Shown here piece by piece: positions 1-41,662 of a stretch of 41,662 nt of DNA (the stretch's first letter is position 1; every line of letters starts with the position of its first letter). This DNA is from Streptomyces sp. NBC_01750 (GTDB lineage: Bacteria; Actinomycetota; Actinomycetes; Streptomycetales; Streptomycetaceae): positions 1 through 41,662 of the forward strand of contig NZ_CP109139.1 in NCBI RefSeq assembly GCF_035918095.1, written 5' to 3'. Position numbers and translations under genes: made by a program. Under the pieces are notes generated by a model, which worked only from the letters and a program-made list of their open reading frames with translations, searched no databases and was not told where the DNA came from.

Positions 1-308
1 GGTGGCAGGCGGGAAGGCTCGCCGACCGGCTCGACCCCGACCCGCAGGCCGCATGGGTACCGGGCGGAGCACTGCGGCCGGTCGACGAGGCGGTACCCGA
101 CGCCCCCACGCACATGCGGTGCTGGAGAGATGACCTGGCGGCGCACGAGGAGGTCATGCACCTGTTGGCCGCCGGCCAGGCGGTCAGCCTGTCCGCCCAC
201 GACGACACGGCGCACTACACGTTCACTGCGTTGCCCCGCCAGTTCTACGTACCGCCGTGGGCCCCGCCGGCCCCGGTCTCCGGGACCGCGCGCGAGGCGG
301 TGTCATGA
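1..308 (+). CDS. 3' part of small unrecognised protein; 5' part is at the right end of the window
   Basis: The frame is open from the first base and stops with TGA at 306-308. Its first complete codon here begins at base 3, and the two bases before it complete the codon left unfinished at 41662. Read circularly the protein is 136 residues, starting at ATG 41560. It has several Trp and Pro residues and no signal peptide, membrane segment or motif I recognise. It would be the last gene of the coupled operon 40839-41078, 41075-41563, 41560-308. Function unknown. Joining the two ends is inferred from the matching frame only; a matching frame has about a one in three chance of arising at random. 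Confidence 0.6.
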   Translation, partial: WQAGRLADRLDPDPQAAWVPGGALRPVDEAVPDAPTHMRCWRDDLAAHEEVMHLLAAGQAVSLSAHDDTAHYTFTALPRQFYVPPWAPPAPVSGTAREAVS

Positions 309-472
309 CCCGGCAGTACACGCAGAACGGTCTCACCGCCGAGGCAGAACAGCCGACACCCAGCCGGCCGACCGGCCACCCTTGACCATCTCCCCACGGC
401 GTCACCCCCGGGCCGCTCAGGCCGACGCCGAGCCCCGCAGGCCCGCGCCCCCCGTCGCGGACCTGCGGAAGG

Positions 473-513
473 ACAGCGCCCCGCCCCCGAACTTCCGGGT
501 GGCGGGGCGCTGT
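473..513. terminator. Strong hairpin between convergent genes
   Basis: A 13-bp perfect stem (ACAGCGCCCCGCC with its complement) encloses a 15-nt loop. It lies between the end of the rightward gene (308) and the end of the leftward toxin gene (531), so it probably terminates both. Bases 309-472 show no gene. Confidence 0.7.
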
Positions 514-530
514 TGTGAGTTCATGTCGCT

Positions 531-827
531 TTACAAGTCCAGTACCGCGCGGAGCGCTTGACTGACACGCTCCATTGCCGCCGTCTCTACGGTGCCCAGC
601 AGTTTGGCGCCATCGAAGCGCGCAACCCTCAGTTGCTGAATGTTGACGGCGACCGCCGTACACGGCAACGGCTCGTCGAGCACGACGGACATCGCGGTAT
701 CCGGGAAGCGGCCGGAGGGGTGCAGCACGATCGCGAGGACCGCGCCGTATGCCTGTTCCAGGCCGTCGAGCGACACGACGAGCACGTTGCGCCCATCGTC
801 GAGCGTCCAGATTTCCCCGCGCTTCAC
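531..827 (-). CDS. MazF/PemK-like toxin of a type II toxin-antitoxin pair
   Basis: Predicted 98-residue toxin of the MazF/PemK family, which are usually mRNA-cleaving ribonucleases. It opens with the characteristic MKRGEIW, continues with a beta-rich stretch (VLVVSLDG), and has the late VNIQQLR segment matching the conserved Q-x-R strand of MazF proteins. The length is normal for the family. The start is a GTG that overlaps the antitoxin stop (GTGA), so translation is coupled to the antitoxin and toxin never precedes it. On a plasmid the likely role is post-segregational stabilisation. Family assignment rests on the N-terminal signature and operon structure; RNase activity is inferred. Confidence 0.8.
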   Translation of the reverse strand: MKRGEIWTLDDGRNVLVVSLDGLEQAYGAVLAIVLHPSGRFPDTAMSVVLDEPLPCTAVAVNIQQLRVARFDGAKLLGTVETAAMERVSQALRAVLDL

Positions 828-1015
828 AGAGTGTCGCCCTCACCGCACAGATCATCGCCGAGCCCGAGCTCGGCGAGCTGCTGGGCAGCGTCGAGCACGG
901 CCTGACGGCGTGCGGCACGGACGATGTACGCGTTGAGGGACAGGCCCGCCGCGTTCGCGCCGGCGCGAATCGACGGGTCGAGGTCATCGGGTATGCGGAG
1001 CGTCATCACAGCCAT
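824..1015 (-). CDS. Ribbon-helix-helix antitoxin
   Basis: A 63-residue protein with the pattern of a ribbon-helix-helix DNA-binding domain: a short strand (VMTLRIPDDL, residues 3-12) followed by two helices (AGANAAGLSLNAYIVRAARR). The acidic C-terminal tail would neutralise the MazF-like toxin encoded immediately downstream with a 4-nt overlap. Antitoxins of this type usually repress their own operon, and an 8-bp inverted repeat sits 12-31 bases upstream of the ATG (1028-1046). A GGTGG sequence precedes the start codon. Confidence 0.8.
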   Translation of the reverse strand: MAVMTLRIPDDLDPSIRAGANAAGLSLNAYIVRAARRQAVLDAAQQLAELGLGDDLCGEGDTL

Positions 1016-1027
1016 GCCACCAATCTA

Positions 1028-1046
1028 GCAACCGGAAGCCGGTTGC
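1028..1046. promoter_or_regulatory. Operator-like inverted repeat upstream of the toxin-antitoxin operon
   Basis: GCAACCGG and CCGGTTGC form a perfect 8-bp inverted repeat separated by AAG. It ends 13 bases from the antitoxin start, where the ribbon-helix-helix antitoxin would be expected to bind for autoregulation. Confidence 0.6.
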
Positions 1047-1071
1047 ATCAGATGGTGGCGATCCCATCGCG

Positions 1072-1431
1072 TCACCGTGGCGGCGCGTGCGGCACGGAGG
1101 TGCCGAACGGCAGCCGGTCCGAGGGTTCGGAGGCGCTGCGGTGCCCCACCCGTAGGCCGGGCTGGGGCCAGGCGTACAACCGCGTCGTGACCGATGTGGA
1201 GCCGGTCAGATCGACGGCCACCTGATAGACGATCGTGCCGTCTGCCCGGTCCTGGCGGGCCGTGACCGTGGCCCAGCGCCACCGGCCATGTGACCAGACC
1301 AGCAGCGCGGGCGGATCGGTCCGGGGCCATGTCCAGACATGCGGGGGAGGACCGTCGTCCGGCCGCCACGGCCGCGCCTCCACTGGCTCGGGCACTGAAT
1401 CGCTCACAAGTTCGATTGTACGAGTCCGCAT
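1072..1431 (-). CDS. Unrecognised 119-residue protein
   Basis: A leftward frame starting at ATG 1431 (a TTG lies one codon upstream). It is rich in Trp and Arg (e.g. PHVWTWPRTDPP, WSHGRWRWATVTARQDR) and reads like a small beta-strand domain; no catalytic motif, signal peptide or membrane segment is visible. It diverges from the resolvase gene and shares the 1432-1606 regulatory stretch with it. It ends about 57 bases upstream of the antitoxin start, so it may be co-transcribed with the toxin-antitoxin pair. No function is proposed; the evidence that it is a gene is its GC-rich third positions and its fit between neighbours. Confidence 0.55.
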   Translation of the reverse strand: MRTRTIELVSDSVPEPVEARPWRPDDGPPPHVWTWPRTDPPALLVWSHGRWRWATVTARQDRADGTIVYQVAVDLTGSTSVTTRLYAWPQPGLRVGHRSASEPSDRLPFGTSVPHAPPR

Positions 1432-1450
1432 CAATCTGCTCGTCGTGCAC

Positions 1451-1474
1451 GGCTTGGCTTGTACAAGTCAAGCC
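1451..1474. repeat. TGTACA palindrome, copy 1 (upstream of resolvase)
   Basis: Core CTTGTACAAG at 1458-1467, extended by GGCTTG and CAAGCC into a 24-bp palindrome with one mismatched pair. First of nine related sites in the window. Confidence 0.7.
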
Positions 1475-1597
1475 GTCCCGGAAACGGTCCGTTTCGGGAC
1501 GGCAGTCACACGAGGGCGACGCGCCGACGCCACCCGTCCCGAAAAGCGTCCCGGAACCCGAGGGGCGGGGATAGGTTCCGAGACGGGGTTTCGGGAC
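1475..1597. promoter_or_regulatory. res-like recombination site with repeated GTCCCGAAA boxes
   Basis: Six related boxes lie in 123 bp just upstream of the resolvase. One inverted pair is at 1475-1485/1491-1500 and another at 1575-1584/1588-1597 (GTTCCGAGAC against GTTTCGGGAC). Two direct boxes lie between them at 1536-1545 and 1549-1558. Three binding subsites next to a serine resolvase are the usual design of a res site, where the enzyme resolves plasmid multimers and represses its own gene. The crossover subsite cannot be identified from sequence alone. Confidence 0.65.
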
Positions 1598-1606
1598 AAT
1601 GGGCCC

Positions 1607-2470
1607 ATGATCGAGATGGACGAGCAGGCGCGGGCAGAACTGATCGAGCGGCAGGAGTGCTCTCGATGCACGGCCCCGGCCGGCTCGGCGTGCCGGACAC
1701 GGGCGGGCACGGTCGCCACCCGGTACCACACCGTGCGGTACGACAGCGTCCCGGCGCTCCGGTCTGGCCCCCCGGTCCGGGTGCCCGCCGACCGGGGGCC
1801 GGGCCATGAGTGGAGGCGGGGGCCGGCCGTCGAGACCACCGCGGCGGCCGTGGAGCGAACCGGCGACCGGATCGGGTACGGCAGGGTCTCGACCAGCGGG
1901 CAGGATCTCGCGACGCAAGAGCGGTTGCTGAAGGGTGCCGGCTGCATTGAGCCGCTGTACGTCGAGAAGATCAGCACGAGGCAGCGCGAGCGCCCCAGGT
2001 TCGCCGCCGCCCTGGCGGCCCTGCGGGCCCGGGACATCCTCACCGTGACCATGCTCGACCGGCTCGGCCGAAACACCGTCGAGCTGATCACCAGCGCCCA
2101 GGACATCGAGCACCGGGGCAACCGGCTGGAGATCCTTCAGGGCCCCTTGGCCGGCATCTACGACCCACGAGGTGCCGGAAAGATCGTTTTCACGATGTTC
2201 GCCGTGATTGCCGAGGTCGAGCGGGAATTCATCCGTGACCGGAGCCTGGAAGGACTGGCCACCGCGGCTGAGAACGGCCGCTACGGCGGCCGGCCCGCGG
2301 CTCTCGACGATGACAAGTTCGCCATCGCCCTGGCTCGCAGGCAGAACCCGCGCCAGTCGGTAACCAGCATCGCCCGACACATCGGGGTCGGGCGGTCGAC
2401 GCTGTACCGGGCATTTGCCGAGCACGACGCCCGGCAGCAGGCCGGCGGGCAGAAAGATCGCGAGCGCTGA
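1607..2470 (+). CDS. Serine recombinase (resolvase) with N-terminal zinc-binding domain
   Basis: A 287-residue protein. Residues about 88-230 form a resolvase/invertase catalytic domain: IGYGRVSTSGQDLATQ carries the nucleophile Ser95, and MLDRLGRNT supplies the conserved arginines. The C-terminal SVTSIARHIGVGRSTLYRAF is the usual helix-turn-helix. Unusually, residues 18-41 (C18, C21, C29, H41) form a CxxC-x7-C-x11-H zinc-binding unit, which small resolvases of about 185 residues lack. The ATG at 1607 includes this domain; starting at a later GTG near residue 82 would leave a conventional resolvase. Likely job: multimer resolution at the adjacent box array. The same zinc unit ends the replication initiator. 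Confidence 0.85.
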   Translation: MIEMDEQARAELIERQECSRCTAPAGSACRTRAGTVATRYHTVRYDSVPALRSGPPVRVPADRGPGHEWRRGPAVETTAAAVERTGDRIGYGRVSTSGQDLATQERLLKGAGCIEPLYVEKISTRQRERPRFAAALAALRARDILTVTMLDRLGRNTVELITSAQDIEHRGNRLEILQGPLAGIYDPRGAGKIVFTMFAVIAEVEREFIRDRSLEGLATAAENGRYGGRPAALDDDKFAIALARRQNPRQSVTSIARHIGVGRSTLYRAFAEHDARQQAGGQKDRER

Positions 2471-2545
2471 CCCCCTATGTGAGCGTCACGCACGGCCGTT
2501 GATTGCCTGGTGGTCCCCGAGGGGGGAGGGGAGGACCATGGAGAG

Positions 2546-2893
2546 GTGGCCAGGAGGAACGTCCGGCGATGCAGCCAGTGCGGCATCCCGCTGCCCGAGG
2601 ACAGCAGGCGATCCCGCCGGTACTGCGATGCGGCCTGCCGTACGAGGGCCTGGCGGTGGAAGCGCGAGCGCGAGGAGTGGTGGCGGAGCAACGTCGAATT
2701 CGGGCTCGCTCTGCGTGAAGGCCGCCCGTACCGCCGGCCCAAGGTTCGCTGCCCGGTGTGCAAGAGCTGGTGGTACATCGGAGAGGCGCCGCGGACCGTT
2801 CGCAAGCGCGTGGACGCGCTGTACTGCTCGCCGCGGTGCCGTACACGGGCCTACCGCCAGAGGCTTTCGCGTTCAGAAGGCGTCACCCCGTGA
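2546..2893 (+). CDS. Small double zinc-ribbon protein
   Basis: About 115 residues from GTG 2546, chosen because GGGGAGGACC lies just upstream; an earlier in-frame GTG at 2510 has no good ribosome site. Two similar Cys clusters are visible: CSQCGIPLP...YCDAACRTRAWR near the N-terminus and CPVCKSWWY...YCSPRCRTRAYRQ near the C-terminus. Each is CxxC followed by a CxxxC or CxxC pair with a basic tail, so this looks like an internal duplication of one zinc-binding module that may contact nucleic acid. It follows the resolvase by 75 bases. The specific role is unknown. Confidence 0.7.
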   Translation: MARRNVRRCSQCGIPLPEDSRRSRRYCDAACRTRAWRWKREREEWWRSNVEFGLALREGRPYRRPKVRCPVCKSWWYIGEAPRTVRKRVDALYCSPRCRTRAYRQRLSRSEGVTP

Positions 2894-2963
2894 CGCCTTG
2901 ACGTGACGCTATCGACCACTGGCCGACCGGTGGACGTCCACCGGTCCAGCCGCCGACGCCGGT

Positions 2964-3550
2964 GGGTGCTCGAGGAACGCCGGCAGTGGAGGAGTGCCGG
3001 GTGTGGGTCGGTGGTGGGGCCGGCGCACCTCGTGCACCCGTCCGCCGGTCGAGCGGCTGCGGCTCGGTGGGTGGGGGCGCGGTCGGTCCGTAATCCTCCG
3101 TGGCCGGCGCCGTTGGCGGCTGCGGCGGGGTGGGGGTGGGAATGGACGGCAGGCAGCGGGGGGAGGGGTGCCGGGCTGATCATCGGTTCGGCGGCTGCCG
3201 GGGCCCGTTGGGGTGCGGACCGTGCCCCCGCCGTCGATCCGAACTGCGCGTGAGGCGAACGCACCCATAGCCCGTGGCGGGCGGGGAGCTATCAGCTGCC
3301 GCGATGTGGCCCGGGCCGGTGTGGTCGCTCCGCGTCGGTGCACGTTTCGTCGTGGCTGATGAGCGTGTCGTTTCCCCGTCGCACCGGTCCGTGCACCACC
3401 ACCGCCCAAGTGCCGTCGCGGTGGACCCGTGGACGCTGCCCGCCGACGAGGACGACAGCACCAGGACCACGACGAGCACCAGGAGCAGCAGCACGGGCCG
3501 GGGCCGCGCCGTCGAGGAGGACCGCCGATCGGTTCGCGTGTACAAGCTAA
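2964..3550. repeat. Long repeat LR1
   Basis: About 590 bp with no convincing gene. It aligns along most of its length, by eye, with 7471-8025 (LR2, same orientation) and, inverted, with 18779-19140 (LR3). Shared landmarks are GGGTGCTCGAGGAACGCCGG at the left edge (LR1 and LR2 only), TCCGTAATCCTCCGTGGC, GGAGCTATCAGCTGCCGCG, and the terminal GTGTACAAGCTAAA. It ends at promoter A. See the findings for antisense frames within it. Confidence 0.8.
3539..3544. repeat. TGTACA palindrome, copy 2 (end of LR1)
   Basis: GCGTGTACAAGCTAAA, an imperfect version of the palindrome, sits at the right edge of LR1 and about 55 bases upstream of the promoter A -35 box. Confidence 0.65.
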
Positions 3551-3598
3551 ACCCGGGCAGAAATGTGCTTTGACCTGCGTGTTTCTGTGCGACCAGAG

Positions 3599-3627
3599 TT
3601 GACCGTGGGGCTCTATTGCTGTAGTCT
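3599..3627 (+). promoter_or_regulatory. Promoter A of the four-copy promoter family
   Basis: TTGACC, 17-bp spacer, TAGTCT. The spacer and -10 (CTCTATTGCTGTAGTCT) and the following TTTTACTTGTCGGAACGGG are nearly identical in promoter D; B and C are close relatives with the same 17-bp spacing. Drives 3695-4060 and 4132-4494. Confidence 0.75.
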
Positions 3628-3642
3628 TTTACTTGTCGGAAC

Positions 3643-3657
3643 GGGGAACGGCACCCC
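3643..3657 (+). promoter_or_regulatory. Leader hairpin with AACGGCA loop, copy 1
   Basis: GGGG-AACGGCA-CCCC about 15 bases after the likely transcription start. It is followed by an unpaired CACCACCAACACC run and a GAAAGGA ribosome site before ATG 3695. The same arrangement precedes five other start codons. Confidence 0.65.
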
Positions 3658-3694
3658 ACCCCGACACCACCAACACCCCGAAAGGACACAGCAC

Positions 3695-4060
3695 ATGAAC
3701 AACCCGGACAACACCCAGCCGCCGACCGTGACCGAGCGCAACGCCTACAGCGAAGAGGAGTTGGACAAGGCGACCGCGCAGTTCCTCGACCGCCACCTGA
3801 AGCCGATTGCGCGCGGCACCGGCCGCCACGTCGGTGAAGTGCTGGACGAGCTCGCGGAAGACCTGTTCACCGGCGGAGTGCTCGCCTACATGATGGCCAA
3901 CCGTCTGGCAGAGCAGGACCCCACCGTCAACGTCAACGCCAAGGCCGGCGTTTTCTTCGTGGCCATGCTCCGCAGGATGCCCGGGCGCGAGGGCCTGGCC
4001 GCATCTCTCGTGAGCACGATCTACCGGCAGGCCCGCGCCGCCGCAGGCATCCAGGACTGA
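3695..4060 (+). CDS. Unrecognised 121-residue acidic protein
   Basis: Starts at ATG 3695 after GAAAGGA. The N-terminus is polar and disordered-looking (MNNPDNTQPPTVTER). The rest reads as alpha-helical, with a charged helix around LDEL-AEDLFTGGVLAYMM and a short hydrophobic stretch (AKAGVFFVAMLRR) too short to be a confident membrane segment. No catalytic motif or zinc site. It is the first gene of a two-gene unit from promoter A, with 71 bases (including hairpin 4072-4100) before the next gene. Soluble and cytoplasmic by appearance; function unknown. Confidence 0.65.
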   Translation: MNNPDNTQPPTVTERNAYSEEELDKATAQFLDRHLKPIARGTGRHVGEVLDELAEDLFTGGVLAYMMANRLAEQDPTVNVNAKAGVFFVAMLRRMPGREGLAASLVSTIYRQARAAAGIQD

Positions 4061-4071
4061 CGCCATCCCAG

Positions 4072-4100
4072 CCGGGGGCGGGAACGGCACCCGCCCCCGG
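4072..4100 (+). promoter_or_regulatory. Leader hairpin with AACGGCA loop, copy 2 (intercistronic)
   Basis: The longest copy: a perfect 11-bp stem CCGGGGGCGGG/CCCGCCCCCGG around loop AACGGCA. A CACC-rich stretch and AGGAGAA precede ATG 4132. Its position between two co-transcribed genes shows the element is not simply part of the promoter. Confidence 0.7.
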
Positions 4101-4131
4101 TGTCACCACCGACACCGACAGGAGAAGCGAC

Positions 4132-4494
4132 ATGAACCAGGTCATCGTCTGGAACGAGCAGTGCGCGTGCGGAGGCAGCCTCTACGGCCGCATGGAAGAG
4201 CCGTGCGACCCCGAGTGCACCGGATACCTCCCCAACCCCGTGGAGACCGGCCGCGCGACCCTCTTCGCCCACGTCGACCGAGGGTCCCGCCGCGACGCCA
4301 CCACGGTGACCGTGCTCAACAACGGCGGTCGCAGCCGCCTGTTCGTCCAGGACGACGGCACCAGCGTGCCGCTCGCCCCCACCCTCCATCGCGCCATTGA
4401 CCGTGATGTGACCGAAGCCGCCCACGCCTACGCCCGCGCCGTCTACGGCCCCCGCCGCGCATGGCCCACCCGGTTCACCGTCAACCGCTACTGA
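4132..4494 (+). CDS. Unrecognised 120-residue protein with N-terminal Cys cluster
   Basis: Starts at ATG 4132 behind AGGAGAAGCGAC. The N-terminus carries CACGG at residues 11-15 and then CDPECTGY, four cysteines that could bind one zinc ion. The middle has alternating hydrophobic strands (TTVTVLNNGGRSRLFVQDD) and the end a short helix and an aromatic/basic tail (YGPRRAWPTRFTVNRY). Second gene of the promoter A unit, closed by the hairpin at 4512-4533. No known family is recognised; small and cytoplasmic by appearance. Confidence 0.65.
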   Translation: MNQVIVWNEQCACGGSLYGRMEEPCDPECTGYLPNPVETGRATLFAHVDRGSRRDATTVTVLNNGGRSRLFVQDDGTSVPLAPTLHRAIDRDVTEAAHAYARAVYGPRRAWPTRFTVNRY

Positions 4495-4511
4495 CCACCC
4501 GTCACCACCCC

Positions 4512-4533
4512 GGCCCCCGCTCCAGCGGGGGCC
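4512..4533 (+). terminator. Terminator of the promoter A unit
   Basis: GGCCCCCGCT and AGCGGGGGCC form a perfect 10-bp stem 18 bases after the stop, followed by TTT. A TGTACA palindrome follows directly, as at 8881 and 25021. Confidence 0.7.
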
Positions 4534-4540
4534 TTTCGCT

Positions 4541-4546
4541 TGTACA
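4541..4546. repeat. TGTACA palindrome, copy 3
   Basis: CGCTTGTACAAGCCAAAA immediately after the terminator and about 50 bases upstream of the promoter B -35 box. Confidence 0.65.
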
Positions 4547-4597
4547 AGCCAAAACCGCGAAACGGTTGCTGACCAGCGAATTTACCCGCGTGTCGGG

Positions 4598-4626
4598 TTG
4601 CCGATGGTGCTCTATTGCTGTATTCT
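4598..4626 (+). promoter_or_regulatory. Promoter B of the four-copy family
   Basis: TTGCCG, 17-bp spacer, TATTCT. The spacer ATGGTGCTCTATTGCTG is identical to that of promoter D. Drives the unit beginning at 4697. Confidence 0.75.
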
Positions 4627-4641
4627 TTTGAGTGTCGGAAA

Positions 4642-4656
4642 GGGGAACGGCACCCC
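4642..4656 (+). promoter_or_regulatory. Leader hairpin with AACGGCA loop, copy 3
   Basis: GGGG-AACGGCA-CCCC in the promoter B leader, followed by CCACCAACACC and GAAGGGA before ATG 4697. Confidence 0.65.
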
Positions 4657-4696
4657 GGACCGGCGGTCCACCAACACCAACGAAGGGAACAGAGCG

Positions 4697-5167
4697 ATGG
4701 ACGAGACGACCAACACGGACCGCGCGGAGAGGGGGGCGGCAGTGATCGCGGCGTTCCTGGCCGCCGCTGCCACCGCAGGAGCGACGCTCACCCCGGGCGA
4801 CCGCGCCGAGCTGGGCCGCGCGGCCGTCGAGGCGTACCCCCTCGGCAACGACGACCCCGACGAGACGCTGAGCTTCACTCTCGCCGACATCTACCACCAC
4901 GCGGACGGGGTGAAGGCCCCTCACGCACTGCTCGGCGCGGCCCTGATGGAGCTCTCCACCACGGTCAACGTGCTGCCCGTGCTCGGCGCGCTCGGCGACG
5001 ACGGCCGCTCCGGCATCCTCGCGTGCGCGGTCGCGGCCATCCTCGCGCACGGCGACGAGCAGGGCGTATGCGTCCACGAGGTCACCGACCGCGCTTACGA
5101 CCACTGGGCCGACGAGGCCGAGGAAGAGCGCTTCATGCGCGTCCGCGCCGAGCGCTACGCGAAGTAG
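4697..5167 (+). CDS. Unrecognised 156-residue alanine-rich acidic protein
   Basis: Starts at ATG 4697 after GAAGGGAACAGAGCG. Mostly helical and acidic, with Ala-rich helices (AAVIAAFLAAAATAG; ILACAVAAILAHG) and a charged C-terminal helix (DEAEEERFMRVRAERYAK). The hydrophobic stretches are amphipathic rather than membrane-like. First gene of the promoter B unit; 63 bases with a copy of the leader hairpin separate it from 5231. It resembles the next gene in size, acidity and helical character, so the pair may be distant duplicates, but I cannot demonstrate this. Function unknown. Confidence 0.65.
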   Translation: MDETTNTDRAERGAAVIAAFLAAAATAGATLTPGDRAELGRAAVEAYPLGNDDPDETLSFTLADIYHHADGVKAPHALLGAALMELSTTVNVLPVLGALGDDGRSGILACAVAAILAHGDEQGVCVHEVTDRAYDHWADEAEEERFMRVRAERYAK

Positions 5168-5180
5168 CCCCCACCGCCGA

Positions 5181-5203
5181 GGGGCGGGAACGGCACCCGC
5201 CCC
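5181..5203 (+). promoter_or_regulatory. Leader hairpin with AACGGCA loop, copy 4 (intercistronic)
   Basis: GGGGCGGG-AACGGCA-CCCGCCCC, a perfect 8-bp stem, then GGCACCACCACCGAAGGGA before ATG 5231. Closely matches copy 2 in stem and position. Confidence 0.7.
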
Positions 5204-5230
5204 CCGGCACCACCACCGAAGGGAAACGAC

Positions 5231-5728
5231 ATGTCCGACGACGTGACCGGCGCAGACCGCGCCGCATGGGCCGCCATCGCACTGGCCGCCTACAACGACG
5301 AGGCCCCCGACCACCTGTTGCCCCTGCCCACCGCCGCCGAGCGCGAACGGTTCGGCATCCTCGCCGCCGAGGCCATGGCCCGCACGATCCGGCACAACCC
5401 CGCCGACCAGGCGGTGAACTGCCGCGAGCGTGCAGACGAGACGATCGGCGACCTGATCGCCTACGTGTTCCACCTCGTTGACGGCCGGGTGACTCCCGAC
5501 CAACTCACCCGCGCCGCCGAGGAGATGCGCAGCCCGTACCCCATTCGGCTGGACGCGGTCTGTGTGGTGGCCGCCGCCGACGTCGACCGGGTGGCCGCGA
5601 TGCTCGCCGCACTCATGGAGGCCGCCATTTCGTTCGGGTGCGACGTGCCCGCGATGCTCGCCGACTCCCGCACGTGCTACGAGGAGGCGAAGGCCGAGGA
5701 GGAGGCGAACGAGCAGACCAACGCATGA
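5231..5728 (+). CDS. Unrecognised 165-residue acidic helical protein
   Basis: Starts at ATG 5231 after GAAGGGAAACGAC. Predominantly helical and Ala/Asp/Glu-rich, with a long central segment around AAADVDRVAAMLAALMEAAISFG and a highly acidic tail (EEAKAEEEANEQTNA). Four cysteines are scattered, not paired. No motif I recognise. Second gene of the promoter B unit, followed by a structured non-coding stretch. Likely a soluble cytoplasmic protein; role unknown. Confidence 0.65.
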   Translation: MSDDVTGADRAAWAAIALAAYNDEAPDHLLPLPTAAERERFGILAAEAMARTIRHNPADQAVNCRERADETIGDLIAYVFHLVDGRVTPDQLTRAAEEMRSPYPIRLDAVCVVAAADVDRVAAMLAALMEAAISFGCDVPAMLADSRTCYEEAKAEEEANEQTNA

Positions 5729-6066
5729 GCCACGGGGGCGGGGCGGGAACCCCGCCCCCCGGGCAGCGCCCGGAGACGACAACGGGCCGGTGGGACACCC
5801 CGAGGGGTGACGGCATCCACCGGCCCAGCGCTCCCACCAACACCGGCCCGAAAGGCCGAATGGAAAGCAGGACCAGTGTAGACCGGACCGGCGGACAGCC
5901 GGCACCCCCGCCGCGGGGGCGGAGCGGAGCGCGACGGCATCGAGCCGCCGCGCCCCGCGCTGCCGCCGGCCAACCGCCCCGCCGTTCCAACACGGCCCCA
6001 CCCGCAGGAGGGAGCCAGCCCACTGGCCCCATACCCTCGCAACCAGCACAACCAGGAGAAACACTC
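5729..6066 (+). other. Structured intercistronic stretch with a repeat
   Basis: About 340 bases with no convincing separate gene. It contains a hairpin (GGGCCGGTGG near 5785 pairing with CCACCGGCCC near 5819) and a seventh, partial leader signature (CCACCAACACC, then GAAAGG before ATG 5860). Bases 5931-5973 are also found in similar form at 10053-10095 (core GGCATCGAGCCG...CCCCGCGCTGCCGCCGG). ATG 5860 is in frame with the 6067 gene, so that protein could be 123 residues with a proline-rich N-terminus. Confidence 0.5.
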
Positions 6067-6231
6067 ATGATCACACTGCCCCAGGCGTCCGCCGCGTGGA
6101 TTCGCCGCGCGACCCCAGCCGAACGCCGGACCTACATGCAGACCGGTTCCCGGGGCCCGGGGATGCCCGTGGACCTGCGGCCGGCATCCACGCGCATGGC
6201 GGAAGTGCACAAGGTTCTCAACACCCGCTGA
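6067..6231 (+). CDS. Unrecognised 54-residue basic protein
   Basis: ATG 6067 has a good ribosome site (AGGAGAAACACTC). The sequence is basic and compact (AAWIRRATPAERRTYMQTG) and ends in MAEVHKVLNTR; one or two short helices are likely. An in-frame ATG at 5860 with a leader-like upstream region would add 69 low-complexity residues, so the start is not settled. It lies 57 bases upstream of the helix-turn-helix gene 6289 and is probably co-transcribed with it. Function unknown. Confidence 0.5.
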   Translation: MITLPQASAAWIRRATPAERRTYMQTGSRGPGMPVDLRPASTRMAEVHKVLNTR

Positions 6232-6288
6232 TCACCCACCCGGGCCGCGCAGACGGCGGGGCCCGGCCCACCCGAAGGAGACGAGCCC

Positions 6289-6879
6289 GTGATTCCCCAC
6301 GGCCGCCCCACACTCGACATCCACGGCGTTGCCGACCGTGCCGGCGTCTCGCTGACGACCTGGCGCCGCTCGCATCACGCCGCGTTCGCGGCCGCGGTTC
6401 AGCCGCTCCCCGGATCACAGCGGCCCATCCTGTACGACGCCGCCCAGGTCGACGCCCACCTGTCCGGCAAGGCATTGCCGACGCTGCCCAAGACGCCGCA
6501 CCCCGACGATCTGCTGACGGACACCGAGACCGGCGCCGTCGCGGGAGTCAGCGCGTCCACGATCCGCGCCGACGCCGCCACCGGCCGCATGGACGCAGGC
6601 GTGGAGCGTCACGGCCGCCGATGGTGGACCCGCGCCGCCGCCGAGGCCCGCGCCGCCCGCCCGAGCGAGTACAAGGGCCGCACGCCAGGGGCCAAGGACA
6701 AGGCCCCCCGCAAGCGTCCGGATCACCGTGTGGCCGAGGTGGCCACTGAGTTGAAGCGCGCCGACGCCGGCCGGCGCACACCGGTCACCGCCGACGAGCT
6801 CGCCGAGCTCTACGACGTCAGCACGCGCACCGCCGAGCGCATCATGGCCAAGGCCCGCGCCACTCTCAACAAGTCCTAG
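6289..6879 (+). CDS. DNA-binding protein with three helix-turn-helix-like segments
   Basis: 196 residues from GTG 6289, preceded by CGAAGGAGACGAGCCC. Three helix-turn-helix-like segments appear in order: DIHGVADRAGVSLTTWRR near the N-terminus, TGAVAGVSASTIRADAATG in the middle, and TADELAELYDVSTRTAERI at the C-terminus. A basic linker (residues about 125-150, KGRTPGAKDKAPRKRP) joins the last two. This points to a cytoplasmic DNA-binding protein. Being encoded inside the promoter-family region, it is a candidate regulator of promoters A-D or of the TGTACA sites, which is inference. Its stop overlaps the stop of the convergent gene. Confidence 0.7.
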   Translation: MIPHGRPTLDIHGVADRAGVSLTTWRRSHHAAFAAAVQPLPGSQRPILYDAAQVDAHLSGKALPTLPKTPHPDDLLTDTETGAVAGVSASTIRADAATGRMDAGVERHGRRWWTRAAAEARAARPSEYKGRTPGAKDKAPRKRPDHRVAEVATELKRADAGRRTPVTADELAELYDVSTRTAERIMAKARATLNKS

Positions 6880-7436
6880 CCGGCCGACGCCGGCAGCGGC
6901 CGGCCGACATCGACGAGCAGACCGGCCGGGACACCACCGCGCATCCACGACTCAGCAACCGGAGACACAAGACCACCACGGCCGTGGAGGAGCGGGCCCC
7001 CGTGCTCGCCCATCAGCGCCCCCGCCTCCTCACCGGCCACGGGCAGACCGAGGTACGCGGCACCGGGCCGACGCCACGTCAGATCACGCACGGTCCCGCC
7101 CGCGGTCGAGCACCACGCGTGCTCGACGGGAAACGCCAGGTCCCAGGCCGACCCCTCCACATAGACGAGGTCACCCCCGGACGCCCACGCCCAGGACACC
7201 GACTCGATGAAGCACCGACCCGGCTCACCGGGCGGTTGCTCGCCGTCCGGCCACGGCGCAGGCGTGAACAGCCGGCCGTGCGCGAGCAGCAGGCCAGCGA
7301 GGGAGCTGTGAACCCAGCCAGGCCGAGCAGCACGGGCCCCGGCATCGATCCGCAGCCAGTCGACAAGCCAGCCCTCAGCGTCCGCCACAGACGCCGCGGC
7401 GACATCGCCACCCATCGCGTCACTGTCCATGTCCAT
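6876..7436 (-). CDS. Uncharacterised protein with YVEG / EHAWC / DLTW motifs
   Basis: 186 residues from ATG 7436, chosen because GGAAG lies about 10 bases upstream; a GTG further up (7457) is possible. The core reads RCFIESVSWAW, then LVYVEGSAW, PVEHAWC, VRDLTW and AAYLGLPV. I recall the order YVEG, HAW, D-x-TW, Y-x-G-x-P from a widespread family of unknown function in bacteria and phages. The spacing of Cys75, His107 and Asp118 would suit a papain-like or transglutaminase-like triad, which is speculation. It is convergent with 6289-6879; the stop codons overlap (6876-6879), so it has no terminator of its own there. Confidence 0.65.
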   Translation of the reverse strand: MDMDSDAMGGDVAAASVADAEGWLVDWLRIDAGARAARPGWVHSSLAGLLLAHGRLFTPAPWPDGEQPPGEPGRCFIESVSWAWASGGDLVYVEGSAWDLAFPVEHAWCSTAGGTVRDLTWRRPGAAYLGLPVAGEEAGALMGEHGGPLLHGRGGLVSPVAESWMRGGVPAGLLVDVGRPLPASAG

Positions 7437-7874
7437 GCCGCCCAGTCTTCCGCACACCGCCGCGGTGCTCGGGTGCTCGAGGAACGCCGGCGAGCGCGGA
7501 GCCAGGCGCGGACCGGGGCCAAGGCCGGCGCACCTCGTGCACCCGGGTGTGGTCGAGCGTCTGCGGGCTGGTGGGTGGTGCGCGGTTGGTCCGTAATCCT
7601 CCGTGGCCTGGTGCGTTGGCGGCTGCGGCGGGGTGGGGGTGGGAAAGGACGGCAGGCGGCGGGGGGAGGGGTGCCGGGCTGATCACCGGTTCGGCGGCTG
7701 CCGGGGCCCGTTGGGGCTCGGACCGTACCCCCGCCGTCACGGATGACGGGCGCGTGAGGCGAACGCACCCATAGGCCGTGGCTGATGGGGAGCTATCAGC
7801 TGCCGCGATGTGGCCCGGGCCGGTGTGGTCGCTCCGCGTCGGTACCGGTCTCGTCGTGGCCAGGGCGCGTGTCG

Positions 7875-8018
7875 TCACCCCGCCGCATCCCTCGTCGGCA
7901 ACCACCGCCCAAGCCCGTCACGGCGAGCCCGTGGGCGCTCCCCGCCGTCGAGGACGAGCAGCACCAGGACCACGACCACCACGGCGACGAGCAGGCCGAC
8001 ACGGGTTCGCGTGTACAA
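7875..8018 (-). CDS. Possible 47-residue single-span membrane peptide antisense in LR2
   Basis: Starts at the TTG of the TGTACA palindrome (MYTRTRVG), continues with VGLLVAVVVVVLVLLVL, a good membrane helix, and ends with a basic tail (RPRARRDGLGRWLPTRDAAG). LR1 encodes the same start (MYTRT) and a similar span (VLLLLVLVVVLVL) in the corresponding antisense frame from 3545, but there the frame continues to 3180. LR3 lacks this segment. No ribosome-binding site is evident, so this may be a chance frame. Confidence 0.25.
   Translation of the reverse strand: MYTRTRVGLLVAVVVVVLVLLVLDGGERPRARRDGLGRWLPTRDAAG
8012..8017. repeat. TGTACA palindrome, copy 4 (end of LR2)
   Basis: GCGTGTACAAGCTAAA at the right edge of LR2, same context as copy 2, about 65 bases upstream of the promoter C -35 box. 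Confidence 0.65.
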
Positions 8019-8082
8019 GCTAAAAGATCTTGAAAGCTCGATACGTCATGCCTCTGACCTGCGGTTTCGCGCAGGCCTTCAC

Positions 8083-8111
8083 TTGCCTGTGGCGCTCTAG
8101 TGCTGTAATCT
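8083..8111 (+). promoter_or_regulatory. Promoter C of the four-copy family
   Basis: TTGCCT, 17-bp spacer, TAATCT. The spacer GTGGCGCTCTAGTGCTG differs from that of B and D at three positions, making C the most diverged member. Drives 8181-8825. Confidence 0.7.
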
Positions 8112-8126
8112 ATTATATGTCGGGAA

Positions 8127-8141
8127 GGGGTGCGGCACCCC
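8127..8141 (+). promoter_or_regulatory. Leader hairpin, copy 5 (variant loop)
   Basis: GGGGTGCGGCACCCC: the loop starts TGC instead of AAC, extending the stem. It is followed by ACCACCAACACC and GAAAGGA before ATG 8181, as in the other leaders. Confidence 0.6.
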
Positions 8142-8180
8142 GGAACGGCAGACCACCAACACCCCCCGAAAGGACCCGAT

Positions 8181-8825
8181 ATGACGAACACCGCGACTCT
8201 CAAGGCCCAGGCTGCCCCCGCTGGTCTGGAGGTGCTGAACGTCGGTGAGCAGAACGCCCGTATGGACCCCGACCAGCGGAACGGCACCCTTTCGACCCTG
8301 GTCTGTGGTCGTGCGGGCAACAAGATGGAGTTCCCCGCCAAGTGCTACCAGGGGTGGACTGTCCGCGTCGGCCGCAAGACCGTAACCGGGACCTACGCGA
8401 CCGTCGTTGCGGCCATCCGCGAGTACGTCGCACGCGTCGACCCCGCCGCCGTCACCGAAGCCGTACGGCTCCAGGAGGAGACAGCCCGCATCCTGGCCCA
8501 GCGCGCAGCCGACTACGCCGCCCGCGAGGCCGAGGGCGCCGCAGCGGTCGAGCGGGCGCGTGCCGCCGGGCAGCGCGCCAGCACCGCCGCCCACCTGGTG
8601 GACGAGGCCTACGCCGACCGCCAGGCCCCCGAGAACGCGTCGGACCACGCCTATGACTACGCGCGCCAGGCAACGGAGCGCGTGAACGAGTGCGTGAGTC
8701 TGAACAGCAGGCGCCCCGCGTACTGGTTCGAGTCCGTGGCCCGCCTCGCCGAGTGCGCCGAGCAGGCCGCCGCCGAGTGCGAGCGGGTCGCCAGGCACTA
8801 CGGCCTGATCTCTCCCGCCGCCTGA
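8181..8825 (+). CDS. Unrecognised 214-residue protein with helical C-terminal half
   Basis: Starts at ATG 8181 after GAAAGGACCCGAT. Residues about 15-85 look like a compact alpha/beta domain (LSTLVCGRAGNKMEFPAKC; WTVRVGRKTVTGTYATVVAA). The remainder is Ala/Glu/Arg-rich helix, probably coiled coil, with several cysteines (ECVSLN, LAECAEQAAAECERVARHY). No catalytic signature or membrane segment. Sole gene of the promoter C unit, closed by a strong terminator. Its position beside the SprT-like gene under a sister promoter suggests a shared expression programme, not a shared function. Role unknown. Confidence 0.65.
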   Translation: MTNTATLKAQAAPAGLEVLNVGEQNARMDPDQRNGTLSTLVCGRAGNKMEFPAKCYQGWTVRVGRKTVTGTYATVVAAIREYVARVDPAAVTEAVRLQEETARILAQRAADYAAREAEGAAAVERARAAGQRASTAAHLVDEAYADRQAPENASDHAYDYARQATERVNECVSLNSRRPAYWFESVARLAECAEQAAAECERVARHYGLISPAA

Positions 8826-8834
8826 CACCCCACA

Positions 8835-8872
8835 GGCCGTGCCCCCCTCCCAACACGGAGGGGGGTACGGCC
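8835..8872 (+). terminator. Terminator of the promoter C unit
   Basis: A roughly 16-bp stem (GGCCGT and CCCCCCTCC pairing with GGAGGGGGG and ACGGCC) around loop CAACAC, ending in CTTT. A TGTACA palindrome follows at 8881. Confidence 0.75.
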
Positions 8873-8880
8873 CTTTCGCG

Positions 8881-8886
8881 TGTACA
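8881..8886. repeat. TGTACA palindrome, copy 5
   Basis: CGCGTGTACAAGCCAAGTCC directly after the terminator and about 60 bases upstream of the promoter D -35 box. Confidence 0.65.
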
Positions 8887-8948
8887 AGCCAAGTCCCGGA
8901 ATCCGGGCGGAAATGTGCTCTGACCTGCATGTTTCCGAGTGTCCAGAG

Positions 8949-8977
8949 TTGCCAATGGTGCTCTATTGCTGTAGTCT
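8949..8977 (+). promoter_or_regulatory. Promoter D of the four-copy family
   Basis: TTGCCA, 17-bp spacer, TAGTCT. The match to promoter A extends upstream for about 60 bases (GAAATGTGCT-TGACCTGC-TGTTTC...CCAGAGTTG), which suggests duplication of a whole promoter block. Drives 9062-9967. Confidence 0.75.
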
Positions 8978-8997
8978 TTTACTTGTCGGAACGGGAA

Positions 8998-9010
8998 GGG
9001 AACGGCACCC
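8998..9010 (+). promoter_or_regulatory. Leader hairpin with AACGGCA loop, copy 6
   Basis: GGG-AACGGCA-CCC, the shortest stem of the family, then GCCACCAACACT and a TAGGAAAG ribosome site before ATG 9062. Confidence 0.55.
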
Positions 9011-9061
9011 AAACCCTCCGGCAGGCCACCAACACTCGCCCCGCACGATAGGAAAGCCTCG

Positions 9062-9967
9062 ATGACTGCCACGACCACCACCGCCGCGATCCCCACCCAG
9101 GCCCAGCCCGTCGCCGAGAACAGCAACGAGCACGGCAGCCGCCTCATCACCGCCCTTGAGGGCGCATGGGCTGCCATCCAGGCCCAGCACCCCGAGGTGC
9201 CCCACGTCCTCATGATCACGGGCACCGGGCGAAAGGCCAACAGCATGACGTGGGGGCACTTCGGTGAGAAGCGCTGGACAGTCGAGACGGAGAGCGGCAC
9301 CAAGACCGGACGGACGCACGAACTGTTCGCAGGGGGCGAGCTGTTGAGCCTGGGAGGTCTCAGGACCATGCAGACGCTCTTGCATGAGGCCGCCCACGCC
9401 CTTGCCCACGTCCGCAAGATCAAGGACACGTCCAGTGACTACCGGTACCACAACAAGCGATTCGTGAAGCTCGCCGAAGAACTCGGACTCGCCGGACCCG
9501 CGACCCCCGAGAACGTCAACGGCTGGAACCAGTGCACCATCACCGACGCCGCCGCCCAGCGGTACACCGAGGCGATCGCCGCACTGGACGCCGCCCGACT
9601 CCCGTACGTGTACGACCCGGTCGCCCTCATGCTCGGCAAGGGCACCCGCCCCACCACCGGAGGCGACGACGACGGCAGCGACGACGACACCACCGAAGGC
9701 GGAACCGGAGGCGAGGGAGGCGAAGGAGGCGACGACGACCCCAAGCCGAAGAAGCGCCCCACCCGCTTTCTCGTCATCTGCGGATGCATCGAGAAGGACG
9801 AGGACGGCACCCCGAAGCTGGACAAGGCCGGGAAGCCGAAGCCCGGACGCGCCATCCAGGTCAGCCGCAAGAGCTGGGAGTTCGGCACCGTCGAGGGCGG
9901 CGACGAAGGTGGTCTGATGTGCGGACGGTGCAAGCAGCCGTTCCGCAAGGCCGACCCCGACGCCTAG
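9062..9967 (+). CDS. SprT-like zinc metalloprotease domain protein
   Basis: 301 residues from ATG 9062. TLLHEAAHALAHVR supplies HEAAH (H108, E109, H112), and YRYHNKRFVKLAEELGL supplies a third ligand, H130, in the arrangement of SprT/Spartan-type domains. A low-complexity Gly/Asp linker (residues about 200-225) leads to a C-terminal zinc ribbon with C240, C242, C287 and C290, as in SprT proteins. Spartan proteases cut DNA-protein crosslinks, and related domains occur in phage and plasmid proteins, including ArdC-type anti-restriction proteins. A role in protecting incoming plasmid DNA is therefore plausible but unproven. Sole gene of the promoter D unit. Confidence 0.8.
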   Translation: MTATTTTAAIPTQAQPVAENSNEHGSRLITALEGAWAAIQAQHPEVPHVLMITGTGRKANSMTWGHFGEKRWTVETESGTKTGRTHELFAGGELLSLGGLRTMQTLLHEAAHALAHVRKIKDTSSDYRYHNKRFVKLAEELGLAGPATPENVNGWNQCTITDAAAQRYTEAIAALDAARLPYVYDPVALMLGKGTRPTTGGDDDGSDDDTTEGGTGGEGGEGGDDDPKPKKRPTRFLVICGCIEKDEDGTPKLDKAGKPKPGRAIQVSRKSWEFGTVEGGDEGGLMCGRCKQPFRKADPDA

Positions 9968-9976
9968 ACCGGCACA

Positions 9977-10003
9977 GGTCAGGGGCCCATCAGGCCCCTG
10001 ACC
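9977..10003 (+). terminator. Terminator of the SprT-like gene
   Basis: GGTCAGGGGCC and GGCCCCTGACC form a perfect 11-bp stem with loop CATCA, ten bases after the stop codon. Confidence 0.7.
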
Positions 10004-10052
10004 GACCGTCACCAGGCTTGCGCCGGCACCCGGGTGCCGGCCGATGCGGGGT

Positions 10053-10095
10053 GAAGCGGCATCGAGCCGCTACACCCCGCGCTGCCGCCGGGACA
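10053..10095. repeat. Second copy of the 5931-5973 repeat
   Basis: GCGGCATCGAGCCGC, itself a small hairpin, then CCCCGCGCTGCCGCCGG, matching the copy in the 5.9 kb intercistronic stretch. Both copies follow a GCCGGCACCC-type hairpin. The rest of 9968-10217 shows no gene. Confidence 0.55.
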
Positions 10096-10217
10096 CCGCA
10101 GGCCGACGGTCGCTCCGGATTGTCCGATCGTCGGAGTATTCCGCCCCAAACGCGCCGCCGGGCAAAGAAAGTTGATCGGACCGCCGTGTCTTGCTGCATG
10201 TCTGTCGAGTCTCTGGC

Positions 10218-10493
10218 ATGATCCATCTTGTGAAAGATCGCCGAGGAGTGGGCGGGCCGCCGCGAGGAACGCGGTACCGGCCGCCTACATACGACCCGAC
10301 GACGGGGGAGGCATACCGTCCGGGGTCCAACTTCGAGCCCCGGAACGCCGTGAAGTTGCTCGACATCTGCGAGCGACTGGACATCTCGGTGGCAGGGTTC
10401 CTCAACCGCGTGGTTGAGCTAATGGAAGTGGACCCGGTGACGGGCAAGCCGGTTGGATGGCCCGAAGCCATTCATCTGAGGGAGGCCAGCTAA
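10218..10493 (+). CDS. Small helical protein upstream of the replication gene
   Basis: 91 residues from ATG 10218; GTG 10230 is an alternative start, and neither has a clear ribosome site. The N-terminus is basic and Gly/Pro-rich (DRRGVGGPPRGTRYRPP). Then NFEPRNAVKLLDICERLDI and SVAGFLNRVVELMEVDP form two helices, compatible with a ribbon-helix-helix or similar small DNA-binding fold. Its place immediately ahead of the replication initiator suggests a copy-number or replication regulator, which is inference from position only. Confidence 0.55.
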   Translation: MIHLVKDRRGVGGPPRGTRYRPPTYDPTTGEAYRPGSNFEPRNAVKLLDICERLDISVAGFLNRVVELMEVDPVTGKPVGWPEAIHLREAS

Positions 10494-10673
10494 ACCAGAC
10501 CTGACATAAGAAACGCTCCCGCCATCCGCCCGGCATTCCTACCGGGCGCGGCACCGGAGCCATCGGGGTCTCAGCCAACAAAAAAGTGGTTGTGGCGACC
10601 AAGTTACTGAGACTCCCGATCCCAGACGAGCACAAACCTCACTGCCGGTTTCCTAGGCCGGCGGCGGGCTTTC
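10494..10673. other. Stretch upstream of rep; possible origin elements
   Basis: A hairpin at 10527-10548 (CGCCCGG/CCGGGCG) may terminate the preceding gene. GTCTCAG (10568-10574) and CTGAGAC (10607-10613) form an inverted repeat flanking an A-tract (10580-10585), a locally AT-rich patch unusual here. No iteron array is visible. A replication origin near here is a guess from position. Confidence 0.3.
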
Positions 10674-13238
10674 GTGCGTCCTCCAACACCGCGGAGCTCT
10701 GCCATTGTGGCACACACCCACGGTGGCGGAAGAGGCTTGCCTCAGACCGGTGTGTCATCAGCGTTTTATCGACAAGACGACCCCGTATCCGCCGCCGTAT
10801 CCGATTCATCCCCTGTGTACGCAGGGGCTTTCACCCTGCGTGCCGCCGAGTTGCGGGCGCAGGCGCACCGGACGCTGACCCGGTTCCTGACAGAGCTCTA
10901 CTGGGACAGGACCGTGCGGGCGGCAGCCGGCATGCCCGGGGCGTGGCTGAACAGCTACCCGCCCACGGGTTACGAGCCGATCGTGGGCATGGACCTTGAC
11001 CGGCCGCTGGCCGTGCACCTGTCCCGTGGAGCGCGCCGCAACGGTGCCCGCCGTTTCTGGGCCGTCGTGTTCGACTGCGACACCAAGAAGGTGTCGACCG
11101 CCCAGGCCGCCGCCGATGCCGCGCTGTTGGCCCAGGCCGCGCAGGCCGAGGGCATCGGCGCGGTGCCCGCCGCCTCCGGGTCGCCCGGCGGCATCCACGT
11201 GTGGACCGGCTGCGCCGAGGGCGTGGCCCCGTCCGTGGTCGCGCGGATCAACGAGGCCGCCGCGCTGCTGTGCCCCTCGCTGGACAAGGCTCCGCTCAAC
11301 AATGCGACGGACGCCCTGATCAGGCCGCCCGGAGCCGCCCACCGTAGCGGCGGGTACAGCACCCTGACCGCGCACACCGTGGACGAGGCCGTCAAGCTGT
11401 TGGGTCCCAAGTCCGCCCCCGCAGGCGCGTTCGAGCGACTTGCCGTGCGCCTTGAGGCCATGGCCGCCGAGCTGCCCGCCGTCGTGGGCGCGCCGGAGCA
11501 GCCGACCACGGACGCGGTGCCCGCCAACGCGGCGGCACCGACAGGGCACCGGGGGCGCAAGGTGCCGCCGTCGATCCGGCAGCGCGGCCCGCGTGTGCGG
11601 CGGATCGTCGAGGACGCGGCCGGGTGCCCGAAGGTCGATGCGCCGTGGCGACCGCTCGGCGAGAAGGCGCTGAGGGGCTTGCGACGTACGCCGTCGCGCC
11701 GTGACGATCACTCCAACTTCAAGCACGCCCCCGCGCGTTCCATGGCCCTGGCGGGCTGGACGCAGGCCGAGGGCCTGGCCGTGGTGCGCGACGCGGCATC
11801 GTCGCCCGCGCTGGAGTACCTGCGCAGCGAGCGCCAGGAGGACGGCAGCCGCCGCCATCGCGCCGAGGACGAGACGAAGCGGCTGTGGTCGCGGGTGTGG
11901 TTCCTCGCGGTCGAGGACGCGGCCCGGATGCCGCGCCGCCCGGAGGACGACGGCCGCCACAGCGAGGCAGGCGAGGCACAGCAGGCGGTAGCCGACCTCA
12001 TGGCCCGGATGCAGGCCGCCGGACCGGCACGGTGGGGCAGGGAGTCGGGACCGGCAGACGCCGCGATCCTGTCCGCCCTGGCCCTGTTGATGCTGATCGC
12101 GGGCACCACCGACGTGTCCGCCAACGTCCGCAGGCTCGGCGTGCTCGCCGGATACAGCGCCCAGACGGCCGCCCTGGCCCTGTGGCGGCTCATCCGGGAC
12201 GGATGGATCACCGTGACCGCCGAGGCGGAGCGCAGGGTCGGGAAGGCCCGCCGGGTGAGTCTGGCGACCAGCCACGAATGCCCCGACCACCACCGCCACC
12301 TTTGCGCGATCTACCACCCCACGGACGACGTTGCACCAGGTCACCCGGGGTCTTACAGAAGTGGAACGCCCCGCCCCCCCGCCCCCTCTACGGTCTCTCT
12401 CGGGTCTCTGCGTGCGCTTCTGACGCACCAGCAGGCGGACGTGTGGCACCACCTCGGGCACCACGCGGCACGGACATTGTGGACCCTCCGGCAGCGCAGG
12501 CGGTGCAGCCTCGCCGACCTCATGACTGCCACCGGCTACGGCCGCCGTGCGACGCTCCGCCACGTCCACCGCCTGATGGGGCTCCAGTTGGTCACCCCGG
12601 GCCCCAGCCGCCGAGGAGAGCCCACCTACGCCGCCACCGACCGGTCCCTGTACGAGGCCGCCGAGCAGGTCGGAGGCCAGACCGCCGGGCGCATGGCCCG
12701 CCTGGCGAAGCGCTACCGCGTGGAGCAGGCCGTCAGCGAGTGGTGGGCCGCCGAGGAGATCCACCGGTCCCTCCCCCGTGCCGAGCGCCCGCGCCGCGCC
12801 GCCCCCGAACAGACCGTCATCGAGGGCATGGACCCCCGCGGCCGTGCCTACCCCCGCTACCCCAACGCCCGGGGCCAGGCCGAGAAGGGCCGCCCTGACC
12901 ACCTGCGCGCCCGCCTCATCGAGTCCCAGCGCATCGGAGCCCCCGGCATCCTCGCTCACGCCCAGCAGCTCGCCCGCGCCGGAGAGCTGATCGACCTGCC
13001 CCACCTCAGCGCCACCGGAGCCGACCAGCCCCCGGCAGCGCCGACCGGCCGCCGAGCGGTGATCCCCTCCCGGGCGCACTGCCCGCACTGCCACGCGGCC
13101 CCCGGCGAGCGGTGCGTCACGTGGGGCATCAAGGGCGGGAAGCCGGCCGCACGGTGGCACCAGGCCCGCCGCCTGGCCGCCCACGCCCAACAGACCCAGC
13201 CCGCCGCGATCGCGACAGCGCGACACACGGACAGGTGA
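10674..13238 (+). CDS. Plasmid replication initiator with primase-polymerase-like domain
   Basis: 854 residues from GTG 10674; GTG 10752 is an alternative start. The N-terminal third resembles the archaeo-eukaryotic primase fold: VVFDCD (D134, D136), SGSPGGIHVW (H175) and DALIRPPGAAHRSGG (R217), the metal-binding, His and basic motifs in the usual order. The middle carries helical, possibly winged-helix segments (e.g. DVSANVRRLGVLAGYSAQTA; SLADLMTATGYGRRATLRHV). The C-terminus ends in a zinc unit C803, C806, C814, H829, like that of the resolvase. It would act in the cytoplasm to start plasmid replication and perhaps prime synthesis. Family is inferred from motifs, not a search. Confidence 0.75.
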   Translation: MRPPTPRSSAIVAHTHGGGRGLPQTGVSSAFYRQDDPVSAAVSDSSPVYAGAFTLRAAELRAQAHRTLTRFLTELYWDRTVRAAAGMPGAWLNSYPPTGYEPIVGMDLDRPLAVHLSRGARRNGARRFWAVVFDCDTKKVSTAQAAADAALLAQAAQAEGIGAVPAASGSPGGIHVWTGCAEGVAPSVVARINEAAALLCPSLDKAPLNNATDALIRPPGAAHRSGGYSTLTAHTVDEAVKLLGPKSAPAGAFERLAVRLEAMAAELPAVVGAPEQPTTDAVPANAAAPTGHRGRKVPPSIRQRGPRVRRIVEDAAGCPKVDAPWRPLGEKALRGLRRTPSRRDDHSNFKHAPARSMALAGWTQAEGLAVVRDAASSPALEYLRSERQEDGSRRHRAEDETKRLWSRVWFLAVEDAARMPRRPEDDGRHSEAGEAQQAVADLMARMQAAGPARWGRESGPADAAILSALALLMLIAGTTDVSANVRRLGVLAGYSAQTAALALWRLIRDGWITVTAEAERRVGKARRVSLATSHECPDHHRHLCAIYHPTDDVAPGHPGSYRSGTPRPPAPSTVSLGSLRALLTHQQADVWHHLGHHAARTLWTLRQRRRCSLADLMTATGYGRRATLRHVHRLMGLQLVTPGPSRRGEPTYAATDRSLYEAAEQVGGQTAGRMARLAKRYRVEQAVSEWWAAEEIHRSLPRAERPRRAAPEQTVIEGMDPRGRAYPRYPNARGQAEKGRPDHLRARLIESQRIGAPGILAHAQQLARAGELIDLPHLSATGADQPPAAPTGRRAVIPSRAHCPHCHAAPGERCVTWGIKGGKPAARWHQARRLAAHAQQTQPAAIATARHTDR

Positions 13239-13425
13239 CAGCAGTCGCCAACTCGCAGCCCCAGGCGGTAGAGTCGCCGCCAGCGAGAGACACCCACAGA
13301 GCACAGCGCGGGGAACCGATCGCCAGGCCGCCGGAGAGCAAACCTCCCGCCGGCACCACGGCCGCCGAGACAGCGAGCCAGGCCCCGCAGAAATTCCGGG
13401 GCCGTCCCGGAACTCCCCGGGACAA

Positions 13426-13445
13426 CTTCGCTTGTACAAGCGAAG
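13426..13445. repeat. TGTACA palindrome, copy 6 (perfect, 20 bp)
   Basis: CTTCGCTTGTACAAGCGAAG is a perfect 20-bp palindrome between the replication gene and the next operon, about 180 bases upstream of ATG 13627. Confidence 0.75.
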
Positions 13446-13578
13446 AACCGGCGCACGAGCGCCATGGCGGAGAGGCCGGCCAGGCCGCCGCCGACGCGGG
13501 CCGCAAGGCCCGCCGCAGGACCGGCCGACGAGACGTCGGCGAAGCTCCCGAAAATTCACAGCCGAGAGTCAAGCGCTA

Positions 13579-13612
13579 ATTACTGGAATACTAGAAATGC
13601 TATTCCAGTAAT
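13579..13612. promoter_or_regulatory. 12-bp perfect inverted repeat upstream of the coiled-coil operon
   Basis: ATTACTGGAATA and TATTCCAGTAAT flank a 10-bp spacer, 14 bases before ATG 13627, in an AT-rich patch. It looks like an operator overlapping the promoter of the 13.6-18.7 kb operon. Confidence 0.65.
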
Positions 13613-13626
13613 GCTAAGCTGAGGGC

Positions 13627-15393
13627 ATGTCAGACACCATGGACCGTGCGGCCATCGTGAACGCCGCCAGCATCGCCGCCTACCGCCAGCAGCCGGACGG
13701 CGCCGACCCCGAGGCCGTGCGCGCGTACTGGCGTGACGTGTCGCTCGGCGAGTGGCAGGCCGACCGGCTCGGCTGGTCGACCGGGCAGGCCGAGGCCGTC
13801 GCGTACGCCGCGGCCGATGCCTTGGTCGTCGACGGCGAGGGCATGCCCCGGCACGTCACCGGCAGCGGCCCGGGCCGCCGGGTGGCCGCCGGCCGCATCG
13901 AGGCCCTGCGCGCGGCCGGGTTCCTCTCCGAAGGTGCACCGGACGAGACGGGACGCCGCCGCATCGAGGCCACCGCGGACGGCCGCCGCGCCCTGATGGT
14001 CTGGCAGCGCTGGAGCCCCGCCCCGGTCTCCAAGGACAAGCGGACCGAGCGGGAACCACTCGCCCCGCTCCATCAGGGTGAGGAGGCCCGCCGTCGCGCG
14101 GTGGCCGCCGAACGCTTCCTGCGGGAGAACCGGCAGCGGCGCGACCGGGAATGGGCCCAGCTCCAAGCCCGGTTCGCCGAGCAGGATCGTGAGGACGCGC
14201 TCAACGCGCAGTGGCGCGAGGCGAACGGCATCCGTAACGCGTTCGCGAAGCGGCCCGCCGGCTGGACCGTCGAGGTGCAGGCCGAGCAGGACCGGGCCGC
14301 CGCGCAGGAGGCCGCCGAGGCCGCCGCCCGCGAAGCCGCACACGTCTGCGAGGTCCGCGAACCCGAGCCCCAGCCGTCGCCCGTTGCCGTCGAGGACCGG
14401 CCCGAGCCCGCCGAGCGCGATCCGTACCGCTACCGGTACACCGTCGACGGCCCGCAGCGCGCCGAGCGTTACACCGGTCCGCTCGCCCAGGCCGAGGGAC
14501 GTATGCGCATCGACGGCGCGTCGGCACAGCTCACCATCCGCACCCACGACGCCGGACGGCACGGCACCGCCCGCCGCGAGGCCGCCGAGCACCTGGCGGA
14601 CGGATACGGCGTCACGACCCGCCGCACCGCACCCGATCCGGCGACCGGACGCGTCCACCGGCACACGCTCACCGTCCAGGGCGACCCGCTGAAGGTGGCC
14701 CGGTTCGCCGCCGACCTCCCCGCACTCCTGGCCGCTGTCGAAGCCACCGCAACCACCGCCGTGCGCCAACTCGCCCACTGGCGCAGGAAGTCGGAGACCG
14801 GCCAGCGCCACACCGAGCGGCACAGCGCCGACCGGTGGCGCAGCGACCGCCGACGCTGGCGCCGTATCTGCATCGGGCACCTGGCCCGATGGGTCGGCCC
14901 CCTCCACGAGGGGATCCGCCCCGACCCCGGCATGCCGGACGCGTCGGAGAACTGGATGCACTGGGCACCGCGCATCGCCGAGACGATGGCGCACACCATC
15001 GGCACCGACGCCGTACGCGACCACATGAGCGAGGCCCTGCTGTTCGCCAAGGCCGTGCACCCCGACGAGTCGGCCACTGCGCCCGCCCAGGTCGAGGACC
15101 AGGCCGCAGGGACCGGTGAACCGCAGACCCCCACAGCCGCCGTCGAGGCCTGCGCCGAGCTCACCGCAGCAGACAGCGCCCCGCAGGTCACCCGCGCGCC
15201 GGGAGCGAAGCGAGTACCACACCGGCCGGGCAGCGGTCCGCGGATTGTCCGCCGCCGTCGCCCGTACGGCAGCATCAGCACCCGAGTCCGCAGCTACCGG
15301 CCCGGGCCACCGCCGCGTGTCGAGCGGAGAACCGCGCTGCCGACGACACCGGCCCACCGCACCGCCCTCAGCAGGAAGGCCACCCGCCCGTGA
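13627..15393 (+). CDS. Unrecognised 588-residue protein, first of a four-gene operon
   Basis: ATG 13627 follows the inverted repeat and GCTGAGGGC. The N-terminal ~130 residues look globular (AYWRDVSLGEWQADRLGWS; GRIEALRAAGFLSEGAPDE), possibly a winged-helix-like domain. Residues about 145-255 are charged helix (EEARRRAVAAERFLRENRQ; AEQDRAAAQEAAEAAAREA), likely coiled coil. A later globular part (YRYRYTVDGPQRAERYTG) precedes a basic helical region and a disordered, Pro/Arg-rich C-terminus. No enzyme motif is seen. The next gene starts in its stop codon (GTGA), so the two products are probably made together. Function unknown. Confidence 0.7.
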   Translation: MSDTMDRAAIVNAASIAAYRQQPDGADPEAVRAYWRDVSLGEWQADRLGWSTGQAEAVAYAAADALVVDGEGMPRHVTGSGPGRRVAAGRIEALRAAGFLSEGAPDETGRRRIEATADGRRALMVWQRWSPAPVSKDKRTEREPLAPLHQGEEARRRAVAAERFLRENRQRRDREWAQLQARFAEQDREDALNAQWREANGIRNAFAKRPAGWTVEVQAEQDRAAAQEAAEAAAREAAHVCEVREPEPQPSPVAVEDRPEPAERDPYRYRYTVDGPQRAERYTGPLAQAEGRMRIDGASAQLTIRTHDAGRHGTARREAAEHLADGYGVTTRRTAPDPATGRVHRHTLTVQGDPLKVARFAADLPALLAAVEATATTAVRQLAHWRRKSETGQRHTERHSADRWRSDRRRWRRICIGHLARWVGPLHEGIRPDPGMPDASENWMHWAPRIAETMAHTIGTDAVRDHMSEALLFAKAVHPDESATAPAQVEDQAAGTGEPQTPTAAVEACAELTAADSAPQVTRAPGAKRVPHRPGSGPRIVRRRRPYGSISTRVRSYRPGPPPRVERRTALPTTPAHRTALSRKATRP

Positions 15394-16931
15394 CCACCTA
15401 CGACACTCCCCGCGCCGACGACGCCGAGGAGCCCGAGCCGGCCATGTTGCCGGACACAGACGGACAGGCCGAAGGCGAGGACGAGGAAGCACCGCACGGC
15501 TACTGGCCGGAGCCGTGCGCGAACTGCGGAAAACTCATCCCCCGGGCCAAGCCGGCCGGAGCGGGCCGCCCGCCCGAGTACTGCGACAGCACCTGTCAGA
15601 ACGAACGCAAGGCTGCCCGGGCCAGGGAGCGGAACGCGCCGGGACTGCCCGGGCAGATCCTCCGGGTGGAGGAGACCACCACCCGGCTGGAACAGGTTGC
15701 TGCGGACATGCGGTTGGAACTCGCGAAAATCAACAGCCCCGAGGGCATCGAAGCCCGGTTGGCCGCCGCCCGCGCCGCCAACGCACAGGATGTGTCCCAG
15801 GCCAACCAGAAGACGGTAGCGGCCCAGGCCGATGCTGCCGCCGCCCACTCGGAAGCCTCGCAGGCCCGCGCCGACCGGGAGGCCGCCGAGGCCGCCGCCG
15901 AACGCGACCGCACCGCCCGCGAAGTCGCCGACGACGCCCGGGAAGTCGCCGAGCAGGAGAAGCGCGAGGCCGAGCGCGGGCAGCAGCTCGCCGAAGCCCG
16001 CGCCGTGCAGGCCGCAGCCGAGAAGGAGCAGGCCGAGGCCGAACGGGACACCGCGCGTGCCCGCGCCGACGAGGCCCAGCGGCTCGCCGAGGAAGCGCAC
16101 GCCGAACGGGACACCGCCGTCAGCCAGCGCGACGACGCCCGCCAGGCCGCCGCCGCCGCGCAGGCCCGTGCCGAGGACGCCGCCGCCGAACGCGACCGGG
16201 CCGAAGCCCGTGCCGAGGAGGCCGAGCGCGTTCGCCAGGAAGCCGAACGCGACCGGGCCGACGCCCGCCGTCAGGCCGCCGACGCCCGCCGCCGGGCAGA
16301 CGAGGCCGCCGCCGCCGCCCAGAGCGCCAAGACCGCCCAGGAACGCGCCGAAGCCCGAACGACCCAGGCGGAGAAGGAAAAGGAGGAGCTGAAGACCGGA
16401 TACGCGCAGGCACTCGCCCAGACGAAGGAAGCCCAGCGCGAGCGCGCCGAGGCCACCGGCCAGGTCACCGAGGCGAACCGGCAGCGCATCGAGGCCGACA
16501 AGCGCGCGGCCAAGGCAGAGGAGCGCCAGGAGCAGGCCGAAAGCCGCGCGGACCGGGCCGAGGCGCGGGCAGACAAGCGCATCGGCGAGGCCGAGCACCG
16601 CCGGGACGAACTCGCCGGCCAGCTCGCCACCGAGCAGGAGGAACGACGCACGGCACTGCGTGAGACGGCCACCGCCGAACAGCGCGCCGTCGACGCGGAA
16701 CAGCGCGCCGAACGGGCCGAGGCGACCGCGGACCGGCTCGCCGAAGAACTGCGCACCCACGGCCAGGAAATCGAACGACTGAAAGCGGAGATCACCGCCC
16801 TGTCACAGGCCAAGAAGCAGACCCGCCGGGGCAAGAAGACAACCGACGAGGAGCCGGCTCCGGAGCCGATCCCCGGACAGACCGAGGTCCCGATGCCACA
16901 CCGGCCCGACGAGGCCGAGCCGACGGAATGA
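15390..16931 (+). CDS. Long coiled-coil protein with N-terminal zinc cluster
   Basis: 513 residues from GTG 15390, overlapping the preceding stop. After an acidic leader, PCANCGKLIPRAK and YCDSTCQNERKAA provide four cysteines for a zinc-binding module close in style to those of the 2546 protein. From about residue 90 to 470 the sequence is almost uninterrupted Ala/Glu/Arg/Asp coiled coil, and the C-terminus is basic, then Pro-rich. Coiled-coil proteins with a DNA-binding head, such as KfrA, serve plasmid stability in other groups. The head here is different, so that comparison is loose. Probably a cytoplasmic filament-forming or scaffold protein. Confidence 0.7.
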   Translation: MTTYDTPRADDAEEPEPAMLPDTDGQAEGEDEEAPHGYWPEPCANCGKLIPRAKPAGAGRPPEYCDSTCQNERKAARARERNAPGLPGQILRVEETTTRLEQVAADMRLELAKINSPEGIEARLAAARAANAQDVSQANQKTVAAQADAAAAHSEASQARADREAAEAAAERDRTAREVADDAREVAEQEKREAERGQQLAEARAVQAAAEKEQAEAERDTARARADEAQRLAEEAHAERDTAVSQRDDARQAAAAAQARAEDAAAERDRAEARAEEAERVRQEAERDRADARRQAADARRRADEAAAAAQSAKTAQERAEARTTQAEKEKEELKTGYAQALAQTKEAQRERAEATGQVTEANRQRIEADKRAAKAEERQEQAESRADRAEARADKRIGEAEHRRDELAGQLATEQEERRTALRETATAEQRAVDAEQRAERAEATADRLAEELRTHGQEIERLKAEITALSQAKKQTRRGKKTTDEEPAPEPIPGQTEVPMPHRPDEAEPTE

Positions 16932-16995
16932 CGCGCACGAACCGATGTCACCGGAGGCAGTAACTCGCACCCCCTGACGAGAGGTTGGGTACTAC

Positions 16996-17391
16996 GTGAC
17001 GACCACCATCGTGAACCGGCGCGGCGGAGCCTGTACCGCCTGTGCCACCTACGTACCGCCCGGGAAAGGCACCTGCACCAAGGCTCCGGACGGCTGGACC
17101 CTGCGATGCCCGGAGCATCCCGCCACGGCCGCCGATGCCGTCGTGGGCACTTTGCGGCAGCGGCTCGCCGAGGACGACGAACAGCCCCCGGCAGAGGTCC
17201 GCTACACCGGCACACCGGCCCAGGTGACCGCGTTAGTCGAGGCGCTGAAACTCGCCTCCCGCATCCGGGTCATGTCCGTCTCGGAACCGTACGAGCGGCG
17301 CGAGGAGCCCGGACGGATCAGCGTCCACGTCCGGGCCAGCATTGACGCGCGGCTGTTGGCAGCGATCGAGCGCGAGGAGGCGACAGGGTGA
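16996..17391 (+). CDS. Small zinc-ribbon protein with a TTA codon
   Basis: 131 residues from GTG 16996. The N-terminus has ACTACATYVPPGKG and LRCPEHP: a CxxC pair and a later Cys/His that could hold zinc. The C-terminal half resembles a small alpha/beta domain (VRYTGTPAQVTALVEALKLASRIRV and RISVHVRASIDA, residues about 65-125). Residue 80 is a TTA leucine codon (17233-17235); in Streptomyces such codons need the bldA tRNA, so full expression may await development. The following gene begins inside its stop (GTGA). Role unknown. Confidence 0.65.
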   Translation: MTTTIVNRRGGACTACATYVPPGKGTCTKAPDGWTLRCPEHPATAADAVVGTLRQRLAEDDEQPPAEVRYTGTPAQVTALVEALKLASRIRVMSVSEPYERREEPGRISVHVRASIDARLLAAIEREEATG

Positions 17392-18707
17392 CGACCACGA
17401 CGAGCACCACCAAGGCCGTGACGGTCCCCGCCCAGGCCGTCGAGATGTGCGACGGACTGCCCGTGTACGCGTCCGGTGAGACGCCGGACGGTCTGATGAC
17501 CGTGCGGCAGTTGGAGGCCGCCGGCCGCAGGCAGACCCCGGGCCAGAAACCCCGTGCCTATCTGCGCTACCGCACCCGCTACCGGGGAAGCGACATGATC
17601 GAGCTGTACCACGTCGATGACACCCGGGCCGTCCGGCCGCTCTCCCCCCGCCAGGAGGCGCAGAAACTCGCCCGACGCACGTGCCTGGTGTGCGAAGTCG
17701 TGGCAGACGCGCCGCTGTACGAGCGAAGCCAACGACGGTCCCCGTGGCTTCCCGTCTCCGGCCGCGTGTGCAACCCATGTGCGAACACAGCCCACGAACG
17801 GTGGCAGCGGACCTGCGGCCGATGCGAAACCGAGTTCCAGGACCCCGGCAGCGTGCGTTACCGACAGTGCGAGGCGTGTCGGGAAGCCGTCGAGCGCGGC
17901 GAAGAGATCGCCCGTCGACTCACTCGCCGACACTGCCCCGACTGCACCGTTCAGACCGCCACCCGCGAGGAGATCGAGGCCGCCGACGCTGCCGACGACT
18001 ACCGCCACGCGCTGAGGTTTCCCCGCACCTGCGAAGGGTGCAAGGCAGCGCGGAAGCGGCAGGTCGAGGAGGCCCGCAAGGCGAGTGAGCGGGAACGGTG
18101 GGACGAACTGGGCCCAGTTCGGCAGTGGGCCCGCCGGGTGATGACCGCACCGCACGAATTCGCGATCCTTGACACGGAGACCACCGGACTGGACTGGGAC
18201 GCGAAGATCGTGGAAATCAGCATCACGGACGGGGCCGGGAACGTGTTGCTGGACACCCTCGTACACCCCGGGTGCCCGATCCCCGAGGAGTCCACTTCAA
18301 TCCACGGAATCACCGACGAGGACGTGAAGAACTCGGACCGGTTCGGGACGATCCTGCCCCGGCTCACGAGGGCACTCGAAGGCCGGCGCGTCATCATCTA
18401 CAACAAGGAGTACGACACCGGAGTTTTGGCCTACGAGCTCAACCGCTACCACCAGGAGTACAGCCCCACCCTGATCGGACTGGAGTTGCGCGAGGGCGAT
18501 CCGCACCCGGCCGCCGCCGCGTGGATGGACGCCCAGCAGTGGGACCGGTGCGCGATGCTCGCCTACGCGGTACACGTCGGGAACTGGTCGGACTACTGGG
18601 GTGGCTGGAGTTGGCAGAGGCTCGAAGGCGGTCACCGGGCACTCGGGGATTGCCGAACGGTGGTCGAGCGGATCAGGGAAATTGCCGAGCGGCCAGACCC
18701 CTTTTAG
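17388..18707 (+). CDS. DEDDh exonuclease (DnaQ-like) with N-terminal zinc-finger array
   Basis: 439 residues from GTG 17388. Residues about 255-435 are a DnaQ-type 3'-5' exonuclease: ILDTETTGLDWD (D262, E264), the IHGITDEDV loop, YNKEYDTGVL (D343) and GHRALGDCRTV (H416, D421). All five catalytic positions of the DEDDh class are present. The N-terminal half has at least four CxxC pairs (CLVCEVV, CNPCANT, CGRCETEF, CEACREA, CPDCTVQ, CEGCKAA), probably a series of zinc ribbons binding nucleic acid or partners. It would trim DNA or RNA ends during replication, repair or transfer. Last gene of the operon from 13627, closed by the terminator at 18727. Confidence 0.85.
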   Translation: MTTTTSTTKAVTVPAQAVEMCDGLPVYASGETPDGLMTVRQLEAAGRRQTPGQKPRAYLRYRTRYRGSDMIELYHVDDTRAVRPLSPRQEAQKLARRTCLVCEVVADAPLYERSQRRSPWLPVSGRVCNPCANTAHERWQRTCGRCETEFQDPGSVRYRQCEACREAVERGEEIARRLTRRHCPDCTVQTATREEIEAADAADDYRHALRFPRTCEGCKAARKRQVEEARKASERERWDELGPVRQWARRVMTAPHEFAILDTETTGLDWDAKIVEISITDGAGNVLLDTLVHPGCPIPEESTSIHGITDEDVKNSDRFGTILPRLTRALEGRRVIIYNKEYDTGVLAYELNRYHQEYSPTLIGLELREGDPHPAAAAWMDAQQWDRCAMLAYAVHVGNWSDYWGGWSWQRLEGGHRALGDCRTVVERIREIAERPDPF

Positions 18708-18726
18708 CCCCGGCCCGCACGACGAG

Positions 18727-18754
18727 GAGCCCGCACCAACCATGGTGCGGGCTC
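18727..18754 (+). terminator. Terminator of the 13.6-18.7 kb operon
   Basis: GAGCCCGCACCA and TGGTGCGGGCTC, a perfect 12-bp stem with a 4-nt loop, followed by CGCCTTTTCC, 20 bases after the exonuclease stop. Confidence 0.8.
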
Positions 18755-18778
18755 CGCCTTTTCCTCACCCCACATGAC

Positions 18779-18796
18779 TTAGCTTGTACAAGCTAA
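18779..18796. repeat. TGTACA palindrome, copy 7 (perfect, 18 bp)
   Basis: TTAGCTTGTACAAGCTAA at the edge of LR3. With copy 6 it best defines the consensus TTnGCTTGTACAAGCnAA. Confidence 0.75.
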
Positions 18797-19140
18797 ACGG
18801 TGGTTGGGCGGTGGTTGTCCGCCGGGCGGGTGCGACGGGGAAACGACACGCGCCCCGGCCACGACGAGACCGGTACCGACGCGGAGCGACCACACCGGCC
18901 CGGGCCAGCATCGCGGCAGCTGATAGCTCCCCATCAGCCACGGCCTATGGGCGCGTTCGCCTCACGCGCCGTTCGGGTCGACGGCGGGGGTACGGTCCCA
19001 GCCCCAACGGGCCCCGGCAGCCGCCGAACCGGTGATCAGCCCGGCACCCCTCCCCCGCCGCCTGCCGTCCTTTCCCGCCCCCACCCCGCCGCAGACGCCA
19101 ACGCACCAGGCCACGGAGGATTACGGACCGATGGCGCCCC
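18779..19140. repeat. Long repeat LR3 (inverted, shorter)
   Basis: Reverse-complement copy of the long repeat. It begins with the perfect palindrome TTAGCTTGTACAAGCTAA and continues through CGCGGCAGCTGATAGCTCC to GCCACGGAGGATTACGGA. It lacks the roughly 100-bp segment next to the palindrome in LR1/LR2 and the outer end carrying GGGTGCTCGAGGAACGCCGG. A TTG-initiated frame (18784-19035) exists but is basic and low in complexity, so I do not call it. Bases 19141-19221 show nothing. Confidence 0.75.
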
Positions 19141-19221
19141 ACAGACGGGGCCGCAGCCCCTCAACCGGCACGGGCCGCGCAGATGTAGCAGGTAACTACC
19201 TTGTTTGATTGCACTCCCCGG

Positions 19222-19794
19222 CTACGGGGCGATGATGCGGGTGATCGCTTCCCGTGCGATGCGGCCCACGGTGTAGATCTGTGCCTGTAGTTCCTCCCGG
19301 CGGTCGCGTGCTCTGCGTGACCGTGATGCGCCGGGGCCGATGAGGTTTTCGGTGCGGAGTTGTGCGATCACGGGTTCGCTCACGCGGTAGGCCGCGAGTT
19401 GGGCGGAGGCGATCACGCCGGGGGCGATGTCGACCGCGATCTTGTCGGTGAAGCGCTGGTTCGGTGTTCCGGGTCGACGCCCGGAGAGTCGTTGGGATTC
19501 CAGCTCGGTCGGCGTGAACGGGACCCAGGGGCCAGCCAAGTCGGGTGCGGCGAGACGTACGCGCATGGAGGCCTCTACCAGGTGACTTTCACCAGGCCAT
19601 GTTTCGGGGCGGCGGGCGAGCGCTTCCAGTCGGACGGGCTCGGGTGTGGGGTCCGTGGGGCGGACGCCCAGGCGTTCGCGTTGCGAGGCGATCCAGGCCG
19701 CTTCGGTCGCAGCGTTGTCCCGGGCGAGCTGCCGCAGCGCAGCGCCTTGCCACTTGTGCAGCCACACGAACGTGTTGACTTTTCCGGCAGTCAA
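19222..19794 (-). CDS. Unrecognised 190-residue protein
   Basis: Starts at TTG 19794, chosen because AAGGGGG lies about 7 bases upstream. The N-terminus (TFVWLHKWQGAALRQLARDNA) and the rest are soluble and rich in Arg and Ala; PFTPTELESQRLSGRRPGT and IAREAITRIIAP suggest short helices. No zinc cluster, P-loop or membrane segment. It follows the 19875 gene on the same strand by 80 bases and probably shares its transcript, running away from the mobilisation genes. Function unknown. Confidence 0.55.
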   Translation of the reverse strand: MTAGKVNTFVWLHKWQGAALRQLARDNAATEAAWIASQRERLGVRPTDPTPEPVRLEALARRPETWPGESHLVEASMRVRLAAPDLAGPWVPFTPTELESQRLSGRRPGTPNQRFTDKIAVDIAPGVIASAQLAAYRVSEPVIAQLRTENLIGPGASRSRRARDRREELQAQIYTVGRIAREAITRIIAP

Positions 19795-19874
19795 GGCAAC
19801 CCCCTTGGAGTGTCGGTGAACGTGGCGGCCCCGGCACGCTGTGGAGCGGGCCGGGGCCGATGGGCGTAGCAGAT

Positions 19875-20264
19875 TCAGGAGCCGGTAGGGGCCGGAGTCG
19901 CCGCGCCGGTTTCCGTCGCGTCAGGCGTGCGCTGGCTCGGCGTGGCCGGAGCCGCTGTGGTGCGGGGCTTGCGTGTGCGCGCACCCTTGGGCCGGCCTTG
20001 GGGGCGTCGGGTCGGTTCGTCCGCGCCCATCTGCCGCAGTTCCTCGGGAGTCCAACCCGCCGCCTGCGCATCGGCGTAGGCCGCGCCGTAAGCCCTTTCG
20101 GTGGCGTCGATGAGGTCTTGCAGGCGCTTGCGTTCTGCGATCGCCTCAGCGAGAGGCGGGATCACGCCCATGCGCGTGGCAAGGAGGTTCTTGGCAGTGG
20201 CGAGGATGGGCGACTGGTCGTCAGTTCCGGTCGCGCTGTCGGCAGGTGTCGTCATGCGCGCCAT
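19875..20264 (-). CDS. Small protein with helical core and AT-hook-like basic tail
   Basis: 129 residues if ATG 20264 is used; ATG 20255 is an alternative and neither has a strong ribosome site. A helical middle (AEAIAERKRLQDLIDATERA and AYADAQAAGWTPEELRQMG) precedes a basic Pro/Gly tail, RPQGRPKGARTRKPR, with the GRPKG core of AT-hook-like minor-groove binders. It lies divergently from mobC across the candidate oriT, so an accessory relaxosome or regulatory role is possible. That is inferred from position and the tail. Confidence 0.6.
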   Translation of the reverse strand: MARMTTPADSATGTDDQSPILATAKNLLATRMGVIPPLAEAIAERKRLQDLIDATERAYGAAYADAQAAGWTPEELRQMGADEPTRRPQGRPKGARTRKPRTTAAPATPSQRTPDATETGAATPAPTGS

Positions 20265-20550
20265 GGTAGCGCCGGCCGCCGCGGTGTGTGCGAAGCAATC
20301 CCCCGCGCGCGAGAGGGGTTGACGTACGTTGCCCCCCACCGCTCCCCCTATCGCGGCGGAGCCGCGAGCCGCCCTAGAAGCCCGGCACCCCAGCCAACTA
20401 CCCTCCTACGTCGGAGCAAGTTAGTAGTTATTGTTCCAATAACTAGGGTCGGTGGCCCCTGCCTCGCTATGCTCGACTGATCGGGGCCGCCTTTTCGGTC
20501 CGGGCACGGACCGATGGTGGGGGCTGTCCCTCGCAGAGGAACAGGGGTAA
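20265..20550. other. Candidate oriT and promoter stretch ahead of the mobilisation genes
   Basis: No gene in 286 bases. It holds the perfect inverted repeat TAGTTATT-GTTCC-AATAACTA (20425-20445) in an AT-rich patch, directly upstream of the MobC/relaxase pair. An inverted repeat beside a nick site, next to the relaxase gene, is the usual form of oriT. The nick position cannot be assigned. AGAGGAACAGGGG precedes ATG 20551. Confidence 0.5.
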
Positions 20551-20955
20551 ATGAGCGACGAAATGCCGCGTGCTCGCCGCCGCGAGCGACGCGCCGACAA
20601 TCCACGGAGCCATCGTGTGAACCTGGCGTACAACGATGTTGAGCTAGCGATCATCATGACGGCCGCCGCAGTGGCCGGCCTGAAGCCCGCCGCGTACGCC
20701 GCGCGAGCCGCCCTGGCAGTTGCCAAGGAAGAGGTTTCCCCCGCGCCGGTGGACTACAAGGACCGGTTGCGGATGCTTGCCGATGCCCGGGTTGCGGCGA
20801 ATCGGATCGGCACGAACCTGAACCAGATTGCCCGGGTGATGAACAGTGAAGGCGAGGAGACGCCCGAGCGGCTGGAGTCTGTTCTAGAGCGGGTGGAGAT
20901 TGCGGTTCGGCGACTGGACGAGGCGACGATTGCCATGCTGGAGGGACGCGCGTGA
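20551..20955 (+). CDS. MobC-like relaxosome accessory protein
   Basis: 134 residues from ATG 20551 with a good ribosome site. A basic N-terminus (RARRRERRADNPRSHRVN) leads to a ribbon-helix-helix-like segment (VNLAYNDVELAIIMTAAAVA, with GLKPAAYAARAA). The later NRIGTNLNQIARVMNSEG is a hallmark of MobC-type proteins encoded just upstream of relaxases. MobC proteins bind oriT and help the relaxase open the strands. The relaxase gene starts in its stop codon (GTGA), so the two are translationally coupled. Confidence 0.8.
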   Translation: MSDEMPRARRRERRADNPRSHRVNLAYNDVELAIIMTAAAVAGLKPAAYAARAALAVAKEEVSPAPVDYKDRLRMLADARVAANRIGTNLNQIARVMNSEGEETPERLESVLERVEIAVRRLDEATIAMLEGRA

Positions 20956-23177
20956 TCCCGAAGAAGGCGAAGAGCGGAGGCCGCACCACGGGGTTGCTGT
21001 ACTACCTGTACGGCCCGGGCCGGGCGAACGAACACGTGGACCCGCACATGGTGGCCGCGTGGGACAACGGTGTGCCGGACCCGGGGCGGACGGAGGGAAC
21101 CAACATTCCGTTGCTCGCGTCGTTGCTGGACGCGCCCCTGTACGGACTTGAAGGCAGGATTCCGGCTCAGCACGTGTACCACGTTCCGGTGTCCAACGAT
21201 GCGTCCGACCGCATCCTTTCTGACGAGGAGTGGGCGGAGGTTGCGCGCGAGATTATGGACGCGGCCGGTATCGCCCCGAAGGGCGACCCGATGGGCGCGC
21301 GTTGGGTCGCGGTCCGTCATGACCCCCAGCACATCCACATCGTTGCCACACTGGCGCGGCAGGACGGCCGTGCCCCGATTCTGCGACGGGACATGGTGAA
21401 GATGCAGGCACGTGCGCGAGAACTTGAAGTGCGGTACGGGCTGCGCCGGCTGACGAGCGGGGACAAGACGGCGAGCCGGTGGCCGACGACGGCCGAGGCG
21501 GAGAAGGCGGTGCGTAAGGGCCGCGACGAGGCCCCCCGTGTGACGCTTCAAGAGAAAGTGCGCGAGGCCGCCGCCGTCGCCGGTTCCGATGACGAGTTCT
21601 TCGGAGCGATCCAGCGCGCCGGTATCCGGCTGAACAAGCGGACCGCACCGGACGGCACGATCACGGGCTATTCGGTCGCACTGCCAGGAGACCGCACCGG
21701 AGCGGGCCGAGCCGTGTGGTTTTCCGGGTCACGTCTCGCCCCGGATCTGTCGCTACCGCGCGTGCGTGAGCGCTGGACCGGTGCACCAGCCGCAGCCCTT
21801 TCAGCCGCGGCCGGACAGACCGTCAGCAAGGCCGCCGCATGGCAGGCAGCGGCCGAGCACGTCCACCAGGCCGCCGCCATTCTCGGGCAGGCAGGGAACG
21901 ACGCCGGGGCAGGCGAGATGGTGGCCCTGTCGGACTTCCTGACGACCTACGCGGCCCAGGCCCCGGCCGAAGTCCGCCAGGAACTCAGAGATGCTGCCCG
22001 TACTTTCGAGCGGGCAGGCCGAGCACCCACCTCCCGGCAGATGAACAGCACCGCATCTAACCATCTGCGTATGGCCACGCAGCTTGTCGCCATGAGCGCA
22101 TCGCTCGGCGTCAACGGCGGGGAGGCGGCAGCGGCGATCCTGATTCTGGTGGCCGTCGCCTTGGCGGTCACCGCCGCGATGCGCTTCCACCAGGCAGGCC
22201 AGCACCGCGCCCAGGAGCAGGCCGCCGCGCGAGCCGGCTTCCATCTGAGGGCCGCAACTGAAGTCGCCTACGGTGCGAGTGCCGGCAGCGGACGGCAGCG
22301 CGGCAGCCGCGCCACATGGCAGCGCACCGCGATGCAGCCGAATGGGCCCGCGCTGGTCGAGGCGTACACACCGGTCGTGCGCGGGGCGATCCCGGCGGTT
22401 GCGGAAAGGGTGCTCGGCGAGGCCGCATGGCCCGCGCTCGCGGCCACGCTCAAGCAAGTGGAGAACGCCGGTTACGAGCCCGGTCGAGTGCTCGCCGAGG
22501 TTGCGGCACTGCGCGGTTTCGGTGACGCGGAGAGCGTTGCTGAAGTGCTCGTGTGGAGGCTGCAACGCCGCATGGTCACGGACACGGCCGACGCCTCCAC
22601 TGATGACTCCCGGCAGGCTGCCTCTCGCCCCGCAGGGCCCGCCGCGGAGGGCACCGGTACGAGTGGTGAAGCACGTACGCCCACGGCGGCGACGACGACC
22701 GAGGAGGGCGACGGGGAAACCCCGGTTGGACCGGTGGTACCGCCGCCGGTCGTGGGCCGCGGAGAGTCGATCGAAACCACGCCGCTCGGTGGCAGCGACG
22801 CGCCGAGCTTCGGCGACGCGGTGCGTCAGGGGGTGCCCGCCTACGCGTCGGCTGTGCTCGCCGATCCTGCATCGGCGACACTCGCCGCATACCTGATCAA
22901 GGCAGCGGGCGAAGGCCATCAGCCTGCGGAACTTCTCGCCGATGTGGCCGCCGCCCGCGACCTGGCCGACGCCGACAGCGTCGCCCAGGTGTTGACCTGG
23001 CGACTGCAAGGACGATTGAGCGGCGGCGCCAACGCCGGTTCGCTCCCCCGTATCACCGGACGCAAGACCGCACCGGCACGCCCCCAGACCCGAGTACCCG
23101 GAGAACGCACCGCCGCCGAGCGAGCCGCACAGGAGGCCGCACAGCGGCGCGACCAGCCGCGCAGGCCACGCCGATAG
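20952..23177 (+). CDS. Relaxase (MOBP-like) for conjugative transfer
   Basis: 741 residues from GTG 20952. The N-terminal ~250 residues are the relaxase domain. GLLYYLYGPGRANEHVDPHM contains the tyrosine cluster (Y17, Y18, Y20) expected to hold the nucleophile. RHDPQHIHIVATL gives the metal-binding H123, H127, H129. It would nick oriT and pilot the strand to the coupling protein. The C-terminal region has two helical modules of about 70 residues (from about residues 470 and 615), each with a pattern like W/T-x-AL-(8-12)-G-x-x-P-x-x-L-(4)-A, and low-complexity stretches. Similar modules recur in the next gene. Confidence 0.85.
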   Translation: MIPKKAKSGGRTTGLLYYLYGPGRANEHVDPHMVAAWDNGVPDPGRTEGTNIPLLASLLDAPLYGLEGRIPAQHVYHVPVSNDASDRILSDEEWAEVAREIMDAAGIAPKGDPMGARWVAVRHDPQHIHIVATLARQDGRAPILRRDMVKMQARARELEVRYGLRRLTSGDKTASRWPTTAEAEKAVRKGRDEAPRVTLQEKVREAAAVAGSDDEFFGAIQRAGIRLNKRTAPDGTITGYSVALPGDRTGAGRAVWFSGSRLAPDLSLPRVRERWTGAPAAALSAAAGQTVSKAAAWQAAAEHVHQAAAILGQAGNDAGAGEMVALSDFLTTYAAQAPAEVRQELRDAARTFERAGRAPTSRQMNSTASNHLRMATQLVAMSASLGVNGGEAAAAILILVAVALAVTAAMRFHQAGQHRAQEQAAARAGFHLRAATEVAYGASAGSGRQRGSRATWQRTAMQPNGPALVEAYTPVVRGAIPAVAERVLGEAAWPALAATLKQVENAGYEPGRVLAEVAALRGFGDAESVAEVLVWRLQRRMVTDTADASTDDSRQAASRPAGPAAEGTGTSGEARTPTAATTTEEGDGETPVGPVVPPPVVGRGESIETTPLGGSDAPSFGDAVRQGVPAYASAVLADPASATLAAYLIKAAGEGHQPAELLADVAAARDLADADSVAQVLTWRLQGRLSGGANAGSLPRITGRKTAPARPQTRVPGERTAAERAAQEAAQRRDQPRRPRR

Positions 23178-23266
23178 AGCAGGGCCGCCGCGAGCCTGGA
23201 AATCCCGAGTTTCGTGGCGGCAGGAGAGCTAGCGTCAGTACGAGACGACCAACAGGAGACGGGGAC

Positions 23267-23299
23267 ATGATGACGACTCAGAACGGGGTGACACGGTGA
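23267..23299 (+). CDS. 10-residue coupled mini-ORF (MMTTQNGVTR)
   Basis: ATG 23267 has a strong ribosome site (AACAGGAGACGGGGAC). Its TGA (23297-23299) overlaps the GTG start of 23296-24450, which has no separate good ribosome site nearby. A leader peptide that feeds ribosomes into the next gene is the simplest reading. Confidence 0.45.
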   Translation: MMTTQNGVTR

Positions 23300-24450
23300 G
23301 CGACACCAACCCGATGGAGCAGGCCGCCGGGCAGGCCGTGCAGACGGCCGCCGTCGCGCTCCAGGTGCTCGTGTTGACGGCACAGGTCTTGAGTGAGCAC
23401 TCGCGACGCGAGGTAGCCCAGCGGGCGAATGCACCCGCGGTACCCCCGCAGCAGCAGCCTGCCCCCGCGCCCCTGCGTCAGCCGGCCGACCCGGATCACG
23501 AGCGGTACGCGCACATCGTCCGCGCAACCGTGCAGCCGCCGGGCGTGGCCGAAGCGATGGTGAACGCGCCGCAGTGGCCCCAGCTCGCCGACGAGCTGAA
23601 GAAGTTGGAGAGGGCCGGGGTCAACGTCCATCAGTTCCTCAGCGACGCCGCCCCCATGATCTCCCGCATGGACGCCGACCTACGGGCCGGGTCCACGACG
23701 CCGGGTGTCACCACATCGGCAGCCGCGGCAACACCCCGCGACCCGTGGGCGCCGCCGCCCGGACAGGAGCGCGACGAGCCGGGCGTAATCCAGCGGTTCA
23801 CGCAGTGGGTGAAAGAGGCGGTCTCGAAGCTGTGGCAGAAGATCACCGGCCGCGAGGAAACCTCTGCGCTCGGCGAACGCAGCCGCGAGCTCGCCCGTCT
23901 CGGGATCGGCAGCCAGGAGAACTCACGGCTGGTCGTCGTCGCCCGCGAGTCACTGGCCGATGAGGGCATGTTGAACCAGATGGTGACCTCCCGCGCGTGG
24001 CCGGGCATCGCCAGTCAGATCAGGGCCCTTGAGGAGGCCGGGCACAACCCGCGCGAAGCCCTGGCGGGGGTGCCCGCTCGCATCCAGCAGGCCGCCGCCG
24101 CCGGTATCAAACTCACCCCCGCCGAGGCCGCCCGCGGACTGCTCACCGACCAGGCGAAAACCCCCGTCCCCGCTCGTGTGCCGACTCCCACAGCGGCACC
24201 GGCCGCCGCGACCACTCCCCCGGCACCGGCCGCCACCACGGCCAGCACGCCGACCACGGAGCCGAGTCCGCATGTACGGGCCTTCATGAGCCCGCTGGAG
24301 CCAGAACGGGCCGGGACACCCGACCGCGCCGCAGCCGCCAAGGCTCAGTCCACCACCGCCACACCGGGCGCAACCCCGGCACCGGGCCCGCAAGCGGCGC
24401 CGACCGCACCCACCATGCCCACCAACCCGACGCGTACGCACAGCCGATGA
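23296..24450 (+). CDS. Relaxase-associated helical protein sharing repeats with the relaxase
   Basis: 384 residues from GTG 23296. The N-terminus is a hydrophobic helix (VQTAAVALQVLVLTAQVLSE), too polar at its ends to be a sure membrane span. Two modules, around residues 75-125 (MVNAPQWPQLADELKKLERA with GVNVHQFL) and 215-265 (MVTSRAWPGIASQIRALEEA with GHNPREALAGVPARI), match the helical modules of the relaxase C-terminus. A Trp-rich amphipathic segment (IQRFTQWVKEAVSKLWQKI) lies between them and the last 100 residues are Pro/Ala/Thr-rich. It probably works with the relaxase, perhaps as a relaxosome partner. Mechanism is inferred. Confidence 0.65.
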   Translation: MSDTNPMEQAAGQAVQTAAVALQVLVLTAQVLSEHSRREVAQRANAPAVPPQQQPAPAPLRQPADPDHERYAHIVRATVQPPGVAEAMVNAPQWPQLADELKKLERAGVNVHQFLSDAAPMISRMDADLRAGSTTPGVTTSAAAATPRDPWAPPPGQERDEPGVIQRFTQWVKEAVSKLWQKITGREETSALGERSRELARLGIGSQENSRLVVVARESLADEGMLNQMVTSRAWPGIASQIRALEEAGHNPREALAGVPARIQQAAAAGIKLTPAEAARGLLTDQAKTPVPARVPTPTAAPAAATTPPAPAATTASTPTTEPSPHVRAFMSPLEPERAGTPDRAAAAKAQSTTATPGATPAPGPQAAPTAPTMPTNPTRTHSR

Positions 24451-24488
24451 ATCCCACACCCGCCCAGGAAGGAGCGAGGACCCGATGA
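24447..24488 (+). CDS. 13-residue coupled mini-ORF (MNPTPAQEGARTR)
   Basis: Its ATG overlaps the stop of the upstream gene (ATGA at 24447-24450) and its TGA overlaps the ATG of the downstream gene (24485-24488), bridging the gap exactly. It contains the AGGAAGGAG ribosome site of the next gene. It may be a coupling device or coincidence. Confidence 0.35.
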   Translation: MNPTPAQEGARTR

Positions 24489-24964
24489 ATCCCCACGCGC
24501 GAACCCCCCAGCGGTCTGGCGACGAGGAGCCCACTCGCAAGCCCGATTCCACCGTGACCGGCAGCACTGGCGACAGCGGTACGGATGACGCCGAGGCCCG
24601 ACGCCATGCAGCGGCGCATGCCCGCAGCAGTGCCGACCACCAGTCGCGTGCGGATGCCGCTCTCGGTGACGCCGACGCCGCCCGAGGCCGGGCCGCAGAG
24701 GCGGACGGCCGGGGCGACGTTGCCACGGCCGGGATGGAGTGGAGCGACGCGGCAGGCCTTGACGGACTGGCCGCGCACGAGGCCACCACGTCCACGATCG
24801 AGTCCCGTGCGGCAGCCGCCGCGACGAAGTCCACCACCGTCCCGGCGGGGGGGAAGGCCGGACAGGGCCGAGGCCGCGGCACGTCGGCCGCCGCACCAGC
24901 AGGGCAGGGGCAGGGCCGGGCGGCGACGCCGCCGCCCGGAGCCGGACGCCGCAACATCTCGTAA
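24485..24964 (+). CDS. Unrecognised 159-residue low-complexity protein
   Basis: ATG 24485 has AGGAAGGAG about 12 bases upstream. The sequence is polar and Ala/Asp/Arg-rich: a disordered N-terminus, a helical middle (SRADAALGDADAARGRAAEA), and a Gly/Gln/Arg tail (AGQGQGRAATPPPGAGRRN). No domain is recognised. Last gene of the mobilisation operon, convergent with the T4SS operon across the shared terminator at 24982. Possibly a DNA-binding or structural accessory by its basic tail; no function assigned. Confidence 0.6.
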   Translation: MNPHARTPQRSGDEEPTRKPDSTVTGSTGDSGTDDAEARRHAAAHARSSADHQSRADAALGDADAARGRAAEADGRGDVATAGMEWSDAAGLDGLAAHEATTSTIESRAAAAATKSTTVPAGGKAGQGRGRGTSAAAPAGQGQGRAATPPPGAGRRNIS

Positions 24965-24981
24965 CGCGCACGGTGCATGCA

Positions 24982-25014
24982 GAAGGGCCGGAGGGAAGAA
25001 ATCCCTCCGGCCCT
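24982..25014. terminator. Bidirectional terminator between mobilisation and T4SS operons
   Basis: AAGGGCCGGAGGGA and TCCCTCCGGCCCTT, a perfect 14-bp stem with loop AGAAA, with T residues on one side. Both converging operons end within 22 bases of it. Confidence 0.85.
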
Positions 25015-25020
25015 TTGGCT

Positions 25021-25026
25021 TGTACA
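25021..25026. repeat. TGTACA palindrome, copy 8 (imperfect)
   Basis: GGCTTGTACAGGTGAA after the terminator; on the minus strand it reads TGTACAAGCCAAAGGG, matching copies 3 and 5. Confidence 0.55.
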
Positions 25027-25035
25027 GGTGAACTC

Positions 25036-25641
25036 TCAGGCGTTCGCCGGTTCCGGTTCGGGCTCGGCGACGACGAGCCCGGCGGGCAGCGGCTCCACCG
25101 GCGGAACGGGCAACACGGTGTGTTGGGGACGGTCCGGGTTGGTCATGCAGCCGGCGAACGGCCCATCAGCGGCACGGAGGTGCGCAAGCATCGGGTCCAA
25201 GTGGTCACGGTGCCACACGGACGGGCCGGTGAGGCCGCAGGTTTCCGGGTCGGTGAGTTCCTGCCAGGCGAGCCACGCCGCATGCAGCCTGGCGACGGCC
25301 GCCGGATGGTCCCACCAGCTTGCGCACCAGGTCGCCGAAGAGGACACCTCACCGAGGTAGGTGGGGACGAGCAGGCCCCGCACCCAGCCGGCGAGGGCCA
25401 TTAGCTCGCGGTTGTACTTCGGCCCGTCCAACCAGAGGATGAACGGCGGAGTCTTGGGCTTCTCCTTTCCTTTCTCGCTTTCCCCGTCGTCGCCCTGGCC
25501 GTTGCCGGAGGCGGCAACCGCGGAGGCGAGTTGGTCGACCTTCCTGGTGTTGTGTTCCAGCTGAGAGGCGAAACCGTGGACCGTCGCCGCGAGGTCCGCC
25601 AGGTCCTCGGCGAGCACGTCAACCGGTTGCGGATCGCTCAT
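25036..25641 (-). CDS. DUF4913-family protein, last gene of the T4SS operon
   Basis: 201 residues from ATG 25641. The N-terminal part is coiled-coil-like (LAEDLADLAATVHGFASQLE) with a charged linker. The C-terminal half has the pattern I associate with DUF4913: LAGWVRGLLVPTYL, CASWWDHPAAVARLHAAWLA, a WHRDHLDPML segment and DGPFAGC. DUF4913 genes are common beside actinobacterial coupling-protein genes; their biochemical role is not established. The start overlaps the end of the coupling protein by 4 nt, so the two are coupled. Confidence 0.8.
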   Translation of the reverse strand: MSDPQPVDVLAEDLADLAATVHGFASQLEHNTRKVDQLASAVAASGNGQGDDGESEKGKEKPKTPPFILWLDGPKYNRELMALAGWVRGLLVPTYLGEVSSSATWCASWWDHPAAVARLHAAWLAWQELTDPETCGLTGPSVWHRDHLDPMLAHLRAADGPFAGCMTNPDRPQHTVLPVPPVEPLPAGLVVAEPEPEPANA

Positions 25642-27395
25642 GCTGCGATCACCTTTCGGGAGGCGCGGACGGCGATTTCCGCAATCTCACAGTCGGAGTC
25701 GTGGGACAGGTCTGCCGCGTCGGATTCGAGGTACCAGGGACGCAGCCGAATCATGCCGACCCGTACGCCGGTCGCCAGCAGCAGGGCACGGCCCTTGGGC
25801 AGTGCGCGGATCTCCGCGGCTTCCATGACCCGCTCGCGCCGCCGCGACGTGGAGACGCTGCGGCCGGTGGAGCCGTGCGAGACGGACGTCTCGGCGACCT
25901 TGTGTTCACCGACCAGGCGAGAGACCTTTTCGGCGAACTCCGCGTCGTCGAGGCCGGAGCCGAGGGCCTTGATGGTGGCCGCCGACCACAGGGCATCCAT
26001 GCCCGCCTCACCCCAGACGCGCACGCCCTGGCGGTAGCTCTGCAGGATGGTCACGGGGATCACGCCGCGCGATCCCAGGTGCGAGTACAGGTCCGGCAGA
26101 TCCTCGATGCGGCACACGTTCGCCGCCTCGTCGAGGATCGCCACCAGCGGCGCATCGAGGCGGCCACCGGCTCGCTCGGCGGCGACCATCGCCGCCCGCA
26201 GCACGGCATCGGCCGCCGCCGCGATGACGCCGGCAGCGGAGCCGCCACCATCCTTGGACAACAGATACAGCGTGTCGCGGGAGCGCACGAAGTCCGCCGG
26301 GCGGAACTCTTTCGCCCGCGGATCGGGAGTCACCCACGCCAGCGTTTCCGGGTCCAGGAGGCAGGCGACGCACTGACGGGCCGTCTCGTAAATGCCGTCG
26401 CGGGTGTCGGCCGCGCCCGCCACGGTGGAGGCGAGCTGTTGGGCCAAGGCCTCTTTGCCGGCCGCCTTGAGCGCGCTCACCGGCCCGCGGTCGCTCGGGG
26501 TGGACAGCCAGGCCAGCACGTCCGAGACCGAGCCGCCCGAGACCGAAGCAGCGTGAAACAGCGCCGTCAACAGGTTCTTCGCCGCCCCCATCCAGAAGTC
26601 ACCGCGCGACTTCTCATCGGTCGTCGCCGCGATGAAGTGCGAGGCGAGACGCCCGGCGCCCTCGATGGTGCGGGCGGAGTCGAGCATGTTCCACCACATC
26701 GCCCGCTCGGAGTGCGTGATGGACTGCGGGTCGAGGAGCCAAACCGCGCCCGCCTCCAACCGCCGGGCGCGGGTCACCGCGAACACGTCCGGCTTGTTGG
26801 AGGTGAGCATCACCGCACCGGGGGCCCGCAGCAGCGCGGGCACCGCGATGGACGTCGACTTGCCCGAACGCGGGGCCATGATGGCCAACAGCACGTCTTC
26901 CCAGCTCGCCCGCAGCTCAGGGCCGCGTGCCGCGTCGAGGTTGCCGAGCAACACCCCCGTGTCGTCCGGCTTCACCTCCTCCTCACCCTTGAGCGAGGGC
27001 CGCAGGGCGCGGGCCCGCGCGGTCATCGCCTTCGGCGCGAGCGGGGCCAGGTCCCGCATACCGGCCAGACCCGCGCGGTGGGAGAAGAACCGCCGCCAGA
27101 CGAAGAACCCGGCGACGGCGAGGGCGGCGAGGACGAGGACCAGGAGCACGGCCATGCCGACACCGGCCGCCGTCGCGTGCCCGGGCCACAGCCGGCCCGG
27201 GCCATCGAAGGCGAGGCCCTTTGCCGACTTGATCGAGTAGGCGGGCGGAGCCCAGCCGCCCCCGGCGAGAGCCACGCCGAGGGTTCCGCCGACGTAGGCC
27301 CCGGTGAACAGGGTGACGCTGCCGACGATGACGCCGAGGACCGCAAGCGGTGCCCCCGCCCCCGCTCCCCCGCCAGCGTTGTTGGAGTCGTTCAC
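25638..27395 (-). CDS. VirD4/TraG-like type IV coupling protein
   Basis: 585 residues from ATG 27395. Two N-terminal membrane segments (LAVLGVIVGSVTLFTGAYVG and VGMAVLLVLVLAALAVAGFF) anchor a cytoplasmic ATPase. Walker A is APRSGKST (K179), an Ala in place of the usual first Gly, and Walker B is LVAILDEAANV (D422, E423). The following SHLGSRGVIPVTILQSYRQG is the typical coupling-protein segment after Walker B. It would bring the relaxase-DNA complex to the secretion channel and drive export. Overlaps the genes on both sides by 4 nt within the operon. Confidence 0.9.
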   Translation of the reverse strand: MNDSNNAGGGAGAGAPLAVLGVIVGSVTLFTGAYVGGTLGVALAGGGWAPPAYSIKSAKGLAFDGPGRLWPGHATAAGVGMAVLLVLVLAALAVAGFFVWRRFFSHRAGLAGMRDLAPLAPKAMTARARALRPSLKGEEEVKPDDTGVLLGNLDAARGPELRASWEDVLLAIMAPRSGKSTSIAVPALLRAPGAVMLTSNKPDVFAVTRARRLEAGAVWLLDPQSITHSERAMWWNMLDSARTIEGAGRLASHFIAATTDEKSRGDFWMGAAKNLLTALFHAASVSGGSVSDVLAWLSTPSDRGPVSALKAAGKEALAQQLASTVAGAADTRDGIYETARQCVACLLDPETLAWVTPDPRAKEFRPADFVRSRDTLYLLSKDGGGSAAGVIAAAADAVLRAAMVAAERAGGRLDAPLVAILDEAANVCRIEDLPDLYSHLGSRGVIPVTILQSYRQGVRVWGEAGMDALWSAATIKALGSGLDDAEFAEKVSRLVGEHKVAETSVSHGSTGRSVSTSRRRERVMEAAEIRALPKGRALLLATGVRVGMIRLRPWYLESDAADLSHDSDCEIAEIAVRASRKVIAA

Positions 27396-28927
27396 GCCGC
27401 ATCTCCCTTATGGATCGTCTTTGACGGGTCTGTCTCGTACAGCCGCCGTTCAGCGTCGGTGAGCTGAAGCCGTACCGGGGTGCCCGGGCGCGTGCCGAGC
27501 CTCAACATGTATTTGCCGCGTCCGGGGTGGACCTGGCGGGTGCCGTCCAGGCCTGTGCCGGACGAGGATGACCACGACGCGATGAGGTTGATCTCTGCGT
27601 CCGTCAGCGGCCGTTGGGCCGAGACGCGCTCCAGTTCGCCGACGCTCAGCGCCCCGAGAATCATCGAGTCGCACCGGTCGATCATGCCCATGGCCTTTGC
27701 GCGATCCTGTGGCGTCGGCAGCGACTCCGGGTCACGCAGCGAGTGCGTGATGAACAGTGTCACTTCGTTCCGCGCCCGGTTCAGGCGGGTCATGGAGTCG
27801 AAGGCGTCGACGATGCCGGGGCCGGCGCGTAGGGCCCGCCACATCTCATCCAGCGGGAGAACGAGCGGCGCGTTCATCAGGCCGACCGCCCGCGCCGAGT
27901 CGATCGAGCTGTAGGCGTACGCCCAGGTGGCCAGCAGACCGGCACTGACCACGTGGTCACCGGCCGTCAGGAGGCTGGACAGGTCCACGGACAGGGCCGG
28001 GGCCGACAGGTCCAACGGTGTGGTGGTCGGGCCGTCGAACAGACCGGACAGCGGGCCCACGCACAGGTTCTCCAGGGCGTGAGTCACGCCGCGGACCAGC
28101 GCCCTGTAGTCGTCCTCTCCATCCACCATGAGCTGTGCCCGCAGCTCTGCCGGTCCGTCCCGCAGCACCTTGACCACGTCCGGGATGATCGGGTCGCCCT
28201 CCCCCACCAGCTTTGCGGCGACGAGCCGGATCGCGTGCTCGACGACGTTGCGTTCGGTGGGGGACGGCCGCCGGTCCATCTCCGTCGTCAGCAGCGCGTG
28301 CAGCAGCTCGCTACGACGGCCGTTCATTTCGGAGAGCAGGGCATCCCGCCGTCCCGGGTCGAGGGTCGGCAGGATCTTGCGCAGGGGGCCGGAGTCCAGG
28401 GGGTTGATGCGGTCGAGGCCGCGGCCGATGCGGACGACCTGGCCGCCGAGCTCGGCGACGAGCTCGGCATACTCGCCCTTCACGTCGCCCGGTACGACGA
28501 GCTTGTAGCCGTAGGCGTTGTAGACGAGGCAGATGCGTTTGGCGATCGCCGACTTACCGACGCCGGGTTGGGCCATGATCCAGACGCCCGGGTTGGTCAC
28601 CAGGGAGCCGATCCAGCCGGACGGGTCGAAACAAACCAATTCGTGTGTGAGTTGGTCGTATCCGATGGGGACGCCCTCGGGCGGCAGGCCGCCGCCGAGG
28701 ACGAAGGGGTACAGGCCGGCGGTCTGCACGGTCGAGCTGAGGTAGACGGAGCCGGGGTCGAGGACGGCCGCGCGGCCACGGCCGGCACCCTTCCAGCCCC
28801 AGCGGGAGGCGATCACGTTCGGGTTGAGGCGCCAGCCGCCGGTAGGCTCTGGCGCGGTCGTCCCGGCGGTTACGCCCCGCCGGGACGACTCGGAGCCCTT
28901 ACGGGCCGCAGTCTTGTTGCGCTTCAC
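27392..28927 (-). CDS. VirB4-type T4SS ATPase (ATPase half)
   Basis: 511 residues from ATG 28927. Walker A is AQPGVGKSA (K125) and Walker B is LVLPLDEMWRAL (D360, E361), followed by the TRLNRARNEVTLFITHSLRD segment typical of VirB4/TraC-like ATPases. The protein lacks the usual N-terminal VirB4 domain of several hundred residues, which seems to be supplied by the separate SCO6880-type gene just upstream in the operon. It would power channel assembly or substrate movement at the inner face of the membrane. The stop overlaps the coupling-protein start by 4 nt. Confidence 0.85.
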   Translation of the reverse strand: MKRNKTAARKGSESSRRGVTAGTTAPEPTGGWRLNPNVIASRWGWKGAGRGRAAVLDPGSVYLSSTVQTAGLYPFVLGGGLPPEGVPIGYDQLTHELVCFDPSGWIGSLVTNPGVWIMAQPGVGKSAIAKRICLVYNAYGYKLVVPGDVKGEYAELVAELGGQVVRIGRGLDRINPLDSGPLRKILPTLDPGRRDALLSEMNGRRSELLHALLTTEMDRRPSPTERNVVEHAIRLVAAKLVGEGDPIIPDVVKVLRDGPAELRAQLMVDGEDDYRALVRGVTHALENLCVGPLSGLFDGPTTTPLDLSAPALSVDLSSLLTAGDHVVSAGLLATWAYAYSSIDSARAVGLMNAPLVLPLDEMWRALRAGPGIVDAFDSMTRLNRARNEVTLFITHSLRDPESLPTPQDRAKAMGMIDRCDSMILGALSVGELERVSAQRPLTDAEINLIASWSSSSGTGLDGTRQVHPGRGKYMLRLGTRPGTPVRLQLTDAERRLYETDPSKTIHKGDAA

Positions 28928-28942
28928 GTTGTGCGCCCTTCC

Positions 28943-30385
28943 TTACAGCAGGGGGTTGATGCCGACCGGCAGGCCGACGACCATCGCGGCGGACTGGCCG
29001 CCGAACGCCGGGCGGAACCGCAGACCGCCGGAAGCGCGGGCCGCTTTGTCGATCTCGCGCCGCGCGGCGGGCAGGTCTGCCGCATTGCTCACCGTGGTGG
29101 TCACGTAGATGGACCACTGGACCATCCCCGCGCCGGTTGCCTCCTCGGTCGCCGTGCGCTCGGCGTGCTCGGCGTCGACCCGCTCGCGCCGCGTCGACGT
29201 GCGCTTGGTGCGCTGCCGGTACTCGGCCCTGGCCTCATTGGCGTTGACCTCCCGTTCCACCACCGCCATCGCTTCATCGGTGGGCAGCACCCGGTAGGCG
29301 AGCGTTACCCGCCGGGTGAAGGCGCCCGGCGCGAGGAGCTTCAGCAACACGTCATAGGTGACGGGCTTGCGCGGGGCTTCCCGCAGTACGTACGAGACGG
29401 AGTGGTATCCGTCGTGCCGGTACACCGCCCAGTCGTCCTCAGCAGCCACCGGCCCGACCTCATGCCAGACGAGTTCGGCGATCTCGTCGGCCGGGGCGTC
29501 CATGTCGGCCGGGACGAAAGCGCCTCGGACCAGGCGCTTGATGTCGGCGTCCGTCGCGCGCCGCAGCACGTCGACACCGGCCCCGGACAGGTCCACTGCG
29601 TCCAGGGCGCCGAGGGTGACCGCCGCCGCTTCTGCGGGCCCCTTGGGCTTCTCCGGAGACTGGGACGGGTCGATCACCAGCGACATCCAGGCTGCGAGTT
29701 GGGCACTTGCCCGGGGCGCGCGGTCGACCAGCTCGCCGATCGCTTCCCGGGCCAGGCTCGGCGCGCTCGGGTCGAGGCGGTGGCGTACATGGTCGGAGAG
29801 CGCGGCCCCCGAGGAGGGAGTGATCTGGAGCGTCACCGCGCCGACCCGCACGCCGTCCTCATCGGCGAGGCGAGCGAGCGCGTCTCCCCACGCGTTGACC
29901 TGCGAGCGGACCGTAGCGCCGGATGCCAGAAGGCTCCCGGCGGGGTTCAGCAACAAGGCCGCCGTCATCGTGCCCGTGCGCTGATTCCAGACCAGGCCCG
30001 TCGCTCCCCGGCCGTCCGAGCTTTCCGCCCGGACGAGCTTGGTCGGGGCCGCCATGCCCGGCAGGTCGAGCGCTTCCGGCGACGGCAGGAACACCGACCG
30101 GTAAGAGGTCTCGCCGCGCATGTGGCCCCAGCTCCAACGGGCACGGCCGATGACGTAGGACATCAGCGGCATACCGTGCCGCTGCCACACCGTCAGGGCG
30201 ATGACCGTGAGTGCGATAGGGATCGTCACGGGCAGGGTGGCGATCGAGCCGCCCATGACGATGAGGAGGATCGGGGCCAGCAGTGCGCCGACGACGATCA
30301 CCGTCTGAGGGGTATTCAGGGACGCAATGCCCATGCTCTTGCTACGACGCCACCCGCCGTACAGAGGCTGTGATTCCGTGGTCAT
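28943..30385 (-). CDS. SCO6880-family T4SS protein
   Basis: 480 residues from ATG 30385, behind a strong GGAAAGGAGTAAAGGAC site. The N-terminus has two membrane segments (VIVVGALLAPILLIVMGGSI and LPVTIPIALTVIALTVW), reminiscent of VirB3. The remainder is soluble, with GATGLVWNQRTGTMTAALLL, GYHSVSYVLREAPRKPVTYD and a C-terminal MVQWSIYVTTTVSNAADLP segment resembling the N-terminal half of VirB4. This is the layout of SCO6880-type proteins of actinobacterial T4SS loci. With the next gene it probably rebuilds a full VirB3-VirB4 unit. Confidence 0.85.
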   Translation of the reverse strand: MTTESQPLYGGWRRSKSMGIASLNTPQTVIVVGALLAPILLIVMGGSIATLPVTIPIALTVIALTVWQRHGMPLMSYVIGRARWSWGHMRGETSYRSVFLPSPEALDLPGMAAPTKLVRAESSDGRGATGLVWNQRTGTMTAALLLNPAGSLLASGATVRSQVNAWGDALARLADEDGVRVGAVTLQITPSSGAALSDHVRHRLDPSAPSLAREAIGELVDRAPRASAQLAAWMSLVIDPSQSPEKPKGPAEAAAVTLGALDAVDLSGAGVDVLRRATDADIKRLVRGAFVPADMDAPADEIAELVWHEVGPVAAEDDWAVYRHDGYHSVSYVLREAPRKPVTYDVLLKLLAPGAFTRRVTLAYRVLPTDEAMAVVEREVNANEARAEYRQRTKRTSTRRERVDAEHAERTATEEATGAGMVQWSIYVTTTVSNAADLPAARREIDKAARASGGLRFRPAFGGQSAAMVVGLPVGINPLL

Positions 30386-30390
30386 GTCCT

Positions 30391-31941
30391 TTACTCCTTT
30401 CCACCGACGGTGTCGCCCGCCGATTTGATGGCCTGTTTGCCCGCCTCTGCCGCGACCAGGGCGAGTGTCACCGGGCCGCCCGCCGCAGCCGTTGCGGTCG
30501 AGGCCGCCGCCGTCGAGCCGCCCGCCGCAGCCGCCTGCCCCGCACCGGCCGCCGCGGTGGCACCCTCGGCCGCCGCCGTTTCGGCACCCGCAGCCGCCGT
30601 GCTGCCGCCCTGTTGGGGGACGCTTCCGGATGCCTGCTGAATGGCGCTCGACCCCTCGGAGTCGCCGCCCGCAGCCGGGCCGCTGCGCTCCATGTCTGCC
30701 GCGTGAGATGCCGCAGTCGAGCCGCCACCGCCACCGGAGCCACCGCCGCCGCCCTCACCACCAGCGCCGCCCATCTGCGCGGCCATGGCACCGCCGACCA
30801 TGCTCAACGCACCGCCCAGGCCGCCACCGGCAGACACCGCGCTACCCATCGACATGCCGAGCGGAGAGAACAGGGCCATGAGCGACTTGAGCGCGATCAC
30901 CGACAGAATGAGGGTCACGACACCACGGATGAAGTCGATGATTCCATTGCCGTGCGCCATTTCCGTGAAGCCCACGGAGATGATGAGTGCGGCCATGGGC
31001 TTGTACGTGATGATCACCATGATTGCGGTGAAGAGTCGCGGGAGCCACTGACGCGAACTCTCGCCACCGACCTGGCCAGCCCCCGCGATCGGCAGTAGCA
31101 GAGCCTGGATCGGAATGGCTGCTTGGCGAAGGAACAGCATCACCAGTTGAATTCCGCCCACGATCAGGGAAATGAATGCGATCGCCAGCAGGCCCATCGG
31201 GTTGCCGATGGCAGGCAGCAGCATGACCGCCATCCGGTCGGGCACATCGTCCCCGCCGAACCCGACGTAAAGAATGCTCTTGGTGAGTTGGTCGGATGCG
31301 ACGAGCAGTGCGTCAATGATTCCGACACCGGCGGCACTGACCAGGACATTCATCATGAGGCCCTGAATCACCGTGGCCAGTGGGGCTCCCTTGCGCTGAA
31401 TGATCATCTTGATGCCCTGGAACATGACCAAGATCGTCGCGATACCGGCGCCGATTCCGACCATCAGGGCATGCAAGCTCAGTGACTTGGTCGGGTCGCA
31501 TTTTTTGTCCTTGTCAGGATTGCAACCCAGGACACCGGAGTCCTTGACCTGTACCGAATCGGTCGTCAGCCACCAGCCGAAGCCGACGCGCATGAACTCG
31601 CCCGCGAATTCGGCCATCGACTTGGCAGCGTCGCCGATGATGGAATCAGCGACCTTCTTCGTAGCCTCGCTGACACCCCTCTTCAACCCCTCATCGGCAA
31701 CCTTCTTTCCCTTCACGGCGAGCTTCAGGCATTGCAGGGCGCCGTCAGATGTCTTGGGCGCATTCGGGAGAAGCGTCGTCCCGCACTTGGCTGCACCCCA
31801 CCAGTCAATAGTGGGGACGACCTGAGGAACCGCCGCGGGGGCGGTCTTTGTTGCAGCGGCAGCAGGAGCCGCCGCCAGGCCGAAGAGCACCAGGAGCACG
31901 GCGAACGCCGACGCGAAGCGCGACAGCACGGAGCGGGTCAC
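30391..31941 (-). CDS. VirB6/TrbL-like polytopic membrane protein
   Basis: 516 residues from GTG 31941, chosen because AGGAAGGGG sits 7-8 bases upstream and the GTG overlaps the previous stop. A signal-like N-terminus (FAVLLVLFGLAAAPAAAATK) is followed by an exported stretch with cysteine pairs (KCGTTLL, LGCNPDKDKKCDP). Five or six membrane segments follow (e.g. HALMVGIGAGIATILVMFQG; LLAIAFISLIVGGIQLVMLF), then a long Gly/Ser/Ala-rich C-terminal tail. This matches the VirB6/TrbL class, which forms the inner-membrane channel. The Ala/Gly tail is longer than the family minimum and variable in such proteins. Confidence 0.8.
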   Translation of the reverse strand: MTRSVLSRFASAFAVLLVLFGLAAAPAAAATKTAPAAVPQVVPTIDWWGAAKCGTTLLPNAPKTSDGALQCLKLAVKGKKVADEGLKRGVSEATKKVADSIIGDAAKSMAEFAGEFMRVGFGWWLTTDSVQVKDSGVLGCNPDKDKKCDPTKSLSLHALMVGIGAGIATILVMFQGIKMIIQRKGAPLATVIQGLMMNVLVSAAGVGIIDALLVASDQLTKSILYVGFGGDDVPDRMAVMLLPAIGNPMGLLAIAFISLIVGGIQLVMLFLRQAAIPIQALLLPIAGAGQVGGESSRQWLPRLFTAIMVIITYKPMAALIISVGFTEMAHGNGIIDFIRGVVTLILSVIALKSLMALFSPLGMSMGSAVSAGGGLGGALSMVGGAMAAQMGGAGGEGGGGGSGGGGGSTAASHAADMERSGPAAGGDSEGSSAIQQASGSVPQQGGSTAAAGAETAAAEGATAAAGAGQAAAAGGSTAAASTATAAAGGPVTLALVAAEAGKQAIKSAGDTVGGKE

Positions 31942-32699
31942 AGTCGGTCCCCTTCCTGAATCGCCTTCCACCCGTCCTCGTTGAACTTGGCGGAGCCAAC
32001 GTCAACGGGGTCCGGAAGGTTCTTGGGCGGGTCAGTGGGCATGACCTTCCAGTCCCCCGACTCCCACACGGCCCGGCCGGGGCTCACCACGAGCGTTGTC
32101 GTGGAGTCCGCGCCTGCCTTGGGGGCGTGCGTGACGCGCAGGAGAACGAGCACGTCAACGCTGCTGGAGTCGACCTCGGCCCACTTCACCCCGATCGGCC
32201 AGGCGTTGAGAGTGGCCCCCGCCGGCAGCGGCCCCGAAGCGGAGACGCCCGCGAACTCGCGGTTGCCCTTGGCCCCGTCCTCGGCCGCTGCGGCCATGTC
32301 ATTGCGGTACTGCGCGGATGCGTAGGCGAGGATGCCCGCCTTGACTTGCGCGGGGTCCAGTGACCATGCGTTTCGTGCGGAAGCAACCGTCATGGCCGCC
32401 GCCCCCTCGGGGGTCCGGGGGAACTTGACCGGCAGATTGCCGACCTTCGCCGCGGCGTCCGGGAGCTTCGCGTACTTCTCGGGCGCGACATAGCCGCCGT
32501 CGTCCTCAGGGAGAGTCGCGGCGGGCTTGGGTGCGGTGTTCGACGGCTGCGGAGCCGGGGCCCCCTTGTCGCTGCCTGAGTCGCCGCCGGTTACGGCGAT
32601 GACGACCAGGGCGGCGACGAGCACCAGCACGATGCCGGTGAGGACGAAGACCGCGCGCCGCATGCGGCGTTGGGCCGCCTGTTGGAGATCGAGTGTCAT
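31938..32699 (-). CDS. VirB8/TcpC-like bitopic T4SS protein
   Basis: 253 residues from ATG 32699. One N-terminal membrane helix (AVFVLTGIVLVLVAALVVIA, residues about 16-35) is followed by a disordered linker and an outer domain of about 150 residues. That domain has helix-strand character (ILAYASAQYRNDMAAAAEDG; VDVLVLLRVTHAPKAGADST). Size, topology and position between VirB6-like and pilin-like genes fit a VirB8-type scaffold with an NTF2-like fold; no residue-level motif proves it. The end overlaps the VirB6-like start (GTGA). Confidence 0.65.
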   Translation of the reverse strand: MTLDLQQAAQRRMRRAVFVLTGIVLVLVAALVVIAVTGGDSGSDKGAPAPQPSNTAPKPAATLPEDDGGYVAPEKYAKLPDAAAKVGNLPVKFPRTPEGAAAMTVASARNAWSLDPAQVKAGILAYASAQYRNDMAAAAEDGAKGNREFAGVSASGPLPAGATLNAWPIGVKWAEVDSSSVDVLVLLRVTHAPKAGADSTTTLVVSPGRAVWESGDWKVMPTDPPKNLPDPVDVGSAKFNEDGWKAIQEGDRL

Positions 32700-32709
32700 G
32701 GTCGCCCCC

Positions 32710-33033
32710 TCAGGCCCCGACGATGCCGGGGACGACGCCAGCGGCGAGGGTGACGACGGACAAGCCGCCGAGCACCCACAACAGGCCGTTGGCGCCTTCT
32801 GCTGACAGGTGGCTCCGGTTGCGCCGGCCGACCATCATCATGATTCCGCAGGCGATCAGGCCGAGGATTCCGGCGCCGATTGCAAAGTATTTGGCCCAGC
32901 CGATCCATTCGGGCATCACGGTTTCCATGCCGGGTGGGGAGGCCGGGGGCGCGTCCCAGGCGGGTGGCTTCGGCTTCGGATCCGCCATGGGGGCCTGAGC
33001 CGCCATGTCCGCGAGGGTGTTCAACAGGTGCAT
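32710..33033 (-). CDS. Small two-helix membrane protein (VirB2-like candidate)
   Basis: 107 residues from ATG 33033. A Pro-rich soluble N-terminus (PKPKPPAWDAPPASPPGM) precedes two membrane segments: YFAIGAGILGLIACGIMMMV and NGLLWVLGGLSVVTLAAGVV. A short basic loop (GRRNRSHLSAEGA) joins them. Small two-span proteins in this operon position are usually compared with VirB2 pilins or with small channel subunits. No signal peptidase site is evident, so I favour a membrane subunit over a secreted pilin. Gaps to neighbours are 10-15 bases. Confidence 0.65.
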   Translation of the reverse strand: MHLLNTLADMAAQAPMADPKPKPPAWDAPPASPPGMETVMPEWIGWAKYFAIGAGILGLIACGIMMMVGRRNRSHLSAEGANGLLWVLGGLSVVTLAAGVVPGIVGA

Positions 33034-33048
33034 TCGTGTTTCTCCTAG

Positions 33049-33516
33049 TCAGGAAGGGAGCCCGAGTTGCCGCCGCAGGTTGCGGGCGGCCTTCTGGACG
33101 GCTGGGTGGGTGAGGCCCTCGGCGGGAGTGTCGATCTCCCGCAGCCGCACCAGGTACGGGACTTCTGCGATTCCGAGGACCCGCGACCCGATGGCCCGCC
33201 TGCGGTAGACCACGGCTCTCGGCAGCCGGAGCGGCGCATCTCGGACGATGACGAGATACGGACGGGGCACTGTCGGGTGCCACCTGCCGATCAGGCGCAC
33301 GGCTTCCTGCATCCCAAAAGCGGTGGACCGAGCCACCACAAGCGGGATGTAATGCGATGGCAGGTGCGAACCCGTGCTCAGTTCGAGGGAGCCGCCGCTC
33401 CCATCGGGGTCGAGCCAACGGGTGACGGTCGAAGTCCCCGCCCCGCCATGAGCGCCGAGGACCCCGTAGCACTTGGTCTGACCGGCAGATTCTTGAACTC
33501 GCGTGCTCTGGTACAT
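33049..33516 (-). CDS. ParA-like protein with degenerate P-loop, first gene of the T4SS operon
   Basis: 155 residues from ATG 33516, behind GGGGGTGAAATC. CYGVLGAHGGAGTSTVTRWL aligns with the deviant Walker A of ParA/MinD (KGGxGKST), but both lysines are missing (H and T instead), so nucleotide hydrolysis is unlikely. Later YIPLVVARSTAFGMQEAVRL and YLVIVRDAPLRLPRAVVYRR follow the ParA-like strand order. I recall similar small, degenerate ParA-like proteins (possibly the DUF6668 group) in Streptomyces T4SS loci. Probable regulatory or positioning role at the transfer machine. Confidence 0.6.
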   Translation of the reverse strand: MYQSTRVQESAGQTKCYGVLGAHGGAGTSTVTRWLDPDGSGGSLELSTGSHLPSHYIPLVVARSTAFGMQEAVRLIGRWHPTVPRPYLVIVRDAPLRLPRAVVYRRRAIGSRVLGIAEVPYLVRLREIDTPAEGLTHPAVQKAARNLRRQLGLPS

Positions 33517-33581
33517 GATTTCACCCCCTTATGCTGCATCTAACTCAACAGTGACGCTACCATGACGGACTGTCAACGTGT

Positions 33582-33593
33582 ACTTATATAAGT
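33582..33593. promoter_or_regulatory. ACTTATATAAGT palindrome in the divergent promoter region
   Basis: A perfect 12-bp AT palindrome 8 bases before ATG 33602, between the XRE regulator and the leftward T4SS operon. It probably overlaps a -10 box, so it is a candidate operator for the adjacent regulator. Confidence 0.55.
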
Positions 33594-33601
33594 TGGGGTC
33601 C

Positions 33602-34069
33602 ATGAGTCCGTCGAGTGGCATGCTGAATTTTCGCGCGGATCGTTTGCGAAAGCAACGTTTGGCGCGTGGGCTGAGTTCCGATCAGTTGGCGGCGTTGGCT
33701 GGAATTAGTCCAGAGACAGAACGTCGGGCGGAGAGCGGACGCAAGCCAGGGCCCCGTGTCGTAGCGGCATTGGCCAAGGCCCTCGGAGTGTCAGTCGGCG
33801 AACTGGCCCCGGCAGAGGGTCCGTTGACCCTGAGGCAGATGCGTCAGCGCCGCGGGCTCACCCAACGCGAGGTAGCCGCAGAGGTGGGGGTGACGAGTCA
33901 GATGGTCAGTCGTGTGGAGGCTGGAACGTATGGGGTCAAGGACGCTTCGCGGTGGGCCGCCGCTTATGGCACGAGCGAAGCGAAGTGGACAAAGGCATGG
34001 AGGGCGGGCCAAGAGGAACGACGGCGGAGGATCAGGGCCCAGACCAGGGATGACGGGGGAACAGAATGA
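33602..34069 (+). CDS. Tandem XRE-family helix-turn-helix regulator
   Basis: 155 residues from ATG 33602. Two XRE domains are visible: LRKQRLARGLSSDQLAALAG, with ISPETERRAESGRK (residues about 10-62), and LRQMRQRRGLTQREVAAEVG, with VTSQMVSRVEAGTYG (residues about 72-115). The C-terminus is basic helix. Divergent from the T4SS operon and coupled by an ATGA overlap to the wall-hydrolase gene, it is well placed to control conjugation genes in both directions. The 12-bp palindrome just upstream is a likely binding site; target and effector are unknown. Confidence 0.8.
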   Translation: MSPSSGMLNFRADRLRKQRLARGLSSDQLAALAGISPETERRAESGRKPGPRVVAALAKALGVSVGELAPAEGPLTLRQMRQRRGLTQREVAAEVGVTSQMVSRVEAGTYGVKDASRWAAAYGTSEAKWTKAWRAGQEERRRRIRAQTRDDGGTE

Positions 34070-35133
34070 AGAAGGCCATAGGCGGCATCGCCGCCGCAGT
34101 CGTGGGCGTCCCGGTGGGAGTCATCAGTCTCGTCCTGGGCGGAGCTGCCGCCGACGCTTCCGCTCCGCAGGCCGCAGGACAGGCACTTGGGGGCTTGAAC
34201 CTAGCTCAGATGCCCGCAGCCGGGCGGGCATACGCGTCCTGGTACGTCAGGAGCGCGGCCCAGTGCCCCCAGCTCTCCCCCGCCGTGCTGGCCGCCCAAG
34301 GCCAGCAGGAAAGCGGCTTTGACCCGGACATCGGCAGCTCTGCGGGAGCGGTCGGGATCGCGCAGTTCCTCCCGTCGACGTACGCCAGTTACGGCGAGGA
34401 CAGCGACGGCGACGGGAAGACCGGGCCGACCGATCCCGAGGACGCGATCATGGCTCAGGGCCGGTTCATGTGCTCTTTGATCGCTCGCGCGGAGAAGGCG
34501 GGATACCCAGGCCAGCCCATCGAGCTCGCGCTAGCCGGGTACAACGCCGGTTGGGGCAGGGTCCAGCAGTACGGCGGCGTGCCACCGGAGAGTTTCGCGG
34601 CCGGGCAGACCTATCACTACGTGCGCATCATCATGGCGACCGCGAAGAAGTGGAGTCATGTCGGCATCAGTGGTCTCGGCAGCGGCAGCGGACCCGACGC
34701 CGTACGGCGCGCATACACCGAGCTCGGTACCCCCTACTCATGGGGAGGCGGCTCACCCGGCGGGCCCACCGTCGGATTCTGCGGGGGCGGAGGCGGATAC
34801 CTCCACGGTGAGTGCGTAGCCGCCCACACTGCCGGCTTTGACTGCTCGTCCCTGACGCAGTTTGCATGGTGGCCCAGCCTCAAACTCCCCAGGACCGCGG
34901 CCGACCAGTACCAGGCCACCGTCAGCCGCCCCGTGGGCAAGGGCGACCTACGGCCTGGCGATTTGCTGTTCTGGTCGAAGGGCGGCACGGGCGCGATCTA
35001 TCACGTCGCCCTCTACTACGGCGATGGAAAGATCTTGCACGCGCCCAGGACCGGCAAGACCGTGACCATCGCTGACCTGGACGGAGCGATGCCCGCGCGC
35101 GAGTACGTCGGAGCGACGCGGCCCGGCGCATAG
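34066..35133 (+). CDS. Secreted lytic transglycosylase / NlpC-P60 peptidoglycan hydrolase
   Basis: 355 residues from ATG 34066 (ATGA overlap with the regulator). The signal-anchor is AIGGIAAAVVGVPVGVISLV. The transglycosylase domain (residues about 50-200) has the catalytic Glu in GQQESGFDPDIG (E82), plus AVGIAQFLPSTYASYG and ALAGYNAGWGRV. The NlpC/P60 domain (about 215-350) has FDCSSLTQFAW (C260), YHVALYYGDG (H313) and ILHAP (H325). Two-domain hydrolases of this kind are the VirB1-equivalents of Gram-positive transfer systems and open the cell wall locally for the channel. It is outside the main T4SS operon and divergent from it. Confidence 0.9.
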   Translation: MKKAIGGIAAAVVGVPVGVISLVLGGAAADASAPQAAGQALGGLNLAQMPAAGRAYASWYVRSAAQCPQLSPAVLAAQGQQESGFDPDIGSSAGAVGIAQFLPSTYASYGEDSDGDGKTGPTDPEDAIMAQGRFMCSLIARAEKAGYPGQPIELALAGYNAGWGRVQQYGGVPPESFAAGQTYHYVRIIMATAKKWSHVGISGLGSGSGPDAVRRAYTELGTPYSWGGGSPGGPTVGFCGGGGGYLHGECVAAHTAGFDCSSLTQFAWWPSLKLPRTAADQYQATVSRPVGKGDLRPGDLLFWSKGGTGAIYHVALYYGDGKILHAPRTGKTVTIADLDGAMPAREYVGATRPGA

Positions 35134-35154
35134 CGCCCCTCCCCTGGCGGCGAC

Positions 35155-35172
35155 TTCGCGTGTACACGCGAA
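35155..35172. repeat. TGTACA palindrome, copy 9 (perfect, 18 bp)
   Basis: TTCGCGTGTACACGCGAA after the wall-hydrolase gene and before the terminator at 35200. The arms carry GTG/CAC in place of TTG/CAA. Confidence 0.6.
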
Positions 35173-35199
35173 ATGCTCGAGGTAGGGGAGAACGGCGAA

Positions 35200-35228
35200 G
35201 AGCCCGCCACCGCGATGGTGGCGGGCTC
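35200..35228. terminator. Bidirectional terminator
   Basis: GAGCCCGCCACC and GGTGGCGGGCTC, a perfect 12-bp stem with a 5-nt loop, between the end of the wall-hydrolase gene and the end of the leftward 35242 gene. Confidence 0.8.
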
Positions 35229-35241
35229 CCTCGTGCTTCGG

Positions 35242-35529
35242 TTACGAGCGGACCAGGGCCTCACGTTCGGCACGGCGGTCCACATAGACCACGTCATCGG
35301 CCGTGTTCAGCGCCGCCACGACGGCCAACAGCTCTTCCACCGGCCCGAACGGCAGTGGGCCGACCTGTACGGGCAGCTTGGCGGCCGGGGGCTCGGTCGA
35401 CGGCTCGACCGGTTCTGCCGGCGGCAGCAGCGGCCACCCCCCCTCCGGCGGCTGAGCCGGAACCAGTGCCCACCCGGCGGTACCGCCAGTTCCCCGCACC
35501 ACACCGCGAGAGTCACGTACTACTGTCAT
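35242..35529 (-). CDS. Unrecognised 95-residue protein
   Basis: ATG 35529 has a textbook GGAGG seven bases upstream, which decides the start. The first half is Gly/Pro-rich (GWALVPAQPPEGGWPLLPP); the second half looks folded, with KLPVQVGPLPFGPVEELLAV and AALNTADDVVYVDRRAER, probably a helix and strand. No motif, zinc site or membrane segment. It stands alone on the minus strand between the wall hydrolase and the partition module, with its own terminator. Function unknown. Confidence 0.6.
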   Translation of the reverse strand: MTVVRDSRGVVRGTGGTAGWALVPAQPPEGGWPLLPPAEPVEPSTEPPAAKLPVQVGPLPFGPVEELLAVVAALNTADDVVYVDRRAEREALVRS

Positions 35530-35746
35530 GCCAGATCCTCCAAACCAGGATCGAGGCCCAGACGGCGAGCCGCATAGAGCGCCGTCAGTGGCCGACTGAT
35601 GAGGGGTTCGGGTGCCAGCCCGGCCCCTCATTTACGTATATGTGCAGGTCAACGCCGCTGCACTTATGCATTTATGCATGTACAACCATCACGGTACATC
35701 ACTGAGCCCCACCGGGTAAGGAGGCTCCAGCAGTTATGCCGTCATA
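35530..35746. promoter_or_regulatory. Partition promoter region with TTATGCAT repeats
   Basis: Two adjacent TTATGCAT direct repeats (35664-35671, 35672-35679) lie inside TGCACTTATGCAT-TTATGCATGTACA, about 70 bases before parA. Related sites downstream of the parA partner gene make this a candidate centromere half or an autoregulatory operator. AAGGAGGCTCCAGC (about 35717) is slightly far from ATG 35747 to be its ribosome site. Confidence 0.5.
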
Positions 35747-36502
35747 ATGTCGTGCATGTCTAAGACGCTTCCCGAGTGGGCCAAAGGAGACGGCTCCCGG
35801 CCGCCAATCGTCGCCACCGCAGCCTGGAAGGGAGGCGACGGCAAGAGCACCCTTGGGTACGAGACTGCTTATCAGCTCGGCTCGACCCTCGCTGATTTCG
35901 ACTGGGACAAGGGCGGATGCTCCGCCTCGTGGGGCTTCCGGGCTGAGCGGCGTGTCCGGGCTCCGATGCTTGACGCGTTCGAGCGAGGCACGACGCCAAC
36001 CCCGCTGACTGGTCGGCGAAAGCCCGACCTGATTCCGTCTCACCCGGACTTCGGGTTGAACCAGCCGGCGCCCGACAAGATCGCAGACGCTCTAGAGCAG
36101 TGGGCTCGGGAGCTCGACAGCCCCTTGTCAGTGGACACACACCCGGGCGGCTGCGACTCCACGTACGGAGCCCTCCAGGCTGCGGATGTTGTGCTCGTTC
36201 CGGCAGTGCTCGCGGACAAGAGCCTCAACGCGTTGGAGGGGATGCTCGAAGAGCTGACGGACTACCCGCTGTTGGTCATCCCATACATGGTCAAGAGCCC
36301 GCCGGCCCGGATGAGGAAGCGGCTCAAAGACATGACCGCCAGGTTCGAGATCCCCGTGGGGCCAATGGTCGGCTACTACCCGTGGATTCCCACCCGCAGT
36401 CGACGAATGGCCATCTGCGCGGAGCCCGTTTCCAAGCAGGCGCTTCCCTTCGTTCGGCAGATCGACCACGTGGTGAAGGAGGTCATCAACTATGCCGGCT
36501 GA
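35747..36502 (+). CDS. parA: ParA-type partition ATPase
   Basis: 251 residues from ATG 35747; the ATG four codons later is also possible. TAAWKGGDGKSTLGYETAYQ is a deviant Walker A with both signature lysines (K28, K33). TLADFDWDKGG and PLSVDTHPGGCDS correspond to the ParA A' and Walker B segments, with VVLVPAVLADKSLNALEGML after them. There is no N-terminal DNA-binding domain, so this is the short ParA type that relies on a partner. It would move plasmid copies over the nucleoid. The partner gene overlaps its end by 11 nt. Confidence 0.85.
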   Translation: MSCMSKTLPEWAKGDGSRPPIVATAAWKGGDGKSTLGYETAYQLGSTLADFDWDKGGCSASWGFRAERRVRAPMLDAFERGTTPTPLTGRRKPDLIPSHPDFGLNQPAPDKIADALEQWARELDSPLSVDTHPGGCDSTYGALQAADVVLVPAVLADKSLNALEGMLEELTDYPLLVIPYMVKSPPARMRKRLKDMTARFEIPVGPMVGYYPWIPTRSRRMAICAEPVSKQALPFVRQIDHVVKEVINYAG

Positions 36503-37001
36503 TGGACTGGACGAGCTCGAAGAGCAAGCGGCCCGCCGTCGCCGTGGACCCCAGCCGCCGCGGAATCCGAAGTCCAAAGAGACTCAGGAGGAGAAGAAGG
36601 CGCGACTTGAGCGTGAGCGGCAGGAGCGGGACGAAGCCCGTCGGCGCCGCGATGCTGAGGAAGAGGCCAAGCGCACGTCCGAGGAGGAGGCCCGCCAGGA
36701 GGCCGAGGAACGAGATCGCCGCCAGGCAGAGGAAGAGCAGCAGGCCCGCGCGGCGGCCGAGGCCGCGGCCGGGACGAAGAAGCGCCCGCCCTCTGCCACC
36801 TGGTACCCCGACCGCGAGAACGAAGAGTTCTTGTGGACCGTCGCTCAGGCGGCAACGGCCCGCCGGGAGAAGATCCCCGCCACCGCGGTGATCCGGCTCG
36901 CGCTACGACGCCTCGAAGATCAGATGAGCCCTGAGAAGATCGTGGAGGCTCTGAGCGGTCCTGTGCAGACCGGCGGCAAGATTGGGCGGCCCCGCCGCTA
37001 G
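36492..37001 (+). CDS. ParA partner protein: coiled coil plus ribbon-helix-helix-like domain
   Basis: 169 residues from ATG 36492, inside the end of parA. Residues about 25-95 are charged coiled coil (EEKKARLERERQERDEARRR; EEEARQEAEERDRRQAEEEQ). The C-terminal part (TWYPDRENEEFLWTVAQAAT; KIPATAVIRLALRRLEDQMS) has the strand-helix-helix outline of a ribbon-helix-helix domain. It is not a classical ParB with a CTPase domain. In position and size it fits the small DNA-binding partners of short ParAs, which bind a centromere of repeats, here perhaps the TTATGCAT-type sites. Fold and role are inferred. Confidence 0.65.
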   Translation: MPADGLDELEEQAARRRRGPQPPRNPKSKETQEEKKARLERERQERDEARRRRDAEEEAKRTSEEEARQEAEERDRRQAEEEQQARAAAEAAAGTKKRPPSATWYPDRENEEFLWTVAQAATARREKIPATAVIRLALRRLEDQMSPEKIVEALSGPVQTGGKIGRPRR

Positions 37002-37038
37002 TCCCGGCAACTCTGTGCGGGTGACTGTGCAGTGACGT

Positions 37039-37084
37039 GCAAGAAGGCAGGCAGGCGCAGCTATGTGCCCGCCTGCCTTCTTGC
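37039..37084 (+). terminator. Terminator of the partition operon
   Basis: GCAAGAAGGCAGGC and GCCTGCCTTCTTGC pair over 14 bp around an 18-nt loop, followed by TTTT. Confidence 0.75.
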
Positions 37085-37251
37085 TTTTATACATGCATAA
37101 GTGCAAAACTGTGCGGGCGGTTGTGCAGGAATGCCCCACCGCTGTGCAGCACTGGGCAGCTACGATGCGGCCCTGTGTCACTCGTTACGCGGGTGTAAGT
37201 GCGTGCGTTCCTGAGTGTGCAACAACGTGCATTTATACATGCATAAACGTG
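37085..37251. repeat. Downstream TTATACATGCATAA sites of the partition region
   Basis: TTTTATACATGCATAAGTGC starts at 37085 and GTGCATTTATACATGCATAA starts at 37227. Both share the core TTATACATGCATAA, close to the upstream TTATGCAT pair. Short GTGCAA/GTGCAG words are scattered between them. No gene in 37002-37314. Candidate centromere (parS-like) or operators. Confidence 0.55.
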
Positions 37252-37314
37252 AAAGGCCCCGGGGGTCAGCCTGGCAGCGAGACCCCGGAGCCATCGACCG
37301 AGGGAGAACCCCCG

Positions 37315-37380
37315 ATGCACTTCCAGCGTACGGGCCGGGCGGCCCGACGAGGAACCGCAGCACGAGCAGGTGCCCGATGA
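37315..37380 (+). CDS. 21-residue coupled leader ORF
   Basis: ATG 37315 has GAGGGAGAACCCCCG upstream; the basic peptide MHFQRTGRAARRGTAARAG ends in a TGA that overlaps the ATG of the next gene (ATGA at 37377-37380). The big gene has no other obvious ribosome site, so its translation probably depends on this leader. Confidence 0.5.
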   Translation: MHFQRTGRAARRGTAARAGAR

Positions 37381-39407
37381 CGATTCCTCACCTTCGGCTC
37401 CCCGAGTCGATCGCCGACACTCCACAGTGGACCGTGACCGCGGCGGGCGCGATTGTGGGCCTCGCGCTACTGGTCCTGTACGCCCGCATCATCGGGCGCC
37501 GAGCCAAGCTCCAGGCAGCGGCCCCGCAGGCAACAGGCCGCGGGGCAGTTGCCCGGCAGACCGTTGTCAAGGCGGGCCCGCTCGCCGTCCTCGGAGCCTG
37601 CGGCATGGTTGTCTCGCTGTACGGCCTCTTTGGCTTCGCCACGGAGACGATGGAGCTGCCGGCGGTCCCGTTCGCGATCTCGATCATGGCCATTTTCGAC
37701 GTGGCCGAGGTGACTTGCTTCGTATCGCTCTACCGCTCGGCTGCGGTCGAAAGTGCCTGGACACGGCCGATGCGTCGCACGCGTCGCATGGCATGGATGC
37801 TGGTGGCTGCGAGTTCGGCCATGAACGGAGCTCACGCCCCCGGCAACTCCATTGCCATGGTGGCCTTTGCCGCCGTCCCGATCGTCTCCGCAAAGCTCAT
37901 CGAGTTCGAGCTGGAAAAGCTGCTGGACTCGAACGCTGCTGAGGCCGACGAGGACGCTCGGCCCGGCTTCGTACGACTGGTGCAGCTTGGATACGTACAT
38001 GCTTGGGCTGGCATCTTCGCGAAGCTTGGGATTGACGCAGCCAGCAGGGACGGCCTGATCCACCAGGACGCCCGCATTCGGCGAGCGGCCCGCAAGATTC
38101 ACGAGCTCGGCCGCGCCCTCGATGCGCTCGACGGGGTGGAGCAGGACAGCCAGGCCCGGAGCCGCCAGAGGGGCCGCGCGAAGAAGCGCGTTGAGACCGT
38201 GCAGGGTAAAGCCGAAATCGCCATTGACGTGGCTGGGGTCGCGGGCGATGCTCCCGCCCAACTGATGCTCGCCCGTCACCTGGTCACCCGGGGCCGCGTG
38301 ACCGACCTTGCCCGTATGGACGTTCGCGACCCGATGGGCATCGTGACGACCCTCGAAGAGCTCGCGATCGTCCCGAGCGCCGAGGCCATCAAGGCCGGGG
38401 CCCGCGCCGCGCTCGCCGAGCAGCAGCGTGAGGAGGCGGAGAAGGCCCGCGACGCCGCCCAGGCCGCCCAGGCCGCCGCCGAGGCCGCCGCCGGGCAGGT
38501 ACGCGAGCAGGCAGCCGCCGAGCTCACGGCCGCACAGAAGACGCGGGCGGAGGCCGAGGCCGCCGCAACTGCCATGCACCAGAAGGCCCAGACAGCCGCC
38601 CAGGCCGCCGCCGAGGCCGAGTCGAAGCGGACCGCAGCCCAGAAAGCGCACGACCAACTCGCCGCCACGGTCGAGCAGCTGACGAGCCGAGCACAGGACC
38701 TCAAGCACTCCGCGACTGTGACGGACTCCGAGCGCCAGGCCATCGCCGACCAGCTCGCGGCGCTGCGGCGCCAGGCAGAGGAAGCATCCGAGCTGGTCAC
38801 CCAGCGGAAGCGGGAAGCTGAGGACGCGAAGGGGGAGGCTCAGCAGGCGCTTGCCGCCCGCAGGGCCGCCGCGGCCGACGTGGACGGCGCCAAGCGACTC
38901 GTGGGCGAGCTCGAAGAGCAGGCCGAGCGCCTGCGTGCCGACGCGCAGCAGTACGCCCGTCAGCAGCAGGACCGAGCCGCCGAGCTGGAACGCCTGGCGG
39001 CCGAGAAGGAAGGGGCCGAGGCGGCAGCCCGCGCCGCCGCAGAGCGTGCCGTTCGCGCCCAGGCAGGGGCTCGCACCGCCGAGGAGGAGCAGAACGCCGC
39101 GCGCGTTGCTCTGCGGCACGCACGCACAGAGATCATGGACGCGCTCACCAGTCCGGAGGCGTACGAGCCGCCTCGCTGGAACAGCGAGCCCAAGCGGCGC
39201 GGTTGGGAGCTGTACATGCACAAGGTGCGCACAGACGGCACAGAGCCGACCGACGCAGAGTTGGCGGGGGAGGACCGCGACCCGAGCACCGCCCGAAAGT
39301 GGCTCGCCGAGTTCCGGGCCGAGCTTGCTCGGATGACCGCAGCCGCACTCCCTGCACAGCAGGGTGCACACGACCGCACTGCGGACGAGGCGCCCGCCCT
39401 GGTGTAG
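37377..39407 (+). CDS. Membrane protein with long cytoplasmic coiled coil (possible plasmid spread/transfer factor)
   Basis: 676 residues from ATG 37377, coupled to the leader ORF. Four or five membrane segments occupy residues about 20-175: TVTAAGAIVGLALLVLYARI, AGPLAVLGACGMVVSLYGLF, VPFAISIMAIFDVAEVTCFV, MAWMLVAASSAMNGAH and NSIAMVAFAAVPIVSAKLIE. Residues about 335-610 are Ala/Glu/Gln/Arg coiled coil, and a C-terminal domain (from about residue 585: EIMDALTSPEAYEPPRW; PSTARKWLAEFRAELARM) looks DNA-binding-like. The membrane part resembles the DUF2637/Spd-like proteins of Streptomyces plasmids that help plasmid spread within mycelium; that match is from memory. It could tether plasmid or transfer machinery to the membrane. 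Confidence 0.65.
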   Translation: MTIPHLRLPESIADTPQWTVTAAGAIVGLALLVLYARIIGRRAKLQAAAPQATGRGAVARQTVVKAGPLAVLGACGMVVSLYGLFGFATETMELPAVPFAISIMAIFDVAEVTCFVSLYRSAAVESAWTRPMRRTRRMAWMLVAASSAMNGAHAPGNSIAMVAFAAVPIVSAKLIEFELEKLLDSNAAEADEDARPGFVRLVQLGYVHAWAGIFAKLGIDAASRDGLIHQDARIRRAARKIHELGRALDALDGVEQDSQARSRQRGRAKKRVETVQGKAEIAIDVAGVAGDAPAQLMLARHLVTRGRVTDLARMDVRDPMGIVTTLEELAIVPSAEAIKAGARAALAEQQREEAEKARDAAQAAQAAAEAAAGQVREQAAAELTAAQKTRAEAEAAATAMHQKAQTAAQAAAEAESKRTAAQKAHDQLAATVEQLTSRAQDLKHSATVTDSERQAIADQLAALRRQAEEASELVTQRKREAEDAKGEAQQALAARRAAAADVDGAKRLVGELEEQAERLRADAQQYARQQQDRAAELERLAAEKEGAEAAARAAAERAVRAQAGARTAEEEQNAARVALRHARTEIMDALTSPEAYEPPRWNSEPKRRGWELYMHKVRTDGTEPTDAELAGEDRDPSTARKWLAEFRAELARMTAAALPAQQGAHDRTADEAPALV

Positions 39408-39426
39408 GTGCGCAGAGCGCACAACA

Positions 39427-39479
39427 CCGCACATGCCGAGGGGCCGCCCCACAGTGGGGCGGCCCCTCGGCATGTGCGG
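39427..39479. terminator. 25-bp perfect inverted repeat, bidirectional terminator
   Basis: Two perfect 25-bp arms (outer CCGCACATGCCGAGG, inner GGCCGCCCCA) flank the 3-nt loop CAG, between convergent genes ending at 39407 and 39488. It is the longest perfect hairpin I found in the window. Confidence 0.85.
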
Positions 39480-39487
39480 AAGCTTCG

Positions 39488-39703
39488 TTAGAGCGTTCCC
39501 GCTCGCAGTGCGCCGATCACCGCAGCGAAGGCCTGAGTCGGCACGGCAAGGGCGGGTCCGTGGACGCGCTTGGAATCGCGGATGCCGACCCAGGCGGCCC
39601 CTACGGCCGCGACTTCCACGCATTCGTTGTTGGCGGCGCTGTAGCTGCTGGTCTTCCAGCAGGCAGCCGCGAGCTCAGCGGCGGTAGGCGGGGTGGTGGT
39701 CAT
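39488..39703 (-). CDS. DUF397-family small protein
   Basis: 71 residues from ATG 39703. CWKTSSYSAANNECVEVAAV and WVGIRDSKRVHGPALAVPTQAFAAV are the hallmark DUF397 pattern (W-x-SSYS...CVEVA...V-x-x-RDSK...L). DUF397 proteins are partners of the XRE/DUF5753 regulators in Streptomyces, where such pairs (e.g. WhiJ- and AbaA-type loci) influence development and antibiotic production. Length is normal. The start overlaps the end of the regulator gene by 4 nt, so the two are made together. Confidence 0.9.
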   Translation of the reverse strand: MTTTPPTAAELAAACWKTSSYSAANNECVEVAAVGAAWVGIRDSKRVHGPALAVPTQAFAAVIGALRAGTL

Positions 39704-40653
39704 CGGGTGTGCTCCTGTCGTGCATTGGCCAGCAGGGTAAGACTGAACGCGGGGTCGGCCGCGCCGGATCGCAGATAATCAAACATGATCTTGTAATCGC
39801 GTACATCATCCGGGGCGTCCAGGTAGAGGCCCCGCCGGTGCAGTTCCAGGTAGACGACCGCCATTGACGCCATCGGATCGCGCTCATCATCGCGACCGAG
39901 CAGGATGAAATGACCGCCGCTGCCCGCAGCGTGCGCGCCAAGGGAGGCCGGGAGGACCTGAAGATCAATGTTGGGTCGCTCAGCCATCATCATCAGGTGG
40001 TCGATCTGTTCGGCCATCACATCCTTGTCGCCGACCTGGCGCCGCAATACAGCCTCATCGAGGACCACCCAGAGGTGTAGTGCCGGCGAGCGTTCGAGGA
40101 TGCTCTGACGCTGAATGCGGGCGTCAACGGTGCTGCTGATGGCTTCCGCATCCGCTCGTACTTCGGCGGCCTGATGGAGCGCCAGCGCATAGCGGGGAGT
40201 CTGGAGCAGTCCAGGCACCAGGGCGTTGGCCCACACGTGCTCATAGGAGGCGTACGCCTCGAAGGAGACGAGCGGGTCCAGGATCTCCGGCACCGCCGGG
40301 TGGTCCATCCACCAACCGCTTTCCTGGCTGGAGACCAGTTGCACCAGGGCGTCGCGTTCGCTGCTCGTTGCGTCGCATGCGTCCGCGATGGCCCGGACCG
40401 TCGGAACGCGCAACTTGGCGCGGTCTTGCCAGCTTTCGTACCGGTTGACCGTGCCAACGCTCACCCCGGCTAGCTTTGCGACCTCGGTTTGGGTACGCCC
40501 AGCGCGCGAGCGGAGGGCTTGCAGGCCGCGGGCAATTTGCATGCGTCCCGCCGGCCCCGCTGTCCCTCGAACGGTCACGTCGTCCCCTCGAAATCGTCCG
40601 CCGCCAGCAGATGCGGCGCGGTCAACAGCCGAAGCGTACGCGGGAGTCGACAC
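39700..40653 (-). CDS. XRE-family regulator with DUF5753 domain
   Basis: 317 residues from GTG 40653, behind GGAGGGG at eight bases. The XRE domain is at about 38-95: LQALRSRAGRTQTEVAKLAG, VSVGTVNRYESWQ and VPTVRAIADACDA. The rest is a DUF5753 domain: ANALVPGLLQTPRYALAL, DARIQRQSILERSPALHLWV, ERPNIDLQVLPASLGAHAAG and MAVVYLELHRRGLYLD. Such regulators work with DUF397 partners. An unusual N-terminal extension of about 30 residues precedes the XRE part, and an in-frame GTG near residue 27 (MTVRGTAGP) is an alternative. Two palindromes in the divergent upstream region (40716, 40774) are likely operators. Confidence 0.85.
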   Translation of the reverse strand: MSTPAYASAVDRAASAGGGRFRGDDVTVRGTAGPAGRMQIARGLQALRSRAGRTQTEVAKLAGVSVGTVNRYESWQDRAKLRVPTVRAIADACDATSSERDALVQLVSSQESGWWMDHPAVPEILDPLVSFEAYASYEHVWANALVPGLLQTPRYALALHQAAEVRADAEAISSTVDARIQRQSILERSPALHLWVVLDEAVLRRQVGDKDVMAEQIDHLMMMAERPNIDLQVLPASLGAHAAGSGGHFILLGRDDERDPMASMAVVYLELHRRGLYLDAPDDVRDYKIMFDYLRSGAADPAFSLTLLANARQEHTR

Positions 40654-40715
40654 CTGCGAATCCCCTCCTTACAGCTCACTCGGTTGGGGGGTAATTCAGC
40701 CGTACGGGTATCGCT

Positions 40716-40730
40716 CATTGAATTTCAATG
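40716..40730. promoter_or_regulatory. CATTGAATTTCAATG palindrome
   Basis: Perfect 7-bp arms around one central base in the divergent region between the XRE/DUF5753 gene and the 40839 operon. Candidate operator. Confidence 0.55.
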
Positions 40731-40773
40731 GCAGTGTATGCGGCGAACACGGAGCGTCTTGGTTCGAGTGCTT

Positions 40774-40787
40774 CAAGTGATCACTTG
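40774..40787. promoter_or_regulatory. CAAGTGATCACTTG palindrome
   Basis: A perfect 14-bp palindrome 52 bases before ATG 40839, in the same divergent region. Candidate operator for the XRE regulator or a nearby factor. Confidence 0.55.
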
Positions 40788-40838
40788 GCCCGTCCGTGTC
40801 CCCTCCATCAGCCAGCGCAGACGACAGGGATTCAGTCG

Positions 40839-41078
40839 ATGCCAGCAGGCACGGGCACACCGCCGGCCACGGCGGATGTGCGAAGCAGCGTTCTTGACCC
40901 CCTCTCCACCACCCCCGAGCAGAAGGCCCGGTTACGCGGGCACGCCTGCGCGCGTTGCGGATCGAGGCAGGGCCTCAGGCCCGCGGGCTATGCGTACACC
41001 GCATCCGAAGGAAATGGCCGTCTGGGATGGCCGGTGAAGGTATGCGAGAGCTGCCAGAGGGTGGGGGCGGGCGCATGA
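40839..41078 (+). CDS. Small zinc-ribbon protein with a TTA codon
   Basis: 79 residues from ATG 40839 (CAGGGA about ten bases upstream). After a polar N-terminus, HACARCGSRQGLRPAGY and VKVCESCQRVG give two CxxC knuckles, one zinc ribbon. A TTA leucine codon lies at 40932-40934, just before the first knuckle, so expression may need bldA tRNA. First gene of the operon that runs over the window junction; the next gene starts within its stop (ATGA). Possibly nucleic-acid binding; role unknown. Confidence 0.65.
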   Translation: MPAGTGTPPATADVRSSVLDPLSTTPEQKARLRGHACARCGSRQGLRPAGYAYTASEGNGRLGWPVKVCESCQRVGAGA

Positions 41079-41563
41079 TGCCGACTCCCGCAGCACGCTG
41101 GTTCATCGCGGCCGGGGCCGAGGTGGGCCCGCTGTATCGCGCGTGGAACGGCGGGGCAGCCGCCGATGTGCCGATAGGTCAGTTATGGGACGTCGTGCGG
41201 GTCACGACCCGGCTCGGCTATGAAGTCCTCAGCCGGGTCCGCAGCATCAGCGCCGAGATCGGGCCCGTGCTGGACACGCCCGCCCGGTCCTCCCTTGAAT
41301 TCATCGTCGCCCCAGGGACAGCGGCGAGTTGGCCGCAGATGATCGGGACACGGGCAGCGGCCACGGGATACATGCGCTGCCCGCCGCCGCACGTGACCGT
41401 GGCCAGCGGCCTACGCTCGACCGGCGCACGGCGGTGGATCGTCCCGCCCCTCTACGCGCCCGCCACCACCGACGCCGACGCTCTGTGCGAGGCCGTGGCC
41501 GCAGCGCTGCTGACCCGCGCGACGGCCGTACTCGCATTGGCCGATCGGGGTGAGCCGCGATGA
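41075..41563 (+). CDS. 162-residue actinobacterial protein of unknown function, with TTA codon
   Basis: ATG 41075 overlaps the preceding stop. The order of segments (ARWFIAAGAEVGPLYRAWNG; IGQLWDVVRVTTRLGYEVL; IGPVLDTPARSSLEFIVAPG; GYMRCPPPHVTVASG; RWIVPPLYAPATTDADALCE) reminds me of a small Streptomyces family sometimes annotated with primase-polymerase terms, but I see no primase catalytic motifs. Residue 37 is a TTA codon (41183-41185). The stop overlaps ATG 41560. Cytoplasmic by appearance; function not assigned. Confidence 0.65.
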   Translation: MMPTPAARWFIAAGAEVGPLYRAWNGGAAADVPIGQLWDVVRVTTRLGYEVLSRVRSISAEIGPVLDTPARSSLEFIVAPGTAASWPQMIGTRAAATGYMRCPPPHVTVASGLRSTGARRWIVPPLYAPATTDADALCEAVAAALLTRATAVLALADRGEPR

Positions 41564-41662
41564 TCCGATGCGAAGTGACGGCCCATAGGCTCGACCTGGC
41601 GGCGCACTGGCCGCTGTACGCCTACGAGGCGGACGGCCCGCGCATGGCCCTGCGGTGGCTGC
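41560..41662 (+). CDS. 5' part of the gene that appears to continue at base 1
   Basis: ATG 41560 overlaps the stop of the previous gene (ATGA). It encodes 34 residues (MIRCEVTAHRLDLAAHW..., ending MALRWL) and one base of the next codon before the window ends. Joined to bases 1-308 it gives 136 residues without a break in frame. No known domain. Confidence 0.6.
   Translation, partial: MIRCEVTAHRLDLAAHWPLYAYEADGPRMALRWL

Follow-up and report, generated by a model that had tools for sequence, protein, structure and literature searches.

A recurrent hairpin-and-linker RNA leader precedes probable establishment genes on Streptomyces conjugative plasmids

In the CsrA/RsmA regulon one regulator acts on many leader hairpins, decoy RNAs carry the same motif, and CsrA reads GGA. 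ANTAR-target RNAs of Actinobacteria are leader hairpins read by protein and with conserved loop letters, described as dual stem-loops 2–25 nt apart with hexanucleotide loops (A1/G4) (PMC8164766). The establishment-gene regulatory sequences EGeRS1 and EGeRS2 of pLS20-family Bacillus plasmids are structured repeats ahead of clustered establishment genes, including ardC; EGeRS1, whose mechanism is given as unknown, is a conserved region of 400–600 bp with multiple inverted repeats and without a strong promoter, and EGeRS2 acts via a ribbon-helix-helix DNA-binding repressor (PMC8708921). The Start-Associated Sequences (SAS/ESAS) of cluster K mycobacteriophages, of unknown function in the published account, occur in 11–19 copies at the translation starts of non-structural phage genes as a 13-nt repeat (GGGATAGGAGCCC) that coincides with the ribosome site at the start codon; about half of them are accompanied by upstream inverted repeats, for which the authors saw little support for pairing in mRNA, and the consensus varies between subclusters (PMC3203893). 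Finally, the Frpo/ssi ssDNA promoters of F-like plasmids serve leading-region genes of conjugative elements and have their promoter boxes within folded DNA (PMC11541004).

Here we analyzed a 41,662-nt stretch of Streptomyces sp. NBC_01750 (NZ_CP109139.1, positions 1–41,662; the window), which encodes conjugation genes and shows similarity to Streptomyces plasmids. A preliminary description of this DNA had reported six sets of hairpin, C/A-rich run, ribosome site and ATG, and all six are found where it placed them (Table 1). The window contains the loop word AACGGCA 11 times, where 4.0 ± 2.0 copies would be expected, and 0 of 100 shuffles reached that count. The leaders are of two classes: class A starts 7–8 nt past a −10-like box, where the mRNA is predicted to begin, and class B is a stem of 8–16 bp downstream of a stop codon. 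Leaders 1, 3, 5 and 6 belong to class A; by eye, each lies downstream of a sigma-70-like promoter (TTGNCN-17-TANTCT), and each has a second, outer helix, GTCGG/CCGAC or GTCGG/CCGGC (4 of 5 bp in leader 5). As the first hairpin nucleotide of all four, leader 1 included, lies 8 nt past the −10 box, it should be the mRNA 5′ end. Leaders 2 and 4 belong to class B and do lie between co-directional genes as had been claimed, beginning 10 and 13 nt past the stop codon, respectively; a promoter within the upstream gene may serve them. The linker is shared by leaders 1, 3 and 5 and differs in the other three.

Table 1. Leaders, promoters, genes and satellite RNA in the window. R1 scores are those of the covariance model.
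Feature	Position	Strand	Description
Leader 1 promoter	3599..3627	+	sigma-70-like TTGACC-17 nt-TAGTCT, by eye; −10 spacing checked over other copies
Leader 1	3635..3665	+	class A, GTCGG-aac-GGGG-AACGGCA-CCCC-acc-CCGAC, loop from 3647; R1 67.1 bits, copy used to build R1
Leader 1 linker	3667..3677	+	CCACCAACACC; precedes GAAAGGA and ATG 3695
Gene after leader 1	3695..4060	+	without Pfam family
Leader 2	4071..4101	+	class B, 12 bp, loop AACGGCA from 4083; gene 1 stop codon upstream, ATG 4132 downstream
Leader 2 linker	from 4106		CCACCGACACC
Gene after leader 2	4132..4494	+	MNQVIVWNEQCACGG family, which has class A on L005
Leader 3 promoter	4598..4626	+	TTGCCG-17-TATTCT, by eye
Leader 3	4634..4664	+	class A, GTCGG-aaa-GGGG-AACGGCA-CCCC-gga-CCGGC, loop from 4646; R1 66.9 bits, copy in model
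Leader 3 linker	4668..4678	+	CCACCAACACC; ATG 4697
Gene after leader 3	4697..5167	+	MDETTN family, which has class B on L002
Leader 4	5181..5203	+	class B, 8 bp, loop AACGGCA from 5189; flanked by co-directional genes, ATG 5231
Leader 4 linker	from 5207		GCACCACCACC
Gene after leader 4	5231..5728	+	without Pfam family
Satellite RNA	5782..5887	+	upstream of tandem-HTH gene; 11-bp outer stem, inner hairpin
Tandem-HTH gene	6289..6879	+	encodes tandem winged-HTH "DNA-binding protein"; also found on all five complete relatives
Leader 5 promoter	8083..8111	+	TTGCCT-17-TAATCT, by eye
Leader 5	8119..8149	+	class A, loop TGCGGCA from 8131, outer helix 4/5 bp; R1 59.1 bits, copy in model
Leader 5 linker	8153..8163	+	CCACCAACACC; ATG 8181
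Gene after leader 5	8181..8825	+	without Pfam family
Leader 6 promoter	8949..8977	+	TTGCCA-17-TAGTCT, by eye
Leader 6	8985..9022	+	class A variant, three short helices GTCGG/CCGGC, GGG/CCC, GGG/CCC, loop from 9001; R1 32.8 bits, not in model
Leader 6 linker	9026..9036	+	CCACCAACACT; ATG 9062
Gene after leader 6	9062..9967	+	SprT-like, E 5e-4, below Pfam cut-off

The hairpins had been taken for a selected RNA structure and not a promoter part. For class B this reading stands: loop and linker are fixed and the stems covary (0.237 against 0.088 when shuffled), a value that 0 of 500 shuffles reached, with all slid registers at or below 0.071. A single plasmid from a second family gave the same outcome (0.188, with 0.051 when shuffled and 0 of 500 shuffles as high). 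In class A pairing is kept, yet covariation was not significant, since shuffles scored equally high in 500 of 500 cases in one test and in 68 of 500 in a second. The loop, said to be constant, is mostly AACGGCA, but the TGCGGCA loop of leader 5 can gain two further closing pairs. When leaders were folded in isolation, the RNAfold minimum was non-canonical in three of the four window class A leaders and canonical in the fourth, and the loop and inner stem were canonical in both class B leaders. The unpaired probability of the linker is 0.79 in 50 class A and 0.75 in 25 class B copies; for the region from −35 to −14 it is 0.62 in leaders against 0.44 in 33 hand-picked control genes, and the leader region from −30 to −14 contains 8% G. 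Judged by its N-termini, one gene family can be preceded by class A on one plasmid and by class B on a different one, which indicates that the hairpin follows the gene start and not the promoter.

These properties set the leaders apart from the systems above. Rfam gave no match in the whole window and, with E values up to 5, positions 3500–9100 returned just a weak Atu_C3 match on the opposite strand, far under the cut-off; nor did searches of open-licence papers turn up an element of this form. Like the CsrA/RsmA system, the window combines many leader hairpins with a separate RNA that carries the same motif, but the fixed loop is of the GGCA type. Unlike the ANTAR targets, the AACGGCA-type (F1) leaders have a single hairpin, a 7-nt loop and a downstream linker. 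Compared with the long EGeRS1 region, they are about 45 nt plus the ribosome site, stand before individual cistrons, come in two interchangeable forms and have a fixed loop and linker; EGeRS2 differs in working through its ribbon-helix-helix repressor. Their ribosome site is variable, GAAAGGA-like and apart from the conserved motifs, in contrast to SAS, and pairing of their class B stems is supported. Whereas Frpo/ssi boxes are part of the fold, the leader hairpin lies 7–8 nt past the −10-like box.

Hairpins of the AACGGCA type, the six window leaders included, were found in 90 distinct copies at 23 loci, and in 82 of the 90 a ribosome-site-like word follows, with an ORF of 35 codons or more that begins 35–61 nt past the loop. 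Among 392 genomes of the window's genus, the pattern GGGAACGGCACCC-N(4-34)-CCAACAC matched 10, and its reversed control gave 1 match in the whole set. A covariance-model search, proposed in the preliminary description, revealed relatives on other plasmids, model R1 matching 65 of the 392 genomes at E values up to 1e-3. The R1 clusters that we followed were G103, G006, G351, G266, G157 and G202, and not G370, G032, G104 and G069, among others; G218, L064 and 17 single matches outside Streptomyces were set aside as chance without inspection. Inspection of 20 single matches uncovered one new leader version (L079), seven occurrences of a single chromosomal hairpin unrelated to the leaders, and 12 matches that by eye had no leader context. 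On the window and on 5 of 5 complete relatives, the copies number 5–7 per plasmid and form clusters on one strand.

Three further element families (F2–F4) have the same layout with their own GGCA-containing loop and their own linker (ATGGCA with CTCGAAACCC, ATGGCAG with CCTTCAACACC and AGGGCAA with CTCTCACCA). The distance from the −10-like hexamer, located by a loose rule, to the first class A hairpin nucleotide is 8 nt in 33 of 36 F1, 32 of 33 F2 and 7 of 7 F4 copies, and 7 nt in 5 of 5 F3 copies. By eye, F3 leaders also contain a second GC hairpin ahead of the linker. The genes behind these leaders encode ArdC and DUF3560 proteins (F2), ParB_N and DUF2786 proteins (F3), or ArdC, ParB_N, methyltransferase and DUF3560 proteins (F4). 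The genes controlled in the window are mostly without known function, the weak SprT-like match being the only hint of counter-defence; the genes behind the leaders of F2–F4 suggest a probable establishment-gene regulon. The examined stretches of plasmids L135, L136, L138, L177 and L179 showed no leader of this type. These families, the counter-defence character of many genes that such leaders precede elsewhere, the class A outer helix and start-site position, and the satellite RNA described below had all been overlooked in the preliminary description.

The satellite is a single-copy RNA that carries both leader motifs, with ACGGCA in a 3′ internal loop followed by the linker CCACCAACACC, a small GGCC/GGCC hairpin and conserved GAATGGAAAGC and CCAGTGTAGACC. 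It is present at 21 of 21 loci scanned, and a strict satellite pattern matched 7 of 382 genomes, all seven of them also leader genomes. In one relative (L107) leader and satellite have an altered loop in common, and in another (L180) an altered linker; a third joint change, in L105, is partial or mixed, and an ordinary AACGGCA leader also stands at the end of that contig. Given that it holds the leader motifs, the satellite may be the regulated leader of the tandem-HTH gene itself or a decoy.

The tandem-HTH protein is a candidate regulator that probably acts on promoters. The structure predicted for it (mean pLDDT 89, pTM 0.58) gave weak Foldseek matches (best E 0.1; TraN, BldC, Xis), the top ones mostly DNA binders, and thus weakly resembles a dsDNA binder; for this reason we do not name it as the RNA reader. 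Of 382 genomes, 23 contain a homologue, and 15 of these 23 are without F1 leaders, one of them (G345) having a different leader version; no leader–satellite set was seen at 19 further homologue loci or in L177 and L179. Profile searches, with E values computed over a small ORF set, link the protein to F2 (4e-21 to 5e-20), to F4 (2e-6) and, weakly, to F3 (0.004); L136, in which we saw no leader, likewise has a match (2e-35). The related F3 and F4 proteins match one another with an E value of 1e-34. BLAST comparison of the window with F2 and F3 revealed no shared regulator beyond conjugation genes and a common HTH protein, and oriT was not located. No RNA-binding protein or sRNA acting in trans was identified.

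Several other readings were tried and dropped. In the window we detected no antisense RNA directed at the linker, as the complements of CCACCAACACC with 0–1 mismatches there correspond to the minus strand of the satellite and of five leaders, plus a site at 10680; on an S. xanthii plasmid a 10-nt complement of its linker lies inside two repeats and was judged weak. Pairing of the linker with 16S rRNA is no general rule, as comparison with shuffled linkers is inconsistent across families: the F1 linker matches 16S rRNA over 9 nt at position 242, which 15 of 300 shuffled linkers equal, and the corresponding numbers are 300 of 300 for F2, 38 of 300 for F3 and 251 of 300 for F4. Regarding a phage origin, the leaders had no match in a phage collection, and viral contigs gave one match without leader context and none to the F2 pattern.

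The element itself is well supported, and its positions, the class B covariation, the replicon-specific loop and linker versions and the joint leader–satellite change in two relatives are established. On balance, we favor the reading that the leaders are a replicon-specific RNA control element that acts per cistron and is read by a putative trans-acting factor. Each leader would be a cis-acting element serving one gene, composed of a hairpin with a fixed loop motif (AACGGCA here, GGCA in all versions), a G-poor unpaired linker and the ribosome site. Its location at the extreme mRNA 5′ end (class A) or between cistrons (class B) suggests action on each cistron after transcription start, at the level of translation initiation and/or mRNA stability, and loop and linker would probably be read by a factor specific to each replicon family. 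Such a factor is best supported by the joint leader–satellite changes and by each family having its own loop and linker; it is inferred, as are the sign of regulation and the timing after transfer. Because the controlled set resembles establishment genes (leading-region, counter-defence), the likely purpose would be joint, brief expression after entry into a new cell. More tentatively, Streptomyces conjugative elements might share an undescribed RNA addressing system in which a loop-and-linker address specific to the family marks every establishment gene. A separate satellite RNA bearing that address would set how active the reader is, giving counter-defence genes a post-transcriptional analogue of zygotic induction.

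The main rival is a constitutive stabilizer or enhancer, an expression cassette in which the hairpin blocks 5′-end-dependent or 5′-to-3′ decay and insulates the ribosome site without any trans factor, class A being a 5′-terminal hairpin, class B a barrier and the G-poor linker an open standby site. We regard it as possible but doubtful. The predicted 5′-end position of class A, the strong class B stems, the scarcity of G and the openness of the leaders relative to the hand-picked control genes fit this account, and short inverted repeats before ardC on the Bacillus plasmid p576 are thought to prolong mRNA life (PMC8708921). A pure stabilizer, however, needs neither a fixed loop nor a fixed linker, does not call for both to be exchanged jointly in other replicon families, and requires no satellite RNA changing in step. 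Control of transcription, by an intrinsic terminator, an attenuator or a site like put, which is an antitermination site acting on RNA polymerase, would suit GC stems right past stop codons and hairpins at +1, but is improbable: the listed copies have no U run, a C/A-rich linker and ribosome site coming next instead, the gap from stop codon to hairpin in the window class B leaders is too short for a promoter, and the operons appear to be two genes long, which would leave processive antitermination little role. That the hairpins are ssDNA sites on the incoming strand, either ssDNA promoters (Frpo/ssi) or priming sites, is very improbable; the copies do cluster amid establishment-type genes, where ssDNA promoters are known (PMC11541004), but their −35 and −10 boxes lie upstream, outside the hairpin, class B has no adjoining promoter, and a DNA element would not need a fixed start-codon spacing. 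Least probable of all is an operator recognized as duplex DNA, perhaps by the tandem-HTH protein that is conserved alongside the elements and whose predicted fold weakly resembles DNA binders, with the pairing as incidental symmetry, as such an operator needs neither 8–16 bp arms that vary in sequence with pairing kept nor an F1 class B loop-to-linker distance ranging from 11 to 31 nt (22 copies).

Thus, Streptomyces conjugative plasmids carry the same hairpin and unpaired tag before many little-known genes, some of them counter-defence genes, and the leader set resembles a so far undescribed switch, acting at the RNA level, for genes that are required on entering a new cell. The switching on of counter-defence genes at arrival is known mainly via ssDNA promoters and DNA-binding repressors, and a repeated RNA leader would add a third, directly testable route. 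The leader would also be a sequence tag that flags, on Streptomyces plasmids, establishment genes whose function is unknown, most of them being annotated as hypothetical, and its loop and linker versions are possible orthogonal control parts for antibiotic-producing hosts.

The window is contig C3 (1-41,662) of an 8.98-Mb genome in three contigs and codes for a TraG/VirD4-type coupling protein, a PrgI-like protein, a relaxase, an NlpC/P60-transglycosylase protein and an RNase_T exonuclease. A similarity search revealed 99 related plasmid records, 97 of them from Streptomyces, and five complete circular Streptomyces plasmids of 43-48 kb have the backbone of the window in common, defining family F1. 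All six leaders claimed in the preliminary description, each comprised of a hairpin, an unpaired G-poor linker, a ribosome site and ATG, were found in the window, where the loop word AACGGCA occurs 11 times against 4.0 expected, a count reached in none of 100 shuffles. Nine of the 99 records were examined and contain dozens of further leaders; the window and all five complete relatives each carry 5-7 copies on a single strand in a single cluster. Across 23 loci we collected 90 distinct hairpins with the loop [ATG][AG]CGGCA. In 82 of these the loop is followed by a ribosome-site-like word and by an ORF (at least 35 codons) that starts 35-61 nt past it, while the remaining eight stand at stretch ends or before shorter or no ORFs. 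The exact leader pattern matched 10 of 392 genomes of the genus (control pattern, one match); nine matches are taken as genuine and the lone chromosomal one, in genome G218, as chance. Among 84,980 species genomes the pattern returned 28 stretches, of which the 10 inspected, all Streptomycetaceae, were judged real.

The leaders take two forms. Class A, at the predicted mRNA 5' end, has the form GTCGG-nnn-GGGG-AACGGCA-CCCC-nnn-CCGRC, and the hairpin start lies 8 nt past a -10-like hexamer in 33 of the 36 F1 copies whose outer arm can be recognised (loose hexamer rule, spacings tried in the order 8, 7, 9, 6). In class B a stem of 8-16 bp stands behind a stop codon. The leaders had been proposed to be a selected RNA structure with varying stems and kept pairing, and class B bears this out: its covariation score over 30 copies is 0.237 versus 0.088 when shuffled (0/500 shuffles as high; slid registers, 0.071 at most), with the changes in the outer stem and the loop and inner stem constant. 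In class A, pairing is likewise kept (96.8% of outer-helix cells in 25 distinct copies; at most 57.6% over both helices in slid registers), but the outer helix is nearly invariant, too much so for covariation to show. Judged by N-termini, the MDETTN gene family carries class A in the window, L045 and L060 and class B in locus L002, and the MNQVIVWNEQCACGG family carries class B in the window and L060 and class A in L005. Because one gene family can carry either form, the hairpin is separable from the promoter, in agreement with the earlier view that these hairpins are not promoter parts.

Predicted folding of 82 leaders gave open probabilities for the loop of 0.89 (class A) and 0.99 (class B) and, among leaders with a linker found, for the linker of 0.79 (50 class A) and 0.75 (25 class B). 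The region from -35 to -14 was 0.62 unpaired in leaders versus 0.44 in 33 control genes hand-picked from three plasmids. In the single-sequence minimum both window class B leaders keep the loop and inner stem, and, contrary to the model, only one of four window class A leaders is canonical; among the alternative folds are some in which the 5' arm pairs with the loop or the coding region.

A class A covariance model, run against 392 genomes, brought out further versions. F2 (S. xanthii plasmid NZ_CP061283, i.e. G103:C3; S. sp. NBC_01732; pZL1) has class A as GTTGG-..-GGGG-(A/G)TGGCA-CCCC-..-CCGAC, class B as CCGGGGGCGGCGG-ATGGCA-CCGCCGCCCCCGG, and the linker CTCGAAACCC. Its strict class A pattern occurs in one of 392 genomes, in 17 copies on the contig listed for it (controls 0). 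F2 class B covaries (0.188 versus 0.051, 0/500 shuffles; 16 copies, one plasmid), and covariation of F2 class A is insignificant (68/500 shuffles as high). The F2 linker precedes 11 of the 17 genes annotated in the pZL1 stretch and, in the stretch of NBC_01732, 16 of 21, in one case within an earlier start. F3 consists of integrated elements in two genomes, one close to a phage-type integrase gene, with loop AGGGCAA and a more distant linker, CTCTCACCA; in its leaders (L102, L103) another GC hairpin separates the first one from the linker. F4 is the S. phaeochromogenes plasmid NZ_CP108590, with loop ATGGCAG and linker CCTTCAACACC. Finally, locus L107 combines loops ending in GTGGCA with the F1-type linker.

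Other elements were seen alongside. Two near-identical repeats on the S. xanthii plasmid (L100, 12983 and 8975, minus strand) carry a 10-nt complement of its linker. A Nocardiopsis plasmid (L138, 12880 and 15836) has two copies of the hairpin GGGGCGGGGG-TCCCCAC-CCCCCGCCCC before starts and may represent a comparable system in a different order. The class A model also scores a conserved chromosomal hairpin, GTCGGCAAGGGCGGGAGCGGCTCCCCGCCCC.., in L096 and L097 and, reversed, in L080, L087, L089, L094 and L098; in L096 it does not stand ahead of the neighbouring ORF, which we take to be a cystathionine beta-synthase.

Features of the window other than the leaders
Feature	Position	Remark
GTGTACAAGC/TTGTACAAG palindrome	3537, 4539, 8010, 8879	Upstream of class A -35 boxes
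GTGTACAAGC/TTGTACAAG palindrome	1458	Once more
Satellite RNA	5782-5887	Carries ACGGCA and CCACCAACACC
Tandem-HTH gene	6289	Downstream of satellite
GC hairpin	5735-5760	Similar stem, no GGCA loop; directly after stop of gene 5231
Second conserved hairpin block	5936-5948, 10058-10070	GGCATCGAGCCGC within longer GC stem, then GCTGCCGCC
Duplicated stretch, ~450 bp	3050-3510, 7560-8020	Longest parts 88-93% identical; each copy precedes a class A promoter

The leader motifs recur in a separate conserved structured block, the satellite, with no ORF directly behind it. In ten copies 95.3% of cells are paired and few changes occur, the covariation score being matched by 2/500 shuffles. The strict satellite pattern is present in 7 of 382 genomes, all seven of them leader genomes, and absent in leader genomes G183 and G376; L113 (length and positions as G376:C2) has a divergent satellite, with inner helix CACCCC/GGGGTG versus GACCTCC/GGAGGTC. 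All 21 hand-chosen loci proved to contain a satellite in a looser scan; leader loci L046, L053, L058 and L104 were outside this set. By eye, leader and satellite are both changed to GTGGCA in L107 and both have the linker TCATCGACACC in L180. In L105 the satellite and one leader share CGGCACA and AACCAACATC, and the contig end has an ordinary AACGGCA leader. Mainly from this joint change, a single factor is expected to read both, the contrasts being few and judged by eye. The second hairpin block, whose GCTGCCGCC could pair alternatively with GGCGGCA, is present in two same-orientation copies in 8 of 20 loci, one in 2 and none in 10 (partial stretches).

The tandem-HTH protein is found in 23 of 382 genomes (E <=1e-10). 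Eight of the nine leader genomes are among them; in the ninth, G183, the leader lies on an 8.6-kb contig. Of the 23 genomes, 15 lie outside the F1 leader set; one of these, G345, carries the L107 version, and its homologue locus was the only one of 20 scanned to contain leader and satellite. Upstream of another homologue (L178, 4961) the order is reversed: CCACCAACACC, hairpin (loop TACGGCA), start. A profile search relates the protein to proteins of F2 and F4 and, less strongly, to F3, where the link is weak. The gene for the F2 homologue stands behind an aberrant leader, with the F2 linker in 3/3 plasmids and a GTGGCA loop in 2/3. Its structure model has two winged-HTH-like units and a third HTH, and Foldseek gave no match below E 0.1, the best ones including Enterococcus TraN (dsDNA-binding), BldC and excisionases. 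The protein may rather control the promoters. In each class A promoter a GTGTACAAGC-like palindrome, a possible operator for a DNA-binding regulator, stands some 50-75 nt ahead of the -35 box.

For a regulator at promoter level one site per operon would suffice; nearly every cistron of the cluster has its own element, of the form that fits its place, which points to action on translation or RNA stability. Recognition is suggested by the constancy of loop and linker, by their being exchanged together from one replicon family to another, and by the satellite; a putative factor would recognise loop plus linker. No Rfam family matches the element, and we found no description of this form in the open-licence literature; the nearest concepts are EGeRS1 (PMC8708921), SAS/ESAS (PMC3203893) and ANTAR targets (PMC8164766), whose defining features the leaders do not have.

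The genes behind the leaders include ArdC, DUF3560, YaaA and DUF6197 in F2, ArdC, ParB_N, DUF3560 and a methyltransferase in F4, and ParB_N and DUF2786 in F3; the ArdC leader of NBC_01732 is off-consensus (GTGGCG, CTCGAAACCG). For R388 to pass from E. coli to Pseudomonas putida, ArdC is reported to have to be expressed in the recipient (PMC7213743), and conjugative elements often carry ArdC-type proteins (PMC5512222); for these reasons we call the gene set a probable establishment regulon. The controlled genes of the window itself show only a weak SprT-like match, and from the family resemblance of their leaders we infer that they may form such a set. By analogy with establishment genes, the controlled genes would be expected to be repressed in a settled host, the candidate directions being repression lifted at entry, or activation.
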